DNA of 58,588 bases from Pseudomonadota bacterium (GTDB lineage Bacteria; Pseudomonadota; Gammaproteobacteria; Burkholderiales; Burkholderiaceae_C), in NCBI GenBank assembly GCA_021805825.1, contig JAJZEC010000014.1:1-58588 (forward strand), read 5' to 3'. Position numbers and translations under genes: made by a program. The stretch's first letter is position 1. Each line of letters opens with the position of its first letter. Below the pieces are notes generated by a model. It ran no database searches. It was not told the DNA's origin and saw only the letters and a list, made by a program, of their open reading frames with translations. Below are positions 1 through 58,588 of the stretch, piece after piece.

Positions 1-116
1 AAAATGGTTGTTGCTAGTATTCGGGACAAACGACCGATTTATGATGAGGCGCATTCCCGGGTTGTGACGCATACTTAGGGTGCAAACCGGATGTTCTGGA
101 TCAACAGGGGGGCGAG
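1..116. other. Upstream region of pilM, no gene seen
   Basis: No convincing coding sequence is present. The segment ends in a purine-rich ribosome binding site (AGGGGGGCGAG, about 105-115) placed for the TTG start of pilM. A TATGAT hexamer at 40-45 could be a -10 box, but no matching -35 lies at the right distance, so I do not call a promoter. Confidence 0.4.
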
Positions 117-1196
117 TTGTCCATCTTCAGCAGCTTATTCCGCAAGCGCTATGCGCCGCTGATGGGTCTGGACATCAGCAGCTCCAGCGTGAAGCTGGTG
201 GAGCTTGAACTCGACCAGCAGGGGCGCTACACCCTGGTGCGCGCAGCCATCGAGCCGCTGGAAAAGGGCGCGATCGCCGACGGTAACATCGAAAAGCCCG
301 ACGAGGTGGCCGACGCGGTACGGCGACTGATCAAGCGCAGCGGTACGAGAACCCGCAATGTCGCGCTGGCGCTGCCGTCGTCGGCCGTGATCAGCAAGAA
401 GATCATCCTCCCCGGGGATCTGCGCGACGAGGAAATCGAAGTCCAGGTTGAAAGCGAAGCGAATCAGTACATTCCTTTCGCGATCGAGGACGTGGCGCTG
501 GACTTCTGCGTGCTGGGTCCGAGCCAGGGCTCCCCTGGCGACCAGGAGGTTCTGATCGCCGCGTCGCGCCGCGACAAGGTGCTCGAGCGCCAGGCGATCG
601 CCGAGGCCGCGGGCCTGAAGCCACAGATCCTGGACATCGACGCCTTTGCGTCGCGGCTGGCTGCCGGGCGCCTGATCGAGCACCTGCCGCGCGGCGGCCA
701 TGACCTGCTGGTGGCGATGTTCGAGATCGGCGCCTCCAGCACCTCGATGCAGGTACTGCGCAACGGCGAGACCCTGTACGACCGCGACCAGACCTTCGGC
801 GGCCAGCAACTGACGCAGGCCATCGCCCGCCACTACGGGTTTTCGCAGGAGGAGGCGGAGGCCAAGAAGCGCAACGCCGACCTGCCCGACGACTACAACG
901 CCCAGGTGCTCGAGCCCTTTGTCGCGGGCATGGCGCAGGAAGTCATGCGCGCGCTGCAGTTCTTCTTCCGCGCCACGCCCAACAGCAAGGTCGACTACAT
1001 CCTGCTCGCCGGGGGTACTGCCGCGCTGGCCGGCCTGGTCGAGCGCATCACCGAGTTGACCTCCACCGCCTGCCTGGTGCTCAACCCCTTCGAGGGCATG
1101 GCCATCGGCTCGGAGGTACGCGAGAAGAAGCTGCGCTTGCAGGCACCCAGTTACCTCACCAGTTGCGGTCTCGCGATGCGCAGGTTCCTGCAATGA
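117..1196 (+). CDS. pilM: Type IV pilus assembly protein PilM (actin-like ATPase)
   Basis: Cytoplasmic actin-fold ATPase of the type IV pilus alignment complex. It binds the short N-terminal tail of PilN and helps couple the inner-membrane platform to PilO, PilP and the secretin. The 359 residues match the usual family length. An N-terminal phosphate-binding stretch (GLDISSSSVKLVEL, residues 17-30), a second one near residue 205 (FEIGASSTS) and an adenosine-type LLAGGTAAL motif near residue 305 fit the ASKHA fold. The start is TTG at 117, just after a strong AGGGGGG ribosome binding site. It is the first gene of pilMNOPQ, and its stop overlaps the pilN start (ATGA). Confidence 0.96.
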   Translation: MSIFSSLFRKRYAPLMGLDISSSSVKLVELELDQQGRYTLVRAAIEPLEKGAIADGNIEKPDEVADAVRRLIKRSGTRTRNVALALPSSAVISKKIILPGDLRDEEIEVQVESEANQYIPFAIEDVALDFCVLGPSQGSPGDQEVLIAASRRDKVLERQAIAEAAGLKPQILDIDAFASRLAAGRLIEHLPRGGHDLLVAMFEIGASSTSMQVLRNGETLYDRDQTFGGQQLTQAIARHYGFSQEEAEAKKRNADLPDDYNAQVLEPFVAGMAQEVMRALQFFFRATPNSKVDYILLAGGTAALAGLVERITELTSTACLVLNPFEGMAIGSEVREKKLRLQAPSYLTSCGLAMRRFLQ

Positions 1197-1789
1197 ACAT
1201 TGTTCTGATCAACCTGCTGCCGCACCGGGAAGCGCGGCGCAAGAAGCGCCGCGAGGCCTTCTACGTCGGCGCTGCCGCGACCCTGGTGCTCGGCCTCGTG
1301 CTGCTGGCGCTGGGCGATGGCGTGCTGGGGGCGATGATCGACGCCCAGCAAGCGCGCAATGTCTTCCTGCAGTCGCAGATCGCGGTGCTCAACCACCAGA
1401 TCCGCGACATCGCCACGCTGCGCCAGGAAATCGAAAGCCTGCGTGCGCGCGAGAAGGCGGTGGAGGATCTGCAATCGGCGCGCAACCTTCCCGTCTATCT
1501 CTTCGAGGATCTGACGCGCAAGACCCCGTCGGGTGTGAAGCTCAATGCGGTACGCCAGAGCGGAAACACGGTGCTCATCGAGGGCACGGCGCTGAGCCAG
1601 CAGCGGGTGGCCGATTTCCTGCGCAACCTGTCGGACGGTCAGGGCTGGTTGCGGCAACCGCAGCTGATCGAGATCCGCTCCGTGCAGCGTCCGGGGCTCG
1701 CGCCGACGGTGTCGGCCTTCCAGCTGCGCGCCACCCTGCAGATTGCCGGCCCTGCCGCACGCAAGTCACCCAAGCCGCGCGCGCGCTGA
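1193..1789 (+). CDS. pilN: Type IV pilus inner-membrane protein PilN
   Basis: Bitopic inner-membrane protein that pairs with PilO and is tethered to PilM by its N-terminal tail. The conserved tail INLLPHRE (residues 6-13) is intact. A basic stretch follows, then one membrane span at about residues 26-46, then a periplasmic coiled coil and a ferredoxin-like domain. I chose ATG 1193, which overlaps the pilM stop as ATGA and puts the conserved tail at the terminus; the frame is open 30 bases further upstream. The protein has 198 residues, normal for PilN. Confidence 0.95.
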   Translation: MNIVLINLLPHREARRKKRREAFYVGAAATLVLGLVLLALGDGVLGAMIDAQQARNVFLQSQIAVLNHQIRDIATLRQEIESLRAREKAVEDLQSARNLPVYLFEDLTRKTPSGVKLNAVRQSGNTVLIEGTALSQQRVADFLRNLSDGQGWLRQPQLIEIRSVQRPGLAPTVSAFQLRATLQIAGPAARKSPKPRAR

Positions 1790-1805
1790 TCCAGACGAGT
1801 CGAAC

Positions 1806-2480
1806 ATGGCCAACCCCTTGTCGCTGCGGATTGACTTCGCCACCCTGCAGGAGCGCCTGGTCTCGCAGTTCCGCGGCCTGAACCAGAACGATCCCGGCAC
1901 CTGGCCGCCGGTTCCACGCTACACCGTCTACGGCGTCGTCCTGCTGCTGGCGCTGGCGCTGGGCTGGTACTTCTGGCTGTCCGGGGTGAAGGATCAGCTG
2001 GGTGCCGCGCAGCAGCATGAGATGCAGCTGCGCAAGACCTACAGGGCGAAGCTGGCCCAGGCGGTCAGCCTGGATCTGCTGAAGGCGCAGAAAGTGCAGG
2101 TCGAGCAGTACGTGCTGGTGCTCGAGAAGCAGCTGCCGGGCAAGGCCGAGATGGACGCGCTCCTTTCGGACATCAACCAGGCGGGAATCGGCCGCGGGCT
2201 GCAATTCGACCTTTTCCGACCCGGGCAGGTGGACGTGCGCAACTACTACGCGGATCTGCCGATCGCCATCGAGGTGCAGGGCAGCTACAACGATCTTGCC
2301 TCCTTCACCTCCGACATCGCCAAGCTGTCGCGCATCGTCACCATCAACAACGTGAGCATCAGCCATGGGACCCAGGGCAGGCTGCGCATGGACGCCACGG
2401 CGATGACCTACCGCTATCTCGATCAGGATGAGATCGCCGCGCAACGTGGCCGCCGTGGCCGGCGGGGGGGACGCAAATGA
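1806..2480 (+). CDS. pilO: Type IV pilus inner-membrane protein PilO
   Basis: Partner of PilN in the inner-membrane alignment subcomplex. The 224-residue protein has a short cytoplasmic segment, one span at about residues 41-58, a coiled coil rich in Q, K and L at about 60-110, and a periplasmic domain that would contact PilN and PilP. It ends in a strongly basic Arg/Gly tail, which is unusual for the family. ATG 1806 was chosen over an upstream in-frame start because that one would overlap pilN by 47 bases. The stop overlaps the pilP start. Confidence 0.94.
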   Translation: MANPLSLRIDFATLQERLVSQFRGLNQNDPGTWPPVPRYTVYGVVLLLALALGWYFWLSGVKDQLGAAQQHEMQLRKTYRAKLAQAVSLDLLKAQKVQVEQYVLVLEKQLPGKAEMDALLSDINQAGIGRGLQFDLFRPGQVDVRNYYADLPIAIEVQGSYNDLASFTSDIAKLSRIVTINNVSISHGTQGRLRMDATAMTYRYLDQDEIAAQRGRRGRRGGRK

Positions 2481-3040
2481 CCGGGCGCGCCATGCGAGGG
2501 CTCTGCAGGCGCCTGTTCCTGGCCGGGGCGGCGCTGTTGTCGGGCTCGCTGCTTGCCGGCTGCGGCGGGCAGCAGCACAGTGACCTGCGAGCCTGGATGG
2601 CGCAGCAGCGTGCGCAGCTGCATCCGGAGGTCAAGCCGATCGAGGCGCCCAGGCCCTACGTGGCCGCCAGCTACGGCCTGTCGAGTGCCGTCAGTCCGTT
2701 CTCGGCGGACAAGCTGCAGACCGGCGTGCGCCAGGAGATCAGCCAGCTCAGCCCGGCCCTGCTGGCGCAGATGAACCGACCCAAGGAACCGCTGGAGGCC
2801 TACTCGCTGGATCAGATCCAGATGGTCGGCAGCGTGCGCATCGGCGGCAAGACCTACGCGCTGCTGAAGGCCGGCAACCTGCTGTTCCGGGTGCATGTCG
2901 GCGAGTACGCGGGGCAGCACTACGGGCGCATCACGGAAATCGACGACAACCAGGTGGTACTGCAGGAATTGGTGCAGGATGCGACCGGCGACTGGGTGCA
3001 CCGCAAAGCAACCCTTCAATTGCAGGAGAGCAGCAAATGA
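2477..3040 (+). CDS. pilP: Type IV pilus lipoprotein PilP
   Basis: Lipoprotein that links the PilN/PilO complex to the secretin PilQ. The N-terminus is a lipoprotein signal: two Arg-rich patches, a hydrophobic core and lipobox LLAGC with the acylated cysteine at residue 29. The C-terminal part (about 105-187) carries the beta-sandwich domain that binds the PilQ N0/N1 region. Length is 187 residues, typical. The start overlaps the pilO stop and the stop overlaps the pilQ start, so translation is probably coupled along the operon. Confidence 0.94.
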   Translation: MTGRAMRGLCRRLFLAGAALLSGSLLAGCGGQQHSDLRAWMAQQRAQLHPEVKPIEAPRPYVAASYGLSSAVSPFSADKLQTGVRQEISQLSPALLAQMNRPKEPLEAYSLDQIQMVGSVRIGGKTYALLKAGNLLFRVHVGEYAGQHYGRITEIDDNQVVLQELVQDATGDWVHRKATLQLQESSK

Positions 3041-5271
3041 TGTCCCTTCGGCTTGAACGTGCGAGCGTGGCCCGATGCCTGGCCGGCGCGGCGCTGCTGT
3101 GGGGGCTGGCTTGCGCGGTGGCGGCCCAGGCCGCCAACGTCCTGCAGCACATCAGCGCCAACACCCAGGGCGGCCAGGTGGTGGTCGACCTGGCGTTCGC
3201 GCAGCCGCTGCAGTCGCCTCCGGTGGGCTTCACGGTCGACAGCCCGGCGGCCGTGGTGCTCGATTTCCCCGGTGTCAGCTCGGTGCTTCCGATGCAGGCG
3301 CTGACTGCCTCGCAGGGCAATCTGCGCTCGGCCGACGTGGTGCAGGCGCAGGGGCGTTCACGGGTGGTGCTGAACCTGCGCCAGAGCACCCTCTACACGA
3401 CGCGCATGCAGGGCAACCACCTGCTGGTCGTGATGCAGGCGCCGCGCAGCGCGCTGGCCAACCCCAGCGCCAGCTCGATGCCGGTGAGCCCGACCGTGCA
3501 TTTCGCCAAGTCGCGCAATGTCGACCAGCTCGCGTTGCGCAGCGTGGATTTCCATCGGGGTTCTGGAGGCTCCGGACGCATCGTCGTCGGCCTGCCGAAC
3601 AACCAGGTGGGCGTCGACATCCACCAGCAGGGGCAGAACATCGTCGTCGATTTCCTCAACACCTCGCTGCCGTCGTTCCTGCGGCGGCGCATGCAGGTGC
3701 AGGACTTCGCGACCCCGGTGCAGTCGGTCACGACCTTCCAGGTCGGTCGTGACGTGCGCATGGTGGTGCAGCCCACCGGAGCCTATGAGCAGAGCGCCTA
3801 CCAGGCCGACAACCAGTTCGTGCTGGAAGTGCGTCCGCAGGCGCCGAAGCCCAATCAGCTGGCAGCGGGCAGCGGCCCCGGCTACCACGGTCAGAAGCTG
3901 TCGCTGAATTTCCAGAACATCGACGTGCGTTCGCTGCTGAACGTATTCGCCAACTTCACCGGGCTGAACGTCGTGGTCAGCGATTCGGTGGGCGGGCATC
4001 TGACGCTGCGCCTGAAGGACGTGCCGTGGGATCAGGCACTGCACATCATCCTGCAGACCCAGGGGCTGGGCGAGCGCAAGGAAGGCAACGTGCTGTGGAT
4101 CGCTCCACGCAGCGAGATCATCGCCCGCGAGCAGTCGGAACTGCAGGCGGCGAAGTCGCGCGAGGCGCTCGAGCCGCTGCGTACCGAGACCTTCCAGCTC
4201 AACTACCAGAAGGCGGCAGCCGTGGTGGCGTTGCTGACCGGGGCCACCGGCGGCGTGCGCACGGGCGCTCCTGGAACCGCGCCGGCCCCCTATCCGGTGC
4301 TCGCCGGGCAGACCGGTACCAACCCCAACACCTCGCGCATCCTGTCGTCGCGGGGCACGGTGATCGCCGATCCGCGCACCAACCAGATCTTCGTCACCGA
4401 CGTGCCGGCAAAGCTGCGCGAGATCGCCAACTTCATCCATGACATCGACAAGCCGGTGCGCCAGGTGCTGATCGAGGCGCGCATCGTCGAGGCCACCGAC
4501 ACCTTCGGCCGCGCGCTGGGCGCCAAGCTGGGCTACTGGAACAACAACCTGCCAGGTACCGGGGGCAACAACCCGGGCGCGGCGATCGGCGGCAACTACC
4601 TCGGTGTCGGGCAGGCCACCGGGCAGAGCCTGGCGACCGGCGCGGCACTGACCGACACCCAGTTCGTGAACCTGCCGTCGACGACCATCGCCAACGCCGC
4701 GCTGGCCGGGGCCAGTGCCGGCACGCTGGCCATCAGCTTGTTCAATGCCGGGGCGAACCGCTTCATCAACCTCGAACTCTCGGCGCTCGAGGCCGACGGC
4801 CAGGGCAAGGTGATTTCCGCGCCGCGGGTGATCACCGCCGACATGCAACAGGCGCACATCGAACAGGGCACGGAAATTCCCTACCAGCAAGCCACTTCCA
4901 GTGGCGCCACCGCGGTGTCCTTCGCGAAGGCCGTGCTCAGCCTGGACGTGACGCCGCAGATCACGCCCGACGGCAATGTCATCATGAACGTGCAGGTGCA
5001 CAAGGACAGCGTGGGCCAGAACACGAGCAGCGGCCCGGCGATCAACACCAACACCATCAGCACCCAGGTGCAGGTGGAGAACGGCGGCACCGTGGTGCTG
5101 GGCGGCATCTACTCCTCGCAGCAGACCAACCAGACCGACAAGGTGCCGCTGCTGGGGGACATCCCGGTGCTCGGCTACCTGTTCAAGACCACCAGCAAGA
5201 GCCTGCAGAAGGACGAGCTGATGATCTTCCTGACGCCGCGCATCGTGTCCAACGCCGACCTGAACCATTGA
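3037..5271 (+). CDS. pilQ: Type IV pilus secretin PilQ
   Basis: Outer-membrane secretin through which the pilus passes. The 744-residue precursor starts with a signal peptide (about residues 1-32), followed by AMIN domains that bind peptidoglycan, an N0/STN-like domain near 285-365, an N1 domain with a Gly/Thr-rich insert near 400-445, and the secretin barrel from about 480 to the end. The C-terminus shows the secretin signature around [15 protein letters not shown] and a final FLTPRIV. It is the last pil gene; aroK overlaps its stop codon. Confidence 0.96.
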
Positions 5272-5867
5272 ACCGCGGGGTGTCGGCTGCCGCCGGCGCC
5301 GCCGGCGGCCCGCATCGTCCTGCAGCCGTGCGCCCGACGCAACGCATCTTCCTGGTCGGCCTGATGGGCGCCGGCAAGACGACCGTCGGTCGGGCACTGG
5401 CGCAGCGCACGGGGCTGCGTTTCGTCGACAGCGACCACGAGATCGAGCGCCGCAGCGCGATGTCGGTCAAGGAACTGTTCGCCACCGAGGGCGAGGAGGG
5501 CTTTCGTGATCGCGAGCAGCAGGTGATCGAGGAACTGACCCTGCAGGACGGCCTCGTGCTGGCCACCGGTGGCGGCGCGGTGCTGCGCGAGGCCAACCGC
5601 CGCGCCCTGCACGAACGCGGCACCGTGGTCTACCTGCGCGCGGCGCCCGAGGAACTCGCGCACCGCATGCGCAACGACCGCTCGCGCCCGCTGCTGCAGG
5701 GTCGCGATCCCCGGGCGCGTCTGCGCGAACTGCTGCGCCAGCGGGAGCCGCTGTACCGCGACGTGGCCCACTTCGTCATCGAGACCGGGCGCCCGTCGCC
5801 GGCGCTGCTGACCCAGCTGGTGCTGACGCAGCTCGAACTCGCCGGGGTCGTCGGCGCGCGTCGCTGA
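5268..5867 (+). CDS. aroK: Shikimate kinase
   Basis: Phosphorylates shikimate with ATP, the fifth step of chorismate synthesis. The Walker A loop (GLMGAGKTT, residues 31-39), the SDHEIE segment with the shikimate-binding Asp, the FRDREQ arginine region and the TGGGAV loop are all present. The annotated start is TTG 5268, overlapping the pilQ stop as TTGA. It gives 199 residues with an Ala/Gly-rich N-terminal extension; GTG 5280 or GTG 5328 would give a protein nearer the normal length, so the true start is uncertain. The pilQ-aroK-aroB order is common in Beta- and Gammaproteobacteria. Confidence 0.95.
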
Positions 5868-5940
5868 ACCGGCACGGCGCGCGCGCCAGCCTCCTACAAT
5901 GAAGGGCTTTGTCCTACCGGCCTGCTGAAGGATCGCGCCC

Positions 5941-7041
5941 ATGAGCAGTGTTCGCGTCGAACTCGGTTCGCGCTCCTACGACATCCTGATCGGCAGCGGC
6001 TTGCTCGCGCAGCCGGCGAGCTTCGCCTGCGTCGCGCGCGCGCGCGCCAGCGCGCTGGTGGTCAGCAACACCACGGTGGCGCCGCTGTACGCCGATCGGC
6101 TGCAGGCCTCGCTGCAGCCGCATTACGCCAGGGTGCTGCGCTGCGTGCTGCCCGACGGCGAGCAATACAAGGATTGGCAGACCCTGAACCTGGTGTTCGA
6201 TGCGCTGCTGGCGCAGCATTGCGACCGACGCAGCGTGGTGTACGCCCTCGGGGGCGGAGTGGTGGGCGACATCAGCGGCTTCGCCGCGGCCTGCTACATG
6301 CGGGGGGTCGACTTCGTGCAGGTTCCGACCACCCTGCTGGCGCAGGTGGACTCCTCGGTCGGAGGCAAGACCGGAATCAACCACCCGGCGGGCAAGAACA
6401 TGATCGGTGCCTTCCATCAGCCACGGCTGGTGGTGGCGGACAGCGAGGTGCTGCGCAGCCTGCCTCGGCGCGAGCTGCAGGCCGGCCTGGCCGAGGTGAT
6501 CAAGCACGGCGCGATTGCCGACCTCGAGTTCTTCGCATGGCTGGAGCACCACCTGGACGACCTGCTCGCGCTCGACGCCCCGGCGGTGGCGCATGCCGTG
6601 CATCGCTGCTGCAGCATCAAGGCCCGGATCGTCTCCCGCGACGAGACCGAGAGCGGGGCGCGGGCGCTGCTGAACTTCGGCCACACCTTCGGGCATGCGA
6701 TCGAGGCCGCGATGGGCTGGGGTCGCTGGCTGCACGGCGAGGCGGTGGCTGCCGGCATGGTTGTCGCCGCCGAGTTGTCGGTCTCGCTGGGGCTGCTTGA
6801 TCGGCAGATCCTGTCCCGCCTGCGCGAACTGCTGCTGCGCGCCGGGCTGCCGGTGCAGGTGCCGGCGCTGCCGGTGGCCCGCTACCTGGATCTGATGCGG
6901 GTGGACAAGAAGGCCGAGGGTGGGACGCTGCGCTACGTGCTGCTCGACGCCCTGGGCAGTGCGCGCCTTGCCGCGGCGCCCGACGCCCTGGTCACCGAGG
7001 CGCTGTGCGCGCACGGCGCACTGGCGCAAGCCGATGCCTGA
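5941..7041 (+). CDS. aroB: 3-dehydroquinate synthase
   Basis: Converts DAHP to 3-dehydroquinate in the shikimate pathway, using NAD and a divalent metal. Family landmarks are intact: the DGEQYK segment, the Gly-rich NAD-binding [11 protein letters not shown], the [18 protein letters not shown] stretch, and the metal-ligand HTFGHAIE motif. The 366 residues equal the family norm. The start at ATG 5941 follows a weak CTGAAGGA ribosome binding site. It lies 73 bases after aroK, and its 3' end overlaps the next gene. Confidence 0.97.
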
Positions 7042-8188
7042 GGCCGAACGCGGCGCGGGCTCGCCGCGGCGCGCACGCTACGCCTGCGCGGCAGTCAGCT
7101 CGCGCGGCCGGCGGTATGCCGAGCCGCCGGCCCGCGATCGCAACGACTACCAGCGCGACCGCGACCGCATCGTGCATTGCGGAGCCTTCCGCAGGCTGGA
7201 ATACAAGACACAGGTGTTCCTGAACCACGAGGGTGACCTGTTCCGCACCCGCCTGACCCACAGCCTGGAAGTCGCGCAGATCGCGCGCTCGGTGGCCCGC
7301 GCGCTGGCGCTCGACGAGGATCTGACGGAGGCGATTGCGCTGGCCCACGACCTCGGTCACACGCCCTTCGGGCATGCCGGGCAGGACGCGCTGGCGGCCT
7401 GCATGCGCAGCCGGGAGCCCGGCGGCGGCGGTTTCGAGCACAACCTGCAGAGCCTGCGCGTGGTCGATCGGCTGGAGGAGCGCTACGCCGCCTTCGACGG
7501 CCTGAACCTGTGCTTCGAAACGCGCGAGGGCGTGCTCAAGCACTGCTCGCGGCGCAACGCCGAGCGCCTGGGCGACGTCGGCGAGCGCTTCCTGCGCGGC
7601 CTGCAGCCCAGCCTGGAGGCCCAGGTGGCCAACCTGGCCGACGAGATCGCCTACAACAACCACGACATCGACGACGGCGTGCGGTCCGGCCTGCTGAGTC
7701 TGGAGCAGCTCGAAGTGGTGCCGTTTTTCGGCGGCCACCTGGCGGCCGTGCGTACCGCCTACCCCGGTCTCGGCGACAAGCGCCTGCTGGCCGAGACCAT
7801 CCGGCGCATGATTTCGGCCCTCATCGCCGATCTCGTCGAGCAGACCGGCACGCGCATCCGCGCCAGCGGGGTGGACAGTCCCGACGAGGTGCGCGCTGCG
7901 CCCCCGCTGGCAGCCTTCAGTACCCCGGTGCGCGAGCAACTGGCGCAGTTGCAGCAGCTGCTGCGGGTGGCGCTGTACCGCCACCCGCGGGTGCTGCGCT
8001 CGACGACCAAGGCGTCGCGGGTGCTGCGCGAGCTCTTCGATGCCTATGCCGACGACCCGCGGCTGCTGCCCCTGGAGCATCGCCGGCCGCAGCGTCAGCT
8101 GCGCGCCATCGCCGATTACGTCGCCGGCATGACCGATCGCTACGCCATCCGCGAGCACCGCAAGCTGTTTTCCGTGCACGACTGGTAG
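7034..8188 (+). CDS. dgt: dGTP triphosphohydrolase-like HD-domain protein
   Basis: HD-superfamily nucleotide hydrolase expected to split dNTPs into nucleoside and triphosphate, lowering dNTP pools. Metal-binding residues are visible: the first His in [12 protein letters not shown], the HD pair in [11 protein letters not shown], and a later Asp in [16 protein letters not shown] 7034 overlaps the aroB stop by 8 bases and gives 384 residues, in line with the shorter Dgt-like type common next to aroB in this group. Longer in-frame starts would lie deep inside aroB. The dGTP specificity is assumed from the family. Confidence 0.92.
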
Positions 8189-8251
8189 ACGGCTGCGCCG
8201 GGGCATCGCCCAAAAACAACAACAACACCATGGTTTCTAAAAGAATGCGTG

Positions 8252-8290
8252 TGCAATCATTGCATGGGCAAATATTATGGAGGCATGCAA
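8252..8290 (+). promoter_or_regulatory. Candidate MarR operator and promoter
   Basis: Two inverted repeats overlap the start of the regulator gene. One is a perfect 13-base palindrome, TGCAAT-C-ATTGCA (8252-8264). The other is TTGCATG (8260-8266) with its exact complement CATGCAA (8284-8290), 17 bases apart. A TATTAT hexamer (8273-8278) lies between the arms, 6 bases before ATG 8285. MarR proteins usually repress their own operon by binding such sites, so autoregulation is the natural inference. No good -35 is visible. Confidence 0.55.
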
Positions 8291-8821
8291 CCTCCCCGCA
8301 CTCCTGCGCGCACGGTCGATCCTGGCAGCCCGGAGCAGGCCTTCTACCAGGCGTCGAACTACCTCAGCGAAAGCTCGGTCGGCTACTGGATCAAGCAGGC
8401 CTATCTCAGCCTGCAACGCCAGCTGGATCTCGACATGCAGGAGCTCGATCTCACCGGCATGCAGTGGGGCCCGCTGTGGCTGATTCGCCGCGGGCGTGCC
8501 GATACCGTGGCCGCCTGCGCGCGCGAGGCCGGGATCGACGCCGGGGCGATGACCCGCATGCTCGATCGCCTGGAGGCCAAGGGCCTGCTCGAGCGCACCC
8601 GCAGCACCCAGGATCGCCGTGTGGTGCATGTTCAGCTGACGCGGCACGGCCACGAGGTCGCGGAGCGCATTCCCCATTGCCTGGTGCGGGTGCTGAACCG
8701 CCAGCTGCGGGGCTTCAGCCGGGCGGAGGTCGAGCAATTGCTCGATTTGCTGCAGCGATTCGTGCACAACGGCAGTGGCGCCTGCGCCGCGGCCGAACCT
8801 TCTTCTGATCCGCAACCATGA
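8285..8821 (+). CDS. MarR-family transcriptional regulator
   Basis: Winged-helix repressor of about 178 residues. The centre carries the MarR DNA-binding region: a helix-turn-helix around residues 75-105 (Ala/Gly-rich, then MTRMLDRLEAKGLLER) and a beta-wing with the family-typical STQDRRVVHVQLT. It leads an operon with a three-part efflux pump, as EmrR/MprA does in E. coli, and probably senses aromatic or lipophilic ligands. The start is unclear: ATG 8285 has GGAGG only one base upstream, so it may be read as a leaderless start; ATG 8264 and GTG 8249 are in-frame alternatives. The stop overlaps the next gene's ATG. Confidence 0.92.
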   Translation: MQPPRTPARTVDPGSPEQAFYQASNYLSESSVGYWIKQAYLSLQRQLDLDMQELDLTGMQWGPLWLIRRGRADTVAACAREAGIDAGAMTRMLDRLEAKGLLERTRSTQDRRVVHVQLTRHGHEVAERIPHCLVRVLNRQLRGFSRAEVEQLLDLLQRFVHNGSGACAAAEPSSDPQP

Positions 8822-10284
8822 ACCCCACGAATTGGATTGCTTCCCGCGCCGGGGCGGCGCCCGCGCGCGCGCGCCGGGCGTGGCGCTCGGCCGTGCTGGC
8901 GGCAGCCGTTGCCGCGTTGGCCGGATGCGCTTGGCCCGGAGCCAGCGCGCCCACGGCGCGCATGATGCAGCCGGCCCAGCTCGGCCTGGCTGCGCAGCCG
9001 GCGGTCTTTCCGCGCCAGGACTGGTGGAAGTCCTTCGGCGACGCGCGCCTGGACGCGCTGGAGCAGCGGGCGCTGCGCGACAGCCCGGATCTGGCGCAGG
9101 CGCTGGCGCGCCAGCGCCAGGCGCTGGCCGCCACCGGTCTGGCGCGCAGCGGGCTGCTGCCGCATGTGAACGGCGCGCTGTCCTCGACGCGCCAGCATCT
9201 GAGCTACAACGGTCTCTATCCGCCGCCTCTCGGAGGCATGACCTACACCGAGGATCAGTTGATGCTGCAAGGCAGCTACGACTTCGATTTCTTCGGCCGC
9301 AACCGGGCCCGGCTGCGCGCGGCCATCGGCCAGGCGCGGGCCGCGCAGGCCCAGGCCCAGGCGGCTCGCCTGCTCATCACCTCGGGCGTGGCCCAGGAGT
9401 ACTTTCATCTGGCCGGTCTCGCCGCGGACGGCAGGGTACTGCAGCGCATGCTGCGCCAGCGCCGGGACATCGCCCGCCTGATCGGCCAGCGGGCCCGGGC
9501 CGGCCTGGACAACACCCTGCAGCAGCGCCAGGCGCAGGCGCAGATCCCGGCGCTGCGCGTCCAGATCGAAGCCAACCGCCAGGCCCAGCAGCAGGCGCGG
9601 GACGCCCTGGCTGCGCTGGTGGGCGCCGGGCCGCAGGCGACCGCCGGACTCGCGCCGCGGCTAAGGCTCGTGCCGCTGCCACCGCTGCCGCAGCGCTTGC
9701 CGGCCAGCCTGCTCGGCCATCGGCCCGACGTGGTTGCCGCGCGCTGGCAGGTGCAAAGCGCGCTGGCCTCGGTGCAGCAGGCGCGCGCCAGCTTCTACCC
9801 CGACATCAATCTGAGCGCATTCGCCGGCTTCGACTCCCTCGGTTTCGGGCAATTCCTGACGGCCGGCAGCCACGCCTGGGGCGTCGGCCCGGCACTGGAT
9901 CTGCCGATCTTCGAGGGCGGCGCCCTGCGCGCGCAACTGCGCGCGAGCCATGCGGCGGCCGACGCGGCCATCGACGCCTACAACGGCACCCTGGTGGCCG
10001 CCGTGCGCGAGGTGGCCGACGCCGTCGCGCAGCGCCGCTCGCTGCAGCAGCAGATGCAGTCGCAGCAGCGCGCGCTGCATCTGGCCGCGCAGGCGCACCG
10101 GCTGACGTATCGCCGCTATGCCGCCGGCCTGGGCAACCGCCTGATGGTGCTGCAGGCCCAGCAGCCGGTGCTGCAACTCGAACAACTGGGGGCACGGCTG
10201 AAGGCGCAGGCGCTGGTCGCCGATGTCGCGCTGCTGCGTGCCCTGGGCGGAGGCTACCAGGCGCCCGCGTCGGCGCCCCATTGA
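8818..10284 (+). CDS. Outer-membrane factor lipoprotein of an efflux system (NodT/OprM type)
   Basis: TolC-like outer-membrane channel that completes the pump encoded downstream. The 488-residue protein has a basic, Ala-rich N-terminal signal and a lipobox ALAGC (Cys39), so it is probably acylated. It then shows the two long coiled-coil repeats rich in Ala, Gln and Arg (about 150-280 and 360-480) expected of the OEP family, plus the conserved LGHRPDVVAARW segment that opens the second repeat. It overlaps marR by four bases (ATGA). Confidence 0.93.
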   Translation: MNPTNWIASRAGAAPARARRAWRSAVLAAAVAALAGCAWPGASAPTARMMQPAQLGLAAQPAVFPRQDWWKSFGDARLDALEQRALRDSPDLAQALARQRQALAATGLARSGLLPHVNGALSSTRQHLSYNGLYPPPLGGMTYTEDQLMLQGSYDFDFFGRNRARLRAAIGQARAAQAQAQAARLLITSGVAQEYFHLAGLAADGRVLQRMLRQRRDIARLIGQRARAGLDNTLQQRQAQAQIPALRVQIEANRQAQQQARDALAALVGAGPQATAGLAPRLRLVPLPPLPQRLPASLLGHRPDVVAARWQVQSALASVQQARASFYPDINLSAFAGFDSLGFGQFLTAGSHAWGVGPALDLPIFEGGALRAQLRASHAAADAAIDAYNGTLVAAVREVADAVAQRRSLQQQMQSQQRALHLAAQAHRLTYRRYAAGLGNRLMVLQAQQPVLQLEQLGARLKAQALVADVALLRALGGGYQAPASAPH

Positions 10285-10337
10285 TCCCCGATGCCCGACC
10301 CTGAAGCCATCGAAAGAACCATGTCCCGGAGCTTTGC

Positions 10338-11603
10338 ATGAGCGCCCAACCACAAGACCAAGCCAACCCATCCGACGCCGAGTTGCGCGCCGCCCGCCGG
10401 CGCAAGTTGATGTTCGGCGCGATCACCTTCTTCGTGCTCGCCGGCCTGGTGTATGGCGGCTATGAATACTGGCTGTCGCTGCGCGAGGTGAATACCGACG
10501 ACGCCTACGTGCATGGCGATCTCGTGCAGGTCACGCCACAGGTGGGCGGCACGGTCACGGCCATCGACGCCGACGACACCCAGGTCGTGCATGCCGGCCA
10601 GACCCTGGTGCGCCTGGACGGCGCCGACGCCCGCGTGGCCCTGCAGCAGGCCGAGGCGCAGCTGGGCCAGGCGGTGCGCGGCATCCGCGTGGCCTATGCG
10701 CAGACGGCGGCGCTGCGCGCGCAGGTGCAGGTACGCCAGACCGATGTCGCGACCGCGCGCGCCAACCTGGCGAAGGCCGGGGATGGGCTGCGGCGCCGGA
10801 GGGCGCTGGCCGGAACCGGCGCGGTCGGCGCCGAGGAGCTGCGCCAGTCGGAGATCGCCGTGCAGGCCGCGCGCAGCGTGCTGCGCACCGCGCAGAGCGC
10901 GGTGCAGGCGGCGCGTGCCGCGGTGCAGGCCAATGAAGCGCAGACCGCGGGTACCGTGCTTGCGCACAACCCGACCGTTCGCCTGGCCGCGGCGCGTGTG
11001 CGGGAAGCCTACCTGGCGCTGCAGCGCACCCGCATCGTCGCCCCGGTCAGCGGGCTGGTGGCCCGCCGCAGCGTGCAGCTCGGACAGCGCGTGGGCCCGG
11101 GCATGCCGCTGATGACCGTGGTGCCGCTGAACCATCTCTGGGTCGATGCGAACTTCAAGGAAACCCAGCTGAACGACCTGCGCATCGGTCAGCCGGCCAC
11201 CGTGGTGGCCGACATCTACGGCAGCTCCGTGCGCTACCACGGCAAGGTGGTGGGCATTTCCGCAGGCAGCGGCTCGGCCTTCGCCCTGTTGCCGGCGCAG
11301 AACGCCACCGGCAACTGGATCAAGGTGGTGCAGCGCCTGCCGGTGCGCATCGAGCTCGACCCCGCCCAACTGCGCGCGCATCCCCTGCGCGTGGGGCTGT
11401 CGACCGAGGTCACGGTGGATATCCGCGACCACTCGGGAACCCCGGTGGTCGGGCTGGCGCCCACGCGGCCGGTGGCACGCACCGACATGTACGCGGCGAA
11501 CTGGACGAAGGCCGACGCTCTGGTGGCGCACATCATCGCGGCCAACGTCGGGGGCATGCCCGAGCGCGAAGTGGGCCTGCGCCACGTCCGGCGGCGGCGC
11601 TGA
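10338..11603 (+). CDS. emrA: Membrane fusion protein, EmrA/HlyD family
   Basis: Periplasmic adaptor linking the inner-membrane transporter to the outer-membrane channel. One N-terminal span (about residues 32-52) is followed by the EmrA hallmark NTDDAYVHGDLVQVTPQVGG, an Ala/Gln-rich alpha-hairpin (about 95-215), and a second lipoyl half with RIVAPVSGLVARR. Length (421 residues) is slightly above E. coli EmrA. ATG 10338 lies 53 bases after the channel gene. The gene symbol rests on family similarity and gene order, not on known substrates. Confidence 0.93.
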   Translation: MSAQPQDQANPSDAELRAARRRKLMFGAITFFVLAGLVYGGYEYWLSLREVNTDDAYVHGDLVQVTPQVGGTVTAIDADDTQVVHAGQTLVRLDGADARVALQQAEAQLGQAVRGIRVAYAQTAALRAQVQVRQTDVATARANLAKAGDGLRRRRALAGTGAVGAEELRQSEIAVQAARSVLRTAQSAVQAARAAVQANEAQTAGTVLAHNPTVRLAAARVREAYLALQRTRIVAPVSGLVARRSVQLGQRVGPGMPLMTVVPLNHLWVDANFKETQLNDLRIGQPATVVADIYGSSVRYHGKVVGISAGSGSAFALLPAQNATGNWIKVVQRLPVRIELDPAQLRAHPLRVGLSTEVTVDIRDHSGTPVVGLAPTRPVARTDMYAANWTKADALVAHIIAANVGGMPEREVGLRHVRRRR

Positions 11604-11628
11604 GGCAGGCGGCCCGCGGAGTGCGTCC

Positions 11629-13227
11629 ATGACCGATACGGTGGTCATCGAGGAAGCCGCTGCAGGCGCCACGCCGCAGCCCGACCAGCCTTCGCACCTG
11701 CGGCCGCTGCACGGCAGCGCGCTGGTGCTGGGCACGCTGGCGCTGAGCCTGGCGACCTTCATGAACGTGCTCGACACGTCGATCGCCAACGTGTCCCTGC
11801 CGGCCATCGCCGGCGATCTGGGTGTCAGCTCCTCGCAGGGAACCTGGGTGATCACCTCGTTCGGCGTGGCCAACGCCATCGCGGTGCCGCTCACCGGCTT
11901 TGTCACCCAGCGCTTCGGCGCGGTCAGGGTCTTCATCACCAGCATCCTGCTGTTCACCCTGTTTTCCTTTCTCTGCGGCCAGGCGCCGAGCCTGTCGGTG
12001 CTGATCCTGTTCCGCGTGCTGCAGGGTGCGTCTGCGGGCCCGATGATCCCGCTGTCGCAGACGCTGCTGCTTTCGAGCTATCCACCCCAGCGATCGGGCA
12101 CCGCGCTGGCGATGTGGTCGATGACCACCCTGGTGGCGCCGATCACGGGCCCGCTGCTCGGCGGCTGGATCACCGACAACATTTCCTGGCCCTGGATCTT
12201 CTACATCAACGTGCCGGTGGGGATTGCCTGCGCCGCGATCACCTCGAGCCTGTACCGCAAGCGCGAGACCCCGACGCGCAAGCTGCCGATCGACTGGACC
12301 GGCCTGGGCCTGCTCGTCGTCTGGGTCGGCGCGCTGCAGATCATGCTCGACAAGGGCCAGGAGCTCGACTGGTTCGGCTCGCGCGTGATTGTCGGGCTGG
12401 CGGTCACCGCCGTCGTCGGATTCGTGCTGTTCCTGATCTGGGAACTGCACGACGAGCACCCGGTGGTCGACCTCAGCCTGTTCCGGATTCCGAGCTTCAG
12501 TCTCGGAACGATCATGCTCGCGCTGGCCTACGGGATGTTCTTCGGCTCGCTGGTGCTGCTGCCGCTGTGGCTGCAGGAGTTCGTCGGCTATACCGCGACC
12601 AACGCCGGGGAGGTGCTGGCCTGGGTGGGGCTGTTCGCCCTCGCGCTGTCACCGATCATCGGACGCTACGTGCAACGCGTCGACCCGCGCTGGCTGACCA
12701 CCGGATCCTTCGCCGTGTTCGCCCTGGTGTTCTGGATGCGCTCGCGCTTCACCATCGGCGATAGCTACTGGCAGTACTCGATGCCCACCGTGGTGCAGGG
12801 AATCGCCACCGCGCTGTTCTTCATTCCCCTGCTCGCGATCTTGCTCGGCGGCCTGCCCCCGAGCCGCATCGCGGCGGCCTCGGGACTGTCGAATTTCGCG
12901 CGGATCACCGCGGGATCCTTCGGAACCTCGATCTATACGACCTGGTGGGTCAACCGAGCGATCCTGCACCACGCGCAGCTGGCCGAGCATATCTACCAGG
13001 GCAACCCGACGGCCGACGCGGCGCTGTCGCTGGCCGCGCGCCTGGGCCTGGCGCCGCAGCAGGCGCTGGGTCTCATCGACGGGCTCATCCAGCGCCAGTC
13101 CTACACCATCGCGGTGGATGAAATGTTCCGTCTCAGCTCGTGGCTGTTCCTCGCGATGATCCTGCTGGTCTGGCTGGTCAAGCCGTCGCGCGGGCACGGC
13201 GCGATTGATGCCGGCGGCGCGCATTGA
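11629..13227 (+). CDS. emrB: Drug:H+ antiporter, DHA2 family (EmrB type)
   Basis: Inner-membrane major facilitator transporter of the 14-span DHA2 class. The 532 residues carry an MFS motif C-like first span (FMNVLDTSIANVSLPAIAGD), a Gly/Pro-rich fifth span region (APITGPLLGGWITDNISW) and about 14 hydrophobic segments. Together with the adaptor and channel it should export lipophilic or weakly acidic toxic compounds across both membranes. It follows emrA by 25 bases with an ATG at 11629. The final base of its stop codon is the first base of the next gene's ATG. Confidence 0.94.
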   Translation: MTDTVVIEEAAAGATPQPDQPSHLRPLHGSALVLGTLALSLATFMNVLDTSIANVSLPAIAGDLGVSSSQGTWVITSFGVANAIAVPLTGFVTQRFGAVRVFITSILLFTLFSFLCGQAPSLSVLILFRVLQGASAGPMIPLSQTLLLSSYPPQRSGTALAMWSMTTLVAPITGPLLGGWITDNISWPWIFYINVPVGIACAAITSSLYRKRETPTRKLPIDWTGLGLLVVWVGALQIMLDKGQELDWFGSRVIVGLAVTAVVGFVLFLIWELHDEHPVVDLSLFRIPSFSLGTIMLALAYGMFFGSLVLLPLWLQEFVGYTATNAGEVLAWVGLFALALSPIIGRYVQRVDPRWLTTGSFAVFALVFWMRSRFTIGDSYWQYSMPTVVQGIATALFFIPLLAILLGGLPPSRIAAASGLSNFARITAGSFGTSIYTTWWVNRAILHHAQLAEHIYQGNPTADAALSLAARLGLAPQQALGLIDGLIQRQSYTIAVDEMFRLSSWLFLAMILLVWLVKPSRGHGAIDAGGAH

Positions 13228-13925
13228 TGTCGGCACGGTCTGGCGCGCCCGATCCGGATCCGGCTCCCCCTTCACGCATGCTCCACGACCAGGCCACGCT
13301 GCTGTTGTGCATGCGCCATGGCGAAACCGACTGGAACGCGAGCCAGCGCGTGCAGGGGCACACCGACATCGCACTCAATGCCCGCGGTCGGGCACAGGCG
13401 CGGGCCCTGGAGCGGGCCCTGCATGGGCAGGAACTGCACGCCGTCTACAGCAGCGACCTGTCGCGCGCGCGCCAGACGGCCGAGCCGCTGGCGCGACAGC
13501 GCAACCTGCCGCTGCATTGTGATCGCAGGCTGCGCGAGCGTGCCTTCGGCGCCTTCGAGGGCAGCAGCTTCACCCAGCTCGAGACCCTGCACCCCGAGCA
13601 CTGCGCGCGCTGGAGATGTCGCGATCCCCAGTGGGCCGCGCCCGCAGGCGGAGAGTCGCTGCTCGAGCTGCGGCAGCGCATCGCCGACGTGGTGCGCGAG
13701 ATCGCGGCGCGCCACCCCGGTCAGGTGGTGGCGATGGTCAGCCATGGCGGAGCGCTGGATTGCCTGTACCGCCTGGCCACCGGGCAGCAGCTGCAGGCGC
13801 CGCGCACCTGGGAATTGCGCAATGCGGCGATCAACCGCCTGCTGGCCAGCGAGGGCGGCCTGAGCCTGGTGGGGTGGAACGACTGCGCGCACCTGGAGCA
13901 CAGCGCGGACGAAGCCGGCGCCTGA
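13227..13925 (+). CDS. Histidine phosphatase family protein
   Basis: Phosphoglycerate-mutase-like phosphatase, 232 residues. The catalytic RHGETDWN motif sits near residue 30, and the second catalytic His is in the SHGGALD motif near residue 172. The family includes cofactor-independent phosphatases such as GpmB, CobC and PhoE; nothing nearby points to cobamide or glycolysis, so I leave the substrate open. ATG 13227 shares one base with the emrB stop, so it may be co-transcribed with the pump. It converges on ruvB with only 9 bases between. Confidence 0.9.
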   Translation: MSARSGAPDPDPAPPSRMLHDQATLLLCMRHGETDWNASQRVQGHTDIALNARGRAQARALERALHGQELHAVYSSDLSRARQTAEPLARQRNLPLHCDRRLRERAFGAFEGSSFTQLETLHPEHCARWRCRDPQWAAPAGGESLLELRQRIADVVREIAARHPGQVVAMVSHGGALDCLYRLATGQQLQAPRTWELRNAAINRLLASEGGLSLVGWNDCAHLEHSADEAGA

Positions 13926-13934
13926 GCGCGGCGC

Positions 13935-14984
<1,050 letters not shown>

Positions 14985-14998
14985 CGCGCATGCATCCT

Positions 14999-15571
14999 TC
15001 AGGCCTTGGCCAGCGCCTTCAAGGCCTGGCGGATGCCTTCGTCGACCCCCAGTTCGGGTGCCAGTCGGGCCACCACCGCGCCGGCCTCGCGCTCCGAGTA
15101 GCCCAGCGCGAGCAGGGCCTGCAGCACGTCGGCGTGCGCGGCCGCGCTGCCTGCCGGGCGGGCCGCACCGGCGCCGAGCTTGCCGCGCAGTTCCAGCAGC
15201 AGCCGCTCGGCGGTCTTCTTGCCGATGCCCGGTACCCGGGTCAGGCGCGCGCCGTCCTGCGCCTGCACGGCCTGCGCGAGTTCGTCGACGCTCAGGCCCG
15301 ACAGCAGCGCCAGCGCGGTGCGCGCGCCGATCCCGGCAATGCGGATCAGTTCGCGGAAGGCCGCGCGCTCCGCGGCGCTGGCGAAGCCGAACAACTGGTG
15401 GGCGTCATCGCGCACCAGCAGATGGGTGAGCAGGCTCACCGACTGCCCGGGCGCCGGCAGCGCGTACAGGGTGCTCATCGGCACGTCGATCTCGTAGCCC
15501 ACGCCGCCGCAGTCGACCAGGATCTGCGGCGGGGTCTTGTCCAGCAGGGTGCCGTGAATGCGTCCGATCAT
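14999..15571 (-). CDS. ruvA: Holliday junction branch migration protein RuvA
   Basis: Tetrameric junction-binding partner of RuvB. I chose the start that gives MIGRIHG at the N-terminus, the conserved RuvA opening, for 190 residues; the frame is open 24 bases further upstream. Two helix-hairpin-helix motifs are clear ([15 protein letters not shown] and [16 protein letters not shown], about residues 70-130), and a C-terminal domain that binds RuvB ends the protein. Unlike many Burkholderiales, ruvC is not directly upstream: fabA and leuA lie between. Confidence 0.97.
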
Positions 15572-15645
15572 CCGCGCACTGTAGCAGGCCGGCACGGGCG
15601 CCGGCGCGAGCCCGCTACACTGTCAGCGGCATGTCCAGGCACCCC

Positions 15646-16161
15646 ATGAAAGCCCAATCCTCCTACTCCCATGACGAGCTCGTGGCATGCGGCCACGGGC
15701 AGTTGTTCGGTCCAGGCAACGCCCAGCTTCCGCTGGGGCAGATGCTGATGATGGATCGCATCACCCACATCGCCGACCACGGCGGCAAGTACGGCAAGGG
15801 CGAGTTGCGCGCAGAGCTCGACATCCGCCCCGATCTGTGGTTCTTCGGCTGTCATTTCGAGAACGATCCGGTCATGCCCGGGTGCCTCGGACTGGACGCG
15901 ATGTGGCAGCTGGTGGGCTTCTACCTGGGCTGGATGGGCGCGCCCGGACGCGGGCGCGCGCTGGGCGTCGGGGAGGTCAAGTTCACCGGTCAGGTGCTGC
16001 CCACCGCGCGCCTGGTCAGCTACCAGATCGACCTCAAGAGGGTCATCAACCACCGCTTGGTGATGGGCATCGGCGATGGGGTGATGAAGGTCGACGGACG
16101 CGAGATCTACACCGCCAAGGATCTGCGCGTGGGCCTGTTCGCGTCGACCGAAGGCTTCTGA
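15646..16161 (+). CDS. fabA: 3-hydroxydecanoyl-ACP dehydratase/isomerase FabA
   Basis: Dehydrates 3-hydroxyacyl-ACP and isomerises trans-2- to cis-3-decenoyl-ACP, the branch point to unsaturated fatty acids. The active-site region [20 protein letters not shown] has the catalytic His and a downstream Asp, and the C-terminal [19 protein letters not shown] is family-typical. ATG 15646 gives 171 residues, one short of E. coli FabA; ATG 15631 is an alternative that adds five. A fabB partner is not adjacent. It diverges from ruvA and converges with leuA. Confidence 0.96.
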
Positions 16162-16169
16162 TCGCCCGC

Positions 16170-16196
16170 CGGCGGCCCGTCCTCGCCGGGCCGCCG
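16170..16196. terminator. Hairpin between convergent fabA and leuA
   Basis: CGGCGGCCCG (16170-16179) pairs perfectly with CGGGCCGCCG (16187-16196) across a 7-base loop. It sits in the 49 bases between two converging stop codons and could end transcription from both sides. No U-rich tract follows on either strand, so intrinsic termination is only plausible. Confidence 0.45.
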
Positions 16197-16210
16197 CAGG
16201 CAAGTCGGCG

Positions 16211-17923
16211 TCAGGCCACCGCCTTGAGCTTGGCCTGGATGGCCTTCAGCAGTTGCGAACGCGCGCTGTCGTCGAGCCGCGCCAGCAGCCGATTGGCGCC
16301 GGAGAGAATGGCGCGGATCGACGCGGTGACGATGTTGGCGTCGATGCCCACGCCGAAGGTCGTTGCCGCGTTGCCCTCGATGCCCATTTCGACCATGGCC
16401 ACCGCGCGCGCGCTGGCGCCCAGGCCGAGGGCGCGCTCCTCGTAGCTGTGCACCACCAGCGGCAGATGCAGCGCGCGTACCGCGGCGTCGATCGGGCCGT
16501 TGCCTTCGCCGCGCAGTCCCAGCGCGCGGCCTTCGGACTCGACCTCCAGCCGGACGCCCTGCTGCTCGCCATGCTCGCTGAGATGGTGGGAGACATAGCG
16601 CAGCGGCTGGTCGACGGTGGTGTACTCCTCGTTGAACATCGCCCACAGCTGCTGCGCCGTGACCTCGCTGCCCGAGGTGTCGGTGTAGCGCTGCACCACG
16701 CCGCTGAACTCCACCTGCATGCGCCGGGGCATCACCAGGCCGTAGTTGGTCTCCAGCAGGTAGGCGATGCCGCCCTTGCCGGACTGGCTGTTGACGCGGA
16801 TCACCGAGTCGTAGGCGCGCCCGAGGTCGGCGGGGTCGACCGGCAGGTAGGGCACCTCCCAGATCGCCGTGGCCTTCTGCACCGCCAGTCCCTTCTTGAT
16901 CGCGTCCTGGTGCGAACCCGAGAAGGCGGTGAACACCAGGTCGCCTACATAGGGGTGGCGTGGGTGGATCGGCAGCTGGTTGCAGTCCTCCACGGTGCGC
17001 GCGATGGCGTTGATATTGGAAAAGTCCAGCCCGGGGTCGACGCCCTGGGAATACAGGTTGAGCGCCAGCGTGACGAGGTCGACGTTGCCGGTGCGCTCGC
17101 CGTTGCCGAACAGGCAGCCCTCGATGCGGTCGGCGCCGGCCATCACCGCGAGTTCGGCCGCCGCCACCGCGCAGCCTCGATCGTTGTGCGGATGCACCGA
17201 CAGCACGATGGAATCGCGCCTGTGCAGGTGGCGGTGCATCCATTCGATCTGGTCGGCGTAGATGTTCGGGGTGCTCATCTCCACCGTCGCCGGCAGGTTG
17301 TAGATCACCTTGTGCTGCGGAGTCGGCTGCCAGACCTCGGTGACCGCATTGCACACCTCGACCGCCACCTCCAGTTCGGTGCCGCTGAACACTTCGGGGC
17401 TGTACTGGAAAGTCCACTCGGTCTGCGGGCGCGCGGCGGCCAGCTCGCGGATCAGGGTCGCGGCCTCGACGGCGATGCGCCGGCAGCCGGCGACGTCGAC
17501 GTTGAACACGATGCGCCGGAAATTCGGGGCGGTTGCGTTGTATACATGGATGATTGCCCGCCTGGCGCCTTCCACCGACTCGAAGGTGCGGCGGATCAGG
17601 TCTTCGCGGGCCTGCGTCAGCACCTCGATCGTGACGTCGTCGGGAATATGCCCGCCGTCGATGAGTTCGCGCACGAAATCGAAGTCGGTCTGCGAGGCCG
17701 ACGGGAAGGCGACCTCGATCTGCTTGATGCCGATGGCGCAGAGCATCTTGAACATGCGCATCTTGCGCGCAGCGTCCATCGGCTCGAACAGAGCCTGGTT
17801 GCCGTCGCGCAGGTCGGTGCTCATCCAGATCGGCGGGCGCGTGATCAGCTGGTCGGGCCAGGTGCGATCCTTCAGGCCGACCGGGGGCATCGGTCGGTAC
17901 TTGTTCTGGGGCTTCTTCAGCAT
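16211..17923 (-). CDS. leuA: 2-isopropylmalate synthase, LeuA2 type
   Basis: Condenses acetyl-CoA with 2-oxoisovalerate, the first committed step of leucine synthesis. The 570 residues match the second LeuA class. The TIM-barrel catalytic part has [11 protein letters not shown] near residue 37, a metal-binding HPHNDRG, and the class-typical [12 protein letters not shown]; the C-terminal 130 residues form the leucine-feedback regulatory domain. The start is the [11 protein letters not shown] opening, with GGAG nine bases upstream. That GGAG can pair with CTCC just downstream of it (GGAGAAACTCC), which might modulate initiation. A long leader precedes the gene. Confidence 0.96.
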
Positions 17924-18012
17924 GAGGAGTTTCTCCGGCGAATCATGGTGTCGGTCGCGGCGCACTGCGAAGGCGCGAGCAGCTGCGGCGGCGGGGTTCG
18001 GATGCGGTGGCG

Positions 18013-18047
18013 GGGCTGCCAGCGCGGGCTGCCAGCGTGCCGGCAGC
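18013..18047 (-). promoter_or_regulatory. Alternative hairpins in the leuA leader
   Basis: In the leuA leader transcript, GCTGCC (strand complement of 18042-18047) can pair with either of two downstream GGCAGC copies, at 18028-18033 or 18015-18020. The two copies belong to a 12-base direct repeat (18013-18024 and 18026-18037). Mutually exclusive pairings are the general form of an attenuator. However, no U-tract follows, so this is not a classical intrinsic terminator. Confidence 0.35.
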
Positions 18048-18060
18048 AGGAACGGAGGAG

Positions 18061-18231
18061 TCAGTTGCGCGCGGGGCGCAGTCGGCGCTCGACGTCCACG
18101 CGCAGCAGGCGCAGCATCAGCCCGCGCTGCCAGGCCGCAAGCGCGCCGGCCGACGTCGGCCGGCGGCAGCCGTGGGCGCTGCCGCTGCTGGGGTTGCCTG
18201 CACAATCACAGGCCGTGGGATCGCAAACCAT
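18061..18231 (-). CDS. Candidate leader peptide upstream of leuA (56 residues)
   Basis: Small reading frame inside the leuA 5' leader. ATG 18231 is preceded by AGGA three bases upstream and lies only 9 bases below a good promoter. The N-terminal part is Cys- and Asp-bearing ([12 protein letters not shown]). Near the end is a leucine cluster, GLMLRLLR, in which four of seven codons after the Gly are CTG. After the stop come the alternative hairpins and then leuA, 137 bases further on. By analogy with amino-acid attenuators it could sense leucyl-tRNA. I do not recognise the peptide as a known family. Confidence 0.45.
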
Positions 18232-18240
18232 GGTTCCTGC

Positions 18241-18269
18241 ACGTTAGCAAAAACCCGCAGCCGCGTCAA
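18241..18269 (-). promoter_or_regulatory. Predicted sigma-70 promoter for leuA
   Basis: On the minus strand, TTGACG (18264-18269) and TAACGT (18241-18246) are separated by exactly 17 bases, and a TG extends the -10 box (TGCTAACGT). Transcription would start at about 18234-18235, three or four bases before the small leader frame and about 310 bases before leuA. Confidence 0.6.
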
Positions 18270-18310
18270 TGCGCATGCGCCCGCGGCCCGCGCGCCCCGG
18301 CTGCGCGCAT

Positions 18311-18889
18311 TCAACTGAGCAGGCGGCCGCGGCGCACGCGCATGGCGCGCAGGGCCTGCGCATCCAGCGTGCCGGCGGCAGCGGGAACCGACGTCGGCGC
18401 ACCTCCGCGTTGCAGCGCACCGACGGTGGCATGGTGCTGGGCATGGCAGATCGCCAGCCCGAGCGCGTCGGCCGCGTCGGGGCCGGGTTCGCCCGGCAGG
18501 CCGAGCAGGCGCATCACCATGTGCTGCACCTGGGCCTTGCTGGCACGACCGTGGCCGACGACCGACTTCTTCAGCTGCAACGCGGTGTACTCGACCACCG
18601 GAAGGCCGCAGGCGACGAGGGCGGCGATCGCCGCGCCGCGCGCCTGCCCGAGCAGCAGGGTCGACTGCGGATTGACATTGACGAACACGATTTCCACCAC
18701 CGCGATGTCCGCCGCGCTGTCGGCGGCCACCGAGCGCACGCCGTCGAACAGGGTCTTCAGCCGTTGCGGCAACGGCCCGCGCGCGATGCGGATGCTGCCG
18801 CTGGCCTGGTAGAGCAGCCGCGGCCCCTGAACCTGCAGCACGCCATAGCCGGTGGTGTTCAGACCGGGGTCGATGCCCAGGATGCGCAT
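18311..18889 (-). CDS. ruvC: Holliday junction resolvase RuvC
   Basis: Endonuclease that cuts Holliday junctions. The 192-residue protein opens with the RNase-H-fold motif [15 protein letters not shown] containing the first catalytic Asp, followed by [13 protein letters not shown] with the catalytic Glu, GQARGAAI, and the C-terminal [13 protein letters not shown] with the last acidic pair. ATG 18889 gives the standard MRILGIDPG start. It lies 20 bases downstream of purH on the same strand and is probably co-transcribed with it. Confidence 0.97.
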
Positions 18890-18909
18890 GGCGCCGGCGG
18901 CCCCGACCC

Positions 18910-20484
<1,575 letters not shown>

Positions 20485-20539
20485 GGTGCGCGGTGGAGGA
20501 AGGTTGCGGGCCGGTGCCGCGCGGATGGCGCCGGAGGAG

Positions 20540-20779
20540 CTATTTGATGAGCTTGTGATCCTTGAGCTTCTTGCGCAGGGTGTTGCGGTTGATGCCCAGC
20601 CACTGCGCGGCCACCGACTGGTTGTCCCCGGCGCGGCGCATGACCGTCTGCAGTAGCGGTTTCTCCACCGTCTGCAGCACCATGCCGTGGATGCCGTGGG
20701 GTTCGGTTCCGTTGAGGTCGCGGAAATACGCCTCAAGGCTCTCGATCACGCACTGCTCGAGGGGTGAACGCGTGCTCAT
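20540..20779 (-). CDS. fis: DNA-binding protein Fis
   Basis: Small nucleoid-associated protein of 79 residues that bends DNA and modulates growth-phase transcription and recombination. The C-terminal helix-turn-helix is clear ([20 protein letters not shown]), preceded by the dimerisation helices; the N-terminus is shorter than in E. coli Fis, as is usual in Betaproteobacteria. The start overlaps the dusB stop as ATGA, the classic dusB-fis coupling. Confidence 0.96.
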
Positions 20780-21852
20780 GCTGCGGGCGCCTCGTCGGGG
20801 GCATGCTGCAGGCTGTCGTAGTACGCCGCGACCGCGTCGAGCTGAGCCTGGGGTTCGAGCAGGGCGTGGAAACGGGCGCGGAAGGACTGCGCCCCGGGCA
20901 GTCCGGCGACCGCCCAGGCCACGTGCTTGCGCGCGGTGGCCACGGCCGCTGCGCCGTAGTGCGCATGGTGGGCGCGCAGGTGCTCGAGCAGCCACGCACC
21001 CTGCTCGGCCGGCGAGGGCCGACGTTCCACGCCGCCGTGCTCCAGCGCCCGCGCGATGGCACCGGGCAGCCAGGGCCGGCCAAGCGCCGCGCGGCCGATC
21101 ATCACCGCGTCGGCAGCCGTCGCTGCCAGCACCCGGCGGGCCTTCTCCGCAGAATCGATGTCCCCGTTGGCGACCACGGGGATGCGCAGACGCGACTTGA
21201 TTTCGGCAATCGTCTCGTATTCGGCGTGCCCGCCGTAGCCTTGCTCGCGGCTGCGTCCGTGCACGGTTACCAGCGCCACCCCGGCTTCCTGCGCGGCATG
21301 CGCCAGGCGCGGCGCATTGCGCTGCCCGCTGCTCCAGCCGGTGCGCATCTTCAGGGTCACCGGAACGCCCAGGGGCTGCATCGCCCGCACCACGGCGTCG
21401 ACGATGCGCAGCGCCTGCTCCTCGTCCTGCATCAGCGCAGAGCCGGCCCAGCGGTTGCAGACCCTCTTCGCCGGGCAACCCATGTTGATGTCGATGATCT
21501 GCGCGCCGGCCTCCACGTTGGCACGCGCGGCATCGGCCATGTCCTGCGGATCGACGCCGAGCAGCTGTGCGGCTACCGGCGCGGGTTCGCCGACGTGGCT
21601 CATGCGCAGCGCGCTCTTGTGCGAGGCGCGCAGTTCGGCACGCGAGGCCACCATTTCGCTCACGCAGTGCCCGGCCCCGAGGCGCCGCGCCAGGCGCCTC
21701 CAGGGCAGATCCGTGACTCCGGCCATCGGCGCCGAGAACACCCGGTTGGGCAGCGCGTAGGGCCCGATGCGCAACGGCGCGGGCTGCGGTGCCGCCCCGG
21801 CCGCGGGCGCGCGGTCGGGGCAGGCGGCACAAACGGGGCGGGCGTCAGGCAT
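20776..21852 (-). CDS. dusB: tRNA-dihydrouridine synthase DusB
   Basis: FMN-dependent enzyme that reduces specific uridines in tRNA to dihydrouridine. The flavin-binding start (FSAPMAGVTDLPWRRL), the catalytic Cys in DINMGCPAKRVC, the RTGW segment and the phosphate-binding VVANGDI and AVMIGRAALGRPW motifs are present. I chose the internal Met at 21852 (358 residues); a start at 21918 would add 22 residues of low-complexity sequence. Both are longer than E. coli DusB because of an N-terminal stretch with three cysteines. Confidence 0.94.
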   Translation of the reverse strand: MPDARPVCAACPDRAPAAGAAPQPAPLRIGPYALPNRVFSAPMAGVTDLPWRRLARRLGAGHCVSEMVASRAELRASHKSALRMSHVGEPAPVAAQLLGVDPQDMADAARANVEAGAQIIDINMGCPAKRVCNRWAGSALMQDEEQALRIVDAVVRAMQPLGVPVTLKMRTGWSSGQRNAPRLAHAAQEAGVALVTVHGRSREQGYGGHAEYETIAEIKSRLRIPVVANGDIDSAEKARRVLAATAADAVMIGRAALGRPWLPGAIARALEHGGVERRPSPAEQGAWLLEHLRAHHAHYGAAAVATARKHVAWAVAGLPGAQSFRARFHALLEPQAQLDAVAAYYDSLQHAPDEAPAA

Positions 21853-21919
21853 GGCTGGGATGGCACCCCGCGCACGGCCTGCGGCCACGCCGGCGCGCGC
21901 GGGGGAAAGGGGCTGCATT

Positions 21920-22849
21920 CTAGCCGCCGCGCGCGGCCCGCAGCGCGCGCGCGGCGCGGCTGGAGCTGGCGCGCCCGAGCGCGGCGCTGATGAATTCCCC
22001 GCAGTCGACCACCGCCTGCAGGTCGACTCCGGTACGCAAACCCAGGCCGTGCAGCATGTACAGCAGATCCTCGGTCGCCAGGTTGCCGGTCGCGCCGCGC
22101 GCGAAGGGACAGCCGCCGAGCCCGGCCACCGAGGAGTGGAAGCTGCGTACGCCGAGCTCGAGCGCAGCCAGCACGTTGGCCAGGGCCTGGCCGTAGGTGT
22201 CGTGGAAATGCCCGGCCAGCCGAGCCAGCGGCAGCACCCTGGAGGCCGCTTCGAAGACCTGCTGCACGGCGCCGGGCGTGCCCACGCCGATGGTGTCGGC
22301 GATGTCCACGCTGTGGCAGCCGAGATCGACCATGCGTCGCACCACCTCGACCACCGCGGCAGGCGCGACCGGGCCTTCGTAGGGGCAGCCCAGGGAGCAG
22401 GAAATGCTACCGCGCAGACGCAGGCCCTGCGCCTGCGCCAGCCGGGCCACCGGCTCGAAGCGTGCGATGGATTCGGCGATCGAACAGTTGATGTTGCGCC
22501 GCGCGAAAGACTCGCTGGCCGCGGAGAACACCACCACCTCGTCGACCCCGGCCTGCAGCGCCGCCTGCATGCCGCGCTCGTTGGGCACCAGGGCCGAATA
22601 GACGACCCCGGGGCGGCGCTGGATCGCTCCCAGCACCTCGGCGCCGTCGGCCATCTGCGGCACCCAGCGCGGGGAAACGAAGGCGGCGGCTTCGATGGCC
22701 GGCAGACCGGCGGTGGACAGGCGGTCGACGAGTTCGACCTTCAGCGCGGTCGACAGCGGGGTGGCCTCGTTCTGCAGCCCGTCGCGGGGGCCCACCTCGA
22801 CCACCTCGACGGACTGCGGGCCGCGCGCCAGTTCGGACAGGATGCTCAT
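21920..22849 (-). CDS. mvaB: Hydroxymethylglutaryl-CoA lyase
   Basis: Cleaves HMG-CoA to acetyl-CoA and acetoacetate, the last step of leucine and isovalerate breakdown. The TIM-barrel active site is intact: GPRDGLQNE with the catalytic Arg, SPRWVPQMADG, GHFHDTYGQALANV with metal-binding His residues, and the signature loop VAGLGGCPFARGATGN with the catalytic Cys. The start was placed at MSILSEL, giving 309 residues and removing a non-conserved upstream stretch. It is the last gene of a run that begins with aceK. Confidence 0.95.
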   Translation of the reverse strand: MSILSELARGPQSVEVVEVGPRDGLQNEATPLSTALKVELVDRLSTAGLPAIEAAAFVSPRWVPQMADGAEVLGAIQRRPGVVYSALVPNERGMQAALQAGVDEVVVFSAASESFARRNINCSIAESIARFEPVARLAQAQGLRLRGSISCSLGCPYEGPVAPAAVVEVVRRMVDLGCHSVDIADTIGVGTPGAVQQVFEAASRVLPLARLAGHFHDTYGQALANVLAALELGVRSFHSSVAGLGGCPFARGATGNLATEDLLYMLHGLGLRTGVDLQAVVDCGEFISAALGRASSSRAARALRAARGG

Positions 22850-22871
22850 CGACGATTCCTCCCTCGATCCT

Positions 22872-23816
22872 TCAGTATCCCAGATCGGGGTCGACCACGC
22901 CCCCTGGGGACTCGCCGCGCTCGAGGGCGGCGATCTTGCGCATGACCTGCGCGGCGGCCGGGCCGACCAGGGTCTGCGCGGCGACGTGCGGGGTGATGCG
23001 CACCCGCGGATGGCGCCACAAGGGGTCGTCTGCGGGCAGCGGTTCGGTGTCGAACACGTCCAGCGTCGCCCCCGCGACATGCCCCTGGTCGAGCAGGTCG
23101 AGCAGATCCTCCGCGCACAGCACCGCGCCGCGCCCGGCGCTGACCACGTAGGCGCCGCGGGGCAGCCGACTGAGGCTGGCGTAGTCGAGCAGCCCCCGCG
23201 TGGACTGCGTCAACGGCAGCAGCACCACCAGCACACGGCAGGCGGCGAGGAATTCCTGCAGACCATCGGCCGCGTACACGGGGAAGTCGAAACCGTCGGG
23301 CTGCCGTCCGCTGCGGCTGCAGCCCAGCAGCGCAAACTCCAGCGCCTGCAGCCTGCGGGCGACCGCCAGCCCCATCTGCCCGAGCCCCAGCAGACCGACG
23401 CGGAAGCCTCCACGCGCGGGCAGCACCAGAGGCTCCCAGGTCGCGTGCGCCTGCAGCGCGGCATAGTCGTCCATGCGGCGGTATGCGCGCAGCACGGCCT
23501 CGGCGACGTAGTCGGCCATCTGGCGCCCCATGCCGGCGTCCTGCAGCCGGATGAGCGGCACCTCGGGAAGGTGCGCGCGCATCAGCGGCAGCAGCGCGTC
23601 GACGCCGGCGCCGAGGTTGAACACCGCGCGCAGTTGCTGCTGGCCGGCCAGCCACTGCGCCGGCGGGTGCCAGACGAGGGCGAAGTCGGCCTGTGCGTCG
23701 GGATCGGCGCAGGCGTCGATCACCTGCACCGCGAGCCGCAATTCCCCGGCATGCTGGATCAGCGCGTCGCGCCAGCGCCGGAAGGGTTCATCGACGTCCC
23801 AGACCGCCAGTCGCAT
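22872..23816 (-). CDS. 2-hydroxyacid dehydrogenase, GhrA-like glyoxylate/hydroxypyruvate reductase
   Basis: D-isomer-specific 2-hydroxyacid dehydrogenase of 314 residues. The NAD(P)-binding LLGLGQMGLAVARR, the catalytic Arg in VSAGRGAVL, the Glu in DVFDTEPL and the His in RITPHVAA are all visible. The N-terminal WHPPAQWL and FNLGAGVDALL segments resemble GhrA, which reduces glyoxylate and hydroxypyruvate. It is 22 bases upstream of mvaB. Glyoxylate handling would fit the nearby aceK, but the substrate is inferred. Confidence 0.88.
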   Translation of the reverse strand: MRLAVWDVDEPFRRWRDALIQHAGELRLAVQVIDACADPDAQADFALVWHPPAQWLAGQQQLRAVFNLGAGVDALLPLMRAHLPEVPLIRLQDAGMGRQMADYVAEAVLRAYRRMDDYAALQAHATWEPLVLPARGGFRVGLLGLGQMGLAVARRLQALEFALLGCSRSGRQPDGFDFPVYAADGLQEFLAACRVLVVLLPLTQSTRGLLDYASLSRLPRGAYVVSAGRGAVLCAEDLLDLLDQGHVAGATLDVFDTEPLPADDPLWRHPRVRITPHVAAQTLVGPAAAQVMRKIAALERGESPGGVVDPDLGY

Positions 23817-23824
23817 GCCGGGCC

Positions 23825-25516
23825 TCAGGCGGTGCGCTGCTCGTCCAGGCCGAGTTCATCGCGCATGGCTTCGCGGATGCGGAACTTCTGCACCTTGCCG
23901 GTGATCGTCAGCGGGAAGCTCTGCACGAAGCGGATGTAGCGCGGAATCTTGTAATGGGCGATCTGCCCCCGGCAGAAATCCCGGATGTCCTGCTCCGCGG
24001 GTTGCGTGCCGGCGCGGGGAATGATCCAGGCGCACAGTTCCTCGCCGTATCGGGCGTCGGGCACTCCGACCACCTGCACGTCCTGCACCATCGGGTGGCG
24101 GTAGAGGAATTCCTCGATTTCCCGGGGGTAGATGTTCTCCCCGCCGCGGATCACCATGTCCTTGATGCGGCCGACGATGTTGACGTAGCCCTCGGCGTCC
24201 ATCGTCGCCAGATCGCCGGTATGCATCCAGCCCTCGGCGTCGATGGCCTCGCGGGTGCGCTGCTCGTCGCCCCAGTAGCCGTGCATCACCGAATAGCCTC
24301 GGGTGCAGAGCTCGCCCGGAGTGCCGGGGGCCACCGTGGCGCCGCCTTCGGGGTCGACGATCTTGACCTCCAGGTGCGGCTGCACCAGCCCGACCGTGCT
24401 GACGCGCTTGTCCAGCGGGGTGTCGGTGGAGCTCTGGCAACTCACCGGCGAGGTTTCGGTCATGCCGTAGGCAATGGTGATCTGCGCCAGATGCATGTCG
24501 CCCACCACCCGCTTCATCACTTCCACCGGGCAGGGACTGCCGGCCATGATTCCGGTGCGCAGGCTCGACAGGTCGAACTCGGCGAAGCGCGGGTGGTCGA
24601 GCATCGCGATGAACATCGTCGGCACGCCGTGCAGCCCGGTGCAGCGCTCGGCCTGCACCGCCTGCAGGGTCAGCAGGGGGTCGAAGGCCTGGTTCGGGTA
24701 GACGATGGTCGCGCCATGGGTGAGGCAGGCCAGGTTGCCGAGCACCATGCCGAAGCAGTGGTACAGGGGAACCGGTATGCACAGCCGATCGTCGGCCCCG
24801 AGCCTCATGGCCTCGCCGATGAAATAGCCGTTGTTGAGGATGTTGCTGTGGGTGAGGGTCGCGCCTTTGGGAAAGCCCGTGGTGCCGCTCGTGAACTGGA
24901 TATTGACCGGGTCATGGCAGTCCAGGCTCGCGGCCACGCGCGCCACTTCGGGATCGTCCGTGCGGCCGCTGCCGATCCATTGAGCGAAACGCAGCATGCC
25001 CGGCTCGTGCTGCTCGCCCAGGTGCACCAGCAGCCGCAGATCGGGCAGGCGCGCGGCCTGCAGCGCACCGGGCTGGGCCGAGGCCAGTTCGGGAGCCAGC
25101 TCGCGCATCATGGCCAGGTAGTCGCTGCTGCGGAACTCGGGCATCAGCACCAGCGCCTTGCAGCCCACCTTGTTCAGCGCGTATTCGACTTCGGCAACCC
25201 GATAGGCCGGGTTGATGTTGACCAGGATGATGCCCACCTTGGCCGTGGCCAGTTGCATCAGCACCCATTCCACGCAGTTGTGGGCCCAGATGCCCACCCG
25301 GTCGCCGCGCTGCAGCCCGCTGCCCAGCATGGCGCTGGCCAGGGTGTCGACCTCGCGCGCCAGCTCGCTCCAGCTCAGCCGTCGCTGCTGGTGGCACGCG
25401 ACCAGGGCGTCGCGTGCGCCCTGGCGGCGGGCCATGGCGTCGAAGAAGGCTCCCAGCGTCTGGGTGATCAGCGGCTGTCCGGTGCTGCCCCGCGCATAAC
25501 TCGTGTTCCGTGCCAT
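23825..25516 (-). CDS. AMP-dependent acyl-CoA synthetase
   Basis: Activates a fatty or other carboxylic acid to its CoA ester by way of an adenylate. ANL-family motifs are complete: [24 protein letters not shown], the GWMHTGD hinge region, [18 protein letters not shown], and the C-terminal [12 protein letters not shown] with the catalytic Lys. The length of 563 residues and sequence style resemble medium- and long-chain acyl-CoA synthetases. ATG 25516 follows GGAGGAG. It lies 8 bases upstream of the dehydrogenase gene. Chain length cannot be read from sequence. Confidence 0.93.
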
Positions 25517-25550
25517 GATGTCTCCTCCTGCCGGTTCGTGTGCGCCCGGC

Positions 25551-26153
25551 TCAGAATCGTCCCTGCAACCAGCGCTCGATCTGCGGCAGGCGATCCACGC
25601 CCCAGAACGGCTCGCCGTCGACGACGAAATACGGCGCACCGCACATGCCGGCCTGGATGCCGCGCTCCACGCTGGCGCGCAACTGCTCCTTCAGTGCCGG
25701 CTCGGCGCACCAGGCATCGATCTGCGCGGCCTCCAGGCGCATGCCCGCGCCGATCGCGTGCAGCGTGGGCATCTGCGAAATGTCCCGGCCGTGCACGAAG
25801 TAGCTCTCGTACACCTTGTGGATCCATTCCACCGCCAGCGGCGACTGCGCGCGCTGCAGCGCCAGCACGACGCGCGCCGCCTGCTGCGTGGGCACCGGGA
25901 AAGGCTGCGGGTGCTGGTAGGGCACGCCCAGGAAGCGCGCCGAGCGCGGCAGGTCGCGTGCCATGTACTCGGCCTTCAGCGGCTGCTGCACCGGCAGCTT
26001 CGAACCGGTGACCGCGAACACCGGTCCGAGCAGAACCGGCACCCACTCGACGCTGCGCTGGTGGCGCGCCGCCAGCGCCTCGATCTGGGTGCTGGCCAGG
26101 TAGGCGTAGGGGGAGGAAAAGTCAAAATACAGGGTGATGGGCGACACGGGCAT
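25551..26153 (-). CDS. 2-hydroxychromene-2-carboxylate isomerase family protein (DsbA-like fold)
   Basis: Thioredoxin-fold protein of 200 residues in the DSBA/HCCA-isomerase family. It begins with [20 protein letters not shown], in which the Ser-Pro-Tyr pair replaces the CxxC of true disulfide oxidoreductases, so it is a kappa-class GST-like isomerase and not DsbA. The C-terminus has the cis-Pro-type [15 protein letters not shown]. Family members isomerise aromatic-degradation intermediates, but no aromatic pathway is nearby and the substrate here is unknown. Confidence 0.88.
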
Positions 26154-26215
26154 CGAACTTCTCCGGATTCCCGCAGCAGCCTGGGCCGGCTGCCACGGGT
26201 CGTTTCAGGACAGGG

Positions 26216-27403
26216 TCAGGCCATTTCCACGGTCATTGCGGTGGCTTCGCCGCCGCCGATGCACAGCGCGGCGACTCCGCGCTGCAGGCCGCGCTTGCGC
26301 AGCGCGCCGAGCAAGGTGACGACGATGCGCGCCCCACTGGCGCCGATCGGATGGCCCAGGGCCACCGCCCCGCCGTGCACGTTGACGGTGTCCTGCGAGA
26401 GTCCGAATTCCTGCATCGCCGCCATGGTCACGGTGGCGAAGGCCTCGTTGATCTCCCAGAGCTGCACATCGTCCTTGGTCCAGCCGGCGCGTTGCAGGGC
26501 CTTGTCGATCGCCCCCGAGGGCGCCGTGGTGAACCACTCCGGAGCCTGCGCGTGCACGGCGTGGGAGCGAATGCGCGCCAGCACCGGGCAGCCCAGCCTG
26601 GCGGCCGTGGACTCGCGCATCAGCACCAGCGCGGCGGCCCCGTCGGAAATGCTCGACGAGGTCGCCGCGGTGATCTTCCCGTCCTTGGCGAAGGCCGGCT
26701 TGAGGGTGGGAATCTTGTCCGGCCGCGCCTTGAAGGGTTGCTCGTCTCGGCTGATGCGCTGAGCCGCGCCGCGCGCCTGCACTTCCACCGGGGCGATCTC
26801 CCAGTCGAAGCTGCCGTCCTCGTTGGCCCGCTTGCTGCGCGCGGTCGATTCGACCGCGAAGGCGTCCATCGCCTCGCGGCTGAAGCCGTAGCGCTCGACG
26901 CAGCGCTCGGCGAACACGCCCATGGCCTTGCCGCGCTCGTAGGCGTCCTCCAGTCCGTCCAGGGCCATGTGGTCGTAGAACTGCGTCAGGCCGTACTTGA
27001 CGCCCTTGCGCACGAAAGCCAGGTGCGGGGCGTTGGTCATGCTCTCCATGCCGCCGGCGACGATCACCTCGGCGCTGCCGGCCAGCAGCATGTCGTGGGC
27101 GAACATCATTGCCCGCATGCCCGAGCCGCACATCTTGGACAGGGTCACCGCGCCGGCCGACAGCGGCAGCCCGGCCTTCAGCGCGGCCTGGCGGGCGGGC
27201 GCCTGCCCCTGGCCAGCCATCAGGCAGTTGCCCATCAGCACCTCGTCGACTGCCTCCTTCGACAGCGTGGCGCGTTCGACCGCCGCGGCGATCGCGGTGG
27301 CTCCCAGCTCCCAGGCCGCGACGCCGGCAAAGTCACCGAGCAGGCCGCCGATGGGCGTGCGGGCGGCCGAGGCGATGACCACGGGATCGGAATTCGGGTT
27401 CAT
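26216..27403 (-). CDS. Acetyl-CoA C-acetyltransferase (thiolase)
   Basis: Thiolase that makes or cleaves acetoacetyl-CoA and similar 3-ketoacyl-CoAs. Both catalytic cysteines and the His are present: [13 protein letters not shown] (acylated Cys), [19 protein letters not shown] (His), and [12 protein letters not shown] (second Cys). The 395 residues are family-typical. The ATG overlaps the aceK stop as ATGA, so the two are translated from one message. Together with the HMG-CoA lyase it would feed acetyl-CoA into the glyoxylate shunt. Confidence 0.94.
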
Positions 27404-29199
27404 GATGTCTCCAACAGGTGGGTGGGCGCGCCCGCGGGCGCGCAGGGCCGGCGAGCGAAGCGCCGCGCCGGGTCGTAGGGGAAGACGTCGATCAGCTGGC
27501 CATCGCGGATGCGCCGCTGCTGCGCCTGCCAGAAGGCGGGGTCGAGCAGGTCGGCGTGGTGGCGCAGGAAGACCTCGCGAACCTGCGGGTTACCCAGCAG
27601 GAAGCTGCCGAAGGTCTCCGGGAACACGTCGTGCGGGCCGACCGAATACCAGGGTTCGGCGGCCATCTCGTCGGCTTCGTCGCGGGCCTGGGGAACGCGG
27701 CGGAACTGGCAGTCGGTGATGTACTCGATCTCGTCGTAGTCGTAGAACACCACCTTGCCATGCCGGGTGATGCCGAAATTCTTCCACAGCATGTCGCCGG
27801 GAAAGATGTTGGCGGCAACCAGATCCTTGATGGCGTTGCCGTAGTCGGTCACCGCCGCCTCGAGCTGCGCGGGCGTGGCTTCCTGCAGGTAGATGTTCAG
27901 CGGGATCATGCGGCGCTCGATGTAGCAGTGGCGGATCACCAGCAGTTCGCCGTCCTCCTCCAGTTGCGAGCCGCAGGTCGTGCGCAGTTCCTCGACCAGT
28001 TCGGAGGTGAAGCGCTCGCGCGGGAATGCGACGTTGGAATATTCCAGGGTGTCGGCCATGCGTCCGACGCGGTCATGGCGCTTGACCAGCAGGTACTTGG
28101 CCTTGATCTGCTCGCGGGTCGTGTCCTTCGGCGGTGGATAGAAGTCGCGGATCACCTTGAACACGAAGGGGAACGATGGCAGGGTGAACACCAGCATCAC
28201 CATGCCACGAATTCCGGGCGCCGTGGTGAAGCGATCGCTGGAATGCTTCAGGTGGTAGAGGAAATCGCGGTAGAACAGGGTTTTGCCCTGTTTGGCCAGT
28301 CCGAGTGCGCTGTAGATCTCCGAGCGGGGCTTGCGCGGCATCAGGGCGCGCAGGAATTGCACATAGGCCGAAGGCACCGCCATGTCGACCATGAAATAGG
28401 CGCGGGCGAAGGAGAAGAGCAGCAGCAGGTCGTCCTCGTCGAGCAGCACGGTGTCGATGATCAACCGGCCCTGGGCGTCGTGCAGGATCGGCAGGCACAG
28501 CGGCGCCTCCCAGTAGCCGTTGATCACCCGTCCGATCAGGTACGCCCCCTTGTTGCGGTAGAACAGCGACGACAGCACCTGGATCTGGAAATTGCTGCGC
28601 AGCCGCGCTCCCTGCAGGCGTGCCTGCAGCGCCTCGACCACGCATGCCACGTCCCCCTCCAGGTCGGCGAAGGGTCGTTGCAGCTGGTAGTTGCGCACGA
28701 TGCGCACCAGGGTCTGCTGCAGGTCGTCGCGCGTCGGGTAGTAGGCACGGAAGGTCGGCTGCGCGGCCGGCTCGTCGTATTCGATGTATTCGGTGGAAAT
28801 CGCCGGGCGCACGAACAGGATGTCGTTGTGGAAATGCCGGCGGTGCAGGATCTTGGTGGTCACCGAATTGAAGAAGGTTTCCGCCAGTTCCGGCTGCAGG
28901 TGCTCGGTGAGCAGCCCGATGTAGTGCAGCTTGGCCTGCTGCCAGACCTCGGTGCCCAGGTGCGCGACATCGAAGTTCGCCTGCAGCTGCTCGATGGCCT
29001 CGTCGACCCGGGTGTCGTAGAAGGCGATGCGCTCGCGTTGCGCGCGCTGCTGGCCGCTCCAGTCGCCGTTCTCGAAGCGCGTCTTGGCCTCGCGGCTGAC
29101 CGCGCGGAACAGCCGGTAGTGCCTGTTGAAACCGTCGAGCATCGCGCGCGCGATGGCAAAGGCCACCTGCGAGTCCAGCCGGGTCGGGAGTTCGTTCAT
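27400..29199 (-). CDS. aceK: Isocitrate dehydrogenase kinase/phosphatase
   Basis: Switches isocitrate dehydrogenase off and on by phosphorylation, sending isocitrate to the glyoxylate shunt on acetate or fatty acids. The ATP-binding APGIRGMVM segment, the protein-kinase-like core with [20 protein letters not shown] (metal-binding Asp), and the conserved [11 protein letters not shown] stretch identify AceK. I set the start at [11 protein letters not shown] (599 residues), 16 codons inside the longest frame. It heads a six-gene run rather than following aceBA. An aminotransferase diverges 161 bases away. Confidence 0.96.
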
Positions 29200-29360
29200 G
29201 CCGGTGGCGTGGGGGGAGGATCCGCCAGCCAATGTAACTGCCGGCAAGCGGTCGATACAAGTCGGGGCTCGCCCGCGCCCTTGTCCGATGTCATGCTAGG
29301 CTAGTTCGACCCTGCCGGGACAGGCCGCGCGCCTCGACCGGCACCCGAGGAGAGATCGCG

Positions 29361-30512
29361 ATGCCCGCACTGCGCCCCGACGTCGACCCCGACGGACTTC
29401 TGGAGTACTCGGTCGTCTACACCGACCGCGCGCTCAACCACATGTCCCTGCGTTTCCGTCAGGCGCTGCGGGAGATTTCCGACATGCTGCGCCAGGCCTA
29501 TGCGGCCGATGCCGCGGTGGTCGTTCCGGGCAGCGGCAGCTTCGCGATGGAGGCCGTGGCCCGGCAGTTCGTTTCCCCCGACGAGGGCAGCCGCGTGCTG
29601 GTGCTGCGCAACGGCTGGTTCAGCTACCGCTGGTCGCAGATCCTGGCGGCAGCGCGCCCGCGCGCCGACATCCGCGTGCTCAAGGCGCGCGCGCTGTCGG
29701 GCGAGCCGCAGGCGGCCTACGCGCCGCCGCCTGCCGCGGAAGTGGCGCAGGCCATTCGCGAGCAGCGGCCGGCGGTGGTGTTCGCCCCGCATGTCGAGAC
29801 CTCGGCGGGGATCATGCTGCCCGACGTCTATGTGCGCGAACTGGCCGAGGCCGCGCAGGCGGTCGACGCCCTGCTGGTGCTCGACTGCATCGCCTCCGGC
29901 GCGATGTGGGTGGACATGCGCGCCCTCGGCGTCGACGTGCTGCTCAGCGCGCCCCAGAAGGGCTGGAGCGGCCCGCCCTGCGCCGGCTTCGCGATGCTGT
30001 CGCAGCGCGCGCTGCAGCGCATGGACGCGACGCGCAGCGACAGCTTCGCCTGCGACCTCGGCGCCTGGCTGAAGATCATGCGGGCCTACGAAAACGGCGG
30101 TCATGCCTACCACGCGACCATGCCCACCGACACCCTGCTGCGCGTGCGCGACGCCATGCGCGAGGCCTTCGCCGTCGGCCTGCCGCGGCTGAAGCAGGCG
30201 CAGGTGGATCTCGGCGCGCAGGTGCGCGCCAGCCTGCGGCGGCGCGGCGTGGCCGACGTGGCCGGCGCCGGATTCGAGGCGCCGGGCGTGGTGGTCAGCC
30301 ACACCCGCGATCCGGCGATCCACGACACCCGGGCCTTTGTGGCCGCCGGCGTGCAGGTGGCCGCCGGCGTGCCGCTGGCCTGCGACGAGGCGGCTGATTT
30401 CAGCACCTTCCGCATCGGGCTGTTCGGCCTGGACAAGCTGCTCGACGTGCCGGGGGCGCTGCGCCGCCTGGAGCAGGCCTTCGACGCCGTCGGCCTGCCG
30501 CTGCGCGGCTGA
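29361..30512 (+). CDS. Class V aminotransferase (alanine-glyoxylate type)
   Basis: PLP enzyme of fold type I, 383 residues. The lysine that binds PLP is in LSAPQKGWSGPP, preceded by LLVLDCIASGAMW with the pyridine-binding Asp. The N-terminus has VPGSGSFAMEAVARQF, the cofactor phosphate loop typical of the alanine-glyoxylate/serine-pyruvate aminotransferase group. ATG 29361 follows GAGGAGAG. It is transcribed away from aceK. If it uses glyoxylate it would fit the theme of the neighbouring run, but the amino donor cannot be read from sequence. Confidence 0.9.
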   Translation: MPALRPDVDPDGLLEYSVVYTDRALNHMSLRFRQALREISDMLRQAYAADAAVVVPGSGSFAMEAVARQFVSPDEGSRVLVLRNGWFSYRWSQILAAARPRADIRVLKARALSGEPQAAYAPPPAAEVAQAIREQRPAVVFAPHVETSAGIMLPDVYVRELAEAAQAVDALLVLDCIASGAMWVDMRALGVDVLLSAPQKGWSGPPCAGFAMLSQRALQRMDATRSDSFACDLGAWLKIMRAYENGGHAYHATMPTDTLLRVRDAMREAFAVGLPRLKQAQVDLGAQVRASLRRRGVADVAGAGFEAPGVVVSHTRDPAIHDTRAFVAAGVQVAAGVPLACDEAADFSTFRIGLFGLDKLLDVPGALRRLEQAFDAVGLPLRG

Positions 30513-30563
30513 TCGGCATCGAGCCCGCGGCAGCCGGCCCGGCGGCGCCGACGACAAGGCACA

Positions 30564-32651
30564 ATGCGGGGGCAGATGGACGCTCGCCCCGACTCCGCGC
30601 GAAAGCCCGCCGCCGGCACGTGGTGGGCGCCTGCCCGCGCGCCGCGCGCCTGGCTGCTGCTGGCGTTGGCGGCCATGCTGCTGGCGGGCTGGCTGGTCTA
30701 CCTGCCGGGACTGCGCGGCGGTTTCGTGTTCGATGATTTCAGCAACATCGTGCAACAGCCGTCCTTCGCCGCGAAGGCGCTGCACGAGCATTTCTGGGCC
30801 GCGGTGTGGGCCGGCCGCGCCGGACCGTTGAGCCGCGCGCTGTCGATGCTCAGCTTCGCCTGGCAGGTGCGCGTCTGGGGCATGCAGCCCGGGCCGATGA
30901 AGGTCTTCAACGTGCTGCTGCACCTGGGCAACGCGCTGCTGGTCGCCGCGCTGTCCTGGCGGGTGCTGCAGTGGGAGTGGCAGCGTCAGCGCGCGCAGCG
31001 CGGGGCTGCCCCGACCTGGGTGCTGCCGGCGCCGTGGCTGGCGCTGCTGCTGGCGGCGGCCTGGACGCTGGCGCCGATCCAGCTCACCGCGGTGCTGTAT
31101 GTGGTGCAGCGCGAGGAATCCCTGGCGGCCGGGCTCGTCCTGCTCGGGCTGCTGGGCTACTGGCACGGGCGCATGCGGCTGCGGCGCGCGGTGCAGGCGG
31201 GATCGTCGCGCGCCGCGGCCTGGGCCTGGATCTGGGGCAGCCTGCTTGGCGGTACCGCGCTGGCGGCGCTGGCCAAGGAGACCGGCGTGTTGCTGCCGGC
31301 CTACGCCGCGGTGATCGAATGGGTGCTGCTGCGTGGGGATTGTGGCGCCGAAGCCGGCAGCCGCGCGCAGCGTGACCTGCGCTGCGCGCTGGGTGGCCTG
31401 TACCTGGTCGTGCTGGTGCTCCCCGGGGTGCTCGGGCTGGCCTGGCTGTTGCCCTCGATCCTGCACGGGGGTTACGCCGACAGGCCCTTCACCCTGGATC
31501 AGCGTCTGCTCACCGAAGGGCGGGTGATGGTCGACTACCTGCACTGGACGCTGCTGCCCGACCTCGGGCGCTTGAGCCTGTACCACGACGATATCGGCGT
31601 GTCCACGTCGTGGCTGCAGCCCTGGACGACCGCCGCCAGCTGGGCCTTGCTGGCGACGCTGCTGCTCGCCGGGGTCGCGTTGCGCCAGCGGGCCCCGCTG
31701 ATCAGCCTCGGCCTGCTGTGGTTCTTTGTCGGCCAGTCTCCGGTATCGACCTTCGTGCCGCTGGATCTGGCCTATGAGCACCGCAACTACCTGCCCAGCT
31801 GGGGCCTGCTGCTCGCCGTCTTCGCCCTGGTCGCCGCGTGGAGCCCACGCCGCCGCGGCTCCTGGCCCCTGGTCGCGGGCACCCTGTGCACCGGCCTGGT
31901 CGCGCTGTACGGGGGGCTGACCGCGTTGCGCGCGCAGGCCTGGGCTTCCCCCTATCGCCTGGCCTACTTCGAGGCCGCCGCACACCCGCGTTCGCCGCGT
32001 GCGATCTACGGCTACGCGCGCGTCCTCTACCAGCTGGCGGCCACGCCGGACAGCCCGCTGTTCCATCGCGCGACGCGGCAGATGCAGGCCTGCGCGCGCC
32101 TGCCGGACGCCGGGCTCGAACCCCTGCAGGCGCTGGTGTTCATGCACGCCAGATGGTCGCTTCCGGTGCGCACGCCATGGTGGGAGGCCTTGCGCGCCGG
32201 GGTGCGCGACCCGCACCTGGGCCCGCAGGACATCGCCTCCCTGTACAGCCTGGTGCAATGCGCGGCGGACAAGGTCTGCCACTTCAGCCCCGCCGACCTG
32301 AGGCAACTGCGGGGCCTGCTCGACGACGGCGTCGCGGCGCACCCTTTCGATGCCGAGTTGCGCACCCTGCGCGCGAACTTCGAGGTCAACGTCAGCCATC
32401 GCTACCCGGCGGCCTACCGCGACATGCTGCGCGCCGTCGCGCTCGCTCCGGGAAATTTCGACTTCTGGAAGAACCTGGTGCAGCTGCAGATCGCCGGAGG
32501 CCAGTTCGCGCAGGCAAGCTTCGGGCTGCGCCGGCTGCGCGAGCTCGACACCGCGGGGCTGCACCACGCGCAGCTGGTTGCGCTGCGCCGCGCATGGGAG
32601 CGCGCGCGGCAGGCCGCGGCGGCGCGCCCGGGCGCTGGAGCCGGCGCGTGA
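30564..32651 (+). CDS. Large membrane protein, GT-C-like with helical C-terminal domain (paralogue 1)
   Basis: 695 residues. The N-terminal two thirds has about ten hydrophobic spans, beginning at residues 29-47. Just after the first span is GGFVFDDFSNI with an Asp pair at 57-58, the position of the catalytic acid in GT-C enzymes that use lipid-linked sugars. Other marks are LYVVQREES, LAKETGVLLP, LYHDDIGVS and YEHRNYLP. The last 230 residues are soluble and TPR-like. The next gene is a clear paralogue and starts inside this stop codon (GTGA). I infer transfer of a sugar from a polyprenyl carrier. ATG 30576 is an alternative start. Confidence 0.75.
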   Translation: MRGQMDARPDSARKPAAGTWWAPARAPRAWLLLALAAMLLAGWLVYLPGLRGGFVFDDFSNIVQQPSFAAKALHEHFWAAVWAGRAGPLSRALSMLSFAWQVRVWGMQPGPMKVFNVLLHLGNALLVAALSWRVLQWEWQRQRAQRGAAPTWVLPAPWLALLLAAAWTLAPIQLTAVLYVVQREESLAAGLVLLGLLGYWHGRMRLRRAVQAGSSRAAAWAWIWGSLLGGTALAALAKETGVLLPAYAAVIEWVLLRGDCGAEAGSRAQRDLRCALGGLYLVVLVLPGVLGLAWLLPSILHGGYADRPFTLDQRLLTEGRVMVDYLHWTLLPDLGRLSLYHDDIGVSTSWLQPWTTAASWALLATLLLAGVALRQRAPLISLGLLWFFVGQSPVSTFVPLDLAYEHRNYLPSWGLLLAVFALVAAWSPRRRGSWPLVAGTLCTGLVALYGGLTALRAQAWASPYRLAYFEAAAHPRSPRAIYGYARVLYQLAATPDSPLFHRATRQMQACARLPDAGLEPLQALVFMHARWSLPVRTPWWEALRAGVRDPHLGPQDIASLYSLVQCAADKVCHFSPADLRQLRGLLDDGVAAHPFDAELRTLRANFEVNVSHRYPAAYRDMLRAVALAPGNFDFWKNLVQLQIAGGQFAQASFGLRRLRELDTAGLHHAQLVALRRAWERARQAAAARPGAGAGA

Positions 32652-34690
32652 GCCGGCCTGCGCACCAGCCGTCCTCGCGCCTGCAGGCGCTGCTGCCCTG
32701 GCTGGCGCTGCTCGGGCTGCTGGCGCTGGCCTGGGCGGTCTACTGGCCCGGGCGCCATGGCACGTTCCTGTTCGATGATTACGCGAACCTCCAGGCGCTG
32801 GGCAGCTACGGGCCGATCGACCGCCTGTGGAAGGTCGTGGCCTTCCTGACTTCGGGCTTCGCCGGGCCCACCGGCAGGCCAGTGGCACTGGCGAGCTTCC
32901 TGCTCAACGCGCGCGACTGGCCGGCTGCGCCGCTGGGATTCAAGCTGACCAACGTGGGCATCCACCTGCTGTGCGGTGCCGTGCTGGCGGTCTTGCTGCG
33001 CGGCCTCAGCCGCGCGCTCGGCGCCGAGGATCGTCGCGCGGCATGGATCGGCGTGCTCGCCGCAGGCATGTGGCTGCTCGATCCCTTCTGGGTCAGCACC
33101 ACGCTGTACGTGATCCAGCGCATGGCGATGCTCGCGGCGCTGTTCGCGTTCGCCGGACTCGCCGGCTACGTGCACGGGCGGGCGCTGCTCGGCGCCGGAC
33201 GGCGGCGCGCCGGCTACCTCTGGATGAGCGTATCGCTGGTGCTCGGCACCCTGCTGGCCACGCTGAGCAAGGAGAATGGCGCGCTGCTGCCGCTGCTGGC
33301 GTGGCTGCTGGAGCGCAGCGTGCTGGCGCGCGACGGCCTGGTCGCGCGCGAACGCGGGCTGCGTACCTGGAACCGGGTGTTCCTGATCCTGCCGTCGCTG
33401 CTGCTGCTGGGCTACCTGTGCAGCTACCTGCCGGCGCTGTGGGAGGGCGCGCGTGGCGGGCGTGCCTTCACGCCGGGGCAGCGCCTGCTCAGCGAAGGCC
33501 GCATCCTCTGGATCTACCTGCGCGACATCTGGAGCGCGCGCGCCCATGACGGCGGGCTGTTCCACGACGACATCGCGATCTCGACCGGCTGGCTGCGGCC
33601 GTGGACCACGCTGCCGTCGGCGATCGGGCTGCTGCTGCTGGCGCTGGCGGGCTGGCGCGCCTGCCGGGCGCGCAACCCGGCGTGGGTGGCGACCGGCAGC
33701 GCGGTACTGTTCTTCTTCGCCGGGCAGCTGATCGAGTCCGGCTGGATCCAGCTCGAACTGGTGTTCGAGCATCGCAACTACCTTCCGGCGGCGTTGATGT
33801 TCTGGCCGCTGGCCTGGTTGGTGGTGCCCCGGGAACGCAGCGCGACACCGCCCGCGGCCTGGTGCCGGCCCTCGCTGCGCTGGCTGCGCGTGCTGGCGCT
33901 GGCGTGGCTGGCGCTGTTCGCGTTGCAGACCGCGCGGCGCGCCAGCGAATGGGGCAGACCCTTCGAGCAGGCGCTGGTGTGGGCGCGCGAACACCCGGAC
34001 TCCCCGCGCGCCCAGGCCTATCTGGCCAATTTCTGGACTGACGCGGGCAACCAGGCGCAGGCCGCCAGGCTGCTCGACGGCGCGCTGCGCGAGCACCCGC
34101 GCAGCCTGCTGCTGCTGATCAACCGCGCCGGCGTGGCCTGCGACCAGGGGCGCGTGCCGCCGGGGCTGGGCGATGCGCTGCTGCGCGCGGCGGCGCAGGC
34201 CGAGCTGGGCAACCATGTGGTGCAGTACCAGGTGGGCCGCCTGATCGCCGGCCTGCGCAGTTGCCCGGCCTTCGGCCCCGGATTCAACGAGCGCCTGCTC
34301 GATGCCGCGCTGCGCAGCCCGCAGGCCGGGTTGCCGGAGGTGCGCCGCGACCTGCTGCACCAGCTGGCGCTGCTGCGGCTGCGGCATGGCGACGCGGCGG
34401 GCGCCTATGCGCTGGATCTGCAGTCCCTGCGCGTTCCGGGGCTGCCTCCCGGGGCGCGCTTGCGTTTCGCCGCCGAGCTCGGCGCAGCCGGCCATCCGCG
34501 GCTGGCGTTGCGGCTGCTCGACAGCGTCGCGCCGCCCCTTCGCCAGGTGCGCGGTTGGTCGATGGCGGCGCTGCACGACCGCTGGTTGCGCCATGTAGGC
34601 TTCTACCGCGAGAGCGAGTCGCACATGCGCCGGGTGCTGGAGCAGCAGCTACGCGCCGAATCGCCGTCGGCGCCGGGGAGCAGGAAATGA
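32648..34690 (+). CDS. Large membrane protein, GT-C-like with helical C-terminal domain (paralogue 2)
   Basis: 680 residues from GTG 32648, which overlaps the previous stop as GTGA; the frame is open for about 800 bases upstream inside the first gene, but only this start fits. It mirrors paralogue 1 motif by motif: FLFDDYANL with Asp43-Asp44 after the first span, LYVIQRMAM, LSKENGALLP, FHDDIAISTGWL and FEHRNYLP, then a TPR-like soluble tail of about 230 residues. The retained motifs suggest both copies are active, perhaps on different acceptors. A dolichol-phosphate-mannose-synthase-like enzyme follows immediately. Confidence 0.75.
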   Translation: MSRPAHQPSSRLQALLPWLALLGLLALAWAVYWPGRHGTFLFDDYANLQALGSYGPIDRLWKVVAFLTSGFAGPTGRPVALASFLLNARDWPAAPLGFKLTNVGIHLLCGAVLAVLLRGLSRALGAEDRRAAWIGVLAAGMWLLDPFWVSTTLYVIQRMAMLAALFAFAGLAGYVHGRALLGAGRRRAGYLWMSVSLVLGTLLATLSKENGALLPLLAWLLERSVLARDGLVARERGLRTWNRVFLILPSLLLLGYLCSYLPALWEGARGGRAFTPGQRLLSEGRILWIYLRDIWSARAHDGGLFHDDIAISTGWLRPWTTLPSAIGLLLLALAGWRACRARNPAWVATGSAVLFFFAGQLIESGWIQLELVFEHRNYLPAALMFWPLAWLVVPRERSATPPAAWCRPSLRWLRVLALAWLALFALQTARRASEWGRPFEQALVWAREHPDSPRAQAYLANFWTDAGNQAQAARLLDGALREHPRSLLLLINRAGVACDQGRVPPGLGDALLRAAAQAELGNHVVQYQVGRLIAGLRSCPAFGPGFNERLLDAALRSPQAGLPEVRRDLLHQLALLRLRHGDAAGAYALDLQSLRVPGLPPGARLRFAAELGAAGHPRLALRLLDSVAPPLRQVRGWSMAALHDRWLRHVGFYRESESHMRRVLEQQLRAESPSAPGSRK

Positions 34691-35586
34691 GGCAGCAGCA
34701 GGCCGCGCAGGCGGCGCAGCAGGAGCCGGCGGGCCAGGCGGTATCGGTGATCCTGCCGGCACGCAACGAGCAGGGTGCGGTCGCCGACACCGTGCGCCGC
34801 GTGCGCGCGTTGCTGCCGCAGGCCCAGGTGATCGTCGTCGACGACGGATCCACCGACGCCACCGCCCGTCTGGCCGAGGAAGGTGGGGCGATGGTCTTGC
34901 GCAGGCCCTACGGCATGGGCAACGGCGCGGCGATCAAGGCCGGGGCGCGCGCGGCGACCGGTGATGTCCTGGTGTTCATGGACGCCGATGGCCAGCATGA
35001 CCCGGCCGACATCCCGCGCCTGCTGCAGCGCCTGCACGAGGGCTACGACATGGTCGTGGGTGCGCGCGACGGCGGCTCGCAGGCCAGCCTGGGGCGCGGC
35101 CTGGCCAACCGGCTCTACAACCGTCTGGCCAGCTGGATGACCGGCCACCCGGTGCTCGACCTGACCAGCGGTTTTCGCGCAGCCCGCGCCGAACGCTTCC
35201 TGGAGTTCATCCATCTGCTGCCCAACGGCTTCTCGTATCCGACCACCAGCACCATGGCTTTCTTCCGCAGCGCCTACCCGGTGGCCTACGTGCCCATCCA
35301 GGCCGCGCGCCGCATCGGCAAGAGCCACATCCGCCCCTTGCGCGACGGTGTGCGTTTCCTGCTGATCATCTTCAAGATCGCCACGCTCTATTCGCCGCTC
35401 AAGCTGTTCGCGCCGGTAGCGATGGGTTTCGCGCTGCTGGGCCTGGGCAACTACGCCTACACCTATTCCACCCAGCACCGCTTCACCAACATGAGCGCGC
35501 TGCTGCTCAGTGCGGCCGTGATCGTGTTCCTCATCGGGTTGATCTCCGAGCAGATCACCAACCTCACCTACCGGCGCGATGGCTGA
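34687..35586 (+). CDS. GT2 glycosyltransferase, polyprenyl-phosphate sugar synthase type
   Basis: 299 residues. The GT-A fold is clear: ILPARNEQGAVADTV at the start, VIVVDDGSTDATA, and the metal-binding FMDADGQHDP. The C-terminus has two hydrophobic spans (about 230-255 and 265-290). This layout is that of DPM1/GtrB-like enzymes, which load a sugar onto polyprenyl phosphate in the inner leaflet. That product is the donor GT-C enzymes use, matching the two GT-C-like genes just upstream. ATG 34687 overlaps the preceding stop (ATGA). Confidence 0.88.
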   Translation: MRQQQAAQAAQQEPAGQAVSVILPARNEQGAVADTVRRVRALLPQAQVIVVDDGSTDATARLAEEGGAMVLRRPYGMGNGAAIKAGARAATGDVLVFMDADGQHDPADIPRLLQRLHEGYDMVVGARDGGSQASLGRGLANRLYNRLASWMTGHPVLDLTSGFRAARAERFLEFIHLLPNGFSYPTTSTMAFFRSAYPVAYVPIQAARRIGKSHIRPLRDGVRFLLIIFKIATLYSPLKLFAPVAMGFALLGLGNYAYTYSTQHRFTNMSALLLSAAVIVFLIGLISEQITNLTYRRDG

Positions 35587-36730
35587 AGGCGGTGTGCGGC
35601 CCAGGGTGCTGCTGCTGACCCGCAATTTCCCGCCCCTGCTTGGCGGCATGGAGCGGCTGAACTGGCATCTGGCCGAGGAACTGGGCCGATGCTGCGCGGT
35701 GCGGCTGGTCGCTCCCGCGGGTTCCGCGGCGCGCGCGCCGCAGGGCGTCGCGGTGCACGAGGTGCCCCTGCAGCCGCTGCGCACCTTTCTCGTGCAGGCA
35801 ACACTGCGCGCGCGCCGCGAGGCCCGCTCCTGGCGACCCGACTGGGTGCTGGCCGGAAGCGGGCTCATGGCTCCCGCGGCCTGGTGGGCGGCGGGTGGCT
35901 GCGGTGCGCGTTGCGCCGCGTATGTGCACGGACTGGACCTGAGCCTGCCGCACCCGGTCTATCGCGCGCTGTGGCATCCGCTGCTGCGGCGAATGGATCG
36001 CGTGATCGCCAACAGCCGCGCTACCGCGTCTCTTGCACGATCCTTGGGGATCGCTTCGCAGCGGGTGACGATCGTGCATCCCGGCACCGAGCTTCCGCAG
36101 GCCGACGCACAGGCCCGGCTGCGCTTTCGGCTGAGGCACGGACTCGACGCCGAGGCGCCCCTGCTGCTCTCGGTCGGGCGGCTGACCGAGCGCAAGGGCC
36201 TGCGCCAGTTCGTCGCCGAGGTTCTGCCGCGCATCGTGCAGCAGCATCCCGGCGCGGTGCTGGCGGTCGTTGGCGACGCCCCCGAGCACGCGTTGTACGC
36301 GCAGGCGCAGAGCCCGCGCAGTATTCTGCAGGCGGCGCAGGCGGCAGGCACCGAGGCCAACGTGCGGCTGCTTGGCAAGCTCGAAGGCCGGCCGCTGCAC
36401 GATGCCTATTTCAGCGCCGACCTGCATGTCTTCCCGATTCGGGAAATCGCCAACGACATCGAGGGCTTCGGCATGGTCTCGGTGGAAGCCGCCGCGCATG
36501 GGCTCGCCACGGTGGCCTATGCCTGCGGCGGGGTGTTCGATGCAGTGTCCGAAGGTGTCAGCGGGCGGCTGGTCGCGCCAGGGGACGCAGCCGGTTTCGC
36601 GCGGGCGGTGCTCGATGTCCTCGAGCGGCCTCTGCCCGCGGACGGCATCCGGGGCTTTGCCGAGGCATTCGCCTGGGAGCGCTTCGGCGCCCGCATCACC
36701 GAAGCCCTGCAGTGCGCTCCTGCGTGTTGA
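35579..36730 (+). CDS. GT4 family glycosyltransferase
   Basis: 383-residue GT-B enzyme. The N-terminal acceptor half shows LLLTRNFPPLLGGMERLNWHL, a Gly-rich loop typical of GT4. The C-terminal donor half has LLSVGRLTERKGL and the EX7E-like region around EGFGMVSVEAAAHGLATVA. No membrane span is visible, so it is probably peripheral on the cytoplasmic face. It overlaps the preceding gene by 8 bases, making it the last gene of a four-gene glycosylation unit. Its 3' end overlaps a convergent GT4 gene by 35 bases. Confidence 0.9.
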   Translation: MAEGGVRPRVLLLTRNFPPLLGGMERLNWHLAEELGRCCAVRLVAPAGSAARAPQGVAVHEVPLQPLRTFLVQATLRARREARSWRPDWVLAGSGLMAPAAWWAAGGCGARCAAYVHGLDLSLPHPVYRALWHPLLRRMDRVIANSRATASLARSLGIASQRVTIVHPGTELPQADAQARLRFRLRHGLDAEAPLLLSVGRLTERKGLRQFVAEVLPRIVQQHPGAVLAVVGDAPEHALYAQAQSPRSILQAAQAAGTEANVRLLGKLEGRPLHDAYFSADLHVFPIREIANDIEGFGMVSVEAAAHGLATVAYACGGVFDAVSEGVSGRLVAPGDAAGFARAVLDVLERPLPADGIRGFAEAFAWERFGARITEALQCAPAC

Positions 36731-37859
36731 GCCGGGCGCCGGAAGGCCCGTGTTGCGCCAGCGCCTCGTCGAGCGTGGCGACGAGTTCCGTCCAGTCCTG
36801 AGCCACCCGAAGGGGTGGCGCCGGGTGCTGCAGCACATGGCGCAGGGCGCGTGCCAGGCTGGACGCGTCATCGGCCGCGTACAGGTGGTCGGGGTGGGCG
36901 CTCAGCAGGGAGGGCATGACACCCACGTCCGCCGCGATGAAGGGCAGGCCGCAGGCGGCCATTTCGTAGGCCTTCTGGGGAAAGCAGTAGCGTCCGAACG
37001 GCGTATCGCGCAGGTAGATCACTCCCAGATCCAGAGCGGCGAACAAGGTGGCCACGCGCGCATGGTCGAGTTGCCCCAGGTAGTGGACGCCGTCGTCTTT
37101 GGGGGGAGGATGATCGGGGTCGGCGGGGCCGGCCAGCACCAGATGCAGCTGCGGCAGGGTCGTCGCGACCTGCCGGAAGCCTTCGTACAGGGTCGAGATT
37201 CCGCGCACGGCCGACAAGTGTCCGGCCGTTCCCACCAGCAGGGCATCGATCGGAAGCCCCAGAGCCAGCCGGCTGCGCACGCGGTCGGCGGGCTGGAAGA
37301 TCCCGCGATCCACGGTGCTGGGAAGGCTCATGACCCGGCCGCGCGCGGCGTACTCCTGGCGCACGTGGGCAGCCAACGCCTCGGACGTGCAGCTGACGAG
37401 ATCGGCGTCGCGCACCGCCCGGCGCAGTGCGCCTTTCATGCCAGGAATGCGCGCCATGCCGAAGCTCTCGAAGTTGTCGTAGAGATCAGCCGCGTAGCGC
37501 ACCCGCAGCCTCGCCGCGCAGTGCGCGCCAAGCGCGACGTGGGCGATGTCCGAGGCGCCGATCACGTAGTCGGGCGCGAAGGCCTGGAGTCGCCGCAGTG
37601 TCCATCGAGCATGGCCGAGCAGGCGCGGCAAGCTGAGTATGCGCGACGACCCCAGCGAACGCGAGATCCAGCGCAAGGATCCGCGCGCGGTGTCGTGGCG
37701 CCACTGCCCTTCGTCGTCGCCGTGGTAGCTCAGGCACAAGCCGAGCACGTCGTGGCCGCGCTCGGCGAGCTGCCGGGGGATTTCGTACAGGCGGCCATAG
37801 CGGTCGAGCACCACGTCCTTGCCCATGTAGCGGCGCTTGCACAGGAAGGCGATGCGCAT
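36696..37859 (-). CDS. GT4-like glycosyltransferase
   Basis: 387 residues beginning MRIAFLCKRRYMGKDVVLDRYGR. The GT-B fold is suggested by the N-terminal search for a nucleotide-sugar-independent acceptor half and by LLVGTAGHLSAVRGISTLYEGF and FPQKAYEMAACGLPFIAADVG in the donor half. I set the start at 37859; the open frame continues upstream only as shadow. Four bases separate it from the preceding GT4 gene, so the two are one operon. It converges with and overlaps the previous plus-strand gene. Confidence 0.85.
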   Translation of the reverse strand: MRIAFLCKRRYMGKDVVLDRYGRLYEIPRQLAERGHDVLGLCLSYHGDDEGQWRHDTARGSLRWISRSLGSSRILSLPRLLGHARWTLRRLQAFAPDYVIGASDIAHVALGAHCAARLRVRYAADLYDNFESFGMARIPGMKGALRRAVRDADLVSCTSEALAAHVRQEYAARGRVMSLPSTVDRGIFQPADRVRSRLALGLPIDALLVGTAGHLSAVRGISTLYEGFRQVATTLPQLHLVLAGPADPDHPPPKDDGVHYLGQLDHARVATLFAALDLGVIYLRDTPFGRYCFPQKAYEMAACGLPFIAADVGVMPSLLSAHPDHLYAADDASSLARALRHVLQHPAPPLRVAQDWTELVATLDEALAQHGPSGARLNTQERTAGLR

Positions 37860-37863
37860 CGAA

Positions 37864-39315
37864 TCAGGCTCCATCGTCGATGGGTGCCGCGGGTTGGCGC
37901 AGGGCGTGCAGCGAGCGATAGACGTCGAGCAGTGCCTGTGCGTGTTGCTGGTTGGAGTGCAGGCGAGGGGGGCGGCCCCAGGCCTCTTCGATGCGCAGTC
38001 CGCTTCGATGAATGCGCAGCAGGAGTTGCGCCAGTGGCTGCGCCGAGTCGACCGCGAAGCGCAGGTCGGGGTTGCCGCAGAGTTCGCCCGCGCCACCTCG
38101 ATCCGAGCAGGCAATGGGGACGCCATGGGCAAGCCATTCGATCGCCACCTGTGGCAGGCAATCCTCCCACAATGGCGGAACGATGCCGAGGTTGACGGGC
38201 GCGAGAATGTCGGGCAACTGCGCGTGGTCGTATCCATCGAACAGCCGCAGGCTGCGCACGCGCCGGGACAGGGCTTCGAGTTGCCGCCGCAGCCGGTGAT
38301 CGGCAATGCGCGCCGCAATGGTCACCTCCATGTTCCGGGCCGCGTCCTCGGGCAGCATGTCCAGGCTTTGCAGAAACAGGAAGAAGCCCTTGTCGCGCTT
38401 GGCGTACCCCAGGTAACCAACATGCAGCCTGCCAGCCGATGGAACCTTTTTGGTCGCCGTGGCGAAGCGTTCCTGGTGGCGCGTACCGATGTACAGGGTG
38501 TGGCAGCGATTCTCCGCGACACCGGCCTGGGTCAGGATGGCACGGGTACGTTCCGAGACGGCGATCACGGAATCGAAGACCGCACGCGTGAGCTCGAGAT
38601 TGCCCTGACGCAAGGTTGCGTAGCTTTCCGCGTGGTCGTTCGGATAGATGCGCGGCGCTGCCGACATGCCCGGTTCTGCGGAGGATTCCAGCCGCCGCAG
38701 CACCCGTGCGGGCGCCGCCAGAAGCCGGCGAACCCGGGGCCGTTCATGCAGCAGGGGCTCGACCCTGCACAGCGCGATGCGCTGCGCACGCCTGTCGGGT
38801 ACGGTAGCGCAGCGGGTGCAGCGATGTCCCTGCTCGAAATCCTCGCAGGTACCGATCCCCGCATGCCAGAGATTGATCTGGTTGCAGATCAGGCCGTAGT
38901 TGTGCGCCGTGAAGATGATGGCTGCTTCGGGATAGGCTTCGCGCAACGCACGAAAGAAACCCAGCGTCAGGCCCTCGAGGTTGTGGAAATGCAGCACGTC
39001 CAGCGGGCCGATGCTCCTTCGCATCTGCTGCGGTATCGAATCCAGTGCCGTGGACTGGGTGTAGATTTCCGGATGGTGAAAACTGTAGAGGTTCGGCGCT
39101 GTATTGGGGGAGTTTCGGATGACGAGCTGGCTTTCGCGGCGGATGAGGGTTGGCGAAGAGGTGATCCAGTCGTAACTGGTTCCCGCGCTCATCGTGTACA
39201 CGACGTGGCCGTCCGCGCGCAGTTCTGGCACGAGATTGCGGAGGTAGACGGAAACCCCCCCTCCTGCCGTACCGCCTGCGAGGGGCTGGGCATAGTTGTA
39301 GAGCAGGATGTTCAT
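37864..39315 (-). CDS. GT4-like glycosyltransferase
   Basis: 483 residues from MNILLYNYAQP, with the Gly-rich loop LAGGTAGGGVSVYLRNL near the N-terminus as in GT4 enzymes. A Cys/His cluster (CEDFEQGHRCTRC, about residues 170-182) is inserted in the acceptor half; similar inserts occur in capsule and O-antigen GT4 proteins. The donor half has VGYLGYAKRDKGFFLF and LPQVAIEWLAHGVPIACSD. An in-frame Met 15 bases upstream is possible. It leads the two-gene minus-strand unit and is only 36 bases from the divergent HAD gene. Confidence 0.87.
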   Translation of the reverse strand: MNILLYNYAQPLAGGTAGGGVSVYLRNLVPELRADGHVVYTMSAGTSYDWITSSPTLIRRESQLVIRNSPNTAPNLYSFHHPEIYTQSTALDSIPQQMRRSIGPLDVLHFHNLEGLTLGFFRALREAYPEAAIIFTAHNYGLICNQINLWHAGIGTCEDFEQGHRCTRCATVPDRRAQRIALCRVEPLLHERPRVRRLLAAPARVLRRLESSAEPGMSAAPRIYPNDHAESYATLRQGNLELTRAVFDSVIAVSERTRAILTQAGVAENRCHTLYIGTRHQERFATATKKVPSAGRLHVGYLGYAKRDKGFFLFLQSLDMLPEDAARNMEVTIAARIADHRLRRQLEALSRRVRSLRLFDGYDHAQLPDILAPVNLGIVPPLWEDCLPQVAIEWLAHGVPIACSDRGGAGELCGNPDLRFAVDSAQPLAQLLLRIHRSGLRIEEAWGRPPRLHSNQQHAQALLDVYRSLHALRQPAAPIDDGA

Positions 39316-39339
39316 CTTCCGGGTAGGCAAGGCCCGCAG

Positions 39340-39345
39340 GATAAT
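39340..39345 (+). promoter_or_regulatory. Candidate -10 box for a leaderless start
   Basis: GATAAT matches the -10 consensus at five of six positions. It ends exactly 6 bases before ATG 39352, which places the expected transcription start at the A of the ATG. The best -35 at 17 bases is a poor TTCCGG. No ribosome binding site precedes the ATG. Confidence 0.35.
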
Positions 39346-39351
39346 TCCGAG

Positions 39352-41346
39352 ATGCTGTATTCGTTCGACGTTTTCGACACGTTGGTTGCGCGGATCTACG
39401 TACGGCCGACGGAACTATTCTCGCATCTGGGGAGAGATCTCCTGGGCCGTGGCGCGCCGCCCGCGATGGTGGACGCTCTGGCGCGTGCGCGCATCGCCGC
39501 CGAGGCCCGTGCCCGCAGCGCGGCGCGAAGGCGTAGGGCGGACGATGTGCGCTTCGAGGAGATCTATCGGGAATTCGCCCGTGATGCCGTGTTCGGCGCG
39601 TACGCGGACGAAGCCGCGCGCAGAGAGATCGCGCTCGAGATCGCCTCGGTCGTTCCCATACGCGCCGGCGTGCAGGCTGTCGAGGAGCGTCGGCGTAGCG
39701 GCTCCCGCGTGGTCTTCGTGACGGACATGTATCTGCCGTCGGCAGTCATCGTAGCGATCCTTCGACAAGCCGGAATCGATGCCGAGGAGGGGGACGTCTA
39801 CGTGTCGGGATCGGTCGGCCTCAGCAAGTACCGTGGTCGCCTGTACGACCATGTCGCGAGCAAGGAACAAGTGGATCCGCGGGATTGTCTGCATGTGGGC
39901 GACCGCCCCAAGCCGGATGTACGCCGAGCGCGGCAGCACGGCTGGCAGGCCGGGCTGTTTCGTGCTTCGCAGCCGAATCGCTTCGAGACGGCATCGGCCG
40001 CCGGATCCGTCGGTGCGAGGGCTGCCGGCATTTCGAGGGCCAGTCGCTTGCGGTGTCTTTCGGGCAGCGCCGAAGTGGCCGCGATGGTCGCGGATGTCGC
40101 GGGACCGCTGGTGTGCGCGTTCGTGGCCGAGTTGCTTCGCGACGCAAGCTCCCGTGGCATCGACACCCTGTATTTCGTTTCCAGGGACGGGCAGGTTCTG
40201 TTGCGTGCGGCCCGCGCATTGCAGGCCCGGGGAGCCGGGGCGGGCATCGAACTGCGCTACATGCACGGCTCGCGCCAGGCCTGGTTCCTGCCCTCGGTCA
40301 TCGAGGGCAGCGCTGCGGAAATCGACTGGGCGCTTCTGCCGGGAATGGCGATGACGCCCGCGAGCGCGCTGCGTCGCCTGGAATTGCGGACGGACGCCGT
40401 GGTGCAAGCCCTGGGGCGGCTCGGGTTGGACGAAGCCGACATCGATCGCCCGCTGCCGGGCGCACGGCGTGCGGCATTCCTGGATCTGCTCGTTGCGCCA
40501 CCGATACGCGACTTGCTGCTCGCTCGCGCGCATGCGCGCAGGGAGCTGATGGTTCTTTACCTGCGGCAGCAAGGCTTTGCCGACCCTGGCAGGCGCAGCG
40601 CCCTGGTCGACGTGGGCTGGGAGCTTCGGGCACAGAAGGCCTTGCGCTCCGTACTGCGCGCTGCCGGCATGAACCGCGACCTTCGCGGCTACTACCTGGG
40701 AGTGGCGGCCAGTCATGTTCCGTTGGAAGGAGCAGGGCCGGCACGAGCCTTCATCGGCGCGTCGGGCGCGGCCGTGGATGCCTTGCTGCGGGCAGACTGG
40801 TTCTTCCGCCATGAGTTCGTGCAGTTGGTCGAGCATGCGTTCGTGGCTGCGGATCACCCCAGCGTGACAGGCTATCGGCTGGACGGCGAGCAGGTCGTCC
40901 CGACGTTTGCGAACGAGGCTGTGCACCCGCGACGCGTGGAGTTCGTGCGCAGCCTGCACCAGGAGATCTCCGCCTACGCCACGTTGGCCGGAGAGCGGCT
41001 CGATGGCCTGTTGGATACGCCCGAATTCCGATCCTGGGTGGCGGACAATCTTCAGGCCTACTGTTCCCGACCCAGCGCTGGCGAGGCGCGAGCCGTTGGC
41101 TGGCTGGCGACGAACGCAGAGCAAGGTCATGATCCCTCACGATCCGCCCGTCTGGCCGCCCCGATGACCCTCGGTGACTTGTGGCGGATGGCGCGGCACG
41201 AAATCGGCGGGGCCGAGGAACGTTTTCACTCGCCGTCCTTCAGCTGGACGGCGGGATCCCTTGCGTTGTCGCCTCGCCACGTGCGCGCTGCACACGCGGG
41301 ATTGCGCTGGGCCAAAGGCCTGGCGAGGCCACGGAGGTCGCAATGA
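39352..41346 (+). CDS. Large HAD-superfamily protein in the glycan region
   Basis: 664 residues. The first 225 are a HAD phosphatase fold: SFDVFDTLVAR with nucleophile Asp6, RVVFVTDMYLPS, a LSKYRGRLYDH segment with a Lys, and CLHVGDRPKPDV. It resembles the COG5610 group of predicted hydrolases found in polysaccharide loci. The remaining 440 residues hold a second region with DTLYFVSRDGQVLLRAA and VDVGWELRAQ that I cannot assign; it may be a glycan-linked enzyme domain. I set the start at 39352 because the open frame continues far upstream only as a shadow. The stop overlaps the next GT2 gene (ATGA). Confidence 0.8.
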   Translation: MLYSFDVFDTLVARIYVRPTELFSHLGRDLLGRGAPPAMVDALARARIAAEARARSAARRRRADDVRFEEIYREFARDAVFGAYADEAARREIALEIASVVPIRAGVQAVEERRRSGSRVVFVTDMYLPSAVIVAILRQAGIDAEEGDVYVSGSVGLSKYRGRLYDHVASKEQVDPRDCLHVGDRPKPDVRRARQHGWQAGLFRASQPNRFETASAAGSVGARAAGISRASRLRCLSGSAEVAAMVADVAGPLVCAFVAELLRDASSRGIDTLYFVSRDGQVLLRAARALQARGAGAGIELRYMHGSRQAWFLPSVIEGSAAEIDWALLPGMAMTPASALRRLELRTDAVVQALGRLGLDEADIDRPLPGARRAAFLDLLVAPPIRDLLLARAHARRELMVLYLRQQGFADPGRRSALVDVGWELRAQKALRSVLRAAGMNRDLRGYYLGVAASHVPLEGAGPARAFIGASGAAVDALLRADWFFRHEFVQLVEHAFVAADHPSVTGYRLDGEQVVPTFANEAVHPRRVEFVRSLHQEISAYATLAGERLDGLLDTPEFRSWVADNLQAYCSRPSAGEARAVGWLATNAEQGHDPSRSARLAAPMTLGDLWRMARHEIGGAEERFHSPSFSWTAGSLALSPRHVRAAHAGLRWAKGLARPRRSQ

Positions 41347-42107
41347 TCGACAGGGGGATCGATGCGCGCGGCGCCGGCGCGCCGTTGCCATGCCTGGACA
41401 TCGTGATGGTGACGCGCAACTGCGTTGCCGCGGCCCGGCGCACCCTCCGCAGCCTGCGCCAACAGACGCATACGGGGTGGAGACTGGTGGCCATCGACGG
41501 CGCCTCGACGGATGGCACGCGGGAAGCACTGCTCGCCGATGCACGCGACGGCGATGTGGTGTCGAGCGAAGCCGATGACGGAATCTACGATGCCATGAAT
41601 CGCGCGCTGCGGGCGCTTGGTGATGATGCGGGCCGGCTGTGTCTTTTCATGAATGCGGGAGACACATTCAGCTGTGAATCATCGCTGTCATGTGCAATGC
41701 AGCGGATGGGCGGGAATGAGGCCGATATCTACGTCTTCCCCTGGGAAGTGGATGGGGTGATCTTCCAGCCGAATCCTGGTGCGATGTTCGCGTTGCCGGG
41801 GTGTCACCAGGCGATGTTCTACCGTTGCAGCCTGCTCAGGCGACACCCTTTCCAGTTGCGCTATCGCCTGTGTGCCGATTATCGGCAATACCTCGATCTG
41901 CTGGAGGCGGGGGCGCGCGTCGCATATTTTCCTGGCATGGCGATCGCGCACTATGACAGCTCGGGCATGTCCTCGCGCGCTGCGTATCGGGTGATCTACG
42001 AACACTGCCAGATCAACTTCGACAGGCAGGGACTGGCCTTGACGCTCGCCTGGGCAGTGAAGCGGGTTTTCCGCACGGTGTTCCGAAGAGCGCTGGATCG
42101 CGCCTGA
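41343..42107 (+). CDS. GT2 glycosyltransferase (WcaE-like)
   Basis: 254 residues, GT-A fold. The N-terminus has LDIVMVTRNCVAAARRTLRS, then AIDGASTDGTRE; the segment DDGIYDAMNRAL followed by LCLFMNAGDTF is characteristic of the GT2 group that includes WcaE-type colanic acid enzymes. There are no membrane spans. It is translationally coupled to the HAD gene by ATGA, so the two probably act on the same glycan. It converges with glf. Confidence 0.88.
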   Translation: MIDRGIDARGAGAPLPCLDIVMVTRNCVAAARRTLRSLRQQTHTGWRLVAIDGASTDGTREALLADARDGDVVSSEADDGIYDAMNRALRALGDDAGRLCLFMNAGDTFSCESSLSCAMQRMGGNEADIYVFPWEVDGVIFQPNPGAMFALPGCHQAMFYRCSLLRRHPFQLRYRLCADYRQYLDLLEAGARVAYFPGMAIAHYDSSGMSSRAAYRVIYEHCQINFDRQGLALTLAWAVKRVFRTVFRRALDRA

Positions 42108-42147
42108 TCGCGCTGGCTGACACCGTCCGGAGCTGGGGCGGACGGGA

Positions 42148-43251
<1,104 letters not shown>

Positions 43252-43517
43252 GGCCGTCGGTCACGGGTCGATGGGCGCAGCGGGACATGGTACCTTTGGT
43301 TTCCAGGATATGAGCGGCGTCGCGGGGTCGCAATTTCGCGCGTGACCAAGGCGTGGCTGTGCCAGCCATCCCGTCGAGGCTTGCCCGATTGTGTACACCC
43401 GAAGGTCTGCGCCGTCGTCATCACCTACGATCGCAAGGCATTGCGAACATTCCCGCCGGCTGGATTCCCGAGCCGAGCACATGCAGGGCTCCCCGTGGTC
43501 TCTCAGCCCTGCGACTC

Positions 43518-44759
43518 TCATGCAATGCGTGCCGCCTGCGGCCGCTGCACCGAGCGGTACAGGGCCAGGTGGGCATCGATCTGTCGTTGCAACGAGAAGT
43601 GCGCGACTGCGCGATCGCGCGCCGCGTGCCGCCAGTCCCTGCCGATCTCGCCGAGCAGGAAGCGATGCAGCAACGCCGCGAGCCCGCCCACGTCGCCCTG
43701 CTCGACAAGGGCCCCGCAGCCATCGTCGATCACTTCGGGAAGCCCGCCGGTACGAAAGCCCAGAACCGGGGTGCCGCAGGCCAGGCTCTCCAGCACAGAC
43801 AGCGGAAAATTGTCGGCGAGGGTGCAGTTCAGGAAGGCATCCGCGGCCGCGTAGATCGCGCTCAATTGCTGTCCATCGTCGATGTAGCCGAAGTGCCTGC
43901 AATCGAACCCATCGAACGGCGTCAGATCCTGAGCCCGAGTGTGACCGACGAGCATCACGAAGGGACGGGACGCGGCCGGCAACAGTTTGAGTACCTGCAG
44001 TGCCTCGCGAGCGCCCTTGCGACGATCCATCAGCAAACTGGCCGTGATCAGCACGGCCGGTCGATGCCCCGGTATGCCCAGCCTGGCGCGCAACTGCTGT
44101 CGCTGCGGGGCCGGTCGGAATTGCTCGATGTCGACTCCATTCGGGATGACCGTGACCTCGTCGATCGCGCCGCACCCACGCACCACCGAGGCTAACCAAC
44201 GCGATGGCGAGACGTAGCGAATGGTTCGCTCGCGATGGATCCGCCAGTGCAGCGCACGCATCTGCCGGGTTCCGTCGCGCAGGGTGTTGAGCGGCCATGA
44301 CCCTCGCTGCGGGCAGCTTCCGCAGTGCTGCAGGTACCGCGCGCAGTCCATCGGATACAGGCAGCCGCCGGTGATCGGTGAACAGTCGTGCAGGCTCCAG
44401 ACGACGGGCGCGCGGCGTGCCAACAATTGCAGTGTCAACGGCGAAATGGCGCCCGACAGGTCATGGAAGTGAAAGACGGTATCGCCCGCTCCGGCCAGTC
44501 GCTGCAGCAGGGGGTATTCGGCCGGGATCAGGTAGGGCATTCCCGCGGCCCTGCTCAGGCTTTGCAGGGCGCGTTCGGCTTGACGCAGCGGGAAGCCGGG
44601 CCAGCCCAATGGCAGCGCAGAGCCTGCGCCTTGCCCGGGGTGGCGTGCGTAATGCGTCGACCGGATGTTCCTGTCGCTCAGGCCGCGGTGCAGCGCTTCG
44701 GCAACGTTGCTCGCGCCACCCCCGGCACGGTTGGCCTTGCTGACCTGAACAATATGCAT
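43518..44759 (-). CDS. GT4 family glycosyltransferase
   Basis: 413-residue GT-B enzyme starting MHIVQVSKANRAGGGASNVAE, with the GT4 Gly-rich loop. The acceptor half has WSLHDCSPITGGCLYPMDC with several cysteines, a pattern seen in capsule-cluster GT4 enzymes. The donor half shows VIPNGVDIEQF and the EX7E-type FPLSVLESLACGTPVLGFRTGG. It lies 266 bases upstream of glf on the same strand; that gap has no gene. It is divergent from the GT2 gene at 45106. Confidence 0.91.
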   Translation of the reverse strand: MHIVQVSKANRAGGGASNVAEALHRGLSDRNIRSTHYARHPGQGAGSALPLGWPGFPLRQAERALQSLSRAAGMPYLIPAEYPLLQRLAGAGDTVFHFHDLSGAISPLTLQLLARRAPVVWSLHDCSPITGGCLYPMDCARYLQHCGSCPQRGSWPLNTLRDGTRQMRALHWRIHRERTIRYVSPSRWLASVVRGCGAIDEVTVIPNGVDIEQFRPAPQRQQLRARLGIPGHRPAVLITASLLMDRRKGAREALQVLKLLPAASRPFVMLVGHTRAQDLTPFDGFDCRHFGYIDDGQQLSAIYAAADAFLNCTLADNFPLSVLESLACGTPVLGFRTGGLPEVIDDGCGALVEQGDVGGLAALLHRFLLGEIGRDWRHAARDRAVAHFSLQRQIDAHLALYRSVQRPQAARIA

Positions 44760-45105
44760 GCTGTCACAGTTGTCGGCACAAGGCGGCGGCCCGGCGCGCT
44801 GTCCAGGCCTCTCGCCCTATTCTAGTGACGACCCTTGCCTGCGCCCGCGTGCAGCGGTTGACGACCAACGCGCCCGTCGGATCCCCTGAGGGCCGGCCGG
44901 ATTCCAGGCGCGCAGTGATGACACGGGCGCGTGGCAGTGCGTGCCGCGGGACGTCAGGCGCCCTCTGTTTGGGCACGACTCGTCCGCAGTACCATCGGTC
45001 GCTGCCAGCCTGCTTCGAGCGTTGCGCGAGGACGCCAGCCGCCGGCGAAGCCGCCACGCCCAGTGCGCGCAGCGCCTGCGGAGGCTCAACACGCAAGGGA
45101 AACTG
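44760..45105. other. Divergent intergenic region, no gene seen
   Basis: 346 bases between two divergently transcribed glycosyltransferase genes. The frame of the plus-strand gene is open back to 44941, so its protein could be up to 55 residues longer, but that stretch is Arg-rich and looks non-coding. A TAGAAT hexamer on the minus strand (44819-44824) could be a -10 for the GT4 gene, without a convincing -35. Confidence 0.4.
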
Positions 45106-46104
45106 ATGATTGGTGGAACCAGGCGGTTGCACGCGCTGCGCCCAGCGCGCGGCGGGCTCAGAAGCGAGAAGGAAATCAAGGCGAACTGGAGCGACGCCGA
45201 TGCGGATCCGGCGATCAGCATCTGTTGCGCAACCTACAACCACGCCGCGTGGATCGAGGATGCACTCAGGGGCTTCCTGGCTCAGGAGACGAGGTACAGC
45301 TTCGAGATCATCGTGCGCGACGATGCCTCGTCGGATGGCACTCGTGAAATTGTCGCGGATTATGCGGAGAAATATCCCGGCCTCATCAAGGCCATCCTGA
45401 ACAAGGAAAACCGCTTCGGTGCCGGCGAGCGGGCGATGTGGGTGTGGCCCGAGGTGGCGAGAGGCCGGTATTGGGCCTTTTGCGAGGGCGACGATTTCTG
45501 GATTTCCCGCGACAAGCTGGAAATCCAGGCGTCGTGGATGGACGCGCACCCGGACTATGTCTTCAGTTGCCACGATTTCTACAACGCCGAGGGGCAGCTC
45601 ATCGCCCGTCCGGCGGCCATGCTGGGGGAGGAGGGCGAATTCGGGTCGGAGTTCGGCGCGGAAGCCATCCTGACGCGCAATTTCGTTGCCACCAACACGG
45701 CCTTCTTTCGCTCGAAGTGCTTTGCGTCGCTGCCGCGCAGCCAGCTGTTCATGCTGGATTGGCCCTTGTGGCTGCATCTGAGCCTGTGCGGGCGCTGTTT
45801 CTATCATCGCTCGCTGTATGGGTGTTACAGAGACCATGGGCAAGGGTTGTGGAGCGGCTTGACGTTCCACCAGAGGGCGCAGCGGGAATTGCAGTTCTAC
45901 GATTTTGCGGCCAATGCCTACCCTGAGGAGCGTGAACGCGTCGAGCGCAAGAAGATGGAATACGTGTCACGCATCATCCTCGATCATCAGGATTCGCTGA
46001 ACGAACTCGCGGATTTGCGCAGGAATCCCGTCAAGTACCTGGCGCGTGGAGCGCTGAGGCGGGTGCTGCGCAAGGCGCACGGCCGCCGCGGCCCAAGGTG
46101 CTGA
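45106..46104 (+). CDS. GT2 glycosyltransferase
   Basis: 332 residues from ATG 45106, which follows AAGGGA at proper spacing. GT-A motifs are ISICCATYNHAAWIEDALRG, EIIVRDDASSDGTRE and FCEGDDFWISRDKLE; the central part resembles GT2 enzymes that build capsule or O-antigen repeat units. The C-terminal 60 residues are charged and helical (ERERVERKKMEYV) and could lie on the membrane surface. It is the last plus-strand gene of the glycan region. Confidence 0.89.
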   Translation: MIGGTRRLHALRPARGGLRSEKEIKANWSDADADPAISICCATYNHAAWIEDALRGFLAQETRYSFEIIVRDDASSDGTREIVADYAEKYPGLIKAILNKENRFGAGERAMWVWPEVARGRYWAFCEGDDFWISRDKLEIQASWMDAHPDYVFSCHDFYNAEGQLIARPAAMLGEEGEFGSEFGAEAILTRNFVATNTAFFRSKCFASLPRSQLFMLDWPLWLHLSLCGRCFYHRSLYGCYRDHGQGLWSGLTFHQRAQRELQFYDFAANAYPEERERVERKKMEYVSRIILDHQDSLNELADLRRNPVKYLARGALRRVLRKAHGRRGPRC

Positions 46105-46262
46105 AGGGGCCCGTGTTCGGCTGCGGGGCCCTGGTGTCTGTTGCGCGGATCCTGCGCCGAGCGGATTTTCTGTCTAGGATCTGATCCAGGATTCGCCGGG
46201 CACGCTCTGCTGCCCATCAGGCCGAGCCAGGCCTGCCGCTGTCATCACCACGGAGTTCCTCG

Positions 46263-47249
46263 ATGCAACAACGCCAACTGGGCCGAACCGGCCCGCACGT
46301 CTCCGCCCTCGGTCTCGGCTGCATGGGCATGAGCGAGTTCTACGGCCCCAGCGACGAGGCCGCGTCCATCGCCACCATCCACCGCGCCCTCGACCTCGGG
46401 CTGAACTTCCTCGACACCGCCGACATGTACGGAGCCGGGCACAACGAGCAACTGGTCGGACGCGCCATCCGCGAACGCCGCTCGCAGGTCGTGCTGGCGA
46501 CCAAGTTCGGCAACATGCGCGGGCCGAACCGCGAATTCCTCGGCGTCAACGGCAAGCCCGAGTACGTGCGCGAGGCCTGCGACGCCAGCCTCAGGCGCCT
46601 GGGAGTCGACCACATCGACCTCTACTACCAGCACCGCGTCGACCCCGAGGTGCCCATCGAGGACACGGTGGGCGCGATGGCCGAACTGGTACGCGCCGGC
46701 AAGGTGCGCTGGCTGGGCTTGTCGGAAGCTGCGCCGGCGACGGTTCGCCGCGCGCACAAGGTGCACCCGATCACCGCGTTGCAGACGGAATATTCGCTGT
46801 GGAGCCGGGATCCGGAAGGCGAGTTGCTGGAGACCGTTCGCGAACTCGGAATCGCCTTTGTTCCCTACAGCCCGCTGGGCCGCGGTTTCCTGACCGGCAG
46901 CATCCGCAAGCTCGACGATCTGGCGGCGAACGACTGGCGGCGCCACAATCCCCGCTTCCAGGGCGAGGCTTTCGCGGCCAACGTGCGTTTGGCCGACACG
47001 GTGCAGGCGATGGCCGCCGGGCGAGGCTGCACCCCGGCCCAACTGGCGCTGGCATGGCTGCTGGCGCAGGGTCCGGACATCGTGCCGATCCCGGGTACGC
47101 GCAGCATCGCGCGCCTCGAGGAGAACCTGGGCGCGCTGGAACTGAAGCTCGACGCCGGCGAACTGGCTCGGCTCGACCGCGAACTGCCACCCGGCGCGGC
47201 GCAGGGCACCCGCTACCCGGAAGTGGCGATGCGGGCCGTCAACCGCTGA
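46263..47249 (+). CDS. Aldo/keto reductase
   Basis: NADPH-dependent oxidoreductase, 328 residues. The start [23 protein letters not shown] and [20 protein letters not shown] carry the catalytic Asp and Tyr; the Lys is in VLATKFGNM and the His in [10 protein letters not shown]. The C-terminus has the phosphate-binding [16 protein letters not shown]. It resembles the group of plant and bacterial reductases annotated as YajO-like or pyridoxal-reductase-like. GGAG lies 8 bases before the ATG. The physiological substrate is unknown and it looks monocistronic. Confidence 0.92.
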
Positions 47250-47514
47250 GCAGCGGGCGGCGCCTGCCGCCGCATGCCGGCCGGGCGCAGGAGCGGATGT
47301 TTCCGGATGTCCCCGCGTTTGCAGCCCGTGCCCTGGCGGCGTAGAGTGTCTCGCAGTGGCCGTCGGAAGCCTGTGCGCTCCGCGGCCGTACGCGCAGCCT
47401 GCCCCGGAACTCCCGGTACCCCGGACACCCCGGACGGCGGGCGCGCCCTGCACGGTGCCAAGCGCGCCGTGGCATTCCCAGCGAAGACGCACAACGTCCG
47501 AGGAGCCCCAGCCG

Positions 47515-48816
47515 ATGCTGCAGCAAATCCCCCCCGCCTCGCGGCAGGATCACCTGTCGTACATCCACTCCCACGCCGACAGCCCCTGGCAGACCTACCT
47601 GGCGCAGGTCGATCGCGTCGTGCCCTACCTGGGGCCGCTGGCGCGCTGGGCCGAAACCCTGCGACGCCCGAAGCGCGCGCTGATCGTCGATGTGCCGATC
47701 GAAATGGACGATGGTTCGGTGCGCCATTTCGAGGGGTTCCGGGTACAGCACAATCTGTCGCGCGGGCCAGGCAAGGGCGGCGTGCGCTACCACCCCCAGG
47801 TCACGCTGGAGGAAGTGATGGCGCTGGCCGCGTGGATGACCGTGAAGAACGCGGCGGTCGGGCTGCCCTACGGCGGCGCCAAAGGGGGCATCCGCGTCGA
47901 TCCGACGCAACTGTCGATCAAGGAACTGGAGCGCATGACCCGGCGCTACACCAGCGAGATCGGCATCATCATCGGCCCGCAGCAGGATATTCCGGCCCCG
48001 GATGTCAACACCAATCCGCAGATCATGGCCTGGATGATGGACACCTACTCGATGAATATCGGGGGAACCTCAACCGGCGTGGTCACCGGCAAGCCCGTGC
48101 AGCTCGGTGGATCCCTCGGGCGGGTGAAGGCCACCGGGCGGGGCGTGTTCGTCACCGGGCGCGAGGCGGCGCGCCGCATCGGCCTGGATCTGCAGGGCGC
48201 GCGGGTGGCCGTGCAGGGCTTCGGCAACGTCGGCGGCGTGGCCGCCGAACTCTTCGCCGATGCGGGGGCCAAGGTGGTGGCCGTGCAGGATCACACCGGG
48301 GGCGTCTACCGCGAGGATGGACTCGATGTGGCCAGGCTGCTGGCGCATGTGCACGAGCGGCATGGGGTGGCGGGTTTCGCCGGGGCCCAGGCTCTGGCGG
48401 GAGAGGATTTCTGGGGGCTCGACTACGAGGTGCTGATCCCGGCGGCACTGGAGGGGCAGTTGACGGAGACCCGCGCACGGCGCACCAAGGCGCGGCTGGT
48501 GCTGGAGGGCGCGAACGGCCCCACGCTGCCGGCGGCCGACGACGTGCTGCACGACCGCGGCATCCTGGTGGTTCCCGATGTGATCTGCAACGCCGGCGGC
48601 GTGACGGTGAGCTACTTCGAGTGGGTGCAGGATTTCTCCAGCTTCTTCTGGAGCGAGGATGAAATCAACGCCCGCCTGGAAAAGATCCTGGTGGGTGCCT
48701 TTGTATCGATCTGGGAAACCTCCGAGCGCCTGAAGGTTCCGCTGCGCACCGCGGCCTTCGTCGTGGCCTGCGAAAGGGTGCTGGAAGCGCGCGCCGAGCG
48801 CGGGCTCTACCCCTGA
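47515..48816 (+). CDS. Glutamate dehydrogenase (Glu/Leu/Phe/Val family)
   Basis: Reversible oxidative deamination of glutamate to 2-oxoglutarate. The 433-residue protein has the catalytic core [11 protein letters not shown] and [16 protein letters not shown] with the active Lys, the dinucleotide-binding [16 protein letters not shown], and [21 protein letters not shown]. The start at ATG 47515 is set by AGGAG nine bases upstream; the frame is open earlier but reads as low-complexity sequence. Length and style fit the hexameric NAD-type enzymes related to GudB/RocG rather than the 450-residue NADP type. Confidence 0.94.
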
Positions 48817-48831
48817 TTTCCTGAGCGCCGA

Positions 48832-49719
48832 TCAGCGCAACGCGTAGGCGGCGACGACCCCGGCGTACACCGCGCACCCCAGCCAGTGGTTGAGGCGGAA
48901 GGCGGTGAAGCAGCGCGCGGGGTCGCGTCCGCGGATCAGCCAGCCGTGCCAGGCCGCCATGGCGGCGGCCAGCAGCACGCCGGCGACAAAGGGCCAGCCG
49001 AGCCCGATCGACAGTCCGGCGCCCAGCCACAGCAGCAGATAGGCGGCGTAGCTGAGCAGCACCGCGGCGACATCGAAAGAACCGAAGGTGATGGCCGAGG
49101 TGCGGATGCCGATGCGCAGGTCGTCGGAGCGGTCGACCATCGCGTATTCGGTGTCGTAGGCCAGCACCCAGAACAGGTTGCCCAGCAGCAGCCACCAGGC
49201 CAGCAATGGCACCTGGCCGGAGGCGGCGGCGAAGGCCATCGGAATGCCGAAGCTGAAGGCCACGCCGAGGTAGGCCTGCGGAATGGCCAGCCAGCGCTTG
49301 GTGAAGGGGTAGGCGATGGCGATGAGCAAGGCCGACACCGACAACTCGATGGTCAGGGTATTGGTCAGCAGCACCAGCGTGAAGGCTGCCAGCGCCAAGC
49401 CCGCGCCCACCGCCAGGGCTTCCGCGCGCCCCAGGCGGCCGCTGGTCACCGGGCGTTGGGCGGTACGCCGCACATGGCGGTCGAATGCGGCGTCGGCCAC
49501 GTCGTTGACCGCGCACCCGGCCGAGCGCATCAGCACCGTCCCGGCGCTGAAGATGCCCAGCAGCGGCCAGCCGGGGAAACCGCGGCTGGCGATCCACAGC
49601 GCCGACAGCGTGGGCCACAGCAGCAGCAACCAGCCGGCGGGCCGGTTCCAGCGCACGAGATCGAGCCACAGCGCAACGTGCCTTCGCGCTGCAGGGGCCA
49701 GCGAACAAACCGATTCCAT
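48832..49719 (-). CDS. ubiA: 4-hydroxybenzoate octaprenyltransferase
   Basis: Membrane prenyltransferase that attaches the polyprenyl chain to 4-hydroxybenzoate in ubiquinone synthesis. The first Asp-rich motif [12 protein letters not shown] and the second [13 protein letters not shown] bind the Mg-diphosphate; about eight or nine spans follow the family pattern. I set the start at MESVCSL (295 residues, near E. coli's 290) since the upstream extension runs through a tandem repeat. It converges with glutamate dehydrogenase with 15 bases between. Confidence 0.95.
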
Positions 49720-49745
49720 CAGGCGGGTGGGCAGCAGGGGACAGG

Positions 49746-49836
49746 GCGCAAACGTGGCGAGCAACCGCGCAGAGCAACCGCGGGGTACAAGCGCGGGGTA
49801 CAAGCGCGGGGTGCAACCGACGGCGCGCAACCCGCG
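49746..49836. repeat. Degenerate 13-base tandem repeat upstream of ubiA
   Basis: Six or seven consecutive 13-base units. The clearest are gagcaaccgcgca (49759), gagcaaccgcggg (49772), gtacaagcgcggg (49785), gtacaagcgcggg (49798) and gtgcaaccgacgg (49811); decayed units flank them. The period is not a multiple of three. The array begins 27 bases upstream of the ubiA start and so occupies its promoter or 5' leader. Function unknown. Confidence 0.75.
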
Positions 49837-49918
49837 GGAGGCCCCGACGGGGCGCGACCGTCCTCGATGCTAGCGCCTGTCGATCGCCTGCCGCGATCGC
49901 CTCATACGGAGCAAGCGC

Positions 49919-50437
49919 TTACTCACCAAGCATCGAGCGCAGCATCCAGGCGGCCTTCTCGTGCACGTCCATGCGTGCCGACAGCAGATCGGCCGTGGGC
50001 TGGTCGCCCGCGCGTTCGGCCAGCGGCAGCAGCTTGCGCGCGGTCGCCGCGACTCCTTCATTGCCCTGCACCAGGATGCGCATCATCTCCTCGGCCTTCG
50101 GGGGGCGTTCCGGCACGTCGGGCAGGCTGCTCAGCCCGGCGAAGGCCGCGTAGGAGCCCGGCGCGTGGTGGCCTAGCGCGCGGATGCGCTCGGCGATCGG
50201 GTCGACCGCGGTCCACAACTCGGTGTACTGGGTCATGAACATCTGGTGCAGGGAGTTGAACAGCGGCCCGGTCACGTTCCAGTGGAAGTTGTGGGTCGTC
50301 AGGTACAGGGTATAGGTGTCGGCGAGCAGGTGCGCCAGGCCATCGGCGATGGCCTGCAACTGCTGGTCGTCGATGCCGATGGCCAGGTGCTTCGAACTGC
50401 GGTGCAACGGAATCGCGGATGGGGAATGCTGGGTCAT
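49919..50437 (-). CDS. dps: Dps family ferritin-like DNA-protecting protein
   Basis: Forms a 12-mer that oxidises and stores iron and coats DNA under stress. The 172 residues carry the ferroxidase ligands of the Dps interface: His pair in LTTHNFHWNVTGPLF, a further His in SLHQMF, and Asp/Glu in AVDPIAERIRALG. The N-terminal tail is short and mildly basic. The start is fixed by GGAGG seven bases before the ATG. It stands alone; upstream is a 475-base region shared with a divergent membrane protein gene. OxyR control is common in the family, but I see no clear OxyR box. Confidence 0.95.
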   Translation of the reverse strand: MTQHSPSAIPLHRSSKHLAIGIDDQQLQAIADGLAHLLADTYTLYLTTHNFHWNVTGPLFNSLHQMFMTQYTELWTAVDPIAERIRALGHHAPGSYAAFAGLSSLPDVPERPPKAEEMMRILVQGNEGVAATARKLLPLAERAGDQPTADLLSARMDVHEKAAWMLRSMLGE

Positions 50438-50728
50438 GGTCGAAGCCTCCGAAGGGGTGCGCCCACGCAGGCCGGCGCATCGCGGCCACACGCTGCGAAG
50501 CGGGGCCGCCGCACACCGCTGCTGCGTCGCGACGATTGGAGCACGTGCCCACCGTGCCCACCCTGCGCATGCGCAAAGTCCTTGATGGGCGCGAGGGGCT
50601 GTTGGGCGGAAGGTTCCACGCCCCGCCTGTCGAGCCCGCGTGTCTGATTTGCAACAGCGGGGCCGGAACGCCTTGCGTGCCGCCTTCGGGCGGGTCGTGG
50701 GCCGGCGTTGGCGCGGCCTGCGCCCGCC

Positions 50729-50750
50729 TTGATACACGGGTTAGTATCAA
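50729..50750. promoter_or_regulatory. Inverted repeat, candidate operator
   Basis: TTGATAC and its exact complement GTATCAA flank an 8-base spacer. The 22-base symmetrical site lies 163 bases upstream of the membrane protein gene and 292 bases upstream of dps. Its size and symmetry fit a dimeric repressor or activator; the regulator is unknown. Confidence 0.45.
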
Positions 50751-50788
50751 TGCGGACGAGGTGGCAATACTCGGATACTTCCGGGGCA

Positions 50789-50829
50789 CGCAATATGCAT
50801 TGCGACGGTGGTGGCGCCAGGAGTAGCAT
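50789..50829 (+). promoter_or_regulatory. Candidate promoter with overlapping palindrome
   Basis: TTGCGA (50800-50805) and TAGCAT (50824-50829), 18 bases apart, each match the consensus at four of six positions and point to the gene at 50913. A palindrome CGCAAT-ATGC-ATTGCG (50789-50804) covers the -35, an arrangement that would suit repression. Confidence 0.4.
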
Positions 50830-50912
50830 CGGGTAAACCATGACAGCGCCATGTTCGAGCGCTCGCCTTCGCGCGTGCGCAACTTCGGTTTCCTGCACTC
50901 TCCCTGTCCATC

Positions 50913-51668
50913 ATGCGTCAACTCCACCAGTTATCCATCGCTGAAAAACTGCTGCACACCGGTTTCATCATCCTGGTGTGTTTCGGCCTGCTGTCCGCCG
51001 AGCTCTATCTGGTCGTGACCCACACCGGGCTCGACGGCAAGAGCGGTGTGACCTTGAAGGACATCCAGATCTCCTATTACGGCAACCGCAGCTCGACCAA
51101 GATCCAGACGGTGCTGCCGACGATGCTCACCAACGCCGGGTTGCCGAAGGCGCAGTGGCCGCAGGCCCAGGCGACTTTCGACCACTGGATCAAAGGCGGT
51201 GAAAGCCAGGCGGAGTATGACGCCAAGATCAAGCCCTTCATCGCCCAGCACTGCCTGATGTGCCACAGCGTGGCGATGAGCAAGCAACTGCACAACCCGC
51301 CGCTGGTCACCTACGACGACGTCAAGGCGGTGGCCAAGGTGGATACCGGGATGAGCTACACCGCGATGCTCCTCGGGGGCATGGTGCACCTGACCATGCT
51401 CGGGGTCATCTTCTGGCTGGCCGGCTACCTGTTCGTGCGTACCCGCGTGAGCAACGGCCTGAAGGGCCTGGTGGTGATCATTCCCTTCCTGGCCATGCTG
51501 CTGGATTTCTCCGGCTGGTGGCTCACCAAGCAGAATCCGGACTTCGCCTGGTTCGTGCTGATCGGCGGTGCCCTGTCCTGCCCGATCGCCGCGCTGGGGA
51601 TGATCATCTCCTTCTTCGACATGTGGGTCGGCATCCCCGGCTTCCTGCGCCAGAAGGCTTCGGCCTGA
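50913..51668 (+). CDS. Membrane protein with a single c-type haem motif
   Basis: 251 residues. One N-terminal span (about 16-36) is followed by a periplasmic stretch with a CLMCH haem-binding motif (Cys114, Cys117, His118), then three further spans (about 150-172, 184-203, 211-236). Such a span-haem-three-span layout suggests an inner-membrane electron carrier or haem-binding sensor. I do not recognise a named family and no oxidase or reductase genes are adjacent. ATG 50913 lacks a clear ribosome binding site. A hairpin terminator follows. Confidence 0.8.
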
Positions 51669-51714
51669 GGGAGCTGCCGCCCGCGGGCGGCGTGCTCATC
51701 GCACGAGCTGTAGA

Positions 51715-51748
51715 GGCCGCCGCCGCCCCGCCGGGCCGCGGCGGCCTT
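51715..51748 (+). terminator. Rho-independent-type terminator
   Basis: AGGCCGCCGC (51715-51724) pairs with GCGGCGGCCT (51739-51748), ten base pairs with a 14-base loop, followed by TCTGCTTT. It lies 46 bases after the haem protein stop and before glmU. Confidence 0.6.
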
Positions 51749-51837
51749 CTGCTTTGGGCGTCGCCGCCTGTCCATCCCCGGTACCCGGGGGCAGCGGGCG
51801 CCGGCAACGCGTGCCTGGTTCCCTAGAATCCTCCAGC

Positions 51838-53250
51838 ATGAACGCATCCGTCCGTGCCCCGTCCCCTGCGCCCAGCGGCCCGCTGCAGGTGGTGATCCTG
51901 GCCGCCGGCAAGGGCACGCGCATGCGATCGCGCCTGCCCAAGGTGCTGCAGCCCCTGGCCGGGCGTCCGCTGCTGGCGCATGTGCTCGACACCGCCCACG
52001 AACTGCGGGATGCGCGTTGCGTGGTCGTCGTCGGGCACGGCGCGCAGCAGGTGCGCGAGGCCTTCGCCGCGCAGCCGGGGCTGCGCTTCTGCGAGCAGTC
52101 ACCGCAGCTTGGAACCGGGCACGCGGTGCAGCAGGCCTGCCCGCAGATCGACGATGCGGGCATCGTCCTCGTGCTCTATGGCGATGTGCCCCTGGTGCGC
52201 GCGCAGACCCTCCAACCCCTGCTCGACGCCGCCGAGAGCGGCGCGCTTGCCGTTCTCACCGCCAGGCTGCCCGATCCCTCCGGCTACGGGCGCATCGTGC
52301 GCGACCCCGAGGGTCGACTGCTGCGCATCGTCGAGCACAAGGACGCCGATGCCCGGGAACGGACGATCGACGAGGTCAACAGCGGCATCCTCGCCGCTCC
52401 GGCGCAGGCGCTCAAGCGCTGGGTCTGGCAGCTGCGCAACCACAACGCCCAGCAGGAGTACTACCTGACCGATGTCGTGCAGTTGGCGCAGGCCGAGGGC
52501 CTTGCGGTGCACGGGGTGCTGGCGCCCGATGCCGAGGAACTGCTCGGGGTCAACGACCGCCTGCAGCTGGCGCAGATCGAGCGCCAGGCGCAACGTCGCC
52601 AGGCCGAGCGGCTGATGCGCGAGGGCGTGACCCTGCTCGACCCGCAGCGCATCGATGTGCGCGGCGAGTTGCGTTGCGGGCAGGACGTGCGCATCGACGT
52701 CGGCTGCGTGTTCGAAGGCCGCGTCGAGCTCGGCGACGACGTGGTGGTCGGCCCCCATTGCGTACTGCGTGACTGCAGCATCGGCGCCGGCAGCCGCATC
52801 GAGGCCTTCAGCCATGTCGACGGCGCGCGCTGCGCCGAGGGCGTGCGCATCGGCCCCTACGCCAGGCTGCGTCCGGGCAGCGAGCTCGCGCGCGAGGTGC
52901 ACGTGGGCAACTTCACCGAGGTGAAGAACAGCACGCTGGGCGAGGGCAGCAAGGCCAACCACCTGAGTTATGTCGGCGATGCCAGCGTCGGCGCGCGGGT
53001 GAACATCGGCGCCGGCACCATCACCTGCAACTACGACGGCGCGGCCAAGCACCGCACGGTGATCGAGGACGATGTGTTCATCGGTTCCGACACCCAGCTC
53101 GTGGCGCCGGTGCGCGTCGGCCGCGGTGCCACGCTGGGCGCGGGCACCACGCTGACCCTGGATGCTCCGGCCGGCAAGCTCACGCTGTCGCGCGCCCGCC
53201 AGCTGAGCATCGACGGCTGGCAGCGTCCCACGAAGAAATCCTCCAACTAG
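51838..53250 (+). CDS. glmU: Bifunctional UDP-GlcNAc pyrophosphorylase / glucosamine-1-P acetyltransferase
   Basis: Makes UDP-GlcNAc for peptidoglycan and lipopolysaccharide. The N-terminal uridyltransferase begins [20 protein letters not shown] and has [11 protein letters not shown] and LYGDVPL. The C-terminal half (about 250-455) is a left-handed beta-helix with repeated hexapeptides and [12 protein letters not shown] and [13 protein letters not shown] of the acetyltransferase site. ATG 51838 gives 470 residues with a 15-residue N-terminal extension. It is 21 bases upstream of glmS, so the two sequential steps are made together. Confidence 0.98.
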
Positions 53251-53271
53251 ATCAAAGGCGGGAAAGCAGCC

Positions 53272-55080
53272 ATGTGCGGAATCGTCGGCGCCGCTGCGCG
53301 CGCAAACATCGTTCCGGTGTTGCTCGAGGGCCTGCAGCGCCTGGAGTACCGGGGATACGACTCCTGCGGCCTGGCGGTGCAGGCGGGCAGCGAACTGCGC
53401 CGCCTGCGTACCACGCAGCGCGTGGCCGACCTGCGGGCGCAGGCCGAGGGCCTGCAGGCCGCCACCGGCATCTGCCACACCCGCTGGGCCACGCACGGCG
53501 CACCGGCCACCCACAACGCGCATCCGATGATCTCGCGCGGCGAGGTGGCGCTGGTGCACAACGGCATCATCGAGAACCATGAAGACCTGCGCGCGGAGCT
53601 GATCGCCGCCGGCTACGCCTTCGACAGCCAGACCGATACCGAGGTGGTTGCGCACCTGGTGCACCATCTCTACCGTGGGGATCTGTTCCAGGCCGTGCGG
53701 CAGGCCGCGGCCAGACTGCGCGGGGCCTACGCCATCGCCGTGCTGCACGTGGCCGAGCCGGAGGTCGTGGTGGGCGCGCGCGCCGGAAGCCCTCTGGTGC
53801 TCGGGCAGGGGGAGGCGGGCTGCTATCTGGCCTCCGACGCCCTCGCGCTGGCCGGCGCCGCGCAGCGCGTGGCCTATCTGGAGGAAGGCGACGTGGTGCG
53901 CATCGATCCCGACGGCGTGCGCACGGTCGACAGCCGCGGGCAGGAGGTGCAGCGCGCGTGGGCGGCGCTGCAGGCCTATGCCGGGGCGACCGAGCTCGGG
54001 CCCTACCGCCACTACATGCAGAAGGAGATCTTCGAGCAGCCGCGCGCCGTGGGCGACACCCTCGACGGCATCGAGGCCGTGGGCGCGGAACTGTTCGGCG
54101 ACCACGAAGGCCTGCTCCGGGGCGTGCGCAGGGTGCTCGTGCTGGCCTGCGGCACCAGCCACTACGCGGGCAGCGTCGCGCGCCACTGGATCGAGGCGCT
54201 GGCGCGGATTCCGGTGGACGTCGAGGTGGCCAGTGAATACCGCACCCGTGACAGCGTCCCCGACCCCGACACCCTGGTCGTCGGGGTGTCGCAGAGCGGC
54301 GAGACGGCCGACACCCTGGCCGCGCTGCGCCACGCGCGCAGCCTGGGCATGCATCGGCAACTGGCGATCTGCAACGTTCCGGCCAGCGCGATGATGCGCG
54401 AATGCACCCTCGGACTGCCCACGCGTGCCGGAGTCGAAATCGGCGTCGCGTCGACCAAGGCCTTCACCACCCAGTTGGTGGCCTTGTTCCTGCTGGCCCT
54501 GAGCCTGGCCAAGCTGCGCGGGCGCCTCGACGCCGCGCAGGAGCAGCAGCAACTGCACCACTTGCGCCATCTCCCGGCGGCCCTGCAGGCGGCGCTGGCC
54601 ATCGAGCCGCAGATCATCGCATGGGCGGAGACCTTCACCCGCCACGACAACGCGCTGTTCCTCGGCCGCGGCATGCACTACCCGATCGCCCAGGAAGGTG
54701 CGCTGAAGCTGAAGGAGATCTCCTACATCCACGCCGAGGCCTACCCGGCCGGCGAACTCAAGCACGGCCCGCTGGCGCTGGTTACCGAGGCCATGCCGGT
54801 GGTCGTGGTCGCTCCCAACGACGCGCTGCTCGACAAGCTCAAGAGCAACCTGCAGGAAGTACGCGCACGCGGCGGCAGGCTCTACGTGATGACCGATGCG
54901 GGCACGCGCATCGACAACAGCGACGGCGTGCACGTCATCCGCCTGCCCGAGTACTACGGCCTGCTGTCGCCGGTGGTGCAGGTCGTTCCGCTGCAACTGC
55001 TCGCCTACCACACGGCCGTGGCACGCGGCACCGACGTCGACAAGCCCCGCAACCTGGCCAAGAGCGTGACGGTGGAGTAG
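53272..55080 (+). CDS. glmS: Glutamine:fructose-6-phosphate aminotransferase
   Basis: Makes glucosamine-6-phosphate. The N-terminal glutaminase begins MCGIVGAA with Cys2 as nucleophile after Met removal. Two SIS domains follow ([28 protein letters not shown], then [13 protein letters not shown]), and the C-terminus NLAKSVTVE is the conserved tail that closes the active site. The 602 residues are normal. The last codons form the recognition sequence used by Tn7-type transposons (attTn7), and the DNA just beyond shows signs of such an insertion. Confidence 0.98.
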
Positions 55081-55107
55081 GGGAGAGTGTGTGGCTGTGC
55101 GCTGACT
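55045..55107 (+). other. attTn7-type attachment site
   Basis: The final 36 bases of glmS encode the conserved NLAKSVTVE tail, the region bound by TnsD in Tn7. Tn7 inserts about 23-25 bases past the glmS stop. Here that point falls at about 55103-55105, exactly where the repeat-bearing foreign-looking DNA begins. Confidence 0.6.
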
Positions 55108-55150
55108 TCACAAAATAAAGTCCGTCGGGCCAAAATAAAGTCGGTCGGGC
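55096..55150. mobile_element. Probable end of a Tn7-like transposon
   Basis: Two tandem 20-base repeats, 55111-55130 and 55131-55150, differ at one base and contain CAAAATAAAGTC. This is close to the GACAATAAAGTC core of Tn7 TnsB-binding sites, in the same inward orientation. Counting from TG at 55103 to the end of the first AAGTC gives 20 bases, the spacing in the Tn7 right end; an alternative terminus is TGTGCGCTGAC at 55096, which resembles the Tn7 terminal TGTGGGCGGAC. The element would extend rightward out of the window. Seen: repeats and position. Inferred: transposon identity. Confidence 0.6.
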
Positions 55151-55554
55151 TGACGTAACGACACGCTACGGGTGTCAAGGTTGATTGGAGCGAGACGCCA
55201 CAGCGTTGCGCAATGGAAGCAGCCGAGTGCGCTTCCGACGTGAAGGGGGCGCAGCACACGCCCAGCTGGCACGCTGCCGCAGTAAGCTGGTGACCATTCG
55301 TTGTCTGCAGCTCGGCCTTTGCCGCCATTGGTTCGGCTCGGCGCAGAGTCCGTTACCGGTCAAGAGCCGCCGTTGCCGACAAGCAAGCGGTTGGCTTACC
55401 AGTCGACTGATCGCGGCTTCATACGGAAGACTTCAGGTTCCAACGACTCCTGAGTCACCGAGCAGACCGGCAACAGGCCGTCAAGCGGATCCGCAGCCGA
55501 TCCAACGGTACTGCGCGACTGACTACGATAGAGACCGGCCGCCGAGGATGGACC
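55151..55554. other. Non-coding stretch inside the element
   Basis: 404 bases without a convincing gene. Short frames on both strands show no protein character. The G+C content is lower than in the chromosome to the left. It ends in GAGGA, a ribosome binding site for the next gene. No further copies of the 20-base repeat are seen. Confidence 0.5.
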
Positions 55555-56823
55555 ATGCCCCAACTTGCTGTTGAGTTCGAGATCTCAAACAACGAACTCC
55601 GTCTCGTCTACCGACCACGCGATGACACCAACTGGGTTCGGGAGAGGTTCGAGCGTGGCGATGGACTTCTGGTCAAGGGCACGTTCCGCCTCACGCCTCA
55701 GGACCTCGTCGAAGACGCTGCAGATGAGGCGGCCAGGGCGTCTGGTGATGGCGAGATCCAGTGGGTAGAAGACGATCGATTGGTGTTTGCCGTCGCCATC
55801 GCAGACGGTGAGTACTTCCGGTTCAAGCCGGAAGTCCTTGGATTCGAGACACCGGTCCTGCTGCACCGGGATGCGCAGCCCGACTGGAAGTGGTTTAGTG
55901 CCGAACGCAGGGTGTCCATCCTGGCCGTCATCGAGAGCCTCGGTCTCGAACGCATCGTTATCGGCGGCCCGGATCCGGAAGCCATTCCGATTCCGGAGTA
56001 CACGCGCTTGCTCAAACAGTTACCGACGCCGCATGAACTGAGACGCTATGTCCAGGCTCGCGTCGGAACCGTGGTTCGCCAGTACACAGAGCCGTCGATC
56101 GACGCCGAAGAACTGCTGAACGCCTATGTCGGCAGGCGGACAACGGCAATTGCGCCAAACCTCGAGGCATCGTTTCGCCAGTTCGATATCGCCAAGTACG
56201 ACTTTGCTCTGCAGCGGCTTCAATCGATGTTGACCAATGAGGCTGGACCCTCGGAGGCGCAGTGGCAACTGGAGATTGTGGAGATCATCCTGCTTCTTAA
56301 TCCCAGATATATCAAGGCTTTTACCGAGGTGAGGCTCCGGGACGAGGACGCATCGACCTGGCGGCGCATCGATATCCTGCTGGTCGATGCATCCGGAAAT
56401 GTGGACGTCATCGAGATCAAGAAGCCAATGAGCAAACCCATCATGCTCCCGACTCTTTACCGCGACCACCACCTGCCGATGCGCGATCTGATCGGTGCCA
56501 TGGGTCAAGTTACGCACTACCTCAGGCACCTGAACCGGTGGGGGTCGACTGGCGAGAACTATCTGACCGAGTTGCTCGGTCCACAACTGCCTAAGGGCTT
56601 CAGGATCCGGATCATCAACCCATCGGGCATCGTGATCATGGGGCGCAGCAACACGCTGTCCGACGCGCAGAGGCGCGAGTTCGAAGTGCTGCGTCGCGAC
56701 TCCAAGGGAGTTGTCGATATCGTGACCTACGATGACCTGTTGGCGCGGCTCCAAGCGGTCCTGGATCAGTTGCGTGGCGGCCCTGCCGTCAGCGCAGCTC
56801 CAGAATCTCCACCGTCCGAATAG
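55555..56823 (+). CDS. Shedu-like (DUF4263) nuclease, anti-phage defence candidate
   Basis: 422 residues. The C-terminal half contains a PD-(D/E)xK-type nuclease core: LNPRYIKAF, then RRIDILLVDASG with Asp273, VDVIEIKKP with Glu287 and Lys289, a following GQVTHYLRHL with a conserved Gln, and INPSGIVIMGRS. This order matches the Shedu SduA/DUF4263 family, single-gene anti-phage systems. The N-terminal 230 residues are a separate sensor-like region, variable in the family. ATG 55555 follows GAGGA at good spacing. It is the first gene beyond the transposon-like end. Confidence 0.78.
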   Translation: MPQLAVEFEISNNELRLVYRPRDDTNWVRERFERGDGLLVKGTFRLTPQDLVEDAADEAARASGDGEIQWVEDDRLVFAVAIADGEYFRFKPEVLGFETPVLLHRDAQPDWKWFSAERRVSILAVIESLGLERIVIGGPDPEAIPIPEYTRLLKQLPTPHELRRYVQARVGTVVRQYTEPSIDAEELLNAYVGRRTTAIAPNLEASFRQFDIAKYDFALQRLQSMLTNEAGPSEAQWQLEIVEIILLLNPRYIKAFTEVRLRDEDASTWRRIDILLVDASGNVDVIEIKKPMSKPIMLPTLYRDHHLPMRDLIGAMGQVTHYLRHLNRWGSTGENYLTELLGPQLPKGFRIRIINPSGIVIMGRSNTLSDAQRREFEVLRRDSKGVVDIVTYDDLLARLQAVLDQLRGGPAVSAAPESPPSE

Positions 56824-57346
56824 ATCGGCTCGGTGACGAGAATCTCTCCCGGCCTGGCGACACCGTGGCCGAGACCTGCTGGCGCGAAGCTAGCCTGACC
56901 GAGCGCGACGGGCGGCGGCCTGGGTCGAGCGCGGCAGTTCGCACGGGCTTGAAGCAGCCGCGTAGGGCGCGGGTGATCTCGATGTCCGCAATTGGCCGAA
57001 ACCGACCTCGTGGCGCGAACGAGCGAAGGGCTACACAGGTTTAGGTTTGTCCGATGCCTGCCCGTGCGCGCAGGCGATCTCACGCAGTACTTGGCGTGAG
57101 GGTAGGCGTTGGACAAAGCTCCAGGGAGGAAACCGCGGCGCGTGTGGCAACCGTAGTGGAAGCGGATGCCGCTATGGGGATTGCGGCGGCGAGGTGGCGG
57201 GCTGCATCGCCTCCGAACTCGCGCAACCTCTCCCGGAGCGCCTACCGCGAGAGCGGTTTAGTCCTTGGCCGACGTGGAGACGATGGGCATGAATGAGATC
57301 CTCCGCTAGGCTTAGACCCTCACGCTGTGGCGAGAAGGGTGCAACC
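56824..57346. other. 523-base gap without a supported gene
   Basis: Several frames of 80-116 codons cross the segment on both strands, all Arg-, Ala- and Pro-rich without recognisable motifs or good ribosome binding sites. It may hold a decayed gene or a promoter for the gene at 57347. AAGGG at the end precedes that gene's ATG. Confidence 0.4.
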
Positions 57347-57856
57347 ATGAAGGGGAGCGTTTTTCTGTTCGGGCTCTGCCATCGCGATCAGCGCCCATGC
57401 GGTGCTGAACCAGGCGACGGCCTGCGCAGCCGTCTGCTGACAGAGATTGCGGGCCGTGCTATTGACTTCATTAGCGAAGAGGCGCCACCTAGCAAGGAGT
57501 CTCGCATGACGATTGCTCAATGCCTCGCGGGCGCCCACGGGATCCAATACCGTAACGTTGATCCTACAGAAGCAGAGCGTCATCGACTAAAAATCCGCAC
57601 AGACCTCACTAGCGGAGAGTATGAGGACATATGTGCGTCCGATGATCCGCATGGCGCCGAGCGATTGAAGCTTGCTGAGCTAGCCGAGCCGCGGGAGCAG
57701 AGATGGCTGCTCCAAATCCGGCAGATTGATACCGTTTGGAGGTCGATGCTCTTTGTCTGCGGCGCCCATCACGTTGTGTCGTTTCGCGCCAAGCTGCTTG
57801 CAATTGGTTATGAAGCACAAATCATTGAGCCAGATTGGCCTAGTCGCCAGCAGTGA
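57347..57856 (+). CDS. Unrecognised 169-residue protein with TraB/TIKI-like motif spacing
   Basis: I do not recognise a named family. Conserved-looking motifs are FLFGLCHRD (Gly9-x-x-His12), IDFISEEAP (Glu44-Glu45), NVDP near residue 70, EPREQRWL (Arg116-Glu117) and a C-terminal LFVCGAHHV (Gly139-x-His141-His142) before a final strand. A GxxH near each end plus a Glu pair and an Arg is the pattern of the TraB/TIKI/EreA-like metal-dependent fold, so a hydrolase is possible. There is no signal peptide or span. ATG 57347 follows AAGGG; an in-frame ATG 54 bases upstream exists. Its location suggests a cargo gene. Confidence 0.65.
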   Translation: MKGSVFLFGLCHRDQRPCGAEPGDGLRSRLLTEIAGRAIDFISEEAPPSKESRMTIAQCLAGAHGIQYRNVDPTEAERHRLKIRTDLTSGEYEDICASDDPHGAERLKLAELAEPREQRWLLQIRQIDTVWRSMLFVCGAHHVVSFRAKLLAIGYEAQIIEPDWPSRQQ

Positions 57857-57988
57857 TCATCATCACGCTCGACCCGGTCGCCAGACACACCAAGACATCT
57901 GATGTTGGTGTGCGAATGCCGATTGAGTCTTGGTTGCGCAATAATCAATCGACTCATTGATCTCATAAATCTAGAGTGGGGGATAGTT

Positions 57989-58159
57989 ATGTGGGGTTAT
58001 ATCTTTGACGCGTCGATCGTCCTTTTGATGCTCTGGATCGCTTCGTCGCTGCACAATATTGCGCACCACTCGAAGGCTACATATGACATCGTGTGGTCAA
58101 GCGTTCTCAATAAATCTACGGTTGAAGAGATCCTCGCGGAGCTTAAAAAAAGCACCTAG
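57989..58159 (+). CDS. Small single-span membrane protein
   Basis: 56 residues from ATG 57989, which follows GGGGGA at suitable spacing. One hydrophobic segment (about residues 4-22, FDASIVLLMLWIASSL) is followed by a His-bearing stretch HNIAHHSK and a charged amphipathic tail ending EEILAELKKST. It fits a membrane anchor or small toxin/effector, but nothing identifies a function. The frame is open 29 codons further upstream. Confidence 0.5.
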   Translation: MWGYIFDASIVLLMLWIASSLHNIAHHSKATYDIVWSSVLNKSTVEEILAELKKST

Positions 58160-58376
58160 CTGGCTCTGATGACATCACAGACTGATTTATGGCTCCCGGC
58201 CGCAGCCGAAGCGGTGGTTAGGTATACAAGGTCTGCTTGTTTCATGGACGCATTGTCCGGGTCGCATGGGCACAGGATTGTTTTTTGCGCCATTCGTCGG
58301 CGTTCTCGCGTGGGGTCCGACTCCGGATTGGGCCGTGCAAAGGCTCTGATGTTGGCTTTGCGCTGGGAGGTAAATA

Positions 58377-58588
58377 ATGTCAAACAAGGCCCTTCAAGCC
58401 AAGGCCCGCGATTTCATCGAGGCGCGCGACTGGCACATGGCGCTTTGGAAGTTTTACGACACCGTGAAGCACTATCCGTCTTGGGTCTCGCGCGATGACT
58501 TTCAACGAAAGTTCAATATCGGGGTTCGCGAAATCTCTAAGGAGTCCCGCCAGCTATCAAACGAGCCTTCCAGAGAGGCCGTCGACTT
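58377..58588 (+). CDS. Partial gene, open at the right edge
   Basis: A frame starts at ATG 58377, six bases after a strong GGGAGG, and runs without a stop for 70 codons to the end of the window. The N-terminus reads MSNKALQAKARDFIEARDWH, then an aromatic-rich stretch (LWKFYDTVKHYPSW) and a charged segment. I do not recognise a family. The ribosome binding site and uninterrupted frame in lower-GC DNA support a real gene. Confidence 0.55.
   Translation, partial: MSNKALQAKARDFIEARDWHMALWKFYDTVKHYPSWVSRDDFQRKFNIGVREISKESRQLSNEPSREAVD

Follow-up and report, generated by a model that had tools for sequence, protein, structure and literature searches.

The window, by which we mean the whole stretch of 58,588 nt that was analyzed, makes up the entire contig C59 of a 3.35-Mb genome that is distributed over 110 contigs and rated 100% complete. 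In its 3' part lies glmS, whose TAG stop codon occupies positions 55078 to 55080. It is followed by a short spacer, a TGA terminus (55103 to 55105), two direct repeats, and four ORFs, the last of which is cut by the contig end (Table 1). The readable part of the supposed element, from the terminus to position 58588, comprises 3.5 kb.

Table 1. Features of the window around the 3' end of glmS
Feature	Coordinates	Strand	Basis and remarks
glmS (glucosamine-fructose-6-phosphate aminotransferase)	53272..55080	+	Host gene, 3' end is the attachment site; ORF of 602 aa; Pfam SIS (1e-51) and glutamine amidotransferase domains
Spacer from glmS stop codon to transposon terminus	55081..55102		22 nt, read from the sequence; same 22-nt spacing in G013
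Transposon terminus TGACTTCACAAAATAAAGTC	55103..55122	+	Right end by analogy with relatives; 31.9 bits
Putative TnsB site 1	55111..55130	+	Direct repeat D4; core unique to this place in the genome
Putative TnsB site 2	55131..55150	+	Direct repeat D4; abuts site 1, 20-nt period; reached by 0 of 100 shuffles
Shedu (SduA, DUF4263) anti-phage gene homologue	55555..56823	+	422 aa, first cargo gene; Pfam SduA_C, 7.1e-27; PADLOC SduA PDLC00388, 1.9e-137
Cargo ORF, function unassigned	57293..57856	+	ORF; inner start possible at 57347
Small cargo ORF	57986..58159	+	57 aa; part of an ORF; Pfam match below cut-off only
Cargo ORF running off the contig	58377..58588	+	Open-ended ORF; no Pfam or PADLOC match

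The initial annotation had described two 20-base direct repeats past the glmS stop codon, a TG terminus at 55103 placed 20 bases before the end of the first core, and a change in base composition at the insertion point. The repeats lie where it had put them and are identical at 19 of 20 positions (95%). The first core ends at 55122, which gives 20 nt from terminus to core end, as in relatives, and the spacer after the stop codon measures 22 bases. The composition change was borne out as well, with a G+C content of 0.68 to 0.74 across glmS (500-base windows) and of 0.50 to 0.67 from position 55000 onward.

An array of approximately 20-bp TnsB-type repeats is present just inside the end as two 20-nt copies, and the same array was detected at 62 other loci. 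The core AAAATAAAGTC has exactly two copies in the 3.35-Mb genome, both at this end (55103 to 55150), with no reverse and no control match. When up to two mismatches were allowed, the window contained four matches compared to 0.53 expected, a number reached by 0 of 100 shuffles. On a matrix of the 62 related ends, the score of the terminus was the highest in the 4.6 kb scanned. In its place, 22 nt past the glmS stop codon, the insertion is typical of attachment-site Tn7-like elements; the protein choosing this place we infer from Tn7 (see below). One copy of a target duplication would correspond to the last four bases of the spacer (55099 to 55102) or to the last five (55098 to 55102).

The site behind glmS in same-genus genomes

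The same-genus set comprised 28 genomes including that of the window. Nine had no GlmS match, two had a partial one (G002 and G010), and four glmS regions were unusable because of unread bases (G015) or because the contig ends too soon (G007, G017, and G024), so that 13 regions were tested. Direct repeats were present behind glmS in 12 of the 13, the window included, with a 20-nt period in 10 of the 12 and with several sequence types. In 11 of these 12 regions the observed array was reached by no more than 1 of 100 base shuffles (G004, 8 of 100). The sole tested site without repeats was that of G016 (L049). Since 12 of 13 regions carry direct repeats of varied sequence, we consider the site downstream of glmS a hotspot.

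The repeat type of the window was found directly behind glmS in only one other of the same-genus genomes read, G013 (L018/L034), and the DNA behind the G013 end is unrelated to that of the window. A comparison with related genomes had been proposed to reveal whether the same repeats and downstream genes are a conserved, collinear feature. The readable same-genus genomes have no such collinear copies and carry other arrays instead.

In two genomes, several types of Tn7-like elements were stacked head to tail behind glmS (G011:C4, loci L046 and L126 to L128; G021:C2, loci L043, L044, L131, L132, L161, and L162). The stacks consist of TGT-type elements with 5-bp duplications, followed by TGA-type ends, which in G021 lie approximately 111 kb from glmS.

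TGA-type ends elsewhere and their transposition genes

The 62 other loci with the doubled motif were retrieved by an exact scan with the pattern AATAAAGTCNGTCGGN{1,30}AATAAAGTC. They are named mostly as beta- or gammaproteobacteria, and one belongs to a Planctomycetales bin. The core columns are invariant across these loci because the search pattern demands them. At 11, 10, and 9 bases before the core, positions that are not part of the pattern, T was found in 61, G in 60, and A in 54 of the 62 ends.

Twenty-nine of the 62 loci are located behind glmS, 24 of them at a distance of 22 to 25 nt and the others at 15, 16, 17, 20, and 68 nt. Another 14 are located downstream of an ammonium transporter gene, as judged by C-terminal sequence (L071, L078, L080, L083, L086, L091, L095, L102, L104, L107, L109, L113, L121, and L122); one of these genes (L080) was checked with Pfam (2.6e-87). 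Judging from these sequences, the ammonium transporter gene appears to be a second home gene of the TGA end family. Four further loci directly follow what seems to be the distal end of a different Tn7-like element; the other 15 are located elsewhere. When the ORFs (90 aa or longer) that lie within the 62 loci, many of which have little interior DNA, were clustered, no family occurred in three or more loci beyond the tns and TniQ genes and the ORFs of one Pseudomonas element.

A pattern search for inverted partners was conducted in 52 genomes, and 18 pairs were counted among the matches listed (more exist). They are in G021, G060 to G062, G064, G067 to G071, G075, G077, G079, G082, G087, G090, G097, and G103 (loci L172 to L175 and L183 to L215). 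Ends were matched by eye with their nearest plausible counterparts, and those of the G087 pair are on different contigs. The flanks of the 18 counted pairs matched by exactly 4 bp in 12 pairs, by 5 bp in 1 (G021, AGCTT), by 3 bp in 1, by 2 bp in 2, and not at all in 2. Two pairings were left out, one with an alternative candidate left end in G075 and one of a second G082 element; neither has a 4-bp flank, and adding them would give 12 of 20. Extension of the 4-bp match by one base was seen in 3 of 12 cases on one side and in 2 of 7 (non-tandem cases) on the other, which is about chance. A 5-bp duplication for the group, first suggested by G021, was overruled by this predominance of 4 bp. Two TGT-ended elements (G011 and G021) measured in the same way had 5-bp duplications.

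The native TnsB family was identified by way of a Pseudomonas trivialis element that carries such ends. With the TnsB of this element as query, 9 of 22 chosen genomes, its own among them, gave matches, and the genome of the window gave none. TnsB of the TGT-ended G005 element, when used as a query for the native group, missed the native TnsB in G003 and G021. Nine elements with TGA-type ends, eight from the 62 loci and one in G021, gave hits for TnsA, TnsB, and TnsC (TnsA partial in G021). TniQ/TnsD hits were obtained in eight of the nine, with two TniQ-family genes in several, and the TnsD-type protein of P. trivialis has the Pfam domains TnsD and TniQ.

A profile of seven TnsB proteins matched the Tn7 TnsB structure 7pik (3.7e-9), and one of six TnsA proteins matched the Tn7 TnsA structures 1t0f/1f1z (4e-9). 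No Pfam model was matched by the two TnsB and one TnsA scanned (TnsA and TnsB of L133, TnsB of L144). Similarly, three TnsB and two TnsA (L133, L144, and L137 included) had no NCBIfam model above the cut-off, one TnsA touching a TnsA-like model far below it. This NCBIfam silence is not peculiar to the TGA group, since the TnsA and TnsB encoded by the TGT-ended G005 element were also unrecognized. Given the TnsA, TnsB, and TnsC hits, the matches to Tn7 structures, and the TnsD and TniQ domains, we conclude that these are the ends of a genuine, diverged Tn7-like group.

In the nine elements, the first tns or TniQ hit lay 79 bp and 2.0, 4.7, 8.7, 8.7, 9.5, 11.1, 12.0, and 17.3 kb inside the doubled end, although a nearer, diverged TniQ could have been missed. 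Eight of the nine tns operons point away from the doubled end, and that of G068 is reversed. We therefore call the window end the right end, a label given by analogy, and the inward-reading orientation assigned to it at the outset agrees with the relatives. The initial annotation had also noted the lack of a tns gene behind the end and regarded the missing tnsA as a sign of a variant layout, a non-autonomous element, or a remnant. The lack was confirmed in the window by tblastn (E ≤ 1e-4), but it is not unusual: in seven of the nine relatives the first hit lies more than 4.6 kb inside, beyond the readable 3.5 kb, so that no tnsA beside the end is ordinary spacing for the TGA-ended group.

As an observation on a single element of the group, the TnsB gene at the ammonium transporter site of a Dechloromonas bin (G061, L071/L141) seems to be internally shortened and stands beside a short TnsC frame, as in a decaying copy.

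Comparison with Tn7 and nature of the window end

Taken together, the 62 other loci, 29 of them behind glmS, and the TnsA, TnsB, TnsC, and TniQ/TnsD of relatives support the original proposal, and the feature is very probably the right, glmS-facing end of a Tn7-like transposon that sits in attTn7. That the repeats are instead a conserved terminator or regulatory element of glmS is hardly credible: they do form an array directly behind a gene, but other arrays occupy this site in the same genus, none does in G016, and the same motif stands behind the ammonium transporter gene and also, in inverted orientation, at far ends that have target duplications. On the Tn7 model, a TnsD-type protein would bind the 3' coding end of glmS and TnsC would be recruited next. 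TnsA and TnsB would then excise the element and join it, right end toward glmS, approximately 22 bp beyond the stop codon. The two abutting 20-nt repeats would serve as the TnsB sites of this end, and TGA would be its terminus. The copy is likewise only presumed to be mobile.

Tn7 ends in TGT, its TnsB sites have the core ACAATAAAGTC, and it makes a 5-bp target duplication. The window terminus is TGA, A being the third base in most relatives, and the TGA relatives predominantly show 4-bp duplications (12 of the 18 counted pairs). In Tn7, tnsA lies next to the end, whereas most members of the TGA group have cargo between the end and tnsA; the two TniQ-family genes in several members are a further difference. 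On the other hand, the solved TnsA and TnsB of Tn7 resemble the proteins of the group, one member of which has TnsD and TniQ domains. Closely spaced TnsB-type sites are also found at the glmS-side end of Tn7, as in the window. The glmS-side insertion of Tn7 is placed approximately 20 bp past the stop codon in the available text of PMC2918618, compared to 22 nt in the window. The Tn7 right end has four partly overlapping 22-bp TnsB sites according to the available text of PMC11406308, whereas the window has two abutting 20-nt sites. Because terminus and site array differ, we assign the window end to Tn7-like transposons broadly and not to prototypic Tn7.

The Thiomonas Tn7-like elements of G005, G026, G011, and G021 share the insertion site and the direct-repeat arrays with the window but have TGT termini and other repeat sequences. 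TnsABCD were detected in the G005 element, and TnsABC with TniQ in the G026 element. TnsB of elements of these types matched the TGA-group TnsB profile weakly. The G011 and G021 elements adjoining glmS have the 5-bp duplications GTTGT and CCATG, in contrast to the mostly 4-bp duplications of the TGA group.

We regard the TGA group as a widespread, little-described Tn7-like group. Its traits, namely, TGA ends, mostly 4-bp duplications, diverged TnsA and TnsB, and a second home gene, make the variant worth naming. Neither a 4-bp duplication nor a home at an ammonium transporter gene was described for Tn7-like elements in the openly licensed papers searched, including the available text of PMC8649781, PMC10293859, and PMC11406308. 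No paper turned up there on Tn7 at glmS of Thiomonas, or on TnsB binding sites at glmS together with defense. This silence is weak evidence of novelty, since the search covered openly licensed papers only.

Cargo and completeness of the window copy

The first cargo gene is predicted, from its sequence, to be a Shedu-type defense gene. Its product has the SduA C-terminal domain according to both Pfam and PADLOC, and residues 6 to 407 align to positions 2 to 397 of the 402 in PDLC00388, which is nearly the full length. In addition to these features shared with Shedu, the gene is distinguished by its position just inside a Tn7-like end. Homologues in the plasmid collection (seven records) are 31 to 39% identical, three of the seven over at least 80% of the length. 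The next ORF (57293 to 57856) had no match in Pfam, PADLOC, or the plasmid collection. Tn7-like elements are known to carry defense genes, and targeted DNA-insertion tools are based on them. Defense genes are described as their usual cargo in the available text of PMC11406308 and in the title of PMC8649781; neither the main text of PMC8649781 nor the available text of PMC11406308 mentions Shedu. Shedu and Tn7-like elements with cargo appear together in the available text of PMC10121019, on E. coli defense islands.

No tns or TniQ gene was detected in the window with the tns proteins of G060, G067, G005, and G026 as tblastn queries. Profile searches for native TnsA and TnsB were negative in the entire assembly to which the window belongs, and the same searches gave strong matches for both in G003 and, in G021, a strong one for TnsB together with a partial TnsA. 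The other matching same-genus genomes showed weak cross-matches, at least partly to TnsA or TnsB of other Tn7-like types. Furthermore, TnsB of the G005 element was not found in the assembly, and a TniQ (PF06527) search of the genome gave no match, a result that we disregard because the controls gave none either.

A recognizable left end was not detected in the assembly either. The 38 other motif matches with up to three mismatches were read and scored, and none was end-like; a reversed control pattern gave 59 matches at the same threshold. The best stray match reached 10.4 bits, compared to 31.9 bits for the window end and at least 19.6 bits for each left end in the 18 pairs counted among relatives. 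We also looked for the far junction via a chromosomal block shared by G001 and G013 (C10:42255-43913 in the genome of the window), and found no end in 44.5 kb of C10, up to and past the block. The left end and the target duplication cannot be shown for the window copy because the contig stops 3.5 kb inside the element. Since TnsA, TnsB, and a left end were all missing from the assembly, the copy is probably devoid of its own transposition genes, being either a tns-less element or a remnant. These absences speak against an intact element but leave the identification of the end as Tn7-like unaffected.

A remnant, in which a deletion left the right end and some cargo, is a reading that we hold tentatively. 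It is consistent with G013 (3 contigs), which has the same end behind glmS and no left end within 60 kb. Among the matches listed, G013 has no inverted site genome-wide at up to one mismatch, and it gave a weak cross-match to TnsB of another type. In line with this, G011 harbors an orphan TGA-type end; the 51 kb that follow it showed no left end, and no native TnsB was found. On the other hand, the end repeats, the terminus, and the Shedu frame are intact in the window. Moreover, left ends lie 60 to 70 kb away in G068, G070, and G077, and that of G021 deviates from the core by two bases, so that a left end missing within a given stretch or at up to one mismatch is no proof of a deletion.

Somewhat doubtful is a tns-less satellite, consisting of both ends and cargo only and moved in trans by a related TnsABCD. 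Elements of this kind seem to exist: that of G069 is 17.7 kb long, with both ends, the 4-bp duplication GTCG, no tns hit inside, and no native TnsB in the genome. In Janthinobacterium G064 (L194, G064:C17:11000-13200), 1.75 kb between inverted ends behind glmS contain a single Abi_2 defense-like gene, again without a native TnsB. The lack of TnsA and TnsB in the genome of the window fits such a satellite, but neither a left end of the window copy nor a helper element was seen there. In addition, the flanks match by only 2 bases in the G064 pair and by 3 in the tns-free G082 pair (approximately 15 kb).

Somewhat doubtful, too, is an intact autonomous element whose tns genes and left end are in an assembly gap or on a missing contig. 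The early contig end, the fragmentation into 110 contigs, and a first tns or TniQ hit at 4.7 to 17.3 kb from the doubled end in seven of nine relatives would allow for it. This is countered by the native TnsA and TnsB profiles, which find the genes of G003 and G021 and are silent in an assembly rated 100% complete. In view of the tns-free relatives and of the absences in the genome itself, a tns-less or broken copy is therefore likelier than an assembly gap. The most specific reading is unlikely as a whole. By this reading, the window would contain a tns-less satellite with a defense gene, belonging to a distinct TGA-ended Tn7 subgroup with a 4-bp stagger and a home at glmS or the ammonium transporter gene, whose small defense cargo would be spread by the borrowed transposase of full-length relatives. 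Copies such as that of the window, whose end stands without tns genes, would be overlooked by tnsB-based surveys.

The doubled end motif was also detected on plasmids, at positions 310631 to 310664 of the Pseudomonas amygdali plasmid NZ_CP127046.1 (97%, E = 3e-7) and, weakly, at positions 235702 to 235735 of the Diaphorobacter plasmid NZ_CP049911.1 (85%, E = 0.07).
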